From assembly GCA_905233135.1 (NCBI GenBank), contig CAJOCQ010000001.1:62001-126000 (forward strand): DNA of 64,000 bases, written 5' to 3'. The position numbers and the translations under genes were made by a program. This DNA is from an uncultured Selenomonadaceae bacterium. GTDB taxonomy: Bacteria > Bacillota > Negativicutes > Selenomonadales > Selenomonadaceae. The notes below the pieces were generated by a model, which was given only the letters and a program-made list of their open reading frames with translations, searched no databases and was not told the DNA's origin. This document shows, in pieces, positions 1-64,000 of this stretch (positions are counted from its first letter, which is position 1; each line of letters starts with the position of its first letter).

Positions 1-1
1 T

Positions 2-292
2 TTGGGCGCGTCGCCTTTCAAGGCGTTTATAAGTGTAGTGTTGCCTGAATTGCGTCCGAGCATTTTTGCGGGCTTTTTGTTGGCGTTTACAATGTCGGCG
101 GACGATTTTATAATAACGTACTTCACGCGCGGTGCGGGCGTCGATACATTGCCGACAGAAATTTATTCGCAGCTGAAATTGGGCATTCATCCCGAAATGT
201 ACGCGCTCTCAACACTTGTATTTTTCACGGTTTTAATTTTCGTGATACTTTTTGCATTTAACAGAAAAAAACTTGGCGAGGAGGTTTTATAG
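2..292 (+). CDS. potC: Spermidine/putrescine ABC transporter permease (PotC-like), 5'-truncated by window edge
   Basis: ORF protein with inner-membrane permease C-terminus (LPELRPSIFAGFLLAFTMSADDFIITYF); directly followed by PotD-like lipoprotein. Confidence 0.85.
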   Translation: MGASPFKAFISVVLPELRPSIFAGFLLAFTMSADDFIITYFTRGAGVDTLPTEIYSQLKLGIHPEMYALSTLVFFTVLIFVILFAFNRKKLGEEVL

Positions 293-1347
293 TGAAAAAA
301 ATTCTTGCCTTGCTGATTTTTGGAATTTTTATAAGCGGCTGCAGTTTTGCCAAAAATGAAGACGAAGGCGAAAATGTTTTGTACGTGTATAATTGGGGCG
401 ATTATCTGGATATGGAAACCGTTAAAAAATTCGAGGAAGAAACGGGCATAACGGTTATTTATGACGAATACGACACCAATGAAAGTATGTACCCGCGCAT
501 TGCCGAAGGCGCAATTCATTATGACGTTATCTGCCCTTCGGATTATATGATTCAGAAAATGATTGACAACGATTTAATTCAGCCGCTGGACTTTGAAAAA
601 CTTCCCAACGCCAAAAAATATATCGGCGAAAAATTTTTTGAGCAGTCAAGAACTTTTGACCCGGAAAATAAATATTCGGTGCCGTATTGTTGGGGAACAG
701 TCGGCATAATGTACGATACAAGCGTTGTTGAGGAGCCCGTTGACAGTTGGGAAATTCTTTGGGACGAAAAATACAAAAATGAAATTTTAATGCAAGATTC
801 TTCGCGCGACGCTTTAATGATACCGCTGAAACTTATGGGGCGCAGTATGAATGAAACTGACAAAGAAATTATCGAAAAGGCGCGGGATATGTTAATAGCG
901 CAAAAGCCGCTTGTACAGGCTTACGTTGTTGACGAGGCAAGAGATAAATTAATTGGCGGCGAAGCGGCGTTGGGCGTGGTGTTTTCGGGCGAAGCTCAAA
1001 GTATTATGGACGAAAATGAGAATATGGACTTTGCTGTTCCGAAGGAAGGCACAAATTTTTGGATTGACAGTTGGGTAATTGCGAAGGACGCCGAAAACGT
1101 TGACAACGCGCACAAATTTATTGACTTTATGTGCCGCCCTGAAATTGCCGTGATAAATTTCGACCATTTGGGCTACTCGACGCCGAATATTGCAGTTAGG
1201 GAACTTGAGGAAGACGAAGATTGGAAAAATTCGCCCGTAATTTTCCCCGACCCTGAAGTTTATGAAAGTCAAGAAACCTACAAATATTTGGGCAATGAAA
1301 TGGACAGATTTTATAACCGCCAATGGATGCGCGTTAAAGTTGAATAA
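292..1347 (+). CDS. potD: Spermidine/putrescine-binding lipoprotein (PotD-like)
   Basis: Lipobox (FISGCSF), YNWGDYLDMETVKKFEEETGITVIYDEYDTNE typical of PotD; overlaps the permease stop; GTG start after GGAGG. Confidence 0.88.
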   Translation: MKKILALLIFGIFISGCSFAKNEDEGENVLYVYNWGDYLDMETVKKFEEETGITVIYDEYDTNESMYPRIAEGAIHYDVICPSDYMIQKMIDNDLIQPLDFEKLPNAKKYIGEKFFEQSRTFDPENKYSVPYCWGTVGIMYDTSVVEEPVDSWEILWDEKYKNEILMQDSSRDALMIPLKLMGRSMNETDKEIIEKARDMLIAQKPLVQAYVVDEARDKLIGGEAALGVVFSGEAQSIMDENENMDFAVPKEGTNFWIDSWVIAKDAENVDNAHKFIDFMCRPEIAVINFDHLGYSTPNIAVRELEEDEDWKNSPVIFPDPEVYESQETYKYLGNEMDRFYNRQWMRVKVE

Positions 1348-1904
1348 ATAAAAAAAATAAAAATACTGCAACTGATACAAAAATTGCTGACAGTAAAATT
1401 TTTATCAACAATGTATCAAATTCCTTTCAAAAAGTTCCAAAAAATTTTACAAACACGCGCTAAAAAAATTATTATCAAAGTTGCGGCGTCATTGGATTTA
1501 CCGCAACGCTTTAGCAGTTTCAGTTTTCGTTTTGGTTGAATGCATAAAAATTAAAAGCGTCTTCGGCAGCTGAGAGCCAAGTTTGAAAAATTATCGTCCG
1601 CCAAAATGTATTTATCACTTTCAAGCGAAAAAATTTTTCGACGGGCGGAGAAGTTTCTGCAGATTTTTCTTGAAATAAAAGGGCGTTGCGATAATTTGCC
1701 GCGCCTTAACTTTCTTTCTTACTGAAACTCAACATAATTTTTTGCTACAACAGATTAATAAAAAAAACTTTCAAATCTTAGCAATTCGGCTGAAACTTCA
1801 CAAGGCAAAGAATTTTAATATTTGTTTTACAAAGTGCGCTGATTGTAAAAACGCCTTCATTGTAACTTGTGAAAAAAAATTGTCAAAAAATTTTAAATTA
1901 GTTG

Positions 1905-1934
1905 TTGCAAGTTTGAAATGAAATGTGCTAAAAT
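1905..1934 (+). promoter_or_regulatory. Putative sigma70-type promoter of fba
   Basis: TTGCAA (1905-1910), 18-nt spacer, TAAAAT (1929-1934). Confidence 0.5.
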
Positions 1935-1999
1935 AACCGCGTAAGTAAGGAGCGTTTAAAGCTCTAAGAAATACGGTATAATTTTAGGAGGAATGCTAA

Positions 2000-2998
2000 A
2001 TGCCTTTGATTAAAACAACTGCGATGTTCAAAAAAGCCTATGAAGGCGGCTTTGCTATTGGTGCGTTCAACGTCAACAATATGGAAATTGTACAAGGTAT
2101 CACAAGCGCGGCAGCAGAACTTAATTCGCCCGTTATTCTCCAATGCTCCGCAGGCGCAAGAAAGTATGCAAATTCCCGCTATCTCGTACACCTCGTAAAA
2201 GCGGCTCTTGAAGTAAATGATATTCCGATTGCATTGCACTTGGATCACGGTCCCGATTACGCAACTTGCAAATCTTGTATTGACGACGGCTTTACTTCTG
2301 TTATGTTCGACGGCTCTCATTATCCTTTCAAAGAAAATATCGAAAAAACAAAGGAAGTTGTAGAATACGCGCACGCTCATAACGTTGTTGTTGAAGCGGA
2401 ACTCGGACAACTCGCAGGCGTTGAAGACGATGTCAGCGTTGACGCCGATAAAGCGCACTACACAAAACCTGAAGAAGTTGAAGAATTTGTAAGCAAAACA
2501 GGCGTTGACTCTTTGGCTATCGCTATCGGCACTTCGCACGGCGCATTCAAATTTAAGCCCGAACAATGCACCCGCAACCCTGAAACAGGCGTTCTTGAAC
2601 CTCCTTCTCTTCGTTTCGACATCCTCGCCGAAATTGAAAAGAAAATCCCCGAATTCCCGATTGTCCTTCACGGCGCAAGCTCCGTTATTCCCAAATATGT
2701 AAAAATTATTAACGATAACGGCGGCAAACTCGATGACGCTATTGGTATTCCCGAAGACCAACTCCGCAAAGCGGCTAAATCTGCAGTCTGCAAGATTAAC
2801 ATTGACTCCGACCTCCGCCTCGCTATGACAGCCGGTATTCGCGAACACTTTATGGCTCATCCCGAACATTTTGACCCCCGTCAATACATTGCTCCGGGCA
2901 GAGACTATATCAAAGAATTGGTTATGCACAAAATTAAGGAAGTTCTCGGCTCTGAAAACAGCGCAGCTGATATCATGGCTCTTGTCAATCAATACTAA
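2000..2998 (+). CDS. fba: Class II fructose-bisphosphate aldolase
   Basis: GAFNVNNMEIVQGI, LHLDHGPDYATC, MFDGSHYPFKENI, EAELGQLAGVEDD, LHGASSV motifs. Confidence 0.93.
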   Translation: MPLIKTTAMFKKAYEGGFAIGAFNVNNMEIVQGITSAAAELNSPVILQCSAGARKYANSRYLVHLVKAALEVNDIPIALHLDHGPDYATCKSCIDDGFTSVMFDGSHYPFKENIEKTKEVVEYAHAHNVVVEAELGQLAGVEDDVSVDADKAHYTKPEEVEEFVSKTGVDSLAIAIGTSHGAFKFKPEQCTRNPETGVLEPPSLRFDILAEIEKKIPEFPIVLHGASSVIPKYVKIINDNGGKLDDAIGIPEDQLRKAAKSAVCKINIDSDLRLAMTAGIREHFMAHPEHFDPRQYIAPGRDYIKELVMHKIKEVLGSENSAADIMALVNQY

Positions 2999-3035
2999 GA
3001 CTTTTCGCCCTTCAAAGGGCACCTAAAATAAAATT

Positions 3036-3061
3036 GCCGTCCTTAGCGGGGCGGCTTTTTT
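3036..3061 (+). terminator. Rho-independent terminator after fba
   Basis: GCCGtCC-ttagc-GGgCGGC hairpin followed by T6. Confidence 0.75.
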
Positions 3062-3201
3062 AATGCAGGGAAATTTTTCGGCGCGTTGAAAATAATTGAA
3101 ACGCTTTAAACCTGCGCGACTTCGTTTAAAAATTCTTATTGCAAGTTAGAAAATTTTGACGCGCTGCATTTAGGCGGCGTTTTTTAGTTTAGGGGGATTT
3201 T

Positions 3202-6200
3202 ATGAATTGGACTGAACAGCAACAAAAAGCCATTGACAGCCGCAATAAAAATTTGTTGGTTGCCGCCGCCGCAGGAAGCGGCAAAACCGCCGTGCTTGTC
3301 GAAAGAATTGTTAAACTTATCGAAGAGGATAATTTTGACGTTGACAAAATGCTGATTGTAACTTTTACCAACGCCGCCGCTGCCGAAATGAAAGCACGTA
3401 TTCACAAACGCATTACCGAAAAAATTTCCGCCAATAATTTTTCCGAAGAAACAGAAAAACTTGAACGCCAAACAATTTTGCTCAGCGGCGCGTCAATTAT
3501 GACTTTCCACGCCTTTTGCCTTTCTGTTTTAAAACGTCATTTCGCCAAAATTAATCTTGACCCGCGTTTCAGGGAAGCCGATGAACACGAGCTGAACATT
3601 ATCAAGCAGGAAGTTATTGAAGATTTGCTGGAAAAAAAGTACGAGCAACAAGAAGCCGCTTTTATAAAGTTTACCGACAATTTCGGCGGCAATATGCAGG
3701 GCGATTCGGATTTATACAAATTAATTATCAAGTTGCATTCTTTTTCGCAAAGCCGCCCGTATCCTCAAGCGTGGTTAAAATCTTTGGTTGCAATGTATGA
3801 AAATCCAAAAACTTTCAAACTTGACAGCGGCGAAAATTTTTTGGCGGCACTTCAAAATTTCGCACTTTCTCAAGCCAAAATTTTTATTAACTACGCCAAA
3901 GAAAAATCTTCCAACTTCAAAAATCAAGCCGTATTTTATAACCAAAAAAAATTAAACATTGGAATAAAAGCCGCCGAAAGTGACGCCGCGCAAATTTCAG
4001 ATATTGCCGCGTCAATCGACGATTGGGACAAACTTTTTGAAAAGTTGCAACTGCTTGAATTTGTGCGCCTCGACGCCGGCAGAAAATTGCCCGCCGATAT
4101 TCAAGAAATTAAGGACGAATTAAAAATTATTCGTGACAGCTACAAGACTAAAATTTTAAACCTGCGCGAAAATTTCATTACAACGTCAACCGCCGAAATT
4201 ATTTCAGAAATGCAAATTTTGGCTGAATACGTTCGCCAACTCGTCAACGTGACCATTGAATTTGATAACGCCTTCGCCGCCGCCAAGCGTGACAAAAATA
4301 TTATCGATTTCAACGATATGGAACACCTTGCACTGAAAATTTTTAATGAAAATCCCGCCGCCGCGCAGATTTACCGCGATAAATTCAACGTCATTATGGT
4401 TGACGAATACCAAGATACCAACGGCGTGCAAGAAGAAATTATCAGCAAGATTGTTCGCCAAAATAATTTTTTTGCCGTCGGCGACGTCAAGCAGTCAATT
4501 TACCGCTTCAGGAACGCCGATCCTACTATTTTTCTTGACAAATATAAAAATTTTCCGCTTGACGAAAACTGCGAAAAAATTGACCTTTCGGCGAATTTCC
4601 GCTCCCGCAAAAATGTTATCGACGCCGTTAATTTTGTCTTTGAAAATATTATGACTGAAGAAAATTATGAAATTGACTATGACGAAGACGCGCGGCTGAA
4701 TCTCGGCGCAAATTATCCTGCAGGCGAAAATACTTTTGACGAACGCGCAGAAATTTTGGTTATAGGCACTAGGCAGGAGGCACCAGGCACTAGGGAGAGT
4801 GACGAAGAAGACGCCGAATTTTCGCCCGATTATGATAAACTTGAAATTGAAATGCAAGTTATTGCCGAAAAAATTAATTCGCTGATTCGCGCAGAAAAAA
4901 ATATTTGGGATAAGGATTTGAACGGCTACAGAAAAATTGAATTTAGGGATATTGTAATTTTGTTCCGCTCGATTGACAGAGCCGCCGCGCAAATTGTCGA
5001 AATCCTTCAAAAAAATAATATTCCCGCGTACGCCGCCGATAAGGACGGCTATTTTCGCGCAGTCGAAATTCAAACTGTACTTTGCCTGCTGAAAATTTTG
5101 GACAACGCCCGCCAAGATATTCCTTTGGCAACGGTTTTACTTAGTCCTATCGGCGGATTCAGCGCGGAAGATTTGGCGCACTTGCGAATTAATGACAGGG
5201 CGGCAGATTTATTTTCGCTTATCAGCGGCGAAGATAAATATAAAAATTTTCTTGAGAAAATAAATCGTTGGCGTGAAATTGCACGTCAAGTCAGCGTTCC
5301 CGAACTTTTAAATTTGATTTACAGAGAAACGGGCTATTACGATTACTGCGCGAATTACGGCAGAATTGCGCAGGCAAATTTGCGAATGCTGATTGACCGC
5401 GCCGCCGCGTACGAAAAAACCGCCTTCAGAGGTTTAAGCAGATTTATTCAATTTATCAAAAAGATTAAAGATTTGGGCAACGATTTAGCCGCCGCGCGTA
5501 CACTTTCAGAAAGTGAAAACGTTGTGCGCGTGATGACTGTTCATAAAAGCAAGGGCTTGGAATTTCCCGTTGTATTTGTTGCGGGACTCGGCAAAAAATT
5601 TAATTTTCAGGATTTGAAAGAAAATGTTATCACGCACAGAAATTTTGGCGTCGGGATTTTGCGCCCGCTTGAAAATTCTGTGCGCGTCAACACCTTCGCC
5701 CGTCGAATTATTTCTCAAAAAGTTAAAGCCGAAATGAAGGCTGAAGAATTGCGGATTCTTTACGTTGCAATGACGCGCGCCAAAGAAAAATTAATTTTAA
5801 GCGGCATTTCTGCAGGCAATGTTTCAGAAAAAATAAATTGCCCGTTCGATTGGCTTTTAAATTTGGAACTTGAAAAATTTTTTAATGTTACTGAAATTGA
5901 TTCTGCCAACATTAAAATTGTTGACGTTAAACCGCCTGAAAAAACTGAAGAAAAAATTTCTGCCGAAATTGAAAAATTGCCTGCGCTTGAAAATATTCCC
6001 GCAAAATTTTCTGTTACAGAAATCAAACGCCGCCTCAATGAAGATGAACAGGTTGAAACTTTCACGGCGCAAAAGCATATTTATCACCGCCCGAATTTTT
6101 TGCAGCAAAAAGAAATTAGCGGCGCGGAATACGGGACGCTTATGCATAGCGTTATGCAACATTTAGATTTTGGCGGAGATTTGACACGCGCGGGAATTTT

Positions 6201-6627
6201 GGCACAGATTGAAAATTTTATTTCCTTGCAAATAATTAATCCCGAACACGCCGAAATTGTCGAACGTCGCGCAGATATTATTGCAAAATTTTTTCAAAGT
6301 GAAGTCGGAAAAAAAGCCGTCCACGCGCAGGAAATTTACAAAGAATTGCCCTTCAGTTATTTTGTTGACGCAAAAAGTACAACGCTTTTTGACAGCGAAG
6401 ACAGAATTTTGATTCAGGGAATAATTGACTTGCTTTTTAAGTATGACGGCAAATGGTTTTTGATTGACTACAAAACAGACAGGAACAACACGGACGAACA
6501 TTTTCGACAGGAATACCGCCAACAAATTTTTTACTATGTGCAGGCGGTTGAGGCAATGGCGAAAATTAAAATTGACGCGCGCTATTTGTACTTGCTAGGC
6601 GCGGGCAGATTTATTGAAATTGCTTGA
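3202..6627 (+). CDS. addA: ATP-dependent helicase/nuclease subunit A (AddA)
   Basis: 1141 aa UvrD-like: Walker A AAAAGSGKTAVLVERI, DEYQDTN, GDVKQSIYRFRNADP, VMTVHKSKGLEFPVVFV, C-terminal nuclease LIDYKTD. Confidence 0.92.
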   Translation: MNWTEQQQKAIDSRNKNLLVAAAAGSGKTAVLVERIVKLIEEDNFDVDKMLIVTFTNAAAAEMKARIHKRITEKISANNFSEETEKLERQTILLSGASIMTFHAFCLSVLKRHFAKINLDPRFREADEHELNIIKQEVIEDLLEKKYEQQEAAFIKFTDNFGGNMQGDSDLYKLIIKLHSFSQSRPYPQAWLKSLVAMYENPKTFKLDSGENFLAALQNFALSQAKIFINYAKEKSSNFKNQAVFYNQKKLNIGIKAAESDAAQISDIAASIDDWDKLFEKLQLLEFVRLDAGRKLPADIQEIKDELKIIRDSYKTKILNLRENFITTSTAEIISEMQILAEYVRQLVNVTIEFDNAFAAAKRDKNIIDFNDMEHLALKIFNENPAAAQIYRDKFNVIMVDEYQDTNGVQEEIISKIVRQNNFFAVGDVKQSIYRFRNADPTIFLDKYKNFPLDENCEKIDLSANFRSRKNVIDAVNFVFENIMTEENYEIDYDEDARLNLGANYPAGENTFDERAEILVIGTRQEAPGTRESDEEDAEFSPDYDKLEIEMQVIAEKINSLIRAEKNIWDKDLNGYRKIEFRDIVILFRSIDRAAAQIVEILQKNNIPAYAADKDGYFRAVEIQTVLCLLKILDNARQDIPLATVLLSPIGGFSAEDLAHLRINDRAADLFSLISGEDKYKNFLEKINRWREIARQVSVPELLNLIYRETGYYDYCANYGRIAQANLRMLIDRAAAYEKTAFRGLSRFIQFIKKIKDLGNDLAAARTLSESENVVRVMTVHKSKGLEFPVVFVAGLGKKFNFQDLKENVITHRNFGVGILRPLENSVRVNTFARRIISQKVKAEMKAEELRILYVAMTRAKEKLILSGISAGNVSEKINCPFDWLLNLELEKFFNVTEIDSANIKIVDVKPPEKTEEKISAEIEKLPALENIPAKFSVTEIKRRLNEDEQVETFTAQKHIYHRPNFLQQKEISGAEYGTLMHSVMQHLDFGGDLTRAGILAQIENFISLQIINPEHAEIVERRADIIAKFFQSEVGKKAVHAQEIYKELPFSYFVDAKSTTLFDSEDRILIQGIIDLLFKYDGKWFLIDYKTDRNNTDEHFRQEYRQQIFYYVQAVEAMAKIKIDARYLYLLGAGRFIEIA
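4763..4797 (+). repeat. Heptanucleotide-periodic repeat inserted in addA coding sequence
   Basis: taggcac taggcag gaggcac caggcac tagggag; encodes IGTRQEAPGTRES within AddA. Confidence 0.7.
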
Positions 6628-6788
6628 GCAAAAATAAAAAATTTTTATAATACAAATTCAGCGTAGGAAAATTTATTAAAATTGTCAAATTTAACAAAAC
6701 TTGCCGAAATTACGATAAAAAAAATGGTAGATGGAACTACAAAATTTTCAGCTGAAATGTAAAAATAATATAGGGGAAGTGGTAAACG

Positions 6789-7649
6789 ATGTGGCGAGGG
6801 CTCTACACGGCGGCAACTGGTATGATAACAGAAGCGCGGCGCACTGACGTAATATCAAACAATTTAGCCAATGCCGCTACTACCGGCTATAAAAAAGATA
6901 CAGCCGTACACCATGAATTTAGAAATATGCTGATAAAACGTTTTTACGATAAAGATAACGGCGGCGGCGCAGGTGTACCGGCTAATGGACTCCTCGACAC
7001 GGACAGCGGCGATGTTACCAAATTTAAAGGATTTAACGCGGATTCTCAAAACGCGCCCGAAGTAGGACAGCTCGGCTTAGGGTCTTACATTGCTGAAATT
7101 GCGGTTGATTATTCGCAAGGCTCGTTTGAAAGTACGGGCAATACTTTTGATTTGGCTATTGCCGGCGAAGGTTTTTTTGCTATACAGACGCCGCAAGGAA
7201 TACGCTACACGCGTAACGGAGCTTTTTTTAAAAATCAAAACGGCGTACTGCAAGATATTCGCGGCTATAATTTGCTCGATACACGCGGCAACGCTATTAC
7301 TATTCCTGCGAATACTGCAGACTCAAGAATTACAGTCGGCGGCGACGGCTCCATTTTTATTAACGGGCAAAATCAGCCGCTTGCACAAATTCAAATTGTA
7401 CAGTTCGATAACCGCTTAGCCGTCCAAAAACAGGGCGATAACCTTTTCTACGCGGTAAACAACGCACAACCCCAACCCGCAACAGGTCAAGTTATGCAGG
7501 GGATGTTGGAAAAATCGAACGTTGAAATAGTTCGTGAAATGGTTGAACTTATACATAATCACAGGCTTTACGAGGCTAATGCAAAAGCCGTGACTACACA
7601 AGATACAATGCTCGATAATTCGGTTAATCAAGTCGGGCGTTTAAGTTAA
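6789..7649 (+). CDS. Flagellar hook-basal body (rod) protein, FlgF/FlgG family
   Basis: MWRGLYTAATGMITEARRTDVISNNLANAATTGYKK N-terminus and VEIVREMVELIHNHRLYEANAKAV C-terminus. Confidence 0.88.
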   Translation: MWRGLYTAATGMITEARRTDVISNNLANAATTGYKKDTAVHHEFRNMLIKRFYDKDNGGGAGVPANGLLDTDSGDVTKFKGFNADSQNAPEVGQLGLGSYIAEIAVDYSQGSFESTGNTFDLAIAGEGFFAIQTPQGIRYTRNGAFFKNQNGVLQDIRGYNLLDTRGNAITIPANTADSRITVGGDGSIFINGQNQPLAQIQIVQFDNRLAVQKQGDNLFYAVNNAQPQPATGQVMQGMLEKSNVEIVREMVELIHNHRLYEANAKAVTTQDTMLDNSVNQVGRLS

Positions 7650-7737
7650 GGAGTTAATTGAACAACAGGTAGAACAATTTGCCGGCACTTTAAATAGTGT
7701 CGGCTTTTTTTAGTTTTTATTTTTTTTAGTTTTAAAT

Positions 7738-7910
7738 GTACTTTCTTTTTTCCGAAGCAAAAAAAGAAAGTACCAAAGAAAAAATGCTTTTTTTCCGCCC
7801 GTCAGGGCCGCTCGGTTCAAATACGCTCGTAGTCAGTGAGCCCCTTTTGGGGGCGCAAACTTTTTCCTACGCTTCTAAAAAATAGTAAGCTGCGGCTTTA
7901 GTGACGGGCG
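7738..7910. repeat. Dispersed structured intergenic element, copy 1
   Basis: Hairpin GTACTTTCTTTTTT...AAAAAAGAAAGTAC, then CGCCCGTCA ... TGACGGGCG terminal inverted repeats, inner GCCCCTTTTGGGGGC and TTTTTCCTACGC. Confidence 0.85.
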
Positions 7911-7932
7911 GATTTTTCTTTTCACTACTGAT

Positions 7933-9240
7933 TTACTTTCTATTCAACAACGCCGAAAAAATCGGCTTGCCGCCGCAAATGTCCGCCGCCATAAACGCCG
8001 CGCCGCTTACTATCGTTAAAGTTAAAAGGTATGAAAATTGCCCCGTTGTTTCCATTATCAGCAAGCAACCTGTTACGGGAGCTTTTACCACCGCCGCAAA
8101 AAATGCCGCCATTCCGAAAACTATTAAAAGCGTTGTCCATTCCGCCGAAAAAAATCCCAAACTCGCGCCTATATCTGCGAAAATTTTCCCGCCCAATGCT
8201 CCGACCGTCAACAGCGGCAAAAATACGCCGCCCGCCGCGCCCGTTCCAAAACAAATTAACGTAAATAACCATTTGCCCAAAAATAAAATTATCGTCATTG
8301 ACGAATTAAATTGCGCATTCAATAAATCGTCAACCAAAACATTCCCGCAACCTAAAATTTGCGGCAACATCACGCCGAGCGGCAGTATTAAAAGCAGCGG
8401 CAACAAAAATCTTTTCACGCCGAATATTTTTAATTTGTCGTAAACGTCCAAAGAAATTAGCATTGTTCGCGTAAACATTGCGCCCAATATTCCCAAGAAT
8501 ATTCCAAGCAGTACGAAATAAAAAAATATTTTCAGCGGCGCGGCTGACATTTCGGCGAATATTCCCAAAGTCGGTACTTTCAAAATTTCAGGCACCGTCA
8601 AAGGTTGCGCCGTTATCGTTTCGAAAATCGGGCGCACGCCGAAAATTAATTCTGTTACCGCCGACGCCGTGATTGACGCCGTTAAAGTTGCAACCAAAAT
8701 TTCGGGCGAAAATTTTTTGTGCAATTCTTCAATGCAGAAAATCACGCCCGCCAATGGTGCGTTGAATACTGCCGCCAATCCCGCGCCCGCGCCCGCCGTC
8801 AATAAAATATCGCCTTCAATGTGGCTTTTTTTGCTGAAAAAATTTCCTACGCACGCGCCGAATTGTACCGCTATTCCTGCGCGCCCTAAAGACAAGCCCG
8901 CGCCTATTCCCAAAATCACCGTCGCAAATTTTATAAAAATTAATCTCAAAGGCTTGTACATTGTCGCCGCGCCCTGTAACATTCCCTTAATTTGCGGAAT
9001 GCCGCTCCCTGCAACTTGTTTATCGAACGCTATTGCGTGCGCCAAAAATATTGCTACAAAAATTAATGTTATCAGCGTCAAAAAAATTTTTTCCGCGCTT
9101 AAATTATGAAACCATAACGGGCGCAAAATATCTGCCGCGTCAAGCAAAATTCTTAACGCCGTTACTATTACGCCAGTGAAAATTCCAATTAATAATCCCT
9201 CGAAAAATAATCGCAATCTGTAAAATCGTCGATTTGCCAA
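7933..9240 (-). CDS. ClC-family chloride channel/transporter
   Basis: GSGIPQIKG, LGRAGIAVQFGA, NAPLAGVIFCIEE, FGTGAAGGVFLPLL motifs. Confidence 0.9.
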   Translation of the reverse strand: MANRRFYRLRLFFEGLLIGIFTGVIVTALRILLDAADILRPLWFHNLSAEKIFLTLITLIFVAIFLAHAIAFDKQVAGSGIPQIKGMLQGAATMYKPLRLIFIKFATVILGIGAGLSLGRAGIAVQFGACVGNFFSKKSHIEGDILLTAGAGAGLAAVFNAPLAGVIFCIEELHKKFSPEILVATLTASITASAVTELIFGVRPIFETITAQPLTVPEILKVPTLGIFAEMSAAPLKIFFYFVLLGIFLGILGAMFTRTMLISLDVYDKLKIFGVKRFLLPLLLILPLGVMLPQILGCGNVLVDDLLNAQFNSSMTIILFLGKWLFTLICFGTGAAGGVFLPLLTVGALGGKIFADIGASLGFFSAEWTTLLIVFGMAAFFAAVVKAPVTGCLLIMETTGQFSYLLTLTIVSGAAFMAADICGGKPIFSALLNRK

Positions 9241-9460
9241 AATTTTTTCCTCCGCCGAAATTTTTATTAAAGTTATTTCAAATATCGCTGTAAATGCTCA
9301 AAAATCGATTTTAAGGCAAGCTCAAATGTTTTTGAATGTTTTATATACAAAAAAATAAAAATTGTAATACGGGCATTTTAAACGCATTTACGCCGCTATA
9401 AAAAAAGCCGCCGACTTTTGCCGACGGGATTTTTTTATAAAATATTTCACGTACAAAAAA

Positions 9461-9853
9461 TTAATTGCGAGCGCGTTTCTTGTAAGGTGTAATTTCGTCA
9501 AACTGCAAATTTTTGGAATTGCCTTCCATATCAGCCAAAATAATTTCCCCAATATCAAATTGTTGCAGGAACAAAAAAGTTTCTTCATTGGGCGAATAAA
9601 GCCCCTCAATATCGGCAACAATAGCAATAGCGTCAAATTCGCGCTTGCCGTCCGAAATTGCGCGCGCCATTGCAACAACTTCCGCCGCTAAACTGTATTC
9701 GGGAATAGGATGGTCAATAGTGCAACCGCTGTACAAAGTGCCGTCCGCCGCCAAAACGCACGCGCCCGCAACTATTCCGTCGTACAAAACATAAGCATTT
9801 TTAAGTGAATCCATTGCTGTTCTAACCATTGTATCTGCAATATCGATATTCAT
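9461..9853 (-). CDS. Cytidine deaminase-fold protein, apparently lacking Zn ligands
   Basis: AGACVLAADGTLYSGCTID...SLAAEVVAMARAISDG...AIAIVADIEGLYSPNEETFLFLQQF...ITPYKKR aligns with CDA, but CAE->AAE and PCxxC->PNEET. Confidence 0.75.
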   Translation of the reverse strand: MNIDIADTMVRTAMDSLKNAYVLYDGIVAGACVLAADGTLYSGCTIDHPIPEYSLAAEVVAMARAISDGKREFDAIAIVADIEGLYSPNEETFLFLQQFDIGEIILADMEGNSKNLQFDEITPYKKRARN

Positions 9854-9970
9854 TTTATCGCCTCCTAAATCGTGTTTAATAATTTTGCCGTTGCCGAAAA
9901 AAATCCTGCTTATTTTTTAATTCTCTGTTATAATTATTGGCAGTTTATTTAAAGGGAGGTTTAAACTGCC

Positions 9971-11077
9971 TTGCAAAAAGTTATTGGAGTTCGATTTAAA
10001 AAAGCCGGCAAAATTCATTTTTTTGACCCGGGCGAAGAAGATATAAAAAGCGGCGATAGTGTAATTGTGGAAACTGCGCGCGGGATTGAGTGCGCGGATG
10101 TTGTAATTGGCGTGCGCGAAATTCCTACCGCCGAAAATTCCGCAGAAAATAATGTTCCAACACCGCGCAAAATTCAACGAAAAGCCACGCCCGAAGATTT
10201 GGAGCGCGTCGCCGAAAATAAAATTAAGGAAAAAAAGGCGTTCGATATTTGCTTGGAAAAAATTAAAGAACACGAATTGCCGATGAATTTAATTAACGTC
10301 AATTATACATTCGACTTGAACAAAATAATTTTTTACTTCACGGCGGACGGGCGCGTGGATTTTCGCGCGTTGGTAAGAGACTTGGCGTATATTTTCCATA
10401 CAAGAATTGAATTGCGGCAGGTCGGCGTTCGTGATGAGGCGAAACTTTTGGGCGGCGTCGGTTGTTGCGGGCGTCCTTTATGTTGTTCAAATTTTTTGGG
10501 AGATTTTGTAGCTGTTTCAATTCGTATGGCGAAGGAGCAAAATTTATCTTTAAACCCTACAAAAATTTCGGGAATTTGCGGGCGTTTACTTTGCTGTTTG
10601 AAATACGAAAATGACTATTACCACGAAAATTATATTGCGCAGGCGAAGGATTATCAGCCAAAAGTTGGTGACAGAATTATTTTGGAAAACGGCAAAACGG
10701 GTAAAATTGTTGCGCTGAATGAAGTTCGCCGCAATGCAACAATTTTGGTTGACAGCGGCAAAGAAACTGTTGTAACGGCTTGGGAAACTTTGTTGCCGCT
10801 GGAAAACGGAGAAAACGTTTCGCAAATTGCCGAAGATAATATTGAAGACGTTGAAACAGAATTTGAACCGCCGCCGCCTGAAACTTCGCCCTTGCCTAAA
10901 CCCGCGCCCGCTCCAAAATCTGAACGACCCAACAAAAATTCTGACTACAAAAAAAATCTTAACCGCCGCGAAGATTCTTATGCAACGAATTTGTTTGACA
11001 ATCGCCGCAACGAAAAAGTTAATAAAAAAATGAATCGTCAACGCAAAAATCCCAATTCCAAAGGGCGGAAGAAGTAG
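9971..11077 (+). CDS. ricT: PSP1 C-terminal domain protein (RicT/YaaT family)
   Basis: GVRFKKAGKIHFFDPG, CGRPLCCSNFLGDF, SGICGRLLCCLKYE motifs; TTG start after GGGAGG. Confidence 0.88.
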   Translation: MQKVIGVRFKKAGKIHFFDPGEEDIKSGDSVIVETARGIECADVVIGVREIPTAENSAENNVPTPRKIQRKATPEDLERVAENKIKEKKAFDICLEKIKEHELPMNLINVNYTFDLNKIIFYFTADGRVDFRALVRDLAYIFHTRIELRQVGVRDEAKLLGGVGCCGRPLCCSNFLGDFVAVSIRMAKEQNLSLNPTKISGICGRLLCCLKYENDYYHENYIAQAKDYQPKVGDRIILENGKTGKIVALNEVRRNATILVDSGKETVVTAWETLLPLENGENVSQIAEDNIEDVETEFEPPPPETSPLPKPAPAPKSERPNKNSDYKKNLNRREDSYATNLFDNRRNEKVNKKMNRQRKNPNSKGRKK

Positions 11078-11155
11078 GGAACCAAGGAATAAGGATATAG
11101 GGTACCAGTGAAAAAAACACTCTTCCCTTTTCTCTGGAACCTTGGAACACTTAAA
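11076..11155. repeat. Heptad-periodic inverted-repeat element
   Basis: gggaaccaaggaataaggatatagggtacc ... ctctggaaccttggaac; same family at 36860 and 60354. Confidence 0.65.
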
Positions 11156-11194
11156 CAGTCAAGAGGATTTTTTTATAAATTTAAAGGTTGAAAA

Positions 11195-11935
11195 ATGAAT
11201 ATAAAATTGCAAGCCGGCGAACGCCTTGACGATTTAATGAAGTCCGGCAGAAAAATTATTCAGAACGAAAACGAATTTTGCTTTTCAATGGATTCGGTTT
11301 TAATTTCGCACTTCCCAATTTTTAAACACCGCTACAAAGTTTTGGATTTGGGAACGGGTACAGGCGTCATACCGCTTTTAATTGCCGACGAAGTGCAGGA
11401 AATTTGCGCAATAGAATTAAATTCCAGAATGGCTGAAACTGCGCGGCGCAATGTCGAATTAAATAATTTGTCCGAAAAAATAACGGTGCTTGAGGGCGAT
11501 TATCGACAGCACAGAGAAATTTTTCGCGCAGAAAGTTTTGACTTGGTTATAGCAAATCCGCCGTATGTTCCCGTAAAGGACGGCGATTCAAACAAATTGC
11601 ACGGCGTGGCGCGCGCGCGTCACGAATTTACAGCGACGCTTGAAGATGTTGTAACGGCGGCAAGATACGTTTTGAAATTTCACGGCGTTTTCTGTATGAT
11701 ACATTTGGCGGCGCGTTTAACTGAAATTGTTGACACGTTACACCGCCACCAATTTGAAATGAAACGCCTGCAAATTATTCAGCCGAAATTAAAACGCAAC
11801 GCCAATTTGATTATGGTTGAGGCGATTGTCGGCGCAAGCGCGGGCAGTTTGCAAATTTTGCCGCCGCTTGTTGTCCACGAAGATAACGGCGCGTACACTT
11901 CAGATATTAAAAAAATTTACGGCTTGGAGGATTGA
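11195..11935 (+). CDS. trmN6: tRNA1(Val) (adenine(37)-N6)-methyltransferase-like (TrmN6/YabB)
   Basis: VLDLGTGTGVIPLLIAD SAM motif; NPPY catalytic motif; FCFSMDSVLISHF. Confidence 0.85.
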   Translation: MNIKLQAGERLDDLMKSGRKIIQNENEFCFSMDSVLISHFPIFKHRYKVLDLGTGTGVIPLLIADEVQEICAIELNSRMAETARRNVELNNLSEKITVLEGDYRQHREIFRAESFDLVIANPPYVPVKDGDSNKLHGVARARHEFTATLEDVVTAARYVLKFHGVFCMIHLAARLTEIVDTLHRHQFEMKRLQIIQPKLKRNANLIMVEAIVGASAGSLQILPPLVVHEDNGAYTSDIKKIYGLED

Positions 11936-12285
11936 TATTTTTGTTGGGCAAAAACAAAATTATTTTGAAAAAAGTTATTTCAGAAATTAACTTAGAATTT
12001 GAAATGTTGGACAATGTTTCACTTGAAAATTTTTTGGAAGATGAAAAAACTAAACGCGCCGTTGCAATGACGGCTATAAATATTGGCGAATTAGTCAAAG
12101 GTTTAACGTCGGAATTTCGTATTGAAAATAATCAAGTTGAATGGAAAAAAATTGCAGGTTTGAGCGATATAATTTCTAATAAATATTATACTGTCGATAT
12201 GGAAGAAGTTTATAACGCTGTCAAAAATGAATTTTCCGAATTGAAGGCGCAAATTGAAAAAATTCTTGAAAGCGAGGAATTATGA
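11932..12285 (+). CDS. HepT-like (DUF86) protein with altered RX4HXY motif
   Basis: AMTAINIGELVKGLTSEFR...VEWKKIAGLSDIISNKYYTVDMEEVYNAVKNE resembles HepT; overlaps trmN6 stop and abuts rsmI ATG (ATGA). Exact TTG start uncertain. Confidence 0.6.
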   Translation: MIFLLGKNKIILKKVISEINLEFEMLDNVSLENFLEDEKTKRAVAMTAINIGELVKGLTSEFRIENNQVEWKKIAGLSDIISNKYYTVDMEEVYNAVKNEFSELKAQIEKILESEEL

Positions 12286-13103
12286 CGGGGATTTTATATT
12301 TAGTTGCAACGCCGATTGGCAATTTGGAAGATATAACATTTCGGGCGGTGCGAATCCTGCGCGAAGTCGATATTATAGCCGCCGAAGATACACGCCATAC
12401 AAGGAAACTTTTGGCGCATTTTGAAATACATAAACCGCTGATTCGCTACGATGAATTTGTTGACGGCGCAAAAATCATTGAACTGTTGCAGGAAGGAAAA
12501 AATATAGCGTGCGTTTCAGACGCGGGGCTCCCCGCAATTTCAGACCCGGGCGCGGATTTGGTAAAGCTTGCCGTTGAAAAAAATATTCAAGTTTGCCCGA
12601 TTCCCGGCGCAAATGCCGCGCTTAGTGCGTTAATTTGTTCCGCGCTTGACACCACGAAATTTACTTTTGCAGGATTTTTGCCCAAGTCTGCGAAAAATCG
12701 CCTGGAAGTTTTAAATGAACTTTCGACGCACAAAGAAACTTTAATTTTTTATGAAGCCCCGCACCGTATCAAAAAAATTTTGGAAGAAATGCAAAAAGTT
12801 TTCGGCAACAGAAAAATTTGCATTGCCCGCGAACTTACCAAGATTCACGAGGAATTTATTCGCGCAGATTTAAATTCGCTTGCAGAAAAACTTGACGAGC
12901 CACGCGGCGAATTTGTTATAGTTATCGAAGGTTGCAACGCCGAAATTGAAACGCCCGCGCCTGAAAATTTTCTTGACGCTTACCAAAAATTAATTTCTGA
13001 AGGCGCAGATAAAAAATCCGCAATTCGTGAAGTTGCACAAAAATTTAATTTGAGTCGGCGCGAAGTTTACAACGCCGTTGTTGACCTTGAAAATAATTTG
13101 TAG
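12282..13103 (+). CDS. rsmI: 16S rRNA (cytidine(1402)-2'-O)-methyltransferase
   Basis: LYLVATPIGNLEDITFRAVRILREVDIIAAEDTRHTRKLL; SDAGLPAISDPGADLV. Confidence 0.95.
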   Translation: MTGILYLVATPIGNLEDITFRAVRILREVDIIAAEDTRHTRKLLAHFEIHKPLIRYDEFVDGAKIIELLQEGKNIACVSDAGLPAISDPGADLVKLAVEKNIQVCPIPGANAALSALICSALDTTKFTFAGFLPKSAKNRLEVLNELSTHKETLIFYEAPHRIKKILEEMQKVFGNRKICIARELTKIHEEFIRADLNSLAEKLDEPRGEFVIVIEGCNAEIETPAPENFLDAYQKLISEGADKKSAIREVAQKFNLSRREVYNAVVDLENNL

Positions 13104-13116
13104 AGGAGTTTTTGAA

Positions 13117-14073
13117 ATGATGCTGGTTAAAGGGATTGTTGGAGGCGATGCACTTCTAACCGAATTTTTAATTAAGGGCTTGACGCTCAACGGCGCGGCT
13201 GAAAGTTACTGCGTAGGCAATTTTGATGAAGTCGTTGGAAATCACATTGAAAGTAAATACGGCGTTAAATTCATAAAAAATATTGATGATTTTATTGGAA
13301 GTTCCGCGCTTTTATTTTTAACTTTCGATTTTACCGAGACTGAAAAAATTTTGCCGCATTTGGCTAAAAAAATTAATCCGGAGTCGCTGATTGTTTCAGC
13401 AGTCCCCGAATTAAAATTAAAAAAACTTGAAGAACATTTCCCCGAAAATGAAATTATCCGCCTGTTCATTACGCCTTCAATAATTTCGGGGCAAGGGCTC
13501 GGCGCGTACGTTGTCAGCCAAAATGCCTCAATCAATGCTCAAAGTGTCGCAGAAATTATCTTGAAAGATTGCGGCGATGTTATAAACGTTGCAGACGAAA
13601 AGGAACTCGAAAAGGTTGCAGATTTTTTTACAGCCAATACTTATATGTCTTACGTTATGATTCAAAATATGTTGCGCGGCGCAAAAAAGTTGGGAATGAC
13701 GCAGGAAGAGGCAAATTTTGCCGTCGTGAAAATTTTTAGCGGCGCGGTGTTTACTCTGATTGAAGGCGGCAAGGATAACAGCGCAATGATTCGCCGAACT
13801 ACCGTTGACCAAAGATACCGCACAAAAGTTACAAAGTTAATCGATACTCAAGGCATTAAAAAGGAAATGGAAAAATTTATTGAACGCCCCATTTACGCCG
13901 AAATTATCGAAGCCGAAGATGAAGAAAAAATTGCGCAGGCGTCCGGCAAAAGTACAGGCAACCGCTTTTCAAATACCGCCGCAAGTTCGCACAATGTCGG
14001 CTTTTCCAAAAAAGCTAAAAAATCTGACGCCAAAACTTCTACAATTAAAATGCATTACCGCAAAGAGGAATAG
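13117..14073 (+). CDS. Pyrroline-5-carboxylate reductase-like (ProC-related), probably divergent
   Basis: P5CR-like arrangement (FITPSIISGQGLGAYV; NMLRGAKKLGMTQEEANFAVVKIFSGA), with dinucleotide and active-site motifs degenerate; ATG preceded by AGAGGAG. Confidence 0.6.
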   Translation: MMLVKGIVGGDALLTEFLIKGLTLNGAAESYCVGNFDEVVGNHIESKYGVKFIKNIDDFIGSSALLFLTFDFTETEKILPHLAKKINPESLIVSAVPELKLKKLEEHFPENEIIRLFITPSIISGQGLGAYVVSQNASINAQSVAEIILKDCGDVINVADEKELEKVADFFTANTYMSYVMIQNMLRGAKKLGMTQEEANFAVVKIFSGAVFTLIEGGKDNSAMIRRTTVDQRYRTKVTKLIDTQGIKKEMEKFIERPIYAEIIEAEDEEKIAQASGKSTGNRFSNTAASSHNVGFSKKAKKSDAKTSTIKMHYRKEE

Positions 14074-14101
14074 AAAAAATTTTTGTAAAGGAGAAATTTT
14101 A

Positions 14102-15637
14102 ATGGACAAAAAAACATTCTACATTACAACGCCGATTTATTACCCGAGCGCAAAATTGCACATTGGGCACGCTTACTGCACAACCATTGCAGATACCATT
14201 GCAAGATTTAAACGACTTGCAGGTTACGAAGTTTTTTTCTTGACGGGCAGCGACGAACACGGGCAAAAAATTCAACGCACCGCCGAAGCGCAAAATGTAA
14301 CGCCGCTTGAATACGTTGATAAAATCGTTGCGAGTTTTCAGGAACTTTGGAAACGGCTGGAAATTTCCAACGACGATTTTATAAGAACTTCGGAGCCGCG
14401 CCATCATAAAGTTGTTCAAGAAATTTTTAGGCGTATTCGTGACAACGGCGATATTTACAAGGGCGAATACACGGGCTTATATTGCACGCCCTGCGAATCT
14501 TATTGGACTGAATTGCAGCTTGACGAAAACGGCTGTTGTCCCGATTGTCATCGCCCCGTTGAAAAAGTTTCCGAAGAGGCTTACTTTTTTAAAATGTCGA
14601 AATACGCTGACGCCGTTTTGAAACACATTGAAGAAAATCCTGAATTTTTGGAGCCGAAAAGCCGCCGTAACGAAATGATTAATTTTATTAAGCAAGGGCT
14701 TGAGGATTTATGCGTTTCGCGCACTTCGTTTAATTGGGGTATTCCCGTACCTGACGACGAAAAGCACGTTATTTACGTTTGGTTTGACGCACTGACAAAT
14801 TATTTAACGCCGATTGGATTTTTGGACGACGCCGAAAAATTTAAAAAGTTTTGGCCTGCCGATTTGCACTTGGTAGGAAAAGAAATTGTGCGCTTCCATA
14901 CAATTATTTGGGGTTGCATTTTAATGGCGTTGGGAATGGAACTGCCAAAAAAAGTTTACGGGCACGGGTGGCTTGTAATTTCCGGCGATAAAATGTCGAA
15001 GTCAAAAGGCAATGTTGTTGACCCGATGTTATTAATTGACGAATTTGGCGCGGATGCTATCAGATATTTTCTCCTGCGCGAAATTAATTTGGGACAAGAC
15101 GGCAATTTCAATCGTGACGCGCTGATTCAACGTATTAATTCAGATTTAGCAAACGATTTGGGAAATTTACTGCACCGCTCCTTGAATATGATTAACAAAT
15201 TTCAAAAGGGCGTTTTGCTTGAAACTTCAGGCGGTACAGAAATTGATACTTCGCTGAAAAATGAAGCGGTTGAAACTGCAAAGGAATACCGTGCTTTAAT
15301 GGAAAATCTGCAACTTTCTGACGCCGTGAAACTTGTTTGGAAATTTATCAGCCGCTGCAACAAGTACATTGATGAGACCGCCCCGTGGAAACTTGCCAAA
15401 GACGAAACGCAGAAACAAAATCTTTCCAACGTGCTTTACAACCTTGCAGAATCTTTGAGAATCATTGCAATTTTAATTTCGCCGCTTATGCCCAATACTT
15501 CGCGCAGGATTTTAGCGCAGTTGCAACTTTCGCAAGATATTAAATTGGAAGACGCGGAAATTTTCGGCAAGCTTGAAATTAATCACGTTGTAGGAAAACC
15601 TGAGCAACTTTTCCCGCGCATCGAGGTTGAACAATGA
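14102..15637 (+). CDS. metG: Methionyl-tRNA synthetase
   Basis: FYITTPIYYPSAKLHIGHAYCTT, KMSKSKGN; ORF track starts upstream but ATG 14102 has AAAGGAG. Confidence 0.93.
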   Translation: MDKKTFYITTPIYYPSAKLHIGHAYCTTIADTIARFKRLAGYEVFFLTGSDEHGQKIQRTAEAQNVTPLEYVDKIVASFQELWKRLEISNDDFIRTSEPRHHKVVQEIFRRIRDNGDIYKGEYTGLYCTPCESYWTELQLDENGCCPDCHRPVEKVSEEAYFFKMSKYADAVLKHIEENPEFLEPKSRRNEMINFIKQGLEDLCVSRTSFNWGIPVPDDEKHVIYVWFDALTNYLTPIGFLDDAEKFKKFWPADLHLVGKEIVRFHTIIWGCILMALGMELPKKVYGHGWLVISGDKMSKSKGNVVDPMLLIDEFGADAIRYFLLREINLGQDGNFNRDALIQRINSDLANDLGNLLHRSLNMINKFQKGVLLETSGGTEIDTSLKNEAVETAKEYRALMENLQLSDAVKLVWKFISRCNKYIDETAPWKLAKDETQKQNLSNVLYNLAESLRIIAILISPLMPNTSRRILAQLQLSQDIKLEDAEIFGKLEINHVVGKPEQLFPRIEVEQ

Positions 15638-16603
15638 AAATTTTGCTCGTTATTTCAACTGAATCGTTGCCTTTTGCCCTTACCAGGCTATGACGATTTG
15701 GCAAATTATGTGCAAAGGTGCGGCTGTCCGCAAAATAAATTTATACACTTGCAAAACTTGAATAGCGCATAAAATTTTTTAATTGAAAGAGCTTTAAGAT
15801 ATTATGAAGAGCACTCGAACGAATTTGAAATTTTTGCAACCGGCAACAGTCATGCTTGTATGGGCTTGGACGCCAATCAATTCAAATATAAACTTTTTAA
15901 TTTTGGGCGTTCTTCACAAGATTTATATTATAGTTATCAAATTGCAAAGCGCGTTCTGACGCCAAAAACGGGGGGGGGCAGCAGAATTCGCTACGCGCTG
16001 ATAGAACTTAATCCCTACACATTCCACGCCGACCAATCACTATATTACAGTGAAAATTTTCGTCTTTTACATTACGTAGTTTCTTTTAAAGATGTTCATA
16101 ATTTTTGGCTGCCGCTCGAAAAATATAAAAATTTATTCAATGCAAATTTTTTGGCGTACAAATTGCCGCTCGAAAATTTTGATATTAACAATGTAATGCT
16201 TGAAAAAACTCCGCTGCGCTTTATGAATTTTAAATCTCGACTTGGCGCACGTGAAAGAAGTGAAGTTTGGGATAAAAAATGTTATCCCGATACTTTAAAA
16301 GAATATGTAAAAATTTTTGACGATTATTTGGCACTTTGTCAAGAAAATAACGTTCGCCCGATAATTTGTACATTTCCTGTCAGTGAATGTTATAAAAAAT
16401 ATTTTTCCAAAAAAATAATTGCCGAATTTAATCACGATATAGAAGAAGCTTTAAAAAAATATCCTGCGGTATTTCTTGACGCTTGGAAATTGAAAGGCTT
16501 TGACGATTCAGATTTTTATGACGTTGACCACTTGAATATTAAAGGCGCGGCAAAATTCAGCACCATTTTAAATAATGTCATTGAACAACTTGAAAATTCC
16601 TAA
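15634..16603 (+). pseudogene. Decayed SGNH/acyltransferase-like gene; remaining ORF at 15860-16603
   Basis: MKILLVISTES..., then frame change and stops; residual frame EEHSNEFEIFATGNSHACMGLDANQ continues into ORF 15860; G9 tract at 15970-15978. Confidence 0.55.
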
Positions 16604-16678
16604 AATGTAAATTCTGTTATACTTTTGCAGGGTAATAAAAAATTTTGTCGAATTTAGCGGCGTTAAGGAGGTTTAAAA

Positions 16679-17902
16679 ATGGATTACTCAACTTACTTGA
16701 AAAACTATCCTACCAAAGACGGGAAATTTGGAAAATACGGCGGCGCGTACTTGCCGCCTCAACTCGTTCCCGCAATGCAAGAAATTAACGATGCTTATTT
16801 AACAATTTGTCAATCTTCGCAATTTATTAACGAATTGCGCCGCATTCGCCGTGAATTTCAAGGACGCCCGACGCCAATTTATCATTGCGAACGCTTAAGC
16901 CGCAAGCTCGGCAAAACGCAAATTTATTTGAAGCGCGAAGATTTAAACCATACCGGCGCACATAAATTAAATCATTGTATGGGCGAAGGACTTTTGGCAA
17001 AATTTATGGGCAAAAAAAGAATTATAGCCGAAACGGGCGCAGGGCAGCACGGCGTGGCACTTGCAACGGCGGCGGCTTTTTTCGGCTTGGAATGTTCAAT
17101 TTATATGGGCGAAATTGACATTGCAAAACAAGCTCCCAACGTTGCACGTATGAAAGTTTTGGGCGCAAATGTTGTTTCTGTTACGCGCGGACAAAAAACT
17201 TTGAAGGAAGCAGTTGACGCCGCCTTTGAAGATTATCTTGAAAATTACAAAGATACGATTTACTGTATCGGCTCGGCGGTCGGTCCGCACCCTTTCCCAA
17301 TGATGGTTAGAGATTTTCAATTTGTAGTCGGCGAAGAGGCGCGCCAACAATTTTTGGAAATGATGGGACATTTTCCTGACGTTGTAACGGCTTGCGTTGG
17401 CGGCGGCTCAAATTCAATCGGAATGTTTTTGCCGTTTGTAAATGACCCTGTAGAAATTGTCGGCGTTGAACCTTTGGGGCGCGGCGAAAGTGTCGGCGAT
17501 AACGCGGCGTCAATGACTTACGGCTCTGAAGGCGTTATGCACGGCTTTAATAGCATTATGTTAAAAGACGAAAAGGGCGAAGCCGCGCCTGTTTATTCCA
17601 TTGCAAGCGGCTTGGATTATCCGAGCGTTGGACCCGAACACGCCTTTTTGAGAGAACTTGGGCGCGTAAAATATGACGTTGCAACAGATAAAGAGGCGGT
17701 TAATGCCTTCTTTAAACTTTCGCGCTATGAAGGAATTATCCCCGCGCTTGAATCTTCGCACGCCTTAGCTTATGCAATGCGCCGCGCAAAGGAAATGGAT
17801 CACGGCGCAATTTTGGTAAACTTAAGCGGGCGCGGCGATAAAGATTTAGATTACGTCATTGAAAAATACGGTTACGGCGAAGATTTTAAAGACTTCGATT
17901 GA
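16679..17902 (+). CDS. trpB: Tryptophan synthase beta chain
   Basis: [60 protein letters not shown]. Confidence 0.95.
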
Positions 17903-17927
17903 AAATATTTTTTCCGCAAAAAATTTA

Positions 17928-17953
17928 GCCTGTCAGAAATGACGGGCTTTTTT
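17928..17953 (+). terminator. Rho-independent terminator after trpB
   Basis: GCCTGTCA-gaaa-TGACGGGC + T6. Confidence 0.75.
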
Positions 17954-18001
17954 GTTACAGAAAAAATAAAAGAGGCGCACAGGACGTGCGCCTCTCGTAC
18001 C

Positions 18002-18239
18002 CTCGCGCAGGACGCGCGGCACTTAATACTTTGCAAGCTGAAAAATGCAACCCGTCAATGCCGGTAATACGCCCGTCACTAAAGCCGCAGCGTGCGATAA
18101 CTCAGATGCGTAGGAAAAAGTAGAGGCCCCAAAGGGGGCATCCTGTTACTACGTGCGTACAAAAACCGAGCGGCCCTGACGGGCGAAAAAGTTTCTTTCT
18201 TTGCCAGGCGTTTCTTTCTTTTCAAAGAAAGAAATGCCG
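18002..18239. repeat. Dispersed structured intergenic element, copy 2 (inverted, extended form)
   Basis: cgcgcaggacgcgcgg module, CGCCCGTCA...TGACGGGCG, GCGTAGGAAAAAG, and hairpin GGCGTTTCTTTCTTT/AAAGAAAGAAATGCC. Confidence 0.8.
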
Positions 18240-18371
18240 TATTAGAAAAAATTAAAATTAAAATTTGAATTAACCCCTCAAAAACCTAATCCCTAAATTA
18301 TGTTGCAAAGAATTTTCTAAAATTGTAAAATAGCAATATAATCTGAAAATTCTAAGCGAGGTGAAATTTTA

Positions 18372-20840
18372 ATGCCACCAAAAACAAACGAAACGCCCGA
18401 AACTGAACAAAAACCAAAAACTAAACGCACTCGTACAAAAAAAGTTGTCGAAGGGGAAAACGCGGCGGCTGAACCCAAGCCTAAACGCACGCGCACTAAA
18501 AAAACTCCCGCAAATAAAACTGCAACGCCGCAAGTTGAAACGCCAAAAGTTGAGGAGCTTGACTACAGAAATAACGGCAAAGAAAAAATTTTTGCGCTGG
18601 ACATCGGCACGCGCAGCGTTATAGGGATTGTTGCCGAATTGGAAAGCAACGGCAAACTGAATATCATTGCAACGCACCGCGAAGAACATAAAACCCGCGC
18701 AATGCTTGACGGGCAAATTCACGACGTGCCGCAAGTTGCCGCCGTTTTAAGTTCCGTCCGTACAACTTTAGAAGACCGCGTCGGCGAATTGAAAAGCGCG
18801 GCAGTTGCAGCCGCAGGGCGTGCGCTTTATACAATGACTGCCGAAGCTGAAATGGAATTGCGCGGCGTCATTACGCTTGAACTTCAAAATAATTTGGACT
18901 TCGCCGGCGTGCAACTTGCACAATCCCAACTTGCCAATTCGCAATTAATTTCCGAACAAACAAGTTATTATTGCGTAGGTTTCAGCGTCATAAGCTACGA
19001 ACTCGACGGCATTAAATTAAAAAGTTTGGTAGGACAGCGCGGCAAACTTGCCAAAGTCAAAGTTATTGCAACTTTCCTGCCGCGTCAAGTTATTGATTCA
19101 ATGCAAAGTGCTTTGCGCTATTCCAATCTGGAAATGCGTGCGCTTACGCTTGAACCTATCGCCGCAATAAATGTTCTTATCCCGCCGACAATGCGCCATT
19201 TGAATTTGGTACTTGTTGACATTGGCGCGGGCACTTCGGACGTTGCTATTACAAAGGGCGGCGCGGTCATTGCTTATGGAATGGTGCCAGTTGCAGGCGA
19301 CGAAGTTACTGAAACTCTTTCGCAAAAATTTCTGTTAGATTTCAACGTTGCCGAAAATGTTAAACGCAAGGCGGCGAACGGCGAAGACGGCACTTTTACA
19401 GATATTTTGGGAATAACGCACGAATTTACCGCGCAGGAAATTGTTGAAGCTGTCGATGACACCGTTAAAAATTTGGCGGAACAAATTGCAAAAACTATTC
19501 TTGAATTAAATGCAAATGAAACGCCGCAAGCAATTATGCTCGTCGGCGGCGGAGCTTTATCGCCGGGACTGCCTAAACACGTTGCCGAAGAAATGAAAAT
19601 GCCAGAAATGCGCGTTGGTGTTCGACGCCCCGATATTGTTGACGGAATTATAAATATTCCGCGTGAACTTTTTATGCCCGACGCCGTGACGCCGCTTGGA
19701 ATTTTAAAAATTGCAACGATTAACACTTTGCATTTTTTGACGGTGTACATTAACGACGAAGAATTTGCACTTTTCCATTTCCAAAAATTAACAGTAAGCG
19801 ATGCGCTTTTAAATGCAGGCGTTCAACTGCGTAAACTTAACGGCAAACCCGGATTAGGTTTAATGATTTACATTGAGGGCGAAAAGAAATTTTATCCCGG
19901 CAGTATGGGCGAAGTTGCAAAGTTGACTGTTGACGGCGAAGAGGCAACGCTTGAAACGCCTTTAAAAAATAATTGTCATATAGTTGTTGAACGCGGCGCG
20001 GACGGCGTTACGCCCGTGCTTGAGTTAAAAGACGTTATCGAAGAGTTGCCAAGTTTCAAAATTAAAATCAACGGCGAAGAAAAAGAAGTTGCCGCCAAAG
20101 TTACAGTCAATGACGAATTCAGCTTTATGAATCGTGTTTTGCAGGACGGCGACGAAATAAGAATTTTAATGCCTACAACTATCGGTGAAGTTTTGCGCTT
20201 TACGGGTTATTCTCCAACGGGGCAAAAAATTCGCTACAAACTCAACGGCAAAAATTTAAGCTACGTTTGTACGCCAAAAATTTTAATGAACGAAATGGAA
20301 GTTAAACTTTCTTTGCCCGTGCATGACGGCGACAGTATCGAATATAATCCCAATGATACTCCGAAAGTTTCTGACGTGTTGAATATTTCGGGGATAAATT
20401 CTTCAGTGAAAATTTACTATTCGGGCGAAGAATATTTTATCCCTACAATTACGGATTTGGATTTAATGATTAACGGCAGACCGGGCAATTTGAACACGCT
20501 GATTAATGACGGCGCAACCATTGAATATAAAAAATTTGAGCGGCGCGATATTACTGTTAGCGACGCACTTTTGGCGATTGACTTTAAGCCGCCGAATCCA
20601 AAGACAAGAATTAATTTTGAAATAAAAGTCAACGGCAAAGACGCCGAATTTGCCGACACAATGCGCGAAGGCGATACTTTGGAAGTTATTTTAAAGTCGC
20701 ATGACGGCACAATTATTTCTTCTGACAGTACGATTGAAATTCCGTTTCAAGGCGTCGGCGAACCGATGACGCCCGAAACTATCAAAGAAATTTCCGAAAA
20801 GCGCAAATTAACTATTCGGGATTTTATTCGCAACTATTGA
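18372..20840 (+). CDS. FtsA-like actin-fold ATPase with basic N-terminal extension and tandem beta-grasp-like C-terminal repeats
   Basis: FALDIGTRSVIGIVAE, VLVDIGAGTSDVAITKGG, MLVGGGALSPGLPKHVAEE; C-terminal repeats of form V/I-NG...L..GD.I. Confidence 0.75.
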   Translation: MPPKTNETPETEQKPKTKRTRTKKVVEGENAAAEPKPKRTRTKKTPANKTATPQVETPKVEELDYRNNGKEKIFALDIGTRSVIGIVAELESNGKLNIIATHREEHKTRAMLDGQIHDVPQVAAVLSSVRTTLEDRVGELKSAAVAAAGRALYTMTAEAEMELRGVITLELQNNLDFAGVQLAQSQLANSQLISEQTSYYCVGFSVISYELDGIKLKSLVGQRGKLAKVKVIATFLPRQVIDSMQSALRYSNLEMRALTLEPIAAINVLIPPTMRHLNLVLVDIGAGTSDVAITKGGAVIAYGMVPVAGDEVTETLSQKFLLDFNVAENVKRKAANGEDGTFTDILGITHEFTAQEIVEAVDDTVKNLAEQIAKTILELNANETPQAIMLVGGGALSPGLPKHVAEEMKMPEMRVGVRRPDIVDGIINIPRELFMPDAVTPLGILKIATINTLHFLTVYINDEEFALFHFQKLTVSDALLNAGVQLRKLNGKPGLGLMIYIEGEKKFYPGSMGEVAKLTVDGEEATLETPLKNNCHIVVERGADGVTPVLELKDVIEELPSFKIKINGEEKEVAAKVTVNDEFSFMNRVLQDGDEIRILMPTTIGEVLRFTGYSPTGQKIRYKLNGKNLSYVCTPKILMNEMEVKLSLPVHDGDSIEYNPNDTPKVSDVLNISGINSSVKIYYSGEEYFIPTITDLDLMINGRPGNLNTLINDGATIEYKKFERRDITVSDALLAIDFKPPNPKTRINFEIKVNGKDAEFADTMREGDTLEVILKSHDGTIISSDSTIEIPFQGVGEPMTPETIKEISEKRKLTIRDFIRNY

Positions 20841-20892
20841 ATTTTTTAATTATTTATTGTAAAATTATTTTAAAATTAAGGAGGTTTTAACA

Positions 20893-21870
20893 TTGAAATT
20901 TTTAGAAAAAATAAAAAGCCGCAAGCTGTCAAAAACTTTGGCGGCAGTAGCGGCAGGCGGTATGTTATTTTTCGGCGCGGGAAATTTGGCGGAAGCTGAC
21001 AGCAATTCTGAATTTGCATTCCGCCAAGCTTACCTTGCATCCGCGCAAGATAACCGCGTTTTTCGTCAAAATATAGTTTTCTTCGGTACAACTTTCCACG
21101 TTGACATTAACAGTTCGGGGCAAATTTTGCGCGACGCTTCAATGAGAATGAACGGCAACATTAATTGGGAATATACCAACCCTTCAAACAATATCACACA
21201 AAATAATACAATGCCGTTTTATTTGACGCAGAATGGCGCAGAAATGACGCTTTACGTACAACGCCAAAATAAATGGAGTAAATTTTTATTGCCGGGCATT
21301 CCCGCAGGTTTTGCAAATGATTTAAAATCCACTGATGTTTCTACTCTGCAAGAAAATCTTCAGCTTGTTAAAGACGTTGAACTCTTCCGCGAAAATGACA
21401 CTCAACAAATTTTCAATATAACTTTTGACGGCAAAAAACTTTCTGACCGTATGCAAAGTTATTCCAAAGCTCAAGACACCACCGAACTTTCAGCCGATGA
21501 AGTTGCCACCCAACAAAGATTTTTCAACAATCTTAATGCCGCCCTTCAAACAACCGATGTAAAATGCACGTGGACTGTTGACAAGGTAAAAAATCAAACT
21601 GTTACAGCCGTTATTGATTTTACTGATTTAATGCGCGCGTACGCCAAAAATGTTCTGGACGATTCAGCCGCCGGCAAAATTGTTTTGAGCGACGAAGACA
21701 GAATGTTAATGGACACAATCGGCTATTACAGCGAATTTCATTATTCAATAAGCTATTCAGATGCAAAATTGAATTTCAACTTGCCGAGTGCTGCGCAAAA
21801 AGCCGCCGTCAACAATAATGTTTTCCAAGATTTATTTAACGATATGACAACTTCAGTTAATAAAAGATAA
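20893..21870 (+). CDS. Secreted hypothetical protein
   Basis: Signal peptide LAAVAAGGMLFFGAGNLAEAD; TTG start after AAGGAGG. Confidence 0.6.
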   Translation: MKFLEKIKSRKLSKTLAAVAAGGMLFFGAGNLAEADSNSEFAFRQAYLASAQDNRVFRQNIVFFGTTFHVDINSSGQILRDASMRMNGNINWEYTNPSNNITQNNTMPFYLTQNGAEMTLYVQRQNKWSKFLLPGIPAGFANDLKSTDVSTLQENLQLVKDVELFRENDTQQIFNITFDGKKLSDRMQSYSKAQDTTELSADEVATQQRFFNNLNAALQTTDVKCTWTVDKVKNQTVTAVIDFTDLMRAYAKNVLDDSAAGKIVLSDEDRMLMDTIGYYSEFHYSISYSDAKLNFNLPSAAQKAAVNNNVFQDLFNDMTTSVNKR

Positions 21871-21900
21871 ATTTTAGTGAGGAAAAATTTTTAAATTTTT

Positions 21901-22941
21901 TTACAAAAGATTAATACTGATTGAGAAAAAAATTTGCCCGTCATTTTCGGAAGAATTTTTCAACTTGACTTTGGGCGAAACGTATTTTTTTAAACGATAC
22001 AGATAAACTTTCACGGCGTCCGGTGAATCTGCAACTCCTTCGAGTTCCAAATTTTCGTCGGACGCTTTTACTTTGCTTAAAATTATTTTGCCGTCAGCGA
22101 TTTTGCCGAGTTTGACAAGCGCGTTAAAATTTTTGAAATTTACTCCCTGCGCGGCGATTATCGAATTTAAGGCGGCTGATTTCGCCGTAGCGGCGTCGAA
22201 GTCTTCTTTCAGGTTATTTATATCGTCAAAAGTTTCAAAGCGCGTATGAGCCGTTTCTGCGCGTTTGAGAGCCGAATGATAATCTGAAAAAAGTTTTGCT
22301 GAAAAACCTGTAAGCGCAATAAAAAAAATTGCCGCCGCCGTCAAGGTAATTTTTTTGACGTTCCAAGCAGAAATTTTTTCAGCAAGAATATTCGGCGACT
22401 TGTTATTACGCAAAATATCTGCGGCGAAAATTGCGCGGTTAAAGGGCGTCAACGGTCTTTCTTCGTTAATCAAATTTGCGGGAATTGCGGTTAATGCGCA
22501 AAGTTGCATAGAATTTTTATCGAAGGCGGAAATATATTCTTCGACAATCGCCGCGTTGAGAGCTTCCATCCAAATTTCATCGTTGAATTTTAGCGAAGTG
22601 TAGCGGGCGTCTTTGCCGACGTTTGCCGCCGCCCAAATTTTTACCGCGTTTGCAATTTCATTGGCGGGAATATTTTTAAATTCTGTTTGAAAAGTTGCCG
22701 CCTCGCCTTCGCGCAGGGTAAACGCAACTTTTGAAATTTTCCAGCCGCGCTTGTTGCAGAAAAGTTTTATTTTCGTTGCAAGCTGTTCAACAAAAGGCGT
22801 TTTGTCGTTTAAATCGACTTCAAAATTAATTTCGGCGGTTTCAATATTTTCTGCAAGCCGCGCCAAAAATATTTTTTCGTCTTCGTAGTACACGCCCAAA
22901 ATTTCGCTCAAATCTTCGCGGAAAAAATTTAGTATGTTCAT
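21901..22941 (-). CDS. Bitopic membrane protein with PilM/PilN- or GspL-like layout
   Basis: N-terminal actin-like (LGVYYEDEKIFLARL), central TM (ITLTAAAIFFIALTGFSA), C-terminal coiled coil plus PilN-like tail. Confidence 0.5.
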   Translation of the reverse strand: MNILNFFREDLSEILGVYYEDEKIFLARLAENIETAEINFEVDLNDKTPFVEQLATKIKLFCNKRGWKISKVAFTLREGEAATFQTEFKNIPANEIANAVKIWAAANVGKDARYTSLKFNDEIWMEALNAAIVEEYISAFDKNSMQLCALTAIPANLINEERPLTPFNRAIFAADILRNNKSPNILAEKISAWNVKKITLTAAAIFFIALTGFSAKLFSDYHSALKRAETAHTRFETFDDINNLKEDFDAATAKSAALNSIIAAQGVNFKNFNALVKLGKIADGKIILSKVKASDENLELEGVADSPDAVKVYLYRLKKYVSPKVKLKNSSENDGQIFFSISINLL

Positions 22942-22997
22942 TGGAAGTCCTTTTATATTTTAGAAAGTATTTTTAATATTAAGTTTTTATCTTAAAT

Positions 22998-23240
22998 GTA
23001 CTTTCTTTTTTCCGAAGCAAAAAAAGAAAGTACCAAAGAAAAAGTGCTTTTTCTTTCGCCCGTCAGGCCGCTCGGTTTCAAAAACGCTCGTAGTAAGTGA
23101 GCCCCTTTTGGGGGCGCAAACTTTTTCCTACGCTTCTAAAAAATAGTAAGCTGCGGCTGGGAGACGGGCGTATTACAAGCATTAACAGGTTGCAATTTTC
23201 GGATTAATAGTTAGAAATTGCCGCGCGTCCTGCGCGAGGT
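22998..23240. repeat. Dispersed structured intergenic element, copy 3 (extended form)
   Basis: Near-identical to copy 1 over 22998-23170, followed by ggttgca...cgcgcgtcctgcgcgag module. Confidence 0.85.
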
Positions 23241-23256
23241 TTTCGGCGGCTTCGCA

Positions 23257-24591
23257 TCACGCTTCGCCGCTTTTTTCCTCAAAATTTTTCTTTGCAACGC
23301 GCAATAAAATTCTTGTGATTCTTACGCCATCAATTTCTTCAACGTAAAAAGTATTTCCTTCAAAGGAGGCAGTTTGCCCAACGCGCGGCTCGCCGCCGAT
23401 TCTGTCAGAAAGCCAGCCGCCTACCGTGTCAACGTCTTCATCTTTTATTTCAATGTCAAATTCGTCTTCCAAATCCTCAAGTAACATTTTTGCGTCAATC
23501 GAAAATAAATTTTCCGCGCGCTTTTCAATGTCAGCGCGTTCTTCGTCAAATTCGTCCTGAATATCCCCGACAAGTTCCTCAACAATATCTTCAATCGTTA
23601 CCATTCCCGAAGTACTGCCGTATTCGTCAACAACTATTGCAAGCTGCGAACGATTTTTTTGCATCATCTTTAGCAAAACGCTAACGTCCATAACTTCAGG
23701 AACAACGAAAACTTTTCTTGCAAGTTTCGTTAAATTCGGCTTTAATTTTTTTTCGCCGGCAAGCCGCCAAGAAATTAAATCTTTGACGTGCAAAAAGCCT
23801 ATGATATGGTCTTTGTCCTCGTTGCAAATCGGGTAGCGCGTCATTTCTTCTTCAAGCATAATTTGCAAATTTTCTTCATAAGTTTTATTTGTGTACAGGC
23901 AAACCATATCCGTACGCGGCACCATAATTTCACGCACACTCAATTCTGTAAAATCAAAAACATTATCGACAAAATCAACTTCGGTATCGTCAACCAATCC
24001 TTGCTTGTGACTTTCTTCCATAAGCAGGCGAATTTCTTCGGGGTTATGTGCAACTTCTTCGCCGCCCGCCTGCAAGCCCAAATGTTTTGAAACAAAACTT
24101 GCAGTTGCATTCAGCATTATTACGAAAGGGTACATTATTTTCCAGAAAATCAGCATTGGCAGGGCGATTGACAACAAAATTTTTTCAGTGCTTGAAATTG
24201 CCATTGATTTTGGCGTTAATTCGCCTAAAATAATGTGCGCGGCGGTTATCAATGAAAATGCAAGCGCAAATGAAATTGTATGTTCCAAAGTTTCGCCCAA
24301 GCCGAGCGAATGTGTAAGCGGCTTTATTAATTCTGCCACGAAAGGTTCGCCGACCCAACCTAAGCCGAGCGATGCTAAAGTTATTCCAAGTTGCGTTACT
24401 GATAATGCTTCGTCCAGTTCGTCTGTTAATTTTTTGGCGTAAACGGCGCGCTTGTTGCCTTCCGCAATTAAAGTTTCAAGCCTTGACGGGCGCATTTTCA
24501 CGCAACAAAATTCCGCCGCTACAAAAAAGCCGTTCATTCCGATTAAAAAAAATACCAATAAAAAATTTAATAGTATTGGGACAACGTCCAA
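23257..24591 (-). CDS. CNNM/CorC (TlyC-type) DUF21-CBS-CorC_HlyC membrane protein
   Basis: NGFFVAAEFCCVKMRPSRLE, FVDNVFDFTELSVREIMVPRTDM, VVDEYGSTSGMVTIEDIVEELVGDIQDE. Confidence 0.92.
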   Translation of the reverse strand: MDVVPILLNFLLVFFLIGMNGFFVAAEFCCVKMRPSRLETLIAEGNKRAVYAKKLTDELDEALSVTQLGITLASLGLGWVGEPFVAELIKPLTHSLGLGETLEHTISFALAFSLITAAHIILGELTPKSMAISSTEKILLSIALPMLIFWKIMYPFVIMLNATASFVSKHLGLQAGGEEVAHNPEEIRLLMEESHKQGLVDDTEVDFVDNVFDFTELSVREIMVPRTDMVCLYTNKTYEENLQIMLEEEMTRYPICNEDKDHIIGFLHVKDLISWRLAGEKKLKPNLTKLARKVFVVPEVMDVSVLLKMMQKNRSQLAIVVDEYGSTSGMVTIEDIVEELVGDIQDEFDEERADIEKRAENLFSIDAKMLLEDLEDEFDIEIKDEDVDTVGGWLSDRIGGEPRVGQTASFEGNTFYVEEIDGVRITRILLRVAKKNFEEKSGEA

Positions 24592-24619
24592 AGAAAATTT
24601 CTCCTTCCAGTCGAAATTA

Positions 24620-24700
24620 TAAAGACTAAGGGATAAAGCCTAAGACTTAGGAATTTTTTTCCACTAGCCCCTATTATTTAGGCTTTAGTCTTTTTAAAGT
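24620..24700. repeat. Heptad-periodic inverted-repeat element
   Basis: taaagac taaggga taaagcc taagact taggaat; complementary heptads in the right arm (ttaggctttagtc). Confidence 0.7.
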
Positions 24701-24741
24701 TTAAGGATTTTTTTATTATAACATAAGGGAGCGAATTTATT

Positions 24742-25530
24742 TTGAATTTAATTTTGCCGAAACAAATTTTTAGTAAGGTAATGCGCGCGGTTGTTGAATT
24801 TGATATGATTCAAGACGGCGATAAAATTTTAATAGGGCTGTCGGGCGGCAAAGACAGTTTAGTTTTAAGTTACGCGCTTGCAACTTTGAAACAACGTACG
24901 CAGAAAAAATTTTCGTTGTCTGCAATTACAATCAATCCCCAATTCGACAACGATTTTATTTCTGCCGCCGAAAAGTTGAAAAGTTTTTGCGCCGCGCTGG
25001 AAATTCCATACCAAATTCACAACGTCGATATTTTTTCTGCAATTCAATCAAGCAATAAAAATCCGTGCTTTACCTGCGCGTATTTTCGCCGCGCTGCAAT
25101 TAACCGCCTTGCAAACGAACTCGGCGCAAATAAAGTTGCCTACGCGCACCATTTGGACGACGCGGTGGAAACTTTTTTTATGAGTTTACTTTCAAGCGGA
25201 CAACTTACAACTTTTACGCCGAAAACTTTTTTGAGCCGCACAAATATTACCGTCATTCGCCCGCTCGTTTACCTGCGCGAATTTCAAATTGTAAGTTTTG
25301 CAAAAGAAAAAAATTTTGACGTTGTAAAATCGCCTTGCCCCTTCGACGGCAAGACTAACCGCCAAAATATTAAAAATCTTATTAAGGAATTGGGAAAATC
25401 TTTTCCTGATTTATTTGAACATTTGGCGGCGGCAATGCGTGAAAATTCTATCGGCGAACTTTGGAGCGCACCAAAAACTCAAGCCGAAATGCGCAAAATT
25501 TATTTTTCCTACGTCAACAAAAAAATTTAA
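24742..25530 (+). CDS. TtcA/TilS-like PP-loop ATPase (tRNA 2-thiocytidine biosynthesis type)
   Basis: ILIGLSGGKDSLVLSYAL; NPCFTCAYFRRAAINRLANELGANKVAYAHHLDDAVET. Confidence 0.82.
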   Translation: MNLILPKQIFSKVMRAVVEFDMIQDGDKILIGLSGGKDSLVLSYALATLKQRTQKKFSLSAITINPQFDNDFISAAEKLKSFCAALEIPYQIHNVDIFSAIQSSNKNPCFTCAYFRRAAINRLANELGANKVAYAHHLDDAVETFFMSLLSSGQLTTFTPKTFLSRTNITVIRPLVYLREFQIVSFAKEKNFDVVKSPCPFDGKTNRQNIKNLIKELGKSFPDLFEHLAAAMRENSIGELWSAPKTQAEMRKIYFSYVNKKI

Positions 25531-26585
25531 CCTTTAATGCTGTATTCGACAATTAAAATTTCCCTGTTCTTGTTCAAGTCAAATTCGGTTTCATCTTCAA
25601 GTTGAATGACGGGCAACGACGCAAAATCTTTAGGGAAGAAGACAACTTTTCCCTTTTGCCCGTTGCTTAAAGTTACTTGAGAGCCAATCAAATGGTCTTT
25701 CAGCGTGTTTATAAACGGCATACAAACGAACGGGTCATAATGTGCATATTGTTCTTTGGCAAGCAAGCTCAGCGCGTCAAACGGCGTTTTTTTGACGAAG
25801 CCGGGACGCTCCGCCATTAATCTGTCGTAAGCGTCGGCAACCGCAATTATTTTTGCGAATTGGTGCATATCCTTGCCGCGTATACCTAGCGGAAATCCCG
25901 TACCGTTCATAAATTCGTGGTGTTGAAAAACTACCATTGGAATTGGCGGCTCAAATTTCCAGCCCTGTAACAGCGTGCGCCCTATTTGAGAATGTGTTTT
26001 GTAAAGTTGCAATTCATTGCCCTGTAAATCTGCGGGATGTTTTATCAGAAATTGTACGGGAAATTTAAATTTGCCGACGTCATGCAAAAAAGCCGCCGTT
26101 ACAATCGTTTTTATATCGTTCCATTCCAACTTCATCCACTTTGCAATAATGCCCGCAAAAATTGCCACGCGCTCGCCGTGATATGAAAGTTCGGGCGTTG
26201 AATTGCTCAAGCTGAATAAAAAATTCATTGACGAAGGATTATCGATAAGCGGTAAAAGTTTTGTAACGAGTATTGCGGTTGCAGTTTTAATTTCACCGCC
26301 CGCTTTAACTTCTTCAAAAATTTTGGCGGCAAGCTTGCCGATTTTTTCAAAATCCTGCGCGAAGGAAGAAGTTTTGCTTTTCAACGATAAAGCTTGTTGG
26401 TAAAGCTTGCTTAAATCAAATTCGTCTTTAATTTTTACGCTTGGAATTTGCAAGCTTTTTAAAATGAGGATATGTTTGTTGGTTAGTACGGTATTCGCCA
26501 AAAGTAACACGACAAATTCAGAATTTATGACGCTTTGCGCGACAATCATTCCCGGCTTCAGCTTTTCTACCTCAACATCCTTCAA
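25527..26585 (-). CDS. HD-GYP domain phosphodiesterase
   Basis: AAFLHDVGKFKFP, FQHHEFMNGTGFPLGI, KIIAVADAYDRL. Confidence 0.88.
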   Translation of the reverse strand: MKDVEVEKLKPGMIVAQSVINSEFVVLLLANTVLTNKHILILKSLQIPSVKIKDEFDLSKLYQQALSLKSKTSSFAQDFEKIGKLAAKIFEEVKAGGEIKTATAILVTKLLPLIDNPSSMNFLFSLSNSTPELSYHGERVAIFAGIIAKWMKLEWNDIKTIVTAAFLHDVGKFKFPVQFLIKHPADLQGNELQLYKTHSQIGRTLLQGWKFEPPIPMVVFQHHEFMNGTGFPLGIRGKDMHQFAKIIAVADAYDRLMAERPGFVKKTPFDALSLLAKEQYAHYDPFVCMPFINTLKDHLIGSQVTLSNGQKGKVVFFPKDFASLPVIQLEDETEFDLNKNREILIVEYSIKG

Positions 26586-26724
26586 ATTAAAGACCTCCCC
26601 AAAAAACTTGCAAAATATTTTTAAGTATAATTCAAATTAAAAAAAATTACAATTTCGCGCAGTAAAAATTTTTCTTGACAATGAAAGATTTTGCGGCTAT
26701 AATACAGATTGTGTTGAAAGACAC

Positions 26725-26801
26725 GGGGTTGTAGCTCAGTTGGTTAGAGTGCCTCGTTGACATCGAGGAGGTCACAGATTCGAGTTCTGTCAGCCCCACC
26801 A
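26725..26801 (+). tRNA. tRNA-Val (GAC)
   Basis: Cloverleaf; GGGGTTG/CAGCCCC acceptor; loop TTGACAT; encoded CCA. Confidence 0.93.
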
Positions 26802-26811
26802 TTTTTTTTGC

Positions 26812-26887
26812 GCTCATTTAGCCCAGTTGGTAGAGCATTTCCGTCACATGGAAGGGGTCGGGGGTTCGAGCCCCTCAATGAGCACCA
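26812..26887 (+). tRNA. tRNA-Val (CAC)
   Basis: Cloverleaf; GCTCATT/AATGAGC acceptor; loop GTCACAT; encoded CCA. Confidence 0.9.
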
Positions 26888-27101
26888 ATATTGAAAATTT
26901 TTTTGAAATAAATTTGCGTCGCAATGTAAAAGTTGCGGCGTTTTTTAGTTTCTTTTAGGTGTTAGGTTTTAGGAAATTGCAACTGAAGTAAAAATAACTT
27001 TATAAATAAATGCCGTTGTTCGTGAAATAAAAATTTCTAAAATGCCGAAATAATATGTTATAATCTGCTTAATGAACTAAAAAAGTTGAGGCGATTTTTT
27101 T

Positions 27102-27800
27102 ATGGGGGACTACAGGCGAATATTCGCACTCGGCGATATTCACGGGCGTTTTGACAGGTTGTCTTCGGTTTTCAACAAAATTAATTTCGACTTTGAAAAA
27201 GATTTTTTAATTTTATTGGGCGATTATATCGACAGGGGAACAGAAAATTTGCACTGCCTGCAATGGGCAATGAAAATGAGCGAACAAAAAAACGTTGTAG
27301 TTTTGCGCGGCAACCACGAACAAATGATGTTGTTCTATTATTTAATGGGGACTTTTGAATCAACAATTTGGCTCCCTAACGGCGGCAACCGTACAAAGGC
27401 GGAAATTGATGCTTGGTGCAAAAATCACCCCGAATTTTTAAAGCAGGCGTTGACTTTCATTTATGAACGCCCGCTCTATCACAAAATGCAAATTAACGGC
27501 AAGGAATATATTTTTGTGCACGCGGGCTTAAAGCCGAATTTGCCGCTGGAAAAGCAAACTGACGAGTCTTTATTGTGGATACGCGAAGAATTTTACAACG
27601 ATTATAACGGCGCGGCTGAAGTAGTTTGCGGACATACGCCGACGCCTTATTTGGGCGAATTGGAAGGCCTTGAGGACAGAGACCCCTATTTCCCCGTAAA
27701 ACTTCCCAACAAAATTACCTTGATGGACACTGGCTCATTTTTGCCCAACGGCAGAATTTCCTGCATTGACGTTTTGACGGGCGAAATTTGGCAAAGTTAG
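27102..27800 (+). CDS. Calcineurin-like serine/threonine phosphatase
   Basis: FALGDIHGRFDRL, LLGDYIDRGTEN, VLRGNHEQMM, VCGHTPTP. Confidence 0.9.
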   Translation: MGDYRRIFALGDIHGRFDRLSSVFNKINFDFEKDFLILLGDYIDRGTENLHCLQWAMKMSEQKNVVVLRGNHEQMMLFYYLMGTFESTIWLPNGGNRTKAEIDAWCKNHPEFLKQALTFIYERPLYHKMQINGKEYIFVHAGLKPNLPLEKQTDESLLWIREEFYNDYNGAAEVVCGHTPTPYLGELEGLEDRDPYFPVKLPNKITLMDTGSFLPNGRISCIDVLTGEIWQS

Positions 27801-27813
27801 GGAGGCGTGAAAT

Positions 27814-28617
27814 ATGATAAAAATAATTTTGTCAGACATTGACGGCACATTTTTAAAAAATGACAAAACAATTTCGGAATTTCACATTAAAGCGGCGAAA
27901 GAAATTCTTGCGCAGGGCAAAAAATTTGCAATGGTATCTGCGCGAATGCCCGAAGCAATTTACCCGATAACTGACGGAATAGGCTTGCCGCGAATCCCTG
28001 TCATAAGTTACAGCGGCGCACTTGTTTTAACTGAAACTGAAGAAATTTTGTACAATAAAAAAATGCCGCTCGACGACACTAAAAAAATTTTGGCGGCGAT
28101 TGACGGCGGCTGGACGGGCGATTTTGCAGTTAATTATTACACGGGGCGCAAATGGTATGTCAAGGAAATTGAAAAGCGCGTGCAACGTGAAATTGACATA
28201 ACGCAGGCAACGGCGGAAATTGCAAACTTTGACGAATTAATTGCAGAAAATATTTTACCCAATAAAATTTTGGTAATGTGCGAGCCGCCGACTTGCGAAG
28301 ATATGGAAAAGAAACTCGGCGCACAATTCCAAAATTTAAATGTTGTACGTTCCGCGCCGCATTTGTTGGAAATAATGGATAAAAGCGTTTCAAAGGCGGC
28401 GGGGATAGAAATTTTGCTGAAACATTACAACATAAAAATTGAAGAGGCGGTAGCATTCGGCGATAATTACAATGACGTTGAAATGTTGCAGTACATTCCT
28501 CAAAGTGTAGCTATGAAAAACGCTCCCGCCGAAATTCAGAAAATTGCAAGTGCCGTTACCGATTCAAACGAAGACGGTGGAATTTATACCTACTTGAAAA
28601 AATTTGAAATAATTTAA
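27814..28617 (+). CDS. Cof-type HAD phosphatase
   Basis: IILSDIDGTFLKNDKTIS; VAFGDNYNDVEMLQ. Confidence 0.92.
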   Translation: MIKIILSDIDGTFLKNDKTISEFHIKAAKEILAQGKKFAMVSARMPEAIYPITDGIGLPRIPVISYSGALVLTETEEILYNKKMPLDDTKKILAAIDGGWTGDFAVNYYTGRKWYVKEIEKRVQREIDITQATAEIANFDELIAENILPNKILVMCEPPTCEDMEKKLGAQFQNLNVVRSAPHLLEIMDKSVSKAAGIEILLKHYNIKIEEAVAFGDNYNDVEMLQYIPQSVAMKNAPAEIQKIASAVTDSNEDGGIYTYLKKFEII

Positions 28618-28650
28618 ACTTGCAAAAATAAAAACTTTAAAACTAAAAAA

Positions 28651-28680
28651 GCCCGCTGAAATTGCGGGCAAATTTTTTTT
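28651..28680. terminator. Terminator between convergent HAD gene and flgE
   Basis: GCCCGC-tgaaatt-GCGGGC flanked by A- and T-runs. Confidence 0.75.
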
Positions 28681-28695
28681 GCAGATTTATAAAAA

Positions 28696-30888
28696 TTATC
28701 TCTTCATATTTACGATAGTTTCAAGCATTTCGTCGCCGACGGTAATAATTTTGGAATTGGATTGGAAACCACGTTGAGTAATAATCATATCGGAGAGTTC
28801 GTTAGCCAAGTCAACGTTAGACATTTCCAAAGAAGAAGGCGTAATAGAAAGCCCGAGCGCGTCAACAGTTTTAATATTCGGCGTACCTGAGTTATTGGAT
28901 TCTTGATAAAGGCTGGTGCCTGTTTTGGTAAGACCTGCGGAGTTGACGAATTGAGCAACCGCAACTTGCGCTTCAGTGCGAATGATACCATTTGAATAAG
29001 TTCCGCTGATAATTCCCGAACTGTCAACTTGAATACTTTGCAAAACGCCGTAAGCGTTGCCGTCAGAAACGCCGTAAACAGTGGTGTTGCCTGCATATTG
29101 GCTTGTGGCGTCAAAGCCGATTGAAGAAGTTGTAGGCGATGCGCCGTTACCGTCTGAATAAAGGGTATAAAGCGACGCGCCTGCGGTTGCAGCGGAGCTG
29201 TAGGAGCCGTCCTCGTTGAAATAAATAAATGACGGGAAACCGCCGTTGGGATTGCCTGTTGTTTCGTCCATAGTAACATTTAAATAACCTGCGGTAGTGG
29301 AACCGTCTTGTTCTTTTTGAGTAAATTGGTAAGTAGGTCCCGCCATACCTATACCGGGAGCCATATAAACGCGCCAGCGGTTATCCCAACGAACTTGGTC
29401 GGGGTCAACCAATTCCGAAGTGCCGTCTGCAAGCGTGTATTGATATTTCAACGCGCCGTTTGCGTCTGTAGTTTTAACCAAAGAATCATAATTAATTCTG
29501 TTGCCGTTTTCGTCAACAACTCTTGCAAGTGCCAATGCGTCGGCGTTAATAAGTTCGTCATTGCTTGAGGGGTCTTTATCAATCAGCACTGAAACGGCGT
29601 GCGCGTTGCCTTCAGAATCGTAAACAGTAATAACAGTGGTAATTGGTACGCTGTGATTTCTTTCATAAAAGCCGCTTGTAACTTTTCGGCTTGTACCGTC
29701 GCTTAGAGTCAGCGTCGCCGCAATGACGTTTACGCCGTCAACATTTACGGTGTTAAAAACATCTTCGTTGACTGAATAAGTGCCGCTTGTAACAGTTTCA
29801 ATGCTGCTGTCTGCGTAATAAAGTTTAACATTTTTGCCTGCGTTGTAGCTTACAGAAGCGGGATAAGTTGACGCGCCGTTATATTGGTCTCTTACAACAA
29901 CTCTTGTAATTGTAGCGTCAGAACTTGCCGCCATTGTAGCTTCGTCATAATGAGTAGTTTCAGCAAGCGTTGCACCCAATGTGTAAGTTTCGCCCGCAGC
30001 AACGTCAAAAGTTTGCGTTGTACCGTTCGACAGAGTAATTGTAACCGAAGCGTCGCCGTCAATCGTTGTAACAGTATTATTAACAGTATAATCAATCCTG
30101 CCGATTGTATATCCGTCGATTTTTTCGGAATTTGCGCCGCTGATTGCGTAAATTTCGCCGTTTACAAAATTACTGTCGTCAATTTCTGTACCGTTAACAT
30201 CAGTAACTGTAATATCCATTGAGCGTGCGTCATAAATAAAATTTGACGCCTCTAAAACGTGAATGCTGTTTACTCTTTTATATTGAATAACCGCGTCGGG
30301 GTCGGCAGTGCCGCCGCCTGAAGTGTAGGTAATTCCGACAATGGTCGGGTCAGCAGAATTTAAATTGCCTGTATAGTCAACAGTTGTAGTTTGAGTACCT
30401 GGCATAGTTTGCCCGCTGCGTACAACTATATTTTCGGCTGCGCCGTTGGTATTTAAATTGCCGTCGATAGCATTCCAGCCTTGAACCTTAAGACCGCTAC
30501 CGGGCAAAACGAAATTGCCGTTTGTATCAAATTCAAATGCGCCGTCGCGTGAATAAAAAGTGTTATCGCCATTCTTCAAAACGAAAAGTCCGTTGCCGTT
30601 CAAAGTCAAGTCTGTATTTTTACCTGTTGCCTGCGCGGAGCCGTCCGTGAAAATTAAGTCAACGCTGGCAACATTGGAGCCGAGCCCGACTTGTCTGGGG
30701 TTAATACCGCCGCGGCTGGTTGTTGGCGCGGAAGCATAAGCTTGAGTTTGTGAGAACATATCAGAAAAAGTTGCGCGGCTGGATTTAAAACCAATAGTAT
30801 TAATGTTAGAAATGTTGTTGCCGATAACGTCCATGCGTGTCTGGTGCGATTTTAAACCTGAAACGCCGGCGAACAGGGAACGCATCAT
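28696..30888 (-). CDS. flgE: Flagellar hook protein FlgE (large variable central region)
   Basis: MMRSLFAGVSGLKSHQTRMDVIGNNISNINTIGFKSSRATFSDM; C-terminal SNVDLANELSDMIITQRGFQSNSKII. Confidence 0.92.
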   Translation of the reverse strand: MMRSLFAGVSGLKSHQTRMDVIGNNISNINTIGFKSSRATFSDMFSQTQAYASAPTTSRGGINPRQVGLGSNVASVDLIFTDGSAQATGKNTDLTLNGNGLFVLKNGDNTFYSRDGAFEFDTNGNFVLPGSGLKVQGWNAIDGNLNTNGAAENIVVRSGQTMPGTQTTTVDYTGNLNSADPTIVGITYTSGGGTADPDAVIQYKRVNSIHVLEASNFIYDARSMDITVTDVNGTEIDDSNFVNGEIYAISGANSEKIDGYTIGRIDYTVNNTVTTIDGDASVTITLSNGTTQTFDVAAGETYTLGATLAETTHYDEATMAASSDATITRVVVRDQYNGASTYPASVSYNAGKNVKLYYADSSIETVTSGTYSVNEDVFNTVNVDGVNVIAATLTLSDGTSRKVTSGFYERNHSVPITTVITVYDSEGNAHAVSVLIDKDPSSNDELINADALALARVVDENGNRINYDSLVKTTDANGALKYQYTLADGTSELVDPDQVRWDNRWRVYMAPGIGMAGPTYQFTQKEQDGSTTAGYLNVTMDETTGNPNGGFPSFIYFNEDGSYSSAATAGASLYTLYSDGNGASPTTSSIGFDATSQYAGNTTVYGVSDGNAYGVLQSIQVDSSGIISGTYSNGIIRTEAQVAVAQFVNSAGLTKTGTSLYQESNNSGTPNIKTVDALGLSITPSSLEMSNVDLANELSDMIITQRGFQSNSKIITVGDEMLETIVNMKR

Positions 30889-30914
30889 AATAAATCACCT
30901 TTCTTTTTTTTATT

Positions 30915-30981
30915 CGGCGGAATTTTTGCCGCCGGGTCAGATTTCTATGACGCTCCTTGTCATTACTGCGATTGTCTGACC
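30915..30981 (-). promoter_or_regulatory. Candidate structured 5' leader of flgE
   Basis: Minus strand GGTCAGA...TCTGACC outer stem enclosing ATGAC/GTCAT, then CGGCGG/CCGCCG hairpin. Confidence 0.45.
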
Positions 30982-31140
30982 TGAAATTTTGCTATATCCA
31001 TTGTTTTTAAAACCGTTTATTTTACGCTTTATATATCGAATTTTACTTTTTACAACTTAAATCAAATTTCCCTTGCAATTTTTTTTGCATTATGCTAAAC
31101 TTCCCTGCGTTAAATTAAACTTTTGAAAGGGGTTTTTGAT

Positions 31141-31407
31141 TTGCCTAATATTAAATCATCAGTCAAGAGCATAAAAGTTGACGCAAAACGTCACGCGCGT
31201 AACGTCGCCGAAAAAGTTCGTATGAAAAAAGCTCAAAAGCTTGTACTTGCTGCTATTGCCAATAACGACGCGGCAGAGGCGAAAAAACTTTTGCCCGCTG
31301 CTTATAAAGCCATTGACCAAGCCGCCGCTAACAACACCATTCATAAAAACGCGGCTGCGCGTAAAAAATCCAGATTGACTTTGAAAATTAACGCAATTTC
31401 AGCTTAA
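31141..31407 (+). CDS. rpsT: 30S ribosomal protein S20
   Basis: MPNIKSSVKSIKVDAKRHARNVAEKVRMKKA; TTG start after GAAAGGGG. Confidence 0.93.
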   Translation: MPNIKSSVKSIKVDAKRHARNVAEKVRMKKAQKLVLAAIANNDAAEAKKLLPAAYKAIDQAAANNTIHKNAAARKKSRLTLKINAISA

Positions 31408-31497
31408 GAAATTTTTTTCTAAAAGTTCGTCATTCGTGGCGGACTTTTTTTTATTTTTAAATTAAATTTTTTAATTTTTTTATCTTAAATTTTAAAT

Positions 31498-31740
31498 GTG
31501 GTTTTTCTTTCTTTAGAAAGAAAGAAAAGCCACCTAAAAGAAAGAAACTTATCGCCCGTCAGGGCCGCTAAGGTCAAGTACGCACGTAGTAACAGGCGGC
31601 CCCCTTTGGGGCCTCTACTTTTTCCTACGCTCCATCGTTACCGCGCGCTGCGGCTGAGAGACGGGCGGAAATTACCGGCACTAATAGGTTGCAGTAAAAG
31701 TTTCGCAAATAGCAAATTCCGCGCATCCTGCGCGACTTTT
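31498..31740. repeat. Dispersed structured intergenic element, copy 4 (extended form)
   Basis: GTGGTTTTTCTTTC...GAAAGAAAAGCCAC hairpin; CGCCCGTCAGGGCCGC...GACGGGCG; ccgcgcatcctgcgcga module. Confidence 0.8.
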
Positions 31741-31816
31741 TACGGGGTGCGCTTCCTTGCGCACCCCTTTTTTTTCTTTAATAAAAAAGCCGTCCAATTT
31801 GAACGGCTGAATTTTT

Positions 31817-32833
<1,017 letters not shown>

Positions 32834-32880
32834 TCAATTTCTCCTTTAACCGAAATAATTTTTTATTACACCAAAAATTT

Positions 32881-34275
32881 TCAGCCGAAATAATCTTCAA
32901 TGCCGTCAAAAATTCCGTGCGCCGCCTTTTCAATTCCTTCTTCAGAATCCAAAAGTTTTTCTTCTTCAGCGTTGGAAATAAAAGCAAGTTCAATCAAAGT
33001 TGCCGCCATATCGGTATGACGTACAACATAAAAGTTACAGGGTTGAGTGCCTCTGCTTGGCGTTCTAAGTTGTTCACAAACACCGCGTCGAATTGCATCG
33101 GCGAGCCTTTTTGCGGAAGTGCCTTCAGTCTTTGAATAGTAATAACCTGTTGAACCGCGCGCGGCGGGATTTGTAAAGCTGTCGGCGTGAATTGAAATGA
33201 AAATATCTACCTTTTCCCTATTTGCAACATCGCAACGCGCCTGCAATTCTTCAATCGCTGACGCCTTATCGCCTTTGGGCGAAACAGGTTTATCAGTTGT
33301 GCGCGTCATAATAACTTCTGCGCCTTCCTCTTCAAGCAAATCCCGAAGTTGCAACGCAACGCGCAAAGTAACAGATTTTTCAGTTACGCCCGTTGGACCA
33401 ATCGCGCCCGCGTCGCCGCCGCCGTGTCCTGCGTCGATACAAATTTTTTTGCCTTCAAGCGTCAAGATTTTATCCAAATCTTCTTCGAGTTCTTCAAAAG
33501 GCTCGTCAACTTGTTCTTCTTCGCGGTCATTTTTAGATTTTTTATCCTTTTTATTTTTTTCTTTACGTTCTTTTTCTTTACGCTCTTTTTCTTTACGCTC
33601 TTTTTCTTTGCGTTCTTTTTCTTTACGTTCTTTTTCTTTACGTTCTTTTCTTTCGCGTTCTCTTTCCTTGCGTTCTTTTTCCTTACGCTCTTTTTCTTTT
33701 TGTTCAGCTTTTTTATCTTCGTCTTCGTCAAAGGGCGTATCGACTTCTTCGCCTAAATTATCGTCATCAGATTTATTTTTAATTTCTTTTTTAGATTTTT
33801 TATCGTCTTTTTTAGATTTAGGCTTTTCTTTTTCTTGCTGCTTTTTGTTTAATTCTTCGTTAGGTTTAAAAGTGGCGTTGCCAACATCGACAACGAGCCT
33901 GTTACCTGCGGGACCGCCGTCCAGCCAAAAAATATTTACATCAGCCATAGTTTCAACGACAACCCTAACCGTTGAATCGTCGAATTGCGCAACTTTGATA
34001 CGTTTAGCCGCCGTTGACGCCAATTCAATATCACGCTTCATTTTTGTAACGTCAATCCACGCATTTTTCAAAGTTACAATCAAGCGCGAAGGATTTTCTG
34101 CATAAGATTCGGTGAAGTCAATTTTTTTGCCGACGTCAAGTACAATTCTTACAGTTCCCGAGCCGAGACTGTACCGCAAATCTTTAATTTCTGTTTTGCC
34201 GTTTAAATTTGCCGCCTCACAGGTGGAAATTGAAAAAATAAAAATGAGGAGACCAATTAAAATTTTTTGTACCAT
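32881..34275 (-). CDS. N-acetylmuramoyl-L-alanine amidase with AMIN domain and K/E/R-rich linker
   Basis: Signal peptide; AMIN-like N-terminus; (ERKEK)n linker; CIDAGHGGGDAGAIGPTG ... SIHADSF ... ATLIELAFISNAEEE. Confidence 0.9.
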   Translation of the reverse strand: MVQKILIGLLIFIFSISTCEAANLNGKTEIKDLRYSLGSGTVRIVLDVGKKIDFTESYAENPSRLIVTLKNAWIDVTKMKRDIELASTAAKRIKVAQFDDSTVRVVVETMADVNIFWLDGGPAGNRLVVDVGNATFKPNEELNKKQQEKEKPKSKKDDKKSKKEIKNKSDDDNLGEEVDTPFDEDEDKKAEQKEKERKEKERKERERERKERKEKERKEKERKEKERKEKERKEKERKEKNKKDKKSKNDREEEQVDEPFEELEEDLDKILTLEGKKICIDAGHGGGDAGAIGPTGVTEKSVTLRVALQLRDLLEEEGAEVIMTRTTDKPVSPKGDKASAIEELQARCDVANREKVDIFISIHADSFTNPAARGSTGYYYSKTEGTSAKRLADAIRRGVCEQLRTPSRGTQPCNFYVVRHTDMAATLIELAFISNAEEEKLLDSEEGIEKAAHGIFDGIEDYFG

Positions 34276-34317
34276 ATAAGCCTCCTCATCATTAATTTTT
34301 TTATTGGTAGAAAAATT

Positions 34318-34962
34318 TTAAGTTTCGTAGGAACCATATTTTTGTTCAAGTTTTTTAAAGCCCCAAGTTAAAACCGCCGTCATTGCAAGATAGAAAATCC
34401 CCGCAATTAAAAATGGAGTCATATCAAATTCACGCTGTACAATAGTCCGCGCAACGCGCAATAAGTCATTCATTGCCAAAATATAAATCAGCGAAGTATC
34501 TTTTACAAGGTTGATAGTTTCGTTGGAAATTGGCGGAAGTACCACGCGCAAAACTTGCGGGAAAATTACATAGCGCATCATTTGCCAATGCTTTAAACCG
34601 AGTGCAACCGCCGCTTCATATTGCCCTTTGGGAATTGCTTGAATCCCTGCGCGAAAAATTTCGGCGAAGTACGCCGCGTAATTCAGCGTAAATGCTAAAA
34701 GTGCCGCCGCAAAATCAGGCAACCTTATCCCGACCAGCGGCAATGCAAAATATACAAACAATAATTGCAACATTAACGGCGTGCCGCGCATTACCCAAAC
34801 ATAAAATTCCATTAAGTAACGCAACGGTGCAAATGTTGAAATTCTGCCCAACGCCGCGAGCCCGCCTAGCGGTAAACTCAAAACTAAAGTTATTACAAAG
34901 ATTGTTAAGGTAACTTCTGCGCCCTGCAAAATCAGGTACGCCATATTTAAAAATTTATCCAT
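34318..34962 (-). CDS. Polar amino acid ABC transporter permease
   Basis: HisM-like: GAEVTLTIFVITLVLSLPLGGLAALG, YVWVMRGTPLMLQLLFVYF, AIPKGQYEAAVALGL. Confidence 0.92.
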   Translation of the reverse strand: MDKFLNMAYLILQGAEVTLTIFVITLVLSLPLGGLAALGRISTFAPLRYLMEFYVWVMRGTPLMLQLLFVYFALPLVGIRLPDFAAALLAFTLNYAAYFAEIFRAGIQAIPKGQYEAAVALGLKHWQMMRYVIFPQVLRVVLPPISNETINLVKDTSLIYILAMNDLLRVARTIVQREFDMTPFLIAGIFYLAMTAVLTWGFKKLEQKYGSYET

Positions 34963-34968
34963 TTAAAA

Positions 34969-35832
34969 TTATTTTTTCTTGATTAAATCCGCACCGAACC
35001 ATTGTTCTGAAATTTTCGCCGCCGTGCCGTCAGCAACAATTTCATTGAATGCTTTTTGAACTTTATCGCGCAGTGCTGTATTTTCTTTTGCAAACGCAAT
35101 ACCAAATTGAGTTACGGGACCAACTGCCGCGTCAATGACTTGCAAAGATTCAGGATGTTTTGACATATAGTAACGCCCGACAATTTCGTCGCAAATTACG
35201 GCGTCAAGTCTGCCGTTTTCCAAATCCATAAACGCGCTTATATAATCGCCGTAAGTTTTAAATTCTTTGAAAGAATTTTGCAAATCAGCCTTTGAAGTAA
35301 TATAAGTTTCGGCGGTTGAACCTGCTTGCGTGCCGATAGCTTTTCCTGCCAAATCACTTTCTGAAACAATGCCTTGAGTATCGCCGCTGCGTACAAAAAT
35401 AACTTGGCGGTTATCCATATAAGGTTCACTGAAAAGCATATTTTCTTGGCGTTCGGGCGTAATATCCAAGCCGTTCCAAAGTACGTCAATTCTTCCTGAT
35501 TTTAATTCGGCTTCTTTACTGCTCCAATCAATCGCTTTAAATTCAACTTCGGAGCCCATACGTTTTGTAGCTTCCTTCGCCAAATCGACGTCAAAGCCTA
35601 CAATTTCGTTACTTTCATTTTTGAAACCCATTGGCGGGTATTCGTCATCGAGTCCGACGACGATTTTATTTTTTGCGGCATTATCGCCGCCGCTTGCGTT
35701 TTGCGCCGCGTTATCGCCGCCGCAACCTGTTACCAACATTGAAATCATTAATCCGGCTGTTAAGAAGAGTTTTTTCATTTTCATTAAGAATAAACATCCT
35801 TTCATAAAAATTACAGAATTTATTCGCCGCAA
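34969..35832 (-). CDS. Amino acid ABC transporter substrate-binding lipoprotein
   Basis: LVTGCGGDN lipobox; VGLDDEYPPMGFKNESNEIVGFDVDLAKE; true start probably an internal ATG. Confidence 0.9.
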   Translation of the reverse strand: MRRINSVIFMKGCLFLMKMKKLFLTAGLMISMLVTGCGGDNAAQNASGGDNAAKNKIVVGLDDEYPPMGFKNESNEIVGFDVDLAKEATKRMGSEVEFKAIDWSSKEAELKSGRIDVLWNGLDITPERQENMLFSEPYMDNRQVIFVRSGDTQGIVSESDLAGKAIGTQAGSTAETYITSKADLQNSFKEFKTYGDYISAFMDLENGRLDAVICDEIVGRYYMSKHPESLQVIDAAVGPVTQFGIAFAKENTALRDKVQKAFNEIVADGTAAKISEQWFGADLIKKK

Positions 35833-35973
35833 GAAAAAAATATTCCTGCTATAACGAAATGCTTAAATATTTTACTTCAGATATTTTTAAATGACAAGAA
35901 AAAAAATAAAGCGTGACATTGCGGCAATAAAAAGTTAAAATCAATCTGCACAATTTTGCAGGGAGGTTATTTT

Positions 35974-36861
35974 ATGGATTTTTTTCATCAGCTGATACAG
36001 CAGTTGATTAACGGCGTAAGTCTCGGCAGCATCTATGCTTTAATTGCGCTCGGCTACACAATGATTTATGGAATTATCAAGCTGATAAATTTTGCGCACG
36101 GAGATATTTATATGGTCGGCGCGTACTTGGGATTTTTCGGCGTAACGGCGGCGGGCTTGCCAATTTTGCCCGCGCTTTTAATTTCAATGTTTGTTACAGG
36201 TTGCTTGGGAATGGTAGTAGAAAAATTGGCGTATAAACCGCTTCGGCACGCGCCGCGAATTTCTATTTTGATAACGGCTATTGGCGTATCATTTTTCTTG
36301 GAATATACGGGAATGTATTTTGTAACGCCGACGCCGCGCACTTTTCCTGACGTAATGGGAAATATTTCATTCGACGTTGCAGGATTTATAATTAACGGGC
36401 AACAGGTTTTAATTTTTGCAATAACAATAATTTTAATGGCACTTTTAACATACATTGTCCAAAAAACGAAACTTGGAAAAGCAATGCGCGCGGCGAGTTT
36501 TGACACTGAAACGGCGCAATTAATGGGCGTCGATTCGGACAAAGTTATTTCAATGACATTTTTTATCGGTTCAAGTTTAGCGGCGGCGGCGGGCGTACTT
36601 GTCGGCGTTTACTACAACACGATTGACCCGCTAATGGGGATAATGCCGGGCTTGAAAGCGTTTGTTGCGGCGGTACTTGGCGGAATTGGAATTTTGCCGG
36701 GCGCGGTTGTCGGCGGAATTATTTTAGGCGTGATTGAGGCGTTGGTTGCGGGCTTTTTGTCTTCGACTTTCAGGGACGCGGCGGCGTTTGCAATTTTAAT
36801 TTTGGTGTTGCTTGTTAAACCTTCGGGGCTTTTCGGCAAGAACACCAACGAAAAGGTTTAG
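35974..36861 (+). CDS. livH: Branched-chain amino acid ABC permease LivH
   Basis: LINGVSLGSIYALIALGYTMIYGIIKLINFAHGDIYMVGAY. Confidence 0.93.
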   Translation: MDFFHQLIQQLINGVSLGSIYALIALGYTMIYGIIKLINFAHGDIYMVGAYLGFFGVTAAGLPILPALLISMFVTGCLGMVVEKLAYKPLRHAPRISILITAIGVSFFLEYTGMYFVTPTPRTFPDVMGNISFDVAGFIINGQQVLIFAITIILMALLTYIVQKTKLGKAMRAASFDTETAQLMGVDSDKVISMTFFIGSSLAAAAGVLVGVYYNTIDPLMGIMPGLKAFVAAVLGGIGILPGAVVGGIILGVIEALVAGFLSSTFRDAAAFAILILVLLVKPSGLFGKNTNEKV

Positions 36862-36926
36862 GGAGCCAAGGAACCGAGGAATAGGGAATAGTGAAAATCC
36901 CTAATCTCTGGAACCTTGGAACCCTG
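36860..36926. repeat. Heptad-periodic inverted-repeat element between livH and livM
   Basis: agggagccaaggaaccgaggaatagggaatagtg...ctctggaaccttggaaccct. Confidence 0.65.
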
Positions 36927-36953
36927 AAAACGACTGAAAGGAGTTTTCACAAA

Positions 36954-37913
36954 TTGAACTCGATACGAAAAAGAGACTTGGCAATGTTAATATTCGGGCT
37001 GATACTTTACGGCGCAATTCAAGGAATGATTTCAGAAAAAATTATCGGCTCATTTTGGCAACTGAATATAATTTTAATCTGCGTCAACGTGATAATGGCA
37101 GTAAGTTTAAATTTAATCAACGGCTACACGGGGCAATTTTCATTGGGGCACGCGGGCTTTATGGCTGTCGGCGCGTACGTTGGAGTTGTTGCAACGGTAA
37201 ATTTTCAGTTGCCTTTAATAGCGGCGTTAATATTGGGCGCGTTATGCGCAGGCGCGTTGGGATTTTTAATAGGCTTGCCGACATTGAGACTGCGCGGCGA
37301 TTATTTGGCTATTGCAACATTGGGACTCGGTGAAATTATCAGAATCGTAATTATGAACATTGAATACGTTGGAGGCGCGGCGGGCTTCAAAGGTATTCCG
37401 CACTTAACAAATTTCACTTGGGTATTTTTTACAATGCTGTTTACGTTGTTCTTTATAAAAAATTTTGTCAACAGTTCGCACGGGCGCGCCTGCATAGCAA
37501 TTCGTGAAAATGAAATTGCGGCGGAGGCAATGGGCGTCAACACTACAAAATATAAAGTTATGGCGTTTACGATTGGCGCGGCGTTCGCGGGAATTGCGGG
37601 CGGCTTGTTCGCGCACCAATTTTATTTAATAAGCCCGAACTCATTTACTTTCCTTTCGTCATTCAATTATTTAATAATGGTAGTTTTGGGCGGAATGGGT
37701 TCAATCACGGGCAGCATTGCGGGCGCGTTCGTTGTAACTTTTATATCTGCGGCGTTGGCGTCATTCCCTGAAGCGCGTATGATAATTTACGCACTTGCAT
37801 TAATTTTGTTAATGTTTTATCGTCCGCAAGGTTTATTCGGCTACATGGAAGTTACAAATTTTGCGCCGATAAAAAAATTGCTGGATAAAATTTCGGGGAA
37901 CAAAGGAGTTTAA
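36954..37913 (+). CDS. livM: Branched-chain amino acid ABC permease LivM
   Basis: LINGYTGQFSLGHAGFMAVGAY; TTG start after GAAAGGAG; ORF-track start at 36891 lies in the repeat. Confidence 0.9.
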   Translation: MNSIRKRDLAMLIFGLILYGAIQGMISEKIIGSFWQLNIILICVNVIMAVSLNLINGYTGQFSLGHAGFMAVGAYVGVVATVNFQLPLIAALILGALCAGALGFLIGLPTLRLRGDYLAIATLGLGEIIRIVIMNIEYVGGAAGFKGIPHLTNFTWVFFTMLFTLFFIKNFVNSSHGRACIAIRENEIAAEAMGVNTTKYKVMAFTIGAAFAGIAGGLFAHQFYLISPNSFTFLSSFNYLIMVVLGGMGSITGSIAGAFVVTFISAALASFPEARMIIYALALILLMFYRPQGLFGYMEVTNFAPIKKLLDKISGNKGV

Positions 37914-37916
37914 AAA

Positions 37917-38702
37917 ATGGCAGAAAATAAAAAGCCGCTTTTAAAGGCTGAAGACGTTTCAGAAGTTTTCGGCGGCTTAAAGGCGGTTGCAGATTTTAAT
38001 TTTTATATAAATCGCGGCGAACTAATCGGATTAATCGGACCGAACGGCGCGGGCAAAACTACGATTTTTAATTTAATAACGGGCGTGTATGTTCCGACGA
38101 CGGGCGAAATTTTATTGGACGGTGAATCAATCGTCGGACAAAAACCTTATGAAATTACTCAACGCGGTATCGCCCGCACTTTCCAAAATATTCGCCTGTT
38201 CAGTGAATTAAGCGTGCTTGACAATGTTAAAATCGCTTATCATTGCCACGTCAAATATAATTTGCTTGAAACAGTTTTGCGAATGGGCAGATATTTTGGC
38301 GAAGAAGACGAAATTACGCAGGAAAGTTTAAAGCTTTTAAAAATTTTTAAGCTCGACGAACACGCACACGAAGTCGCAAAAAATTTACCTTACGGCGCAC
38401 AGCGAAGGTTAGAAATTGCGCGCGCACTTGCCGCCAAGCCGAAACTTTTATTGCTTGACGAACCCGCCGCCGGTATGAATCCCCAAGAAACGCATGAACT
38501 TATGGAAATGATTCGTTGGATTAGAAAACAATTCGACTTGACTGTTCTTTTGATTGAACACGATATGAGCTTGGTTATGGGAATTTGCGAAAGAATTTAT
38601 GTCCTTGAATACGGTATGATTATCGCCGAAGGTACGCCCGCAGAAATTCAAAACAATCCCGAAGTTATCCGCGCATATTTGGGAACTGAAACTGTTAATT
38701 AA
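37917..38702 (+). CDS. livG: Branched-chain amino acid ABC ATPase LivG
   Basis: GLIGPNGAGKTTIFNLITG; ARTFQNIRLF; LLLDEPAAGMNP. Confidence 0.93.
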   Translation: MAENKKPLLKAEDVSEVFGGLKAVADFNFYINRGELIGLIGPNGAGKTTIFNLITGVYVPTTGEILLDGESIVGQKPYEITQRGIARTFQNIRLFSELSVLDNVKIAYHCHVKYNLLETVLRMGRYFGEEDEITQESLKLLKIFKLDEHAHEVAKNLPYGAQRRLEIARALAAKPKLLLLDEPAAGMNPQETHELMEMIRWIRKQFDLTVLLIEHDMSLVMGICERIYVLEYGMIIAEGTPAEIQNNPEVIRAYLGTETVN

Positions 38703-38736
38703 TAAAAAATTTTTTTGCATTAAAGCGAAAAAATAT

Positions 38737-39992
38737 TTACAGCGGTATAAAAATTTTTACAACAGTACCGCCGCCTTCGCGCGGATAAATTTCCAAAGTC
38801 CCACCGCAAAACATTTCAAGCCGCTTTTGAATATTTTTCAGAGCAAAATTTTCTTTGTTGCCGTCAAAATTAAATCCCGCGCCGTCATCTTCAACAATAA
38901 TTATACTGCCGTCATTTGTTACACGAGTCGAAATAAAAATATGTAACGGCTCCGAATCAGGGTCAAGCCCGTGCTTTACAGAATTTTCAACAATCGGCTG
39001 CAATGTCAGCGGCGGGATTTTAAAATTTTGGTGCGGCGTGTCGTACGTGACAAATAAATTTTCTTCAAACTGCGCTTGTTCAATCGACAAATACGCTTTT
39101 GTATGCTCCAATTCTTCACGAAATGAAATTGTTCCTTCGCAGGCAATAGCCATAAAATTTTTTCTCAAGTAATTTGTAAAATCCAAAGTAACTTTCTGCG
39201 CTTGCAAGGGATTTTGCGCACAAAGATAATAAATGCTCGTCATCGTGTTGTAAATAAAGTGCGGGCGCATTTGCAAAACTAAAATGTTTGCTTGCTGATG
39301 GGATATTTCACGCTGTTGCCTCAAGTATGATTCAATTTGATTGTAAACGATAATTGCGAACATTGAAAGCGTTGAAATGCACAAGCTTAAAACCATAACT
39401 ATCATATAAAAAAAAACTACATTCAAAATAAATAAAGAAATCTGCAACGGAATCAAATGAAGTAAGAAAGCGACAAAATATTTTCTTGGCAATTTGTTAC
39501 GCCTTTTTATTACGGCGGCAAGATTTAGAAAAATTATCGCAAACATTGGAGCAATTAACAATAAATACCAATCCGCTCGAATATATTGGTTGTCAGGCGT
39601 GATATAGTATAAAAATGTTGTAGAGTGCGAAATTCCAAGCAAAATAAAAAATATTCCCCAAAGGATGCAGACAACGCGGAAAAGCAAACTTTTTCGCCAA
39701 TCTTCGCCTCAAGTGTGCAACAGGTAAGAAGTAAACATTGGCATTGTTATCGAAACAAACAGGTATTCAAAATACTGGTTAATTCTTGCTACTGTTGCCA
39801 TGCTTGAATTGGTATAAATCATAAGGTCAACAGACATTGTTATCATACACAAAACAAAAATTGCAAACCAAGCGACAAAAAACGCTTTTCCCATTGATTT
39901 TTGGTGGGCATTATGACGGCAACCCAAAATATTACCAAAGTTAATACCAACACTGCGCCACAGGCGAAGTAATAAAATTGCTCCGCAGTCAT
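38737..39992 (-). pseudogene. LytS-like multi-TM sensor histidine kinase, disrupted (frameshift plus in-frame TGA)
   Basis: Start ATG 39992 gives MTAEQFYYFACGAVLVLTLVIFWVAVIMPTKNQWEKRF; -1 nt at T6 (39877-39882) then FVAWFAIFVLCMITMSVDLMIY...YLLHT; in-frame TGA 39709-39711; then GEDWRKSLLFRV...QMRPHFIYNTMTSIYYLC...HATPase. Confidence 0.75.
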
Positions 39993-40594
39993 AAAATTTC
40001 ACCGTCATTCAACAGCGGATACCGCAAATTTTTTAACTGCGCACGCAAATTTTCGGCGGTAATTGGTTTCAGCAGATAACCGCTCGCTCCCGTACTCCAC
40101 GCCTCAAAAGAATATTCAACATAAGCCGTCAAAAAAATTATATTCGTGCGCGGATTTATTTCCAGAAATTTTTTGCAAAGGTCAAGCCCGTTCGTTTTGC
40201 CCAGTTCAATATCCAAAAAGGCAAGCGAAATTTTATTTTTTTGCGCGAACTCAATCGCCTCCGAAGGTTGCGTAAAGCCGACAATATTTGCATTGGGCAG
40301 AACTTCTTCAATAACAGGCAACGAACCCTTCACAACAATTTTTCTGTCATCAAGAATAATCACGTTTAATTCGCCGTCGCCGTCCAGCAAAATTTTTATT
40401 AAATCGTGTTCGTTGACGTCAAGAACCTTGCAAATTCTTTTAATCATAAAAATGTCAGGCAAATTATAGCCGTTTTCCCATTTAGAAATTACGGAACGAT
40501 TAACAAAGATTTTTTCCGCCAATTCGCGTTGGGAAATATCTTTAAGCGTCCGCAATTTCTTTAAAGTTTCTGCAAAATTTTTATTCATAGCCAA
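39989..40594 (-). CDS. Response regulator with N-terminal XRE HTH and C-terminal REC domain
   Basis: FAETLKKLRTLKDISQRELAEKIFVNRSVISKWENGYNLPD + LNVIILDDRKIVV...LAFLDIELGKTNGLDLCKKF...LTAYVEYSFEAWSTGASGYLLKPI; overlaps HK start by 4 nt. Confidence 0.85.
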   Translation of the reverse strand: MAMNKNFAETLKKLRTLKDISQRELAEKIFVNRSVISKWENGYNLPDIFMIKRICKVLDVNEHDLIKILLDGDGELNVIILDDRKIVVKGSLPVIEEVLPNANIVGFTQPSEAIEFAQKNKISLAFLDIELGKTNGLDLCKKFLEINPRTNIIFLTAYVEYSFEAWSTGASGYLLKPITAENLRAQLKNLRYPLLNDGEIL

Positions 40595-40676
40595 AACCTT
40601 TCAAATTTTTTTTATTATAATACCAAAATCTATAAAAAATTTGTTTGTCAAAAAGTATTCCTAATTGGAAAATTTT

Positions 40677-40705
40677 TTGACAGGGAATGTTGAAAGTTTT
40701 AAAAT
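40677..40705 (+). promoter_or_regulatory. Putative sigma70-type promoter of amidohydrolase/esterase operon
   Basis: TTGACA 40677-40682, 17-nt spacer, TAAAAT 40700-40705; -35 overlaps the right arm of TGTCAAAAA/TTTTTGACA inverted repeat (40647-40682). Confidence 0.6.
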
Positions 40706-40747
40706 ATCAGTGGTACTTTATAAAAAAATTACACGGAAGGTGAAACT

Positions 40748-42421
40748 ATGATTAAGGCAGATTGCATTTTGAAAAATGCCAAAATCTTCACGGCTGACAA
40801 AAGCAAACTTAATGCAACCGCGCTTGCGGTAAAGGACGGCAAGTTTGTTTATGTCGGCGATGAGACGGGACTTTCTGAATTTGAAGGCGAAGTCAAAGAT
40901 TTGGGCTGAAAATTTGTAATGCCCGCTATTATCGATTCGCACGTTCACGTTGCAATGAGTGTAATTTTTGACCACGCAGATCCGGGACCTTTTATCGAAT
41001 GCACCAACAAAAAAGAATGCGTTGCTTTTATTGCGGAGCACGTCAAGAAAAATCCCGGCTTGAAACGCTACAGATTTTTGCTTGAACGCAAAAAATTAAA
41101 CGACGAACTTTTAACTAAAGAAGATTTAGATTCAGTTTGCAATGACAGCGAAATTGTAATTTTGGAGAGCGAAGGACACAGCATTTGGGTTAATTCAAAA
41201 GTTCTTGCCTTGCACAACATTACAGACGAAACGCCCGACATTGTCCCCGAATTAAGCTATTATGTGCGCGACGCCGAAGGGCACGTTACGGGCAATATGT
41301 TTGAAGGCGCGGAAATGCCAATTCTCCTTGACAGCAGTAAAGAACTTACCGACGAACAAATTGAAAATTCTCTTCTTCGCTGGATAAATTACAGCGTTAA
41401 AGACGGCGTAAGCGTTGTATTCGATGCGGGCACGCCGAAAGCCGATGCTTTTCACGAACGCTGCTATAAAATTTTGTGCAAGCTCGATAAAGAAGGACGC
41501 CTGCCCGTTTATATTGACGGCAGTTACGCAATAGTTGACCCGAGCGATATTCCAAACGCCGTTGAAACTGTTACTCGCTACAACCGCGAATACAACACCG
41601 AACATTTTAAAGTACATACGCTGAAAATGTTTATGGACGGTACTTTGAAAATTCATACGGCGGCAATGGTTACGCCTTACGCAGATACAAATACAAAATG
41701 TACAAGCCTTATCAACAAGAAACAAATGAAAGATTTGCTCATAAAACTTAATGAGGCGGGTTGGGATTTGCACGCTCACTGCGTAGCCGAAGCCTCTTCG
41801 CGCGTTGTACTTGACGGCGTAGAATTGGCAAAAGCAGAGCTCGGCGATAAATTCCGCATTAAAGTAACTTGCGCACATTTGGAAATTCAAGACGACGCAG
41901 ATTTGGAACGCTTTGCAAAACTCGGCGTCATTTCCAATTATACTGTTTGTTGGCACGCGGGAACTATCAGCGGCGACAACTATGACGAATATTTGACTTT
42001 GCTCGGCGAAGAGCGAATTAATAAAATGTACCGTTGCAAAACTGTTTGGAATACGGGCGCGCTTGTAACTTGGTCAAGCGATAATATTTCTTACGGCGAT
42101 TTTACGACGTGGAGTCCGTATCTCGGAATGGAAGTCGGTATGACGCGCTATATCAGCAAAAAAACAAAGGCATCTCCGCATAATTGGAGCTCAAGAGAAT
42201 TTCCTTCCGCCGCCGAAAAAATGAATATCGAAGAAATGATTTTGGGCTATACAATTAACGGCGCAAAACAACTCGGTATTGATTCTGCCAAAGGTTCAAT
42301 CGAAGTCGGCAAAGACGCAGATTATTTGATTTTCAATGAAAGCCTGCTTGACGCGCCGCCCAAAGGTTTAAGCTTTAAAGAGCCTGATGAAGTTTATTTC
42401 GGAGGCAAAAAAATGAAATGA
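40748..42421 (+). pseudogene. YtcJ-like amidohydrolase (AH1) with in-frame TGA at 40907-40909
   Basis: MIKADCILKNAKIFTADKSKLNATALAVKDGKFVYVGD...KDLG*KFVMPAIIDSHVHV, same frame as ORF 40919-42421; SD AGGTGA upstream of ATG 40748. Confidence 0.8.
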
Positions 42422-44421
42422 AAAAATTATTTACGATTGACGATTTTATAGTTGGCATTATGTCGGCTATCGGTTACGGCTTAAGTTTTGAAATTCCCAA
42501 AATTCTCGGTTGGGAAATGTGGCAATGTGTAATTTTGTGCATAATTGTCGGCGGCGCAGTTGACGCTTTTGCAAAGAAGATTATTTTTAACGAAGTCGTA
42601 CAAAATAACAGCGACACAAAAAATTTAATTTTTTTCGCGTTTATCGTGCTTTTTATCGTCGGGCAATATGTCGCACTAAAATTAACGGGCTTATCTATGC
42701 ACAATTATTTGCTTGAGCAATATCAGTATATAATTTTGCCCGCAATTTTGGGTTTTGCTTTCAGTATGATACTTCGTTGGTATCGCGTCAGAAAAATTCG
42801 CCAACGTTACGGCGACGGCAGTCAAGGTTTTTTGTATGACGAATTGACAACGCCCGAAAATCTTGCAGAATTTAACAAGCAGAATCAACCTGTTAAAGGC
42901 GATTATGATACTGCGTTGGCTGTAAAAACAAAGACGGGAATTTTTGTCGGCGAAAAGGAAAAAGACGTTATAGTTTTTTCGGGTATTCCCTACGCAAAAC
43001 CGCCTGTAGAAAATTTGCGTTGGCAAGCTCCCGAGCCGTTGGAAGAATCAAGCGAAGTTTTCGAGGCAAAATATTTCGGCGCGTCCGCAATTCAAGTTGA
43101 GCACGAAGGTTCAATTTTGAAACACCACCGCCAAAGCGAAGATTGCTTGACGTTGAATATTGCAGTAAGCGGCAAAAAATCTGACAAGAAAAAGCCTGTT
43201 TTGGTGTTGTTTCATCACGGCGATTTTTCTTACGGCGGCTCGGCAGACCCGCTAATGTACGGCTACAAGTTTACTGACAAATATTCGGAATTTATAGGCG
43301 TCAGTTTCAATTATCGGCTCGGAATATTCGGCTTTATTGATTTTTCGGAAATTCCCGGCGGCGAAAATTATCCCGACGCAATAAATCTCGGCTTGCTTGA
43401 CCAAATTGCCGCGCTGAAGTGGATTAAAGAAAATATTTCAGCCTTCGGCGGCGACCCCGAAAATATTACTGTAATGGGATTTGAAGCCGGCGCAATTTCA
43501 ATAAGTTTACTTGCCGCCTGCGAACAGGCAAAAGGACTTTTTCAAAAAGCGTTTATATTTTTCGGTACTCCCGAAGGTTCGCACGATTCGCCGAAATCTG
43601 CAAGAAACTTGGCAAAAGAACTTTTGAAAGAAACTTCTTCAAAAACAATGGAAGATTTGCAGAAACTTTCAACCGAAGAATTAAAAGCAGCGGCACAAAA
43701 ACTTTGGATTAATACAGTTGCACCAACGCGCGACGGTAAATTAATTCCTGCAGATGTCATTAATGCTTTTAAAAAGGGCGCGGCAGGCAACGTTGAATTT
43801 ATTATCGGCATTCCGAACAATGAAGGGCAAATTTACAAATCTTTCATCGGACAACAAAATTACGAAAATTATATTACAAAAGAAGTTGCCGAAATTTTGT
43901 CAATGCTCGACGCCGAAAATTCTCAATCCGTCAAAAATTACATTGATAATCTTACCAAGAAAAATATTCCCGAATTTGATGCTAAATCTAAATTCTTTGA
44001 ACAATGGAGCGCGTTGAGTACTTATCTTACCGCAATGCAACTTTCGGCGGCGGGAAATAACGTGCATTTGATTTATTGGAATGTAAAACCGCTGATTGAA
44101 AATCTCGGCTCGGGGACTGTCGATGTTGTTTCAACACTTTTTGGCAACAGAGAAACTTTGCAACTTTACGGTAATGTTCTTGACGCAACTATTTCTGAAA
44201 TACTTCAAACTTTCTTGCAAAAATTTATAAGCGGCGAAGAGTTGAAAATTTACAACAACGAAATTAAAGGCGTTGCAGCTATGGATTGGAAAAATTTTCC
44301 CGTTGCCCTCATTGTTTCAAATAAAGAATTTCGCTATGAACAAATAGAAGATAAGCTTACAGAAATTGACGGCTTGTTGGAACTTATGAAAAAAATCAGC
44401 GCAAATCCTGCGCGAGAATAA
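42418..44421 (+). CDS. Multi-TM segment fused to carboxylesterase type B-like domain lacking the catalytic serine
   Basis: About four hydrophobic helices then GIFVGEKEKDVIVFSGIPYAKPPVENLRWQAP; nucleophile elbow is GFEAGA (codon GAA 43483-43485). Confidence 0.8.
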   Translation: MKKLFTIDDFIVGIMSAIGYGLSFEIPKILGWEMWQCVILCIIVGGAVDAFAKKIIFNEVVQNNSDTKNLIFFAFIVLFIVGQYVALKLTGLSMHNYLLEQYQYIILPAILGFAFSMILRWYRVRKIRQRYGDGSQGFLYDELTTPENLAEFNKQNQPVKGDYDTALAVKTKTGIFVGEKEKDVIVFSGIPYAKPPVENLRWQAPEPLEESSEVFEAKYFGASAIQVEHEGSILKHHRQSEDCLTLNIAVSGKKSDKKKPVLVLFHHGDFSYGGSADPLMYGYKFTDKYSEFIGVSFNYRLGIFGFIDFSEIPGGENYPDAINLGLLDQIAALKWIKENISAFGGDPENITVMGFEAGAISISLLAACEQAKGLFQKAFIFFGTPEGSHDSPKSARNLAKELLKETSSKTMEDLQKLSTEELKAAAQKLWINTVAPTRDGKLIPADVINAFKKGAAGNVEFIIGIPNNEGQIYKSFIGQQNYENYITKEVAEILSMLDAENSQSVKNYIDNLTKKNIPEFDAKSKFFEQWSALSTYLTAMQLSAAGNNVHLIYWNVKPLIENLGSGTVDVVSTLFGNRETLQLYGNVLDATISEILQTFLQKFISGEELKIYNNEIKGVAAMDWKNFPVALIVSNKEFRYEQIEDKLTEIDGLLELMKKISANPARE

Positions 44422-44442
44422 ATTTTTAGGAGGCTTTTTATT

Positions 44443-46098
44443 ATGAAAAACAGCGTAGCAGACCTTGTTGTTTGCGGAAAAATTTTTACTTCAGAAGGTA
44501 ACAAAATTGTTGAGGCGTTCGCAGTCAAAGACGGCAAATTTATTTACGTTGGCGACAAGGCGGGCGCAAAAAAATTTATCGAAGACGGCAAAACAGAAGT
44601 TATTGACTACGCGGGCAAAGGTTTAGTTATGCCTGCCTGCGGCAACGGGCACGCTCATTATTCCATTGGTATTGGTATTCCGAAAGTTGGCGTTGCAATT
44701 AGCAGAGAAGCCGACACGAAAGAATTTTTAACTGAAATTGTTCCTGCAGCTGTTAAAAAAGCAAAAGACGCAGGCGCAACTTCCATTTTCGGTTTCGGCT
44801 GGCAACTTTTAAAATTGGAAAAAGATATGCCGACTCGTCAAGACTTGGATAAAATTTGCAATGATATTCCAATGTACCTTGCAGACGAAGAAGGACACAA
44901 AGGCCTTGTAAATACACTTTGCCTCGTCAATGCAGGGATTATGTCGGCGGACGGAAAAGTTTTGAAAAAAGAAGTACGCGGCGGCGAAATTGTTTTCGGC
45001 GAAGACGGCACGCCTACAGGTTTTTTGAAGGAACAGGCGGGAACTTATACGCGCTCTTTCTTGGACAATGACAATCTTTTTTCAGTTGACTTGGCGAAAG
45101 AAACACTGCGCGAGATTCAGCAGCGTTTGTTGTCGGAAGGTTACACAATGTATATCGACGGCTGGGGCAATTACTTTTTCAATGAAAGTTACTTTAAAGC
45201 GGCGCAACAAATGGACGCGGCAGGCGATATGAAATTTTTGTTGGGCTTGACTTACGAATTTGAAAGTTGGATGGATATTGATAAAAATTTCAATAAGGCA
45301 CTCGACGCTCAAAAATATTCTTCCAAGCACGTAAAACCAAATTGGATAAAACTTTTTATGGACGGCACAGTTGAAAGCGGTACAGGTTTTGTTGACCCGC
45401 TTTATCCCGGCGGCAAACAAGGTATTGCAAATTGGTCTGAAGAGGAAATTACAAACATTACGCGCAAGGCTAATTCAAACGGCTTGTCAATGCATATTCA
45501 TACAATGGGAAATATGGCTGTCAATCGCGTTGTCAACGCCTATATCAACGGCGGCAAAGACGAATTGCGCAATACTTTGGTACACGTTCACCAAGTTAAA
45601 CCTGCAGATTATAAGCGAATGGCAGATCACAATATCTACGTAACTTCAGGTATGCTTTGGCACTATAACCCCGACGACGTACAAGAAATTTTGACGAGTA
45701 TGGTTCCCGAAGGTATGGGGGACAAGAGTTACCCGATGAAATCTTTCTTCGATAACGGCGTTAATATTTCTTCGCATTCAGATTTTCCTGCACTTTCAGG
45801 CAGCCCCGATGACCCGTTCGGAATTATGGAAATTGCCGTTACAGGTATAAATTATGCTGAAATTGGGAAAGCTTGGTGGCCTGAAGAACTCTTAACGCGC
45901 GAACAGGCTATTACAGCTCTTACAATCAACGTTGCAAAGCAAATGTTTTTGGAAAATGAACGCGGCAGTATCAGCGAAGGCAAATTTGCTGATTTCCTTT
46001 TGGTTAACAAAGACGTTTTGTCCTGTCCCGTTGAAGAAATTCATACTGCAAAACCTGCAGCAACTTACTTTGAAGGCAAAAAAGTTTTCTCAATGTAG
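44443..46098 (+). CDS. YtcJ-like amidohydrolase (AH2), cytosolic
   Basis: ADLVVCGKIFTSEGNKIVEAFAVKDGKFIYVGD; GNGHAHYS; ALTINVAKQMFLENERGSI. Confidence 0.88.
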   Translation: MKNSVADLVVCGKIFTSEGNKIVEAFAVKDGKFIYVGDKAGAKKFIEDGKTEVIDYAGKGLVMPACGNGHAHYSIGIGIPKVGVAISREADTKEFLTEIVPAAVKKAKDAGATSIFGFGWQLLKLEKDMPTRQDLDKICNDIPMYLADEEGHKGLVNTLCLVNAGIMSADGKVLKKEVRGGEIVFGEDGTPTGFLKEQAGTYTRSFLDNDNLFSVDLAKETLREIQQRLLSEGYTMYIDGWGNYFFNESYFKAAQQMDAAGDMKFLLGLTYEFESWMDIDKNFNKALDAQKYSSKHVKPNWIKLFMDGTVESGTGFVDPLYPGGKQGIANWSEEEITNITRKANSNGLSMHIHTMGNMAVNRVVNAYINGGKDELRNTLVHVHQVKPADYKRMADHNIYVTSGMLWHYNPDDVQEILTSMVPEGMGDKSYPMKSFFDNGVNISSHSDFPALSGSPDDPFGIMEIAVTGINYAEIGKAWWPEELLTREQAITALTINVAKQMFLENERGSISEGKFADFLLVNKDVLSCPVEEIHTAKPAATYFEGKKVFSM

Positions 46099-46113
46099 AA
46101 AGGAAGTAAAATT

Positions 46114-47745
46114 ATGAAAAAAACTGTAATTCTCGGCAATATTATTACTGTTGACGAAAAAAGACCAACTGCAAAGGCGGCGTTGGTTAAAGACGGCTTG
46201 TTTGCATATATCGGCGACGCGGAAGAAGCCAAAAAGCTTGCAGGCGATGACGCGCAAATTTTAGATTACGGCGAAAATTTTATTTATCCCGGTTTTCTTG
46301 AATCGCACTGCCACGGCTATATGGCAGGTGAACGCGCTATTGGGCAGGCAGACCTCGCGCAGGTTCTCGAAACTGACTACGATAAATACCGCGAGATTAT
46401 CAAAGACTTTATCGCCAAAAATCCCCAACGTACAATTTATGTTGCGGCGGGCTGGACTGAAAATGACGAATACGTTACAAAATCGTATTTGGATGAAATT
46501 TGCTCTGAAAAGCCGCTGATTATGCAAACCGGCGGCGGACATTCAATGTTGCTTAATACAAAAGCGTTGGAATGGGCGGGAATTGACAGAGAGTACGCAA
46601 AAAAATATGGTCCCGCTATGGTTCACGTTGACGAAAACGGCGAACCTGACGGCTATATTTGCGAATTGCCCGTTATGGAAATTATGCCCAAACTTCCAAA
46701 TACTTTTGAAGACGCAAAAAATTATTTGCTGGCGTGGCAGGGTATAGCTTTCAAAAACGGCTACACCGCAGCAGCCGATGCAGGTATTCAGATTAATTCG
46801 CCGACGGCTGTTCAAGCTTATTATGAATTGGAAAACGAAGGCAAGCTGAAACTTCGCACATTCGGCTATTCGTTTGTTCAAAAAAATCCCGAATCACCAA
46901 AAGCAGAAATTGCGAAAGTTGCCGAATTACGCGCCAAGTACAGCAACAAATATTTTAAAATTATCGGCGTTAAGGCTTTTTTGGACGGCGTAATTGAAGC
47001 GCATACAGGCTGGCAAATTGAAGAATACGCCGACCAACCCGGTTATTACGGCGAACCAATTTTTAATGACCACGATAAAATGGTTGAATTGTTGACGGCT
47101 GCTGACAAGGAAGGACTTTCTGTCCACGTTCATTCCATAGGAACAGGCGCAACGAAATTTATGCTTGACTGTATCGAAGACGCGCAAAAAATTACAGGCG
47201 ATTTTGACCAAAGAAATATTTTGGCGCACCTGCAATTTGTAAGAGAAGAAGATATTAAACGAATGGCAAAGACAGGCTCTGTAGCTGCTGTTGCGCCTCT
47301 TTGGTCGCCTAAAGAGCCCGACACTTATGAAATGGAAGTTAAATACGTCGGTCAAGAATTGGCGGATAAAGGTTATCCGATAAAATCTTTTTACGACGCA
47401 GGCGCAAATGTTGTTTTCCATTCCGATTACCCCGTTTCGCCAATGCTTGATATTAAGCTAAGCTTTTATACGGCAGAGGCTCGCGCGTACCCTAAAGGAA
47501 TCGGTATGATAATCGATCCGCGCAACGTTGAAGAAGCTGTCAGCCGTGAACAATCTCTGCGCGCAATGACAATTAATGTTGCGCGTCAATGGCGGCAAGA
47601 AAACCGCTTGGGCTCGATTGAATTCGGCAAAATTGCAAATATGACTGTCTTTGATTGTGACTTCTTGCACGATGATTTAGAAAAAGTTGCAAATGCAAAA
47701 ATTATTGCAACTATTGTTGACGGCGAAGAAGTTTACAAAGGCTAA
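46114..47745 (+). CDS. YtcJ-like amidohydrolase (AH3)
   Basis: ILGNIITVDEKRPTAKAALVKDGLFAYIGD; FLESHCHGY; FHSDYPVSP; RLGSIEFGKIANMTVFD. Confidence 0.88.
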   Translation: MKKTVILGNIITVDEKRPTAKAALVKDGLFAYIGDAEEAKKLAGDDAQILDYGENFIYPGFLESHCHGYMAGERAIGQADLAQVLETDYDKYREIIKDFIAKNPQRTIYVAAGWTENDEYVTKSYLDEICSEKPLIMQTGGGHSMLLNTKALEWAGIDREYAKKYGPAMVHVDENGEPDGYICELPVMEIMPKLPNTFEDAKNYLLAWQGIAFKNGYTAAADAGIQINSPTAVQAYYELENEGKLKLRTFGYSFVQKNPESPKAEIAKVAELRAKYSNKYFKIIGVKAFLDGVIEAHTGWQIEEYADQPGYYGEPIFNDHDKMVELLTAADKEGLSVHVHSIGTGATKFMLDCIEDAQKITGDFDQRNILAHLQFVREEDIKRMAKTGSVAAVAPLWSPKEPDTYEMEVKYVGQELADKGYPIKSFYDAGANVVFHSDYPVSPMLDIKLSFYTAEARAYPKGIGMIIDPRNVEEAVSREQSLRAMTINVARQWRQENRLGSIEFGKIANMTVFDCDFLHDDLEKVANAKIIATIVDGEEVYKG

Positions 47746-47805
47746 AAATTTTTTACGCTGGCGGGCGGCGTTGTGCCCGCTATATTTTTTTCAGGAGAAA
47801 ATTTA

Positions 47806-49464
47806 ATGAAAAATTTTGCAGATAAAATTATTTACGGGAATTTTTACACCGTTGATAAAAATCAACCGAAGGCTGAAGTTTCAGCTGTCAAAGACGGAAA
47901 ATTTATTTACGTAGGAGATGCGACAGGTGTAAAAGATTTTATCGGCGAAAGTACCGAAGTTGTACGCTATGACAACGGCTTGATTTTGCCGGGATTCGGC
48001 GACGGGCACGTGCACGTCAGTATCGGCGGTACAAGAGACCTTTTTGAGGTAAATTTACTCGGCGGAAAAACTTTGGAAGAATATCTCAATATGATTAAGG
48101 CACATATTGAAAAACATCCGAATTTTGACGTTATTTTGGGAATGGGTTTTAACATTATCCCTGAATTTGAGCCGAATGGTCCTACCGCAGATATGCTTGA
48201 AGGACTAACTGAAAAATATATTATTATTGCAGATATGGGCGTTCATTCATATTGGGTAAATCACGCCGTAATGAAAAAACTTGGTATCGACAAAAATACG
48301 CCCGACGTCAGCGACGGTATAATTGCGCGCGACGCGCAGGGAAATCCTACAGGCTGGTTCCGTGAAGGTGCAATGAATCTTGTTAAATCCCTTACATCTT
48401 ATTCGGTGGAACAGTACAAAGAAGGTATTCTTTACTATCAGGAAAAATATTTGGCGCACGGCGAAACTATTTTTCTTGACCCGATTTTAAATTGGGATAC
48501 AACTGACAATGCTGTTGAGGCTTATCATCAACTGGATATTGAAGGAAAATTGCTAATGCACGTTTACGGCGCGTATCAAGTTTTACAAGCTGAAGGACAC
48601 GACCCTATAGCAGAAATTGAACACGCGGCGAAACTTAGAGAAAAAACCAAAGGGCGTATGTTTGATTTAAGCAATATAAAGATTTTGTTTGACGGCGTTA
48701 TTGGCGGCAACCCGCCTACCGCTTTTACAAAAAAGCCGTACGCCGACCCCGTATCGCAGAAAAATAATTATTGCGGGCAACTTCGTTTTGACTTGGAAAC
48801 TTTGACGGCTGTTTATAAAAGGGCGCACGAACTCGGCTTTTCTGTACACGTACACGCCATTGGCGACGGAGCATTGGCATTTACTTTGGACGCTATAGAA
48901 AAGGCGTTGGCTCAAACGGGACAGCATAACCTGCGCGACGCAATAACGCATTTGCAAATTGTTGACAAGGCAGATATTCCGCGTATGTCAAAACTCGGCG
49001 TTGTTGCTTGTACAGACCCGTTTTGGTTTGTTATGGAAAAAGATTATTTCGCTGTAATGGTTGAAATTTTGGGCGAAGAACGCGCAGAAAATCAGCTGCC
49101 TATGAAGTCTTTCTTTGACGCGGGAGTTTTGGTAAGTTCTGCAAGTGATTACCCCGTTGAAAATCCTGCATATCCGCTGATTGGTATACAAAAGGGCGTA
49201 CTTCGTCAAAATCCGGGAAAACCTGAAACTTTGCACGCGCCCGCAAAACGTGTTACAGTTGAACAGATGATTGAGGCAAGCACTTTAAATGTTGCGTAGC
49301 AGCTTTTGTGCGAAGACCGCTGGGGAAGTATAACTGTCGGCAAAGAAGCTGATATGGTTATTTTAGATTCAGATATTACAAAGTGCGCGCCCGAAAAAAT
49401 TTCAGCCGCTAAAGTTTTGAGAACAATGATTGGCGGCGAATGGGGTTTCACTCGCGCAGATTAA
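47806..49464 (+). pseudogene. YtcJ-like amidohydrolase (AH4) with in-frame TAG at 49297-49299
   Basis: ATG 47806 after AGGAGA; ...EASTLNVA*QLLCEDRWGSITVGKEADMVILDSD... continues in the same frame to TAA 49464. Confidence 0.8.
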
Positions 49465-49488
49465 AAAAAATTTTTGTTAGGGATAGAT

Positions 49489-50124
49489 ATGAGAAAACGT
49501 AATTTTACAAGACTGTTTGACAGCAGACAAAGTCACCTTGACTCGCGCATAAAGCGTGATTATATTGCAAACGGAATTGCAACGATTCATTGCCAAATTT
49601 CAAGTTACAATGATATAATCAGCGCGTACAGCGTCAAAGACCAAGAAAGCTTGAATTTAGATTTTGTCGATTATCTTCAAGATAACGCCGCGCCAATTCC
49701 CGACGAATGTCCGCTCGTTTTAAATATCATTGGGAATTGTTTAACAGAAGATGAGAAAAAAACCATTAAAGAAATTATCCGCGACGATTTTGCTTACAGG
49801 CTCGGCAACGTTGAAAAGGAACAACAAGAAGAATTTAGATTATTTCTTTTTATGCTTATAGGCTCAATAGCGGCGGGTATTCTTTTATGGTTGACTGATT
49901 TTTTGGACGAAGTACCGCGCGAAATTTTTATAGTGCTGTTTTGGTTTTTCGGTGACAGAATGTTTGAATATGTTTTTATCACGCAACGTGACCTTAAACA
50001 AGAAAAGCGGCTTGCAGGGCGACTCGCAAGTATCAAAGTTATTTTTTCGGACACTTATGAAAAATTGCATTTTACAGAAGACGAAGTCAACAAATTGTAC
50101 GCCGAACTTGATATAGGGCAATGA
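49489..50124 (+). CDS. Hypothetical membrane protein with two central TM helices
   Basis: LFLFMLIGSIAAGILLWLTDFL and REIFIVLFWFFGDRMFEYVF; between AH4 and esterase. Confidence 0.65.
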   Translation: MRKRNFTRLFDSRQSHLDSRIKRDYIANGIATIHCQISSYNDIISAYSVKDQESLNLDFVDYLQDNAAPIPDECPLVLNIIGNCLTEDEKKTIKEIIRDDFAYRLGNVEKEQQEEFRLFLFMLIGSIAAGILLWLTDFLDEVPREIFIVLFWFFGDRMFEYVFITQRDLKQEKRLAGRLASIKVIFSDTYEKLHFTEDEVNKLYAELDIGQ

Positions 50125-50150
50125 CTGCAAAGAAAGGAAGAAATTTTTTT

Positions 50151-51617
50151 ATGGAAAAATTAAGCGTAAAAACTTGCTACGGAACTTTTAACGGCTTTTT
50201 GGATGAAAACGGCGTGCAAACTTGGCTCGGTATCCCCTACGCTCAACCGCCCGTCGGGAAATTGCGCTGGCAAGCTCCGCAAAAATTGAAACCTTCCGAT
50301 AAAACTTTTGACGCAAAAAAATTCGGTGCGGCAGCTGTACAATTTGTTGACCCTACCGAAGACGCGGATTCATACAGCGTTCAAAGCGAAGACTGCTTGA
50401 CGCTTAACATTTGGACACGCGGAGAAAAAAAGAATTTGCCCGTAATGGTATTTATTCACGGCGGCGGCTTCAGTGTCGGCGGTTCGGTTGATTCACTTTA
50501 CAACGGCTCAAAATTTGCGGCGGCGCACGATGTCATTATTGTCACGCTGAATTATCGTTTGAATGTTTTCGGATTTATGAATTTTGCGGCGATTGATAAA
50601 AATTTTGAAGACAGCGGCTACCTTGGTATAAAAGACCAAATTGCGGCATTGCAGTGGGTTAAAGAAAATATTGCAGCATTCGGCGGGAACCCTGAAAACA
50701 TTACAATTTTTGGGCAAAGTGCCGGCTCAATTTCTTGTATGTTGTTGACGGTTACGCCTGCCGCAAAAGGACTTTTCAATAAAGCAATTCCGCAGTCAGC
50801 GCATTTGGGTTTTTACAATACGCCCAAAGATTCCGCCGAAACTGCAGAAAAATTTTTGGCAAACAGCGGCGTTAAAACTGTTGGCGACCTTTTGAAAAAA
50901 TCTACCGACGAAATTAAAAATATTTACTTAAAAATTTTAGACGGCGGGCTTGCCGGAAATCCGGGAGCATATTTGCCGACTTGCGACGGAAAATTTTTGC
51001 CGAAAAATCCTTTGCAAGCGTTAAAAGACGGCGCGGCGCGCGGTATTAAATTTTTAACAGGTAACGTTTCCGACGAATGGCGGCTTTGGTTAAGTTTTGA
51101 TGAAAATTTCTGCCAACATTTCCGTGCAAATACGAAAAAATTTTCGCCTGTCTTTTCAAAATACAAGGGAAAAACTTTAGATGAAATTTATAAATCTTGG
51201 CTGAAAAATCGCGCAGAAAATGAAGAAAATTTTATAGAATTTACAATTCAAATTGATTGGCGCGTCGGGCAAGAATTGGCGGCTGAATATCAAGCGAAAT
51301 TTGAAGATGTTTATTTTTACGTTTTCAGTCATCGTTTAAACGAAACATTGCGCGCTTGCCACGACAGCGATTTGCCGTATACTTTCAATGCACTTGACGG
51401 CTTGCCGAATGCCGCGCCGAATCTTGCAAAACAAATTCAAGCGGCTTGGGCGGCTTTTGCAACGACGGGCAATCCTGACAATGAATTTATTCCGCATTGG
51501 GAAAAATATTCCGCCCAAAATCGTCAAACTATGGATTTAAATTCTAAAGGCTGTACTTTGCACAAAGATTTAAACACCGAAAATTTAAACGCCCTGCGCT
51601 ATGTTTACGAAAACTAA
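50151..51617 (+). CDS. Carboxylesterase type B
   Basis: WLGIPYAQPPVGKLRWQAP; MVFIHGGGFSVGGS; IFGQSAGSIS (intact GxSxG); HDSDLPYTF. Confidence 0.92.
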   Translation: MEKLSVKTCYGTFNGFLDENGVQTWLGIPYAQPPVGKLRWQAPQKLKPSDKTFDAKKFGAAAVQFVDPTEDADSYSVQSEDCLTLNIWTRGEKKNLPVMVFIHGGGFSVGGSVDSLYNGSKFAAAHDVIIVTLNYRLNVFGFMNFAAIDKNFEDSGYLGIKDQIAALQWVKENIAAFGGNPENITIFGQSAGSISCMLLTVTPAAKGLFNKAIPQSAHLGFYNTPKDSAETAEKFLANSGVKTVGDLLKKSTDEIKNIYLKILDGGLAGNPGAYLPTCDGKFLPKNPLQALKDGAARGIKFLTGNVSDEWRLWLSFDENFCQHFRANTKKFSPVFSKYKGKTLDEIYKSWLKNRAENEENFIEFTIQIDWRVGQELAAEYQAKFEDVYFYVFSHRLNETLRACHDSDLPYTFNALDGLPNAAPNLAKQIQAAWAAFATTGNPDNEFIPHWEKYSAQNRQTMDLNSKGCTLHKDLNTENLNALRYVYEN

Positions 51618-51638
51618 AAGCATTTGAAAAATTTTTTA

Positions 51639-51668
51639 ATCTTGACAAGTGTCAAGATTTTTTTTTTT
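51639..51668 (+). terminator. Terminator-like perfect palindrome overlapping a TTGACA box
   Basis: AATCTTGACA-ag-TGTCAAGATT followed by a long T-run, then TATAAT (51668-51673). Confidence 0.6.
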
Positions 51669-51701
51669 ATAATGTAAGAAATTTTTTGGAGGTTTTAAAG
51701 T

Positions 51702-53453
51702 ATGCCAAAATTGAATCGCAGAACTTTTATAAAGTTATCATCATTGGCGGCACTCGTTTTTTTTTCTACAAGTTACGGCGGCATAAGTGATGCGAGAGCA
51801 GGAAAAGCAGACCTTGTAGTTTACGGCAAAATTTTTACTTCAGAAGATAATAAAATTGTCGAAGCGTTCGCAGTTAAAGACGGCAAATTTATTTTCGTCG
51901 GCGACAAAAAGGGGGCAGAAAAATTTATTGAAGACGGCAAAACAGAAATTATTGACTACAGCGGCAAAGGTTTAGTTATGCCCGGTTGCGGTAACGGGCA
52001 CGCTCATTATTTTATGGGACATACTATTCAAAAAATCGGAACGGTGATTGACATAGAAACCGGCGTTGAAGAATTTCTTAATGAAATTGTTCCTTCCGCT
52101 GTCAAAAAGGTCAAAGAAAGCGGCGCAAAAGTTGTTTACGGTATGGGCTGGGAATATGAAAAATTTAAACATAATATGCCTACCCGCCAACAGTTGGATG
52201 CTATTTGCAGTGATATGCCAATGTTTTTTGCAGACGAAGAAGCGCACAAAGCCATTGCAAATACACTTTGTCTTATCAACGCGGGAATTATGGCGGCAGA
52301 CGGTACTGTTTTAAAAAAGGGCGATGATATACGCGGCGGCGAAATTGTTATGGGCGCGGACGGCACGCCTACAGGTTTTCTGAAAGAACAATCTGCAACT
52401 TATGTACGCTTTTTCTTGGACAATGACGACTTTTTTTCAGTTGACTTTGCAAAAACAAATATTCCCGACATTGAGCAACATTTATTGTCCGAAGGATATA
52501 CTATGTATCTTGACGGCTGGAGTAACTATTTTTATGACGAAGATTTTTTTAAAGCCGCGCAGCAAATGGATAAAGCCGGCGATATTCACTTTGTATTGGG
52601 CTTAACATATGAATTTGAAAGCTGGATGAATATTGACGAATATTTTAAAAAAGCAGTTGACGCCAAAAAATATTCTTCAACTCATGTAAAACCTAACTGG
52701 ATAAAACTTTTTATCGACGGTACGGTTGAAACCGGCACGGGATTTATTGAGCCGGTATATCTTGACGGACATCAAGGAATTATCAACTGGACTGAAGAAG
52801 AAATAACCGAAATAACGCGCAAGGCAAATTTAAACGGCTTGTCAATGCACATACACGCAATGGGCAACGCGGGCGTTAATCGTATTGTCAATGCTTACAT
52901 TAACGGCGGCAAAAATGAAATGAGAAATACAATCGTGCATTTGTACGGCGTTAATAATTCAGATTATAAGCGTATGGCAGATAACAATATTTATGTAACT
53001 GCAGGAATGATTTGGCATTGCGCCGACGATGATTTTCAATCAGGATTGCTTGAAATACTTCCTGAAGAAATGGCGACTGAAGGTTATCCTATAAAATCAT
53101 TTTTTGATAACGGCGTTAATATTTCTTCGTATTCAGATTTTCCTGCACTTTCGGGCAGTGCCGATGACCCGTTCGGAATTATGGAAATTGCCGTTACAGG
53201 TATAAATTATGCTGAATTTGGGAAAGCTTGGTGGCCTGAAGAACTTATAACCCGCGAACAAGCACTTACTGCCTTGACGATTAATGTTGCAAAGCAAATG
53301 TTTCTTGAAAACGAACGCGGCAGTATCAAAGAAGGCAAATTTGCTGATTTCCTTTTGGTTACCAAAGACGTTTTAACTTGCCCCATTGAAGAAATTCATA
53401 CTGCAAAACCCGCTGCAACTTTCTTTGAAGGCAAAAAAGTTTTTTCTTTGTAA
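51702..53453 (+). CDS. YtcJ-like amidohydrolase (AH5) with Tat signal peptide
   Basis: MPKLNRRTFIKLSSLAALVFFSTSYGGISDARA then mature part closely similar to AH2. Confidence 0.88.
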   Translation: MPKLNRRTFIKLSSLAALVFFSTSYGGISDARAGKADLVVYGKIFTSEDNKIVEAFAVKDGKFIFVGDKKGAEKFIEDGKTEIIDYSGKGLVMPGCGNGHAHYFMGHTIQKIGTVIDIETGVEEFLNEIVPSAVKKVKESGAKVVYGMGWEYEKFKHNMPTRQQLDAICSDMPMFFADEEAHKAIANTLCLINAGIMAADGTVLKKGDDIRGGEIVMGADGTPTGFLKEQSATYVRFFLDNDDFFSVDFAKTNIPDIEQHLLSEGYTMYLDGWSNYFYDEDFFKAAQQMDKAGDIHFVLGLTYEFESWMNIDEYFKKAVDAKKYSSTHVKPNWIKLFIDGTVETGTGFIEPVYLDGHQGIINWTEEEITEITRKANLNGLSMHIHAMGNAGVNRIVNAYINGGKNEMRNTIVHLYGVNNSDYKRMADNNIYVTAGMIWHCADDDFQSGLLEILPEEMATEGYPIKSFFDNGVNISSYSDFPALSGSADDPFGIMEIAVTGINYAEFGKAWWPEELITREQALTALTINVAKQMFLENERGSIKEGKFADFLLVTKDVLTCPIEEIHTAKPAATFFEGKKVFSL

Positions 53454-53535
53454 TGTATCGGCAATTATTAAAAAAAGTCAGTCGCTAAAAAATGCAGTAT
53501 TTGCCTAAACTACATTTGACGCTGAAAAATTTCCC

Positions 53536-53564
53536 TTGCATTTATCAAAAAGATTTGCTACAAT
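53536..53564 (+). promoter_or_regulatory. Putative sigma70-like promoter of flagellin gene
   Basis: TTGCAT (53536-53541), 17-nt spacer, TACAAT (53559-53564). Confidence 0.45.
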
Positions 53565-53619
53565 CCTTTCAAATAATTTTGAAGGGATTTTTTTCACGGT
53601 TTAAAAGGAAGTGATAATT

Positions 53620-54495
53620 ATGGCAGGAATATTAGGCGGAGTAAATCAGGCTAATCATCTTTTAAATCAAGCTACGAGCGCAACGCAAAGAACGTCACAA
53701 ATTATTTCAAGCGGCTCAAAATTCCCAAGCGCGTCCTATAACAGTTCGGCTTATTCCATTGTTCAACGTATGGGCAGCCATCTCGGCGCAACTGCTCAAT
53801 CTGTCCAAAATACCCAAAATGCAAGTGCCATGATTAAAACCGCAGCGGGCGCAACTGAAAATACCGTCAGTGCGCTAACTTCTATTCGACAAATGCTTAT
53901 AAACGCCGCTAACGGCACTAACGCTGATTCAGACCGCGCGGCTCTTCAACAAAATATTAATCAAATTGTTCAGCAAATCGACGATAACGCCCGCGTTGAG
54001 TATAACGGGATGAATTTGCTTGACGGCTCCAAAAACGGCGTAATGGTTGCAGGAGTTTCAGGTTACGAAAATGTTTCGCTCGGCAATATGAGCGCACAGG
54101 CTTTAGGCTTGACGGATAATCAAGGAAATGTTACAATCGACGTATCAAATGACGATTCTATTCAATCTGCGCTTGAAACTGTTTCGGGCGCGTTGGATTT
54201 CGCAAAAGGCATTAATGATAACCTGCAGGCAACTTTGCAGGGTGGCGATATTTTAGAATATTCGCTTGACGAGGCAACCACACAGGGCGCGTACCTGCAA
54301 CGCCTTGAATATCAAGCTGATAACTATACTACTATGGAAGAAAACACTCAAGCCGCCGCGTCAAACATCGGCGACGCTGACATTGCAAAACAAATTACTC
54401 AACTTAACTTGCAAAGGATTCAACAACAGGTTTCAGTTGAAGTTTCCAAAATTTTTAACCATAGTCAAACAAGCGTACTTGATATGCTCAGATAA
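53620..54495 (+). CDS. Flagellin
   Basis: NQANHLLNQATSATQRTSQIISSGSKFPSASYNSSAYSIVQRM N-terminus; coiled-coil C-terminus SNIGDADIAKQITQLNLQRIQQQVSVEVSKIFNHSQTSVLDMLR. Confidence 0.88.
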   Translation: MAGILGGVNQANHLLNQATSATQRTSQIISSGSKFPSASYNSSAYSIVQRMGSHLGATAQSVQNTQNASAMIKTAAGATENTVSALTSIRQMLINAANGTNADSDRAALQQNINQIVQQIDDNARVEYNGMNLLDGSKNGVMVAGVSGYENVSLGNMSAQALGLTDNQGNVTIDVSNDDSIQSALETVSGALDFAKGINDNLQATLQGGDILEYSLDEATTQGAYLQRLEYQADNYTTMEENTQAAASNIGDADIAKQITQLNLQRIQQQVSVEVSKIFNHSQTSVLDMLR

Positions 54496-54501
54496 TTTCA
54501 A

Positions 54502-54575
54502 GCGGGCATAGTTCATCGGTAGAATGAGAGCTTCCCAAGCTTTAGAGGTGGGTTCGATTCCCATTGCCCGCTCCA
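54502..54575 (+). tRNA. tRNA-Gly (CCC)
   Basis: Cloverleaf; GCGGGCA/TGCCCGC acceptor; loop TTCCCAA; CCA encoded. Confidence 0.92.
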
Positions 54576-54580
54576 ATAAA

Positions 54581-54650
54581 ATTTCCCAAGCTTTAGAGCA
54601 AATGCTCTTACTCATCGCATTTGCAGGGATTCGATTCAATTCCCGCTCCA
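54581..54650 (+). pseudogene. Partial tRNA-Gly-like remnant (anticodon arm + T arm + 3' end) with internal hairpin
   Basis: tttcccaagctttagag matches tRNA-Gly; GCAAATG...CATTTGC insert; then gggattcgattcaattcccgctcca. Confidence 0.65.
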
Positions 54651-54726
54651 ATTCAGAAATTTTCAAGCTTTAATAAAAAAAGCTTGCATTATTTAAAATG
54701 TTATGTTAAACTTTCAAGCGTTAAAC

Positions 54727-54803
54727 GGCCCGGTAGTTTAGTTGGTTAGAATGCCGCCCTGTCACGGCGGAGGTCGTCAGTTCAAATCTGATCCGGGTCG
54801 CCA
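54727..54803 (+). tRNA. tRNA-Asp (GTC)
   Basis: Cloverleaf; loop CTGTCAC; CCA encoded. Confidence 0.93.
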
Positions 54804-54806
54804 TTT

Positions 54807-54841
54807 TAAAGACTAAAGGCTAAGGATTAAAGACTAGGGAT
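54807..54841. repeat. Heptad-periodic repeat
   Basis: taaagac taaaggc taaggat taaagac tagggat. Confidence 0.75.
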
Positions 54842-54876
54842 TTTTTCCTGAAGTTTAATTCTGTTCAAATATAAAA

Positions 54877-54950
<74 letters not shown>

Positions 54951-55013
54951 ATCGAGAAATTTTCGGCACTGCTTAAAGTAGTGCTTTTATTGTGTTGAAA
55001 GGCAGGAATTATT

Positions 55014-56450
55014 TTGTTTGAAGATTTATCCCAAAATATACAGGAAGCCTTTCGCAAATTGCGCGGACACGGCAAACTCACTGAAAAGGACGTCGATAAA
55101 GCTTTAAAAGATGTTCGTATGGCGTTACTTTCTGCGGACGTCAATTATAAAATCGTACGCCAATTTGAAAAAAATGTTAAAGCCCGCGCAGTCGATACAG
55201 AAATTTTAAGCAAGCTTACGCCCGCACAATCCGTTATAAAAATCGTTGACGAAGAATTGGCGGCTCTTATGGGCGGCAAGGCAGCGAAAATTAATATTTC
55301 TTCAAAGCCGCCGACGGTTATTTTAATGGTCGGCTTGCAGGGCAGCGGCAAAACTACTTCAGCCGGTAAACTTGCTCTTGCAATGCGCAAACAGGGCAAA
55401 CGCCCCGCGCTCGTTGCAGCTGATATTTACCGCCCCGCCGCTATTAAGCAGTTGCAGGTTGTCGGCGAACAGGTTGAAGTTCCTGTTTTTACCGAAGATA
55501 TTCAAGACGCCGTGCAAATTGCAAAAGATTCACTAAAATTCGCAGATTCGCACGCCCGCGACGTTTTGATTATCGACACCGCAGGACGCCTGCAGATTGA
55601 CGAAAAATTAATGCAGGAACTTAAAGACATTAAAGCCGCCGTCAATCCGCACGAAATTTTATTGGTTGTCGATTCAATGATTGGGCAAGAGGCGGTTAAT
55701 GTTGCTGAAACTTTCCATAACGCGCTGAATGTCAACGGCGTTGTTTTAACCAAACTTGACGGTGACGCACGCGGCGGCGCGGCTCTCTCAATTAAAGCGG
55801 CTACAGGTTGCCCGATAAAATTTGTCGGTATGGGCGAAAAGCTTGAGCCTTTGGAAATTTTCCACCCCGACAGAATGGCAAGCCGAATTTTGGGAATGGG
55901 CGACGTCCTTTCGCTTATCGAAAAGGCGCAGTCAACCATTGACGCCAAAACCGCTGAAAAAATGGTCAAGAAAATTAAATCTGATGAATTTACCCTTGCT
56001 GATTTTCTTGAACAACTGCAACAAGTTAAAAAACTCGGTTCGCTTAATGACTTGCTCGGAATGATTCCGGGTATGAGCGGGCTTAAGAAAAAACTTTCAG
56101 GCGTCGATTTAGATTTAGACGGCAAAGAAGTTAAACATATGGAAGCTATTATTCTTTCAATGACGCCCAAAGAACGCCAAGATGTAAGCATTATTGACGC
56201 TAAACGCCGTAAAAGAATTGCACTCGGCAGCGGCACCAAAGTTTCTGACGTTAACAAACTTTTAAAACAATTTGAAGAAATGCGCAAAATGATGCGTCAA
56301 CTCAGCGTCAAGTCCAATCAACAATCTTCCACTAAAAAAGCTAAAAACAAAAAAGGAAAAAATAAAAAAGTCTCCGTAACAAAACCGAAAATGCCTAACC
56401 TTGAAGGACTTTTGGGCGGGCTTACAAATAAATTTCCTTTCAAAAAATAG
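55014..56450 (+). CDS. ffh: Signal recognition particle protein Ffh
   Basis: GLQGSGKTTSAGKLAL; DTAGRLQIDEKLM; M-domain; TTG start. Confidence 0.96.
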   Translation: MFEDLSQNIQEAFRKLRGHGKLTEKDVDKALKDVRMALLSADVNYKIVRQFEKNVKARAVDTEILSKLTPAQSVIKIVDEELAALMGGKAAKINISSKPPTVILMVGLQGSGKTTSAGKLALAMRKQGKRPALVAADIYRPAAIKQLQVVGEQVEVPVFTEDIQDAVQIAKDSLKFADSHARDVLIIDTAGRLQIDEKLMQELKDIKAAVNPHEILLVVDSMIGQEAVNVAETFHNALNVNGVVLTKLDGDARGGAALSIKAATGCPIKFVGMGEKLEPLEIFHPDRMASRILGMGDVLSLIEKAQSTIDAKTAEKMVKKIKSDEFTLADFLEQLQQVKKLGSLNDLLGMIPGMSGLKKKLSGVDLDLDGKEVKHMEAIILSMTPKERQDVSIIDAKRRKRIALGSGTKVSDVNKLLKQFEEMRKMMRQLSVKSNQQSSTKKAKNKKGKNKKVSVTKPKMPNLEGLLGGLTNKFPFKK

Positions 56451-56524
56451 CCGAAAAGGGAAAATTCAAACTTCCTTTTAGCAATAAATTTTTACCATAA
56501 AAAACTTTGAAAGGTGGTGAAATT

Positions 56525-56797
56525 GTGGTAAAAATCAGACTTAATCGAATGGGCGCAAAAAGGCAACCGTTTTACCGCGTAGTTGTAGCGGACAGCCGCT
56601 CCCCGCGTGACGGGCGTTTCATCGAAATCGTCGGCAATTACGATCCTACCAAAAATCCGGCAATTATCAATATCGACGAAGAAAAAGTTATCAGCTGGAT
56701 TCAAAACGGCGCGCAGCCGACAGATACAGTTCGCTCCCTACTGAGCAAAAAAGGCATTATGAAAAAAATTCACGAAATGAGAAAAGCTAAAAGCTAA
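56525..56797 (+). CDS. rpsP: 30S ribosomal protein S16
   Basis: [36 protein letters not shown] start after AAAGGTGG. Confidence 0.96.
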
Positions 56798-56825
56798 AAA
56801 AGTTCAGTAATCGAGGTACTAAATT

Positions 56826-57053
56826 ATGCAAGAACTTGTAAAAGTATTGGCAAAGGCACTTGTTGAAAATCCCGACGCGGTGGAAGTCGAAGAAACCCAA
56901 GAAGAAGACCGCACTGTTTTAAAATTACACGTCGCCCAAGAAGATATGGGCAGAGTTATCGGCAAACAGGGCAGAATCGCCAAGGCAATTCGCACTATCG
57001 TAAAATCTGCCGCTACGCGCGAAAATAAAAAAGTGACTGTTGATATTGATTAA
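56826..57053 (+). CDS. khpA: KH-domain RNA-binding protein KhpA
   Basis: MQELVKVLAKALVENPDAVEV; GRVIGKQGRIAKAIRTIVKSAA. Confidence 0.93.
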   Translation: MQELVKVLAKALVENPDAVEVEETQEEDRTVLKLHVAQEDMGRVIGKQGRIAKAIRTIVKSAATRENKKVTVDID

Positions 57054-57111
57054 AAAATTTGGCGGTGAGTTGCAAAGCTCGCCGCTTTTTTTTTGTAAAG
57101 GAGAATTTTTA

Positions 57112-58293
57112 ATGGCGAATCTGCAAAACTTGCTTGTTTGTCGAAATTTGCTTGACGACGAAATTTTTAACCCCGCAGCAGATAAATTTGAAGTAGCCGC
57201 AAAACTCATTGCAAAGGCAGAAACTTTGGGATTGAGCGGCAACCTTTGGCGCAGTTATTTAATTTACGTTTTGGCGCACGAGCCGAATTTAGTTTCTGAA
57301 ACAGTCGAAGCCAACGGCGGTAAAATCGGCGAAAGTCTCCGCTCCGCCTTTCAGCATGATATTGAAATTTTGCAGGAAATTTTTAACGGCGGCAATTCAA
57401 ATTTTGAAATTCTGGAAAATTATTCTCCAACCGTCAAAAATAAAGTCGCAACACTTGCAGAAATCGATTTTAAGGCGTCAAATTTCAACGACACGGGGGC
57501 TATAGCCGACTCTTTGATTAATTACTACAGGAAGTTCGGCTACGGCGATATAGCGGCTTACAGGGCGTTTATTTGGGATAGTAAATTAATCGGCATTAAG
57601 CACTTTGAAAAAATTCTCCTTGAAGATTTAATCGGCTACGCGCACCAAAAAGAATTGTTGACGAAAAATACGCTTGCCTTTATCGAAAATAAACCCGCAA
57701 ATAACGTTTTGCTTGTCGGTGCGCGCGGAACAGGCAAATCTTCGGGCGTCAAGGCGTTAGTTAATGAATACTACACGCGCGGACTTCGCCTCGTTCAAAT
57801 TACAAAGCCTCAACTTAAAAAACTGCCTGAAATTATGGACGCGCTGAGAAAATTTGCAAGCAAGCGTTTTATTATTTTTTTGGACGATTTATCTTTTGAA
57901 GAATCCGAAAACGAATACAAATATTTAAAGTCGGCGATTGAAGGCGGCGTTGAAAGTCGCCCCGAAAATGTTTTGATATATGCCACGTCAAACCGCCGCC
58001 ATTTGATACGCGAAACTTGGCGCGACAGGGCGGAAGGGCAGGACGAACTTTACCGCGATGACAGCGTAAACGAAACTATTTCGCTTTCTGACAGATTCGG
58101 CTTGATAATTCATTATTACGCGCCGACGCAGGCGGAATATCTGGAAATTATTCGGCATATGCTGAAGAAAAAAAATATTGCGCTTGATGACGAAACTTTG
58201 AGAATTGAAGGGCTGCGTTGGGAAATGTCACATTCAGGCAGGAACGGGCGCACCGCTCAACAATTCGTCAATTATTATCTCGGGCAAAATTAA
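57112..58293 (+). CDS. DUF815-type AAA+ ATPase
   Basis: NNVLLVGARGTGKSSGVKALVNEY; RFIIFLDDLSFEE; ATSNRRHLIRETW. Confidence 0.85.
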   Translation: MANLQNLLVCRNLLDDEIFNPAADKFEVAAKLIAKAETLGLSGNLWRSYLIYVLAHEPNLVSETVEANGGKIGESLRSAFQHDIEILQEIFNGGNSNFEILENYSPTVKNKVATLAEIDFKASNFNDTGAIADSLINYYRKFGYGDIAAYRAFIWDSKLIGIKHFEKILLEDLIGYAHQKELLTKNTLAFIENKPANNVLLVGARGTGKSSGVKALVNEYYTRGLRLVQITKPQLKKLPEIMDALRKFASKRFIIFLDDLSFEESENEYKYLKSAIEGGVESRPENVLIYATSNRRHLIRETWRDRAEGQDELYRDDSVNETISLSDRFGLIIHYYAPTQAEYLEIIRHMLKKKNIALDDETLRIEGLRWEMSHSGRNGRTAQQFVNYYLGQN

Positions 58294-58416
58294 TTTTAAA
58301 AATTTGTAAATAAAAAACGCCGCTGTTTGCAACGGCGTTAATTTTTTTTGCGCAGTTTTCATTTTGTTAATTTCTGCAAAAAACCGCCGAATTTCTTCGA
58401 CGGCTGAAAAAATTTT

Positions 58417-58605
58417 TTAAGCTTTTTTCTTTGCAACAACGGTAATAATTAATTTCGGATGGTTGGTAACGTGGTCTTGCAAAATCGATTGTTCCATTGA
58501 AACAAAATCTTTGTTTGTAAGATACACGTTAATTTCACTTTCAATTTTGTGCAAATCTTGAGTAAAGACGCCGGTTAAATCGACGCTGAAAATTTTTACT
58601 TCCAA
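58417..58605 (-). CDS. Small conserved hypothetical protein
   Basis: 62-aa ORF directly upstream of a terminator-like region and just downstream of the GH32 gene on the same strand. Confidence 0.45.
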   Translation of the reverse strand: MEVKIFSVDLTGVFTQDLHKIESEINVYLTNKDFVSMEQSILQDHVTNHPKLIITVVAKKKA

Positions 58606-58617
58606 TGTAAACGCCTC

Positions 58618-60180
58618 TTATTTATAGTTCAAGCTGCCGAGTTCCCAAATTTTGCCGGAAATGTTTTCAATATTTTTATCAGCGGTAATTTCAAGGACGG
58701 GCGCAATTTCTGTATTTTCGGGGTAAATTAACAAGCTGCAAGCCTCTTCGCCGTTCTGCAAGAAAATTTCAATGGCGGAGCGGTCAACAAACAAATCAAA
58801 TTGCAAGTCAAGATTGGCGAAAAGTTTAAATTTGCGCGTACCAATATTAACGTCGGTGTTCTTGCCGTCATTGAAAGGACGAATACCCTTGCCGCCGAGT
58901 TTCATATTGTTCCTGTCAAGGAAAATAGTTTGGTTATCGCGGTCATATTCCATTACAAATTTTTCTTCGCCCCATTTGAGATTGACTGTAACTTTACGCG
59001 CCGCGCCGAATTTAATATTAATTTCGGATTCGCTGGCTTCGGGTAATTGCGCGGAAGTTTCGGCGGTGTTGGATACGTCAACATTTTGGCAACCTTTACG
59101 CAAATTTTTCATTTCTTCGACAGGGCGATAACGCAATTTGCCTTCATGCAGAATAAGTTCACGCGGCATTGTCAAAGTATAAAGCCAGCCGTCCTGCGCA
59201 CTTTCAACAGTATCTGTAAGGTCGGGCATACCAATCCAGCCAACCAAAATATGACGTGAATCATTTGCAATAACTTGCGGCGAATAGAAATCAAAGCCTT
59301 TATCCAATTCGTGGAATTTGCCGTGAAACATATCCAAAGAATCAACGCTGAAATGTCCAATGAAATAACCTGCCAAGCAGTGATTTTCATACCTCAACTC
59401 TTCGTGGTGTACGCCTTGCGGGCAAACAATCAAAACGTCCATATCGCCGAATTGCAACAAGTTGGGGCATTCCCACATATAGCCGAAATCATAATAATCG
59501 GTTTTGACTTCGCCCAAAAAGTCCCAGCCGCCTTCGGGTTTTTCTCTGTAAATCAAAGTTGCGCCGTTCAAAGGGCGAGAACTTTTTGCAGGATAATCGC
59601 TCATACGTTGCGCCGCCATTGCAAAATAGCGTACGCCGTTACGATAGAAGAAATTGGGGTCTCTGAAGTGCGCAGTATAACCTTCTGGGTTGCCGTAAAC
59701 TTGAATTTCTTCCTTTTTAACGCTGCCGTCTTCTTGCAAAGTGCCGAAACGCTGCGCGACGGTACGGTTATAATTTTCATCGCGGCAGTTGGCGGTATAG
59801 AAAACGCGAACCTTGCCGTCTTCAATAAAACCGCAACCGCTGTGGCAACCGTCTTTATCGTGTTCATCGCCGGGCCAAAGTGAAAGTTCAGGGTAGCTGT
59901 AATTGATAAAATCTTTTGTGGTGGTATGCATCCAGCTCTTATTTTTGTGCCAATTCTGGTTAATCGGGACGGGGTTCCACTGGCAGAAAATGTGATAAGT
60001 ATCGCCGCACTTGCACAAGCCATTGGGGTCGCTAATCAAAGAATACGGCGCGTCAACGTGAAAACGATTGTGCCAACGTGTTTTGTAAGGAATAAGCGAA
60101 CGAACTTTGGCGTCAACTTCGTCTTTGTGGAAACGCTCTTTGATAACTTCCAAAATTTCGCCGGATTTTTTAGCAGCCAT
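58618..60180 (-). CDS. GH32 glycoside hydrolase (sucrose-6-phosphate hydrolase/fructanase type)
   Basis: PYSLISDPNGLCKCGDTYHIFCQWNP; FRDPNFF; MWECPNLLQFGD. Confidence 0.92.
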   Translation of the reverse strand: MAAKKSGEILEVIKERFHKDEVDAKVRSLIPYKTRWHNRFHVDAPYSLISDPNGLCKCGDTYHIFCQWNPVPINQNWHKNKSWMHTTTKDFINYSYPELSLWPGDEHDKDGCHSGCGFIEDGKVRVFYTANCRDENYNRTVAQRFGTLQEDGSVKKEEIQVYGNPEGYTAHFRDPNFFYRNGVRYFAMAAQRMSDYPAKSSRPLNGATLIYREKPEGGWDFLGEVKTDYYDFGYMWECPNLLQFGDMDVLIVCPQGVHHEELRYENHCLAGYFIGHFSVDSLDMFHGKFHELDKGFDFYSPQVIANDSRHILVGWIGMPDLTDTVESAQDGWLYTLTMPRELILHEGKLRYRPVEEMKNLRKGCQNVDVSNTAETSAQLPEASESEINIKFGAARKVTVNLKWGEEKFVMEYDRDNQTIFLDRNNMKLGGKGIRPFNDGKNTDVNIGTRKFKLFANLDLQFDLFVDRSAIEIFLQNGEEACSLLIYPENTEIAPVLEITADKNIENISGKIWELGSLNYK

Positions 60181-60353
60181 AAAATTACCTCCAAACAAAC
60201 AAAATTTTCAGTTTTTTTAGCTATTCTGCAACGGCGCAAATAATCCTGCACTAATTTTAATAAAATTTAATCTGAAAAATTATTGTAAAGGGCGGCGCGT
60301 TTGTTTATAATATTAATAAAAAATTTGTCAGCCCCATTAATTGAACACTTTTC

Positions 60354-60434
60354 AGGGAGCCAAGGCACCAAGGAACAGGGAAAAATGAAAAATGAAAAAA
60401 TTACAATTCCCTAATCACTGGAACCTTGGAACCC
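60354..60434. repeat. Heptad-periodic inverted-repeat element
   Basis: agggagccaaggcaccaaggaacaggga...tccctaatcactggaaccttggaaccc. Confidence 0.65.
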
Positions 60435-60462
60435 TTAAATTTCGACGAAGGAGAAATTTTTA

Positions 60463-61512
60463 ATGCGGCGTTATACGATTTTACTTTTAACGGGCTTTAT
60501 GTTGATATTGGCGGCAGTGGCGGGCGCAACTTTCCCCGCTGACGCAGATAAAAAAATTTCTGAAGTTCCAATGCAAGAACTTTTGGCTTATACAACTTTA
60601 CCGCCTGAAACAGTTACAATTCTTTCTGAAACGTACGAAAAAGAAAACCACGTGCGAATAAATTTTGTACCGCTTGCACCGGCTGAACTGATTCAGAATC
60701 TGCGCGACGACGCCGTTTCAGATCCGACGGTTGTACAAACTGCAGATTTAATTTTGACTGACAGCAACATTTTAAGCACTGCGGCGGATTTAGATTTATT
60801 GACGCCCTACATTTCGGAAACAAATGACGCTGTTAAAGCGCAATTCAAAGATAATTTTGACCGCTGGATAGGCGTTTGGTACGATCCGATAATTTTTTGT
60901 ATCAATCGAGATTATATGCGCAAAATAAATTTTATCCCTTCGACTTGGGAAGAATTGGCGGCGGCGAAAAATGTTCGCATTGGAATTACAGATTTTTTGG
61001 CGGCTGACGCCTCTTCAAATTTAATGTTTCAAATGATAGGCAATTTTGGCGACGAAAAAACCTACGAAATTTTAAGCGGCATTCATCCGAAAGTTGTACA
61101 GTACGCAAAATATTTATCAAATCCCGTGCGACAGGCGGGAATGGGCGAAGCTGATATTGCAATAGCGGTTGAAAGTGAAACTCTGCGCTATATACAAAAT
61201 CATTACCCCTTGAAAATAATTTATCCTGAAGACGGCACGGCGTGCATAATTACGGGCGTTGGAATTGTAACGACCGATGCGAAAAAAAATCCTGCGGCGG
61301 CAAAATTTGCAGATTGGCTCTTGAGTGACGACGCGCAAATTTCATTGCAGAAAAACGGCTTTTATTTCCTTTCGACTAATCCTCAAACTTTAGCCTATAA
61401 AACTTTTGCGGGAAAAAATTTGGTACTGTTTGCAAATGCTCCGCGCTTTACCGAACAACAACGCCACGATTTTTTGGATCGTTGGGTTAAAAATGTTCGC
61501 TTTAAAGGATAA
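60463..61512 (+). CDS. Extracellular solute-binding protein (iron/polyamine-type ABC SBP), orphan
   Basis: Signal peptide; WIGVWYDPIIFCINRDYMRKINFIPSTWEELA; AKFADWLLSDDAQ. Confidence 0.82.
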   Translation: MRRYTILLLTGFMLILAAVAGATFPADADKKISEVPMQELLAYTTLPPETVTILSETYEKENHVRINFVPLAPAELIQNLRDDAVSDPTVVQTADLILTDSNILSTAADLDLLTPYISETNDAVKAQFKDNFDRWIGVWYDPIIFCINRDYMRKINFIPSTWEELAAAKNVRIGITDFLAADASSNLMFQMIGNFGDEKTYEILSGIHPKVVQYAKYLSNPVRQAGMGEADIAIAVESETLRYIQNHYPLKIIYPEDGTACIITGVGIVTTDAKKNPAAAKFADWLLSDDAQISLQKNGFYFLSTNPQTLAYKTFAGKNLVLFANAPRFTEQQRHDFLDRWVKNVRFKG

Positions 61513-61572
61513 AGAATAAAGAATAAAGGATAAAGGATAAAGGATAAAGGATAAAGACTAGGGACTAGTGGA
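61503..61572 (+). repeat. Tandem heptanucleotide array (10 units)
   Basis: taaagga taaagaa taaagaa taaagga x4 taaagac tagggac tagtgga; overlaps the stop codon of the upstream gene. Confidence 0.9.
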
Positions 61573-61582
61573 TAGAAAAAGC

Positions 61583-61758
61583 CGCCCGTCACTAAAGCCG
61601 CAGCTTGCGGTAATGCTGATGCGTAGGAAAAAGTTTGCGCCCCAAAAGGGGGCGTACATATTACGAGCGTTTTGGAAACCGAGCGGCCCTGACGGGCGGG
61701 GAGTTTTTCTTTCTTTGCTAAGCGTTTCTTTCTTTTTTCAAAAAGAAAGAAATGCCGA
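61583..61758. repeat. Dispersed structured intergenic element, copy 5 (inverted, short form)
   Basis: CGCCCGTCACTAAAGCCGCAG...GCGTAGGAAAAAGTTTGCGCCCC...CCGAGCGGCCCTGACGGGCG + pyrimidine/purine hairpin. Confidence 0.85.
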
Positions 61759-61893
61759 CTTGTAAAAAAAATAAAAACTTCTAAAAAGCCGAAAAAAAAC
61801 TTTTTCCAAAAGTAAAAAATTGACAATTTCGGCGGCAGTTATATATAATTCGCAAGAAAATATTTTTGTTAATAATTTGGGAGCGATAAAACT

Positions 61894-63234
61894 TTGAACT
61901 TGAAAGTTGGAATAATCAGCTTGGGTTGCGCCAAAAATCTTGTTGATACTGAAGTTATGCTCGGCATTATGCAGAAAAGCGGCTTGACTATTACGCCCAA
62001 TCCCGCTGAAGCTGAAGTTTTGATTGTGAATACTTGCGCGTTTATAACTTCTGCAAAGGAAGAATCAATTACAACGATTTTAAATCTTGCAGATTACAAG
62101 GAAAACGGCAACTGCCGCGCGTTAATCGTTGCAGGCTGTCTCGGACAAAGATACAGGCAGGAACTGTTGGACGAAATGCCCGAAGTTGACGCTATTATTG
62201 GGACGACCGCCTGGAATAAAATTGTTGAAGTCATTGAAGAAACTTTGAAGGGCAACCGCGTTATTTATATCGGCGAAGAAAAAATTATTTACAGCGCAAA
62301 AACTCCGCGTATTTTAACCACGCCGAATTATACCGCTTATGTTAAAATTGCGGAAGGTTGCGACCACCGCTGCGCCTTTTGCGCAATTCCGCTGATTCGC
62401 GGTAAACAAGTTTCACGCCCTATTGAAGATATTAAAGCTGAAGTCGAAAAGCTTGCTGAAAACGGCGTCAAAGAAATTAACCTCGTCGCGCAGGATTCCA
62501 CAAATTACGGGCGGGATTTATACGGCAAGGTTAAACTCTGCGCACTTTTGCGCGAACTCGTCAAAGTCAAAAAAATTCATTGGATTAGAATTTTGTATTC
62601 ATACCCGCAAAGTTTTACAGATGAATTGATTGAACTTATTGCAAGCGAACCTAAAATTTGTAACTATGTAGATTTGCCGCTTCAACACGCCGCCGACAGC
62701 GTTTTGAAACGTATGCACCGCCCCGACACCCGCGCGCAGATTGAAACTCTTTTAAAGAAACTGCGCGAAAAAATTCCCGGCGTCTCAATTCGTTCAACTT
62801 TCATTGTCGGTTATCCCGGCGAAACTGAAGAAGAATTTGAAACGCTGAAAAATTTTTTGCAGGAACAACGCCTCGATAAAGTCGGCGTGTTTGTTTATTC
62901 GCCCGAAGAAGATACGCCCGCTTATTCAATGGAAAATCAAATTTCAGAAGAAGTCGCGCAGGAACGCTACCACGAATTGATGAGCATTCAATCTTTGATT
63001 TCGCAGGAAGTCAACGAATCTTTGAAGGGCAAAGAATTTGAAGTTTTGATTGAAGGGCGCGACGCCGAAGTTAAAGAAGTTGTTGAGGGACGCTCTTACC
63101 GCGAAGCCCCCGAAGTTGACGGGCAAATTTATATTGAAAACGATTGGAAAAGCAACGCGGGAGATATTGTGCGCGTGAAAATTCTTGACGGTTTTGTTTA
63201 TGATTTAGCCGCCGAAAAAATTAAAGTCCGATAA
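61894..63234 (+). CDS. rimO: Ribosomal protein S12 methylthiotransferase
   Basis: VGIISLGCAKNLVDTEVMLG; EGCDHRCAFCAIPLIRGKQVSRP. Confidence 0.96.
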   Translation: MNLKVGIISLGCAKNLVDTEVMLGIMQKSGLTITPNPAEAEVLIVNTCAFITSAKEESITTILNLADYKENGNCRALIVAGCLGQRYRQELLDEMPEVDAIIGTTAWNKIVEVIEETLKGNRVIYIGEEKIIYSAKTPRILTTPNYTAYVKIAEGCDHRCAFCAIPLIRGKQVSRPIEDIKAEVEKLAENGVKEINLVAQDSTNYGRDLYGKVKLCALLRELVKVKKIHWIRILYSYPQSFTDELIELIASEPKICNYVDLPLQHAADSVLKRMHRPDTRAQIETLLKKLREKIPGVSIRSTFIVGYPGETEEEFETLKNFLQEQRLDKVGVFVYSPEEDTPAYSMENQISEEVAQERYHELMSIQSLISQEVNESLKGKEFEVLIEGRDAEVKEVVEGRSYREAPEVDGQIYIENDWKSNAGDIVRVKILDGFVYDLAAEKIKVR

Positions 63235-63364
63235 CTTTTAAAATGGCGTTAAAAGCGTCAAATTTCAACGCTACGCCACTTTCAAGCTTTTTTTAATATA
63301 AAACCTTGCGAGTAATTAAAAATTGCAAAATAAGCGTTTTAAACGCAATTCAAAGGAGAATCCT

Positions 63365-63835
63365 ATGGAAATTGAAATTGGGAATTTGTTGAAAGAAAAA
63401 AATTTAACCATATCCTGCGCCGAAAGTTGCACGGGCGGACTTTTGACTGACAGATTAACAAACGTTGCAGGAAGTTCCGCCTACGTCAAAGGCGCGGTTG
63501 TTGCCTACGCCAACGAAATTAAAATTAACGTCCTGCGCGTCAATGCAGAAACTGTAAAAAATTTCGGCGCGGTAAGCGAACAAACTGCAAAAGAAATGGC
63601 TGAAAATGTTCGCCAAATTTTAAATACAAATATTGGCGTAAGCATTACGGGAATTGCGGGACCCGGCGGCGGCACGCCCGAAAAACCCGTTGGCACTGTT
63701 TTTATTGGTATCAGCGGAGATAAAGGTGATAAAGTCGAAAAATTCCAATTCAACGGCTCCCGCACCGAAATTAAAGAAAAAACCGTTGAAGCCGCGCTCG
63801 TCCTGATTCAAGTTTATCTAACCAATAATTTTTAA
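63365..63835 (+). CDS. pncC: CinA C-terminal domain nicotinamide-nucleotide amidase
   Basis: CAESCTGGLLTDRLTNVAGSSAYVKGAVVAYANEIK; GIAGPGGGTPEKPVGTVFI. Confidence 0.93.
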   Translation: MEIEIGNLLKEKNLTISCAESCTGGLLTDRLTNVAGSSAYVKGAVVAYANEIKINVLRVNAETVKNFGAVSEQTAKEMAENVRQILNTNIGVSITGIAGPGGGTPEKPVGTVFIGISGDKGDKVEKFQFNGSRTEIKEKTVEAALVLIQVYLTNNF

Positions 63836-63850
63836 TGGAGTTGAAATTTA

Positions 63851-64000
63851 ATGCGTAAAATTTTTCTGTTAATGACGTTGATTTTTACTTTTATGACGGC
63901 TACAGCCTTCGCCGCCGAAAACGAAACTCAACCAAATCAAAATCAACCAATCCAAAATTCATCCTACGAATATACCAGCGAAGTTTACGGCTTTAAAATT
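63851..64000 (+). CDS. Secreted protein, truncated at window edge
   Basis: MRKIFLLMTLIFTFMTATAFAAENETQPNQNQ signal peptide; open to window end. Confidence 0.6.
   Translation, partial: MRKIFLLMTLIFTFMTATAFAAENETQPNQNQPIQNSSYEYTSEVYGFKI

Follow-up and report, generated by a model that had tools for sequence, protein, structure and literature searches.

A dispersed gene-end element family with a mirror-repeat head and terminator-like hairpins in an uncultured Selenomonadaceae bacterium

The window analyzed here, a stretch of 64,000 nucleotides from an uncultured Selenomonadaceae bacterium (GCA_905233135.1, contig CAJOCQ010000001.1, positions 62,001 to 126,000, forward strand), contains five copies of a structured element at 7738-7910 (+), 18237-17970 (-), 22998-23270 (+), 31498-31775 (+), and 61756-61583 (-), in agreement with the positions and orientations given by an earlier sequence-only reading (Table 1). 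Copy 1 is flanked by two convergent genes, one flgF-like with its stop at 7649 and one ClcA-like with its stop at 7933, and copy 4 is convergent with trpS (stop 31817). Copy 2 has its tail on the 3' side of trpB (stop 17902) and its head pointing at the start of an FtsA/PilM-like gene (18372), while the head of copy 5 points at the start of rimO (61894). The copies had been described as lying only between genes, which holds in that the overlaps involve just spurious ORFs, with one exception: the tail of copy 3 enters the 3' end of a real gene, the CNNM-like gene at 23257-24591 (-), and provides its stop codon.

Table 1. Parts of the five element copies in the window.
Feature	Position	Strand	Sequence or remark
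Copy 1 head	7738-7784	+	sequence; mirror covariation
Copy 1 Y1	7741-7753	+	CTTTCTTTTTTCC, then loop GAAGC
Copy 1 R1	7759-7770	+	AAAAAAAGAAAG, then linker TACC
Copy 1 mirror third run	7775-7784	+	AAAGAAAAAA
Copy 1 GC-rich body, short form	7796-7910	+	CGCCCGTCA...TGACGGGCG, then T-rich stretch
Copy 2 head	18192-18237	-	Y1 18224-18234, R1 18211-18223, linker CGCCTGGC
Copy 2 third run	18192-18202	-	AAAGAAAGAAA, exact mirror
Copy 2 GC-rich body	18070-18185	-	
Copy 2 long-form tail	17970-18069	-	GGTTGCA module and two hairpins
Copy 2 CGCGCGTCCTGCGCG hairpin	18004-18018	-	
Copy 2 terminator-like hairpin and T-run	17970-17996	-	GAGAGGCGCACGTCCTGTGCGCCTCTT
Copy 3 head	22998-23044	+	Y1 23001-23013, R1 23019-23030, third run 23035-23044
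Copy 3 GC-rich body	23057-23170	+	
Copy 3 long-form tail	23171-23270	+	GGTTGCA 23188-23194, CGCGCGTCCTGCGCG hairpin 23222-23236
Copy 3 CGGCGGCTTCGCATCACGCTTCGCCGC and T-run	23244-23270	+	
Copy 4 head	31498-31547	+	Y1 31502-31514, R1 31515-31529, linker CCACCT
Copy 4 third run	31536-31547	+	AAAAGAAAGAAA
Copy 4 GC-rich body	31553-31667	+	
Copy 4 long-form tail	31668-31775	+	GGTTGCA 31687-31693, CGCGCATCCTGCGCG hairpin 31720-31734
Copy 4 terminator-like GGGGTGCGCTTCCTTGCGCACCCC and TTTTTTTT	GGGGTGCGCTTCCTTGCGCACCCC 31744-31767	+	
Copy 5 head	61704-61756	-	Y1 61740-61752 TTTCTTTCTTTTT, R1 61725-61739, linker CGCTTAGC
Copy 5 third run	61704-61716	-	AAAGAAAGAAAAA, exact mirror, 13 nt
Copy 5 GC-rich body, short form	61583-61698	-	stop-codon side of gene 60463-61512

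These five copies are part of a small folding DNA element that is present in at least 115 copies in the genome (2.45 Mb in 35 contigs, 86% complete), parked just 3' of genes. The 5' end CGCCCGTCANNGCCGCTNNGG has 115 genome matches with at most two mismatches (0 for the control), CTTTTTCCTACGC occurs exactly 36 times (0 for the reversed control), and BLAST with copy 1 as the query returned at least 40 places at E<1e-41; as both motif controls gave zero, a chance origin of the repeat was rejected. RNA folding of the two strands gave z-scores of -4.9 and -4.8. Between 0 and 8 of 47 copies are open in any given frame, so that a protein-coding gene can be discarded, in line with the lack of a conserved ORF noted in the sequence-only reading, and a known Rfam family was discarded as well because no match reached the gathering score. 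The description as a structured intergenic element family is upheld.

The element has up to three parts: a head, consisting of a hairpin and a third run; a body formed by a GC-rich hairpin; and, in many copies, a terminal hairpin (hairpin 3) followed by T's, which is lacking in the short-form copies 1 and 5. The head runs in the order pyrimidine arm (Y1), loop, complementary purine arm (R1), short linker, and further purine run, and three types are found in the genome, namely A (AATGTACTTTC...GAAAGTACC), B (GGCATTTC...GAAACGCC), and C (GTGGTTTTTC...GAAAAGCCAC). The pyrimidine/purine hairpin had been noticed before as a flanking feature; it is indeed present, but it belongs to the element and precedes the body in every window copy. 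Similarly, the GCCCC/GGGGC hairpin and the CGCCCGTCA/TGACGGGCG stem occur in all five copies as noted, but CGCCCGTCA and TGACGGGCG are arms of an internal hairpin instead of termini, and TTTTTCCTACGC, which is invariant inside the window, has variants elsewhere (e.g., CCCACGC and CCGACGC). The GGTTGCA...TCCTGCGCG module is confirmed for copies 2-4. Two features had been missed, the mirror-repeat third run in the head and the terminator-like hairpin at the opposite end of long copies. Across 47 aligned copies, the body keeps its outer stem (CGCCCGTC/GACGGGCG) unchanged and its inner GCCGC/GCGGC stem almost so, while the intervening segments come in several recurring versions. In the tiles of the window's genome that were studied, the large CGCCCGTCA type of body is present in 39 of 56 elements; the other 17 have different bodies, several of them of the kind found in the congeneric genome G006.

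The sequence of the GC-rich body is species-specific, with CGCCCGTCA...TGACGGGCG being the version of the window's genome. By BLAST, the window-type body is absent from the 36 same-genus species searched, while the head is common to four of them (G011, G025, G029, and G034), and reading of the loci revealed heads joined to other GC-rich hairpins in G004, G006, G019, G025, G029, and G034. Further afield, the strict type-A head, found 76 times in the window's genome, is absent from the 398 other genomes of the phylum that were searched; a GTDB pattern scan with the body gave just three chance matches, inside unrelated sequence, and searches for the body found two chance matches in viral contigs and none in phages or plasmids. 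Head-like motifs of the same order are found singly in about 20 unrelated viral or prophage contigs (e.g., GTTACTTTCTTTTGCTTCGCCAAAAGAAAGTAACCAAAGAAAA); these A/T-rich heads share the layout of the family described here but differ in being single and in having other bodies or none. In one such viral contig (L274), an A/T-rich triplex-type head precedes a strong hairpin of terminator type, GGGCAGCTCC-ATTC-GGAGCTGCCC, and a T-run.

The family is also abundant in G006, with 51 elements in 800 kb, mostly 95-115 nt long with sharp boundaries, that consist of a head, a hairpin 2 (loop ATCAC or TTCCG), and a hairpin 3 (loop TCC). Hairpin 3, present in most G006 copies as in the long form of the window's genome, usually has the TCC loop; 18 different stems surround this constant loop, and the sequence after the hairpin is T-rich in 33 of 43 cases. 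In 20 aligned G006 bodies, 100% of the cells in hairpin 3 and the upper part of hairpin 2 are paired, and there are 34 two-sided (compensatory) changes, compared to 8.8±2.2 in shuffled bodies; sliding the alignment lowers pairing to 30-43%. A smaller insertion, AGCATGCTTTGCTTACGCAAACCACGCAG, is nested inside element hairpins at several G006 loci (L234, L238, and others), for example in hairpin 3 downstream of trpB.

Read in the same direction as Y1, the third run of the head complements it base by base and so mirrors R1, as in copy 5 (TTTCTTTCTTTTT and AAAGAAAGAAAAA) and copy 2 (TTTCTTTCTTT and AAAGAAAGAAA). Over 90 distinct heads from several species, the mean mirror-matched run is 9.8, compared to 7.15±0.16 for third runs reassigned at random among copies, although these counts pool loci that possibly exchange sequence by gene conversion, and the copies are accordingly not fully independent. 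First-run lengths in these heads are coupled, being (3,3) in 69, (4,4) in 18, and (3,4) in 3, and second-run lengths correlate with a Spearman coefficient of 0.90. The mirror excess is also present inside genome-by-class groups: in five of six groups none of 2000 shuffles scored as high, and in the remaining one, G006 class A (n = 7), the excess taken alone is not significant (222/2000 shuffles). Stems are maintained as well, with compensatory changes between copies and between species in the type-A lower stem and with an A.C opposition (G.U on the opposite strand) kept in 47 of 49 distinct type-B heads from six species.

The other end of the element resembles a transcription terminator. The long form and the elements of related species have the GC-rich hairpin and T-run of an intrinsic terminator, and in the part of the window between 17000 and 32500 the first two ranks among terminator-like sites are taken by hairpin 3 of copies 4 and 2. 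The genomic positions are likewise those of gene ends. In G006, 20 elements stand between convergent genes and 4 between divergent genes (background of gene pairs, 111:95), and in codirectional spacers the element is nearer the stop than the start in 20 of 25 cases; such an extragenic distribution with a convergent and codirectional bias is of the REP type. The distance from the head to a stop codon facing it is mostly 0-15 nt in G006, and that from the tail mostly 0-29 nt. The commonest arrangement in the window's genome has the tail toward a stop codon and the head toward the next start (32/52, with 10 in reverse), where genes were called by a simple longest-ORF rule and some distances are therefore approximate. 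Unlike in G006, some copies in the window's genome stand behind apparent native terminators (e.g., that of trpB at 17927-17948), and therefore the element is not the sole, or not always the first, stop signal.

Taken together, each copy is probably a unit of a genus-wide, REP-like dispersed gene-end family, in which a two-way 3'-end or terminator element carries an A/T-rich head able to form an intrastrand triplex. Such an element may terminate or protect messages. Transcripts arriving from the head side would reach hairpin 3 with its T-run, while those arriving from the tail side would reach the GC-rich hairpin and then a pyrimidine run (Y3), and a triple helix would pack that 3' end. In this triple helix, Y3 would lie parallel to R1 in the major groove and form T/U.A-T/U and C+.G-C triads on the opposite strand; the given strand might form a weaker purine-motif triplex. 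In the forward RNA, hairpin 3 closes its loop with a G.U pair, and in the reverse RNA the wobble of the head is G.U. Each structure can therefore keep its wobble pair in RNA of the direction in which transcripts reach it last, a placement that appears to fit the two-way mechanism.

The family turns over between species. The window's genome and G006, whose orthologs have a median protein identity of 79%, share 86 conserved gene adjacencies, of which 5 have an element only here, 9 only in G006, 1 in both, and 71 in neither; spacers where the window's genome alone has an element measure 184-381 bp, compared to 0-80 bp in G006. Whole elements have therefore been gained or lost. Elements with different bodies are present at the trpB and trpS ends in more than one species, and both of the closest relatives carry, 3' of trpB, an element that has the same polarity but a different body. 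The latter had suggested conserved ancestral sites, an idea that we rejected since site sharing is not above chance over 165 ortholog pairs (Fisher p=0.34).

Whole-element presence and absence at syntenic spacers, including operon junctions of 0-30 bp, together with high copy number, occurrence in both orientations, and positions that are mostly not common to species, is what would be expected of a MITE, as the sequence-only reading had proposed, or of another non-autonomous element mobilized in trans by a transposase; structure and position would then reflect insertion tolerance only. However, the outer ends of 42 G006 elements show just 2-4 identities of up to 12 between the head end and the reverse-complemented tail end, and 4-8-mers shared between the G006 flanks are not above shuffled pairing, i.e., the elements have neither outer inverted repeats nor target-site duplications. 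In addition, Y1_Tnp (PF01797), rve, DDE_Tnp_1, IS110-type Transposase_20, and RVT_1 were all absent from the 86% complete assembly, and transposition predicts neither the mirror covariation nor the compensatory stems. We therefore consider this explanation unlikely and set the MITE label aside. The absence of a Y1 transposase from this assembly likewise led us to reject a REP moved by a RAYT, and that of RVT_1 to reject retrotransposition by a reverse transcriptase. The picture is one of a repeat with a species-specific body that is gained and lost at gene ends, in a genome that has none of the five transposase and reverse transcriptase families searched, and it may have spread by some means other than a common transposase, such as recombination between copies.

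Somewhat less probable still is a structure-prone selfish repeat that has no cell function and persists near gene ends since copies inserted elsewhere are purged. Turnover between species and the REP-like distribution are consistent with this, and selection for recognition by a mover would explain the structures, yet neutral repeats are not expected to give 34 compensatory double changes, and neither the mirror covariation within classes nor the short head-to-stop distances would be predicted.

A further alternative concerns the head, in which the third run could be a second Watson-Crick partner of the Y arm, as in an attenuator-like switch. The palindromic core TTTCTTT/AAAGAAA does pair either way, but such a switch would select direct copies of the R arm, and in the 90 distinct heads the direct-repeat score is near chance (7.82, compared to 7.49±0.15), unlike the mirror score, which greatly exceeds it; moreover, the coupled A-run lengths fall outside the 7 bp that are able to pair. 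The covarying positions are unusable by Watson-Crick alternatives, which do not explain the mirror, and we regard the switch as improbable. A stand-alone regulatory small RNA gene family, also among the earlier suggestions, is the least probable of the explanations considered, as the stable fold on both strands and the covarying hairpins are set against the lack of an Rfam match at the gathering score, a body sequence that is not kept between species, and elements that adjoin the stop codons of unrelated genes.

By contrast with the switch, an intrastrand triple helix does account for the mirror pattern. The Y-R-R order with a mirror third run is that of an intrastrand triplex motif (class II; pyrimidine class on the opposite strand), and the layout of the opposite strand, Y3-linker-Y1-loop-R1, is that of the intrastrand "paperclip" triple helix. 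Judging from these patterns of covariation, selection for a triplex in the head is well supported, and formation of the triplex in the cell is suggested by the same patterns. We propose more tentatively that the head may be a triple helix under selection, with its mirror kept in different copies and species, and that it may function as part of a portable two-way transcription-end element. The role of intrastrand triplexes in bacterial cells is debated, and coupled changes of arm and third run are what evolution would be expected to leave behind if the triplex matters; we found no covariation evidence for such a triplex described in the open-licence literature. If the proposal is true, the case for use of an intrastrand triplex in the cell would, for this bacterial element, be made by sequence covariation and not by motif abundance. 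The dozens of natural head variants provide ready test sequences, and a long-debated DNA structure would gain a testable natural role.

The element is a member of neither of the two known repeat groups that it most recalls, PIT/TM_ECO and REP, by sequence or tag. PIT/TM_ECO of enterobacteria, described by Holder et al. (2015; PMC4666352), who cite earlier work by Hoyne and Maher, has the same Y-loop-R-loop-R order on one strand, is intergenic and present in many copies with no strand bias, and belongs to the class with a pyrimidine motif on the opposite strand. A triplex of TM_ECO forms in vitro; footprinting in vivo, however, gave no support for a stable one, and neither promoter nor terminator activity was found (PMC4666352). 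However, TM_ECO is G/C-rich (CCCTCNCCC..GGGNGAGGG..GGGNGAGGG, ~36 nt; PMC4666352), and the heads described here do not match the CCCTCNCCC...GGGNGAGGG consensus, being A/T-rich (TTTCTTT/AAAGAAA), with mirror-covarying run lengths and with GC-rich hairpins and a terminator-like end joined to them.

REP sequences of the GTAG and CGTC types (Di Nocera et al., 2013; PMC3733652) are also high-copy extragenic palindromes that lie mostly in codirectional or convergent spacers, close to stop codons that they sometimes supply, and the CGTC families are likewise without a known transposase (PMC3733652). By contrast, they are palindromes of 20-40 bp that bear an unpaired tag, GTAG or CGTC, on one side, and the GTAG type has RAYT transposases (PMC3733652), while the elements here are ~100-280 bp long, consist of three parts, and have no Y1 transposase found with them. 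No unpaired GTAG or CGTC tag was found, the ends being ..GCATTTC/ATCAACTTTC and ..GCGCC-TCT and the CGTC of the body lying inside a paired stem. Similarly, MITEs are short, non-coding, and dispersed, with presence or absence of the whole element, but they differ from this family in their outer inverted repeats, target duplications, and matching transposases, none of which was found here among the families searched. Intrinsic (Rho-independent) terminators share the position at gene 3' ends and a consensus that hairpin 3 and its T-run fit; the present family, whose terminator role is putative, differs in being dispersed and modular and in having a triplex-type head at the other end.

Several other repeats were observed in the window. 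Short near-heptamer repeats, TAAAGGATAAAGGATAAAGACTAGGGACTAGTGGATAG, occur at 61503-61578, 24620-24653, and 54807-54840, often beside element tails, and similar runs (TAGTCAGTAGTCAGTAGTTAG) are found 3' of trpB in the congener G002 (L129). Another small repeat, CTGGAACCTTGGAACMCTKAA, has three copies on the + strand (11124-11184, 36898-36958, and 60408-60468), at or just upstream of gene starts. The stretches 44457-46003 and 51806-53358 (repeat families D2-D4), which are 78-87% identical and lie ~7.35 kb apart, suggest a duplicated gene cluster, and 15-bp tandem repeats are present at 33502-33861 within the ORF 32881-34275 (-).
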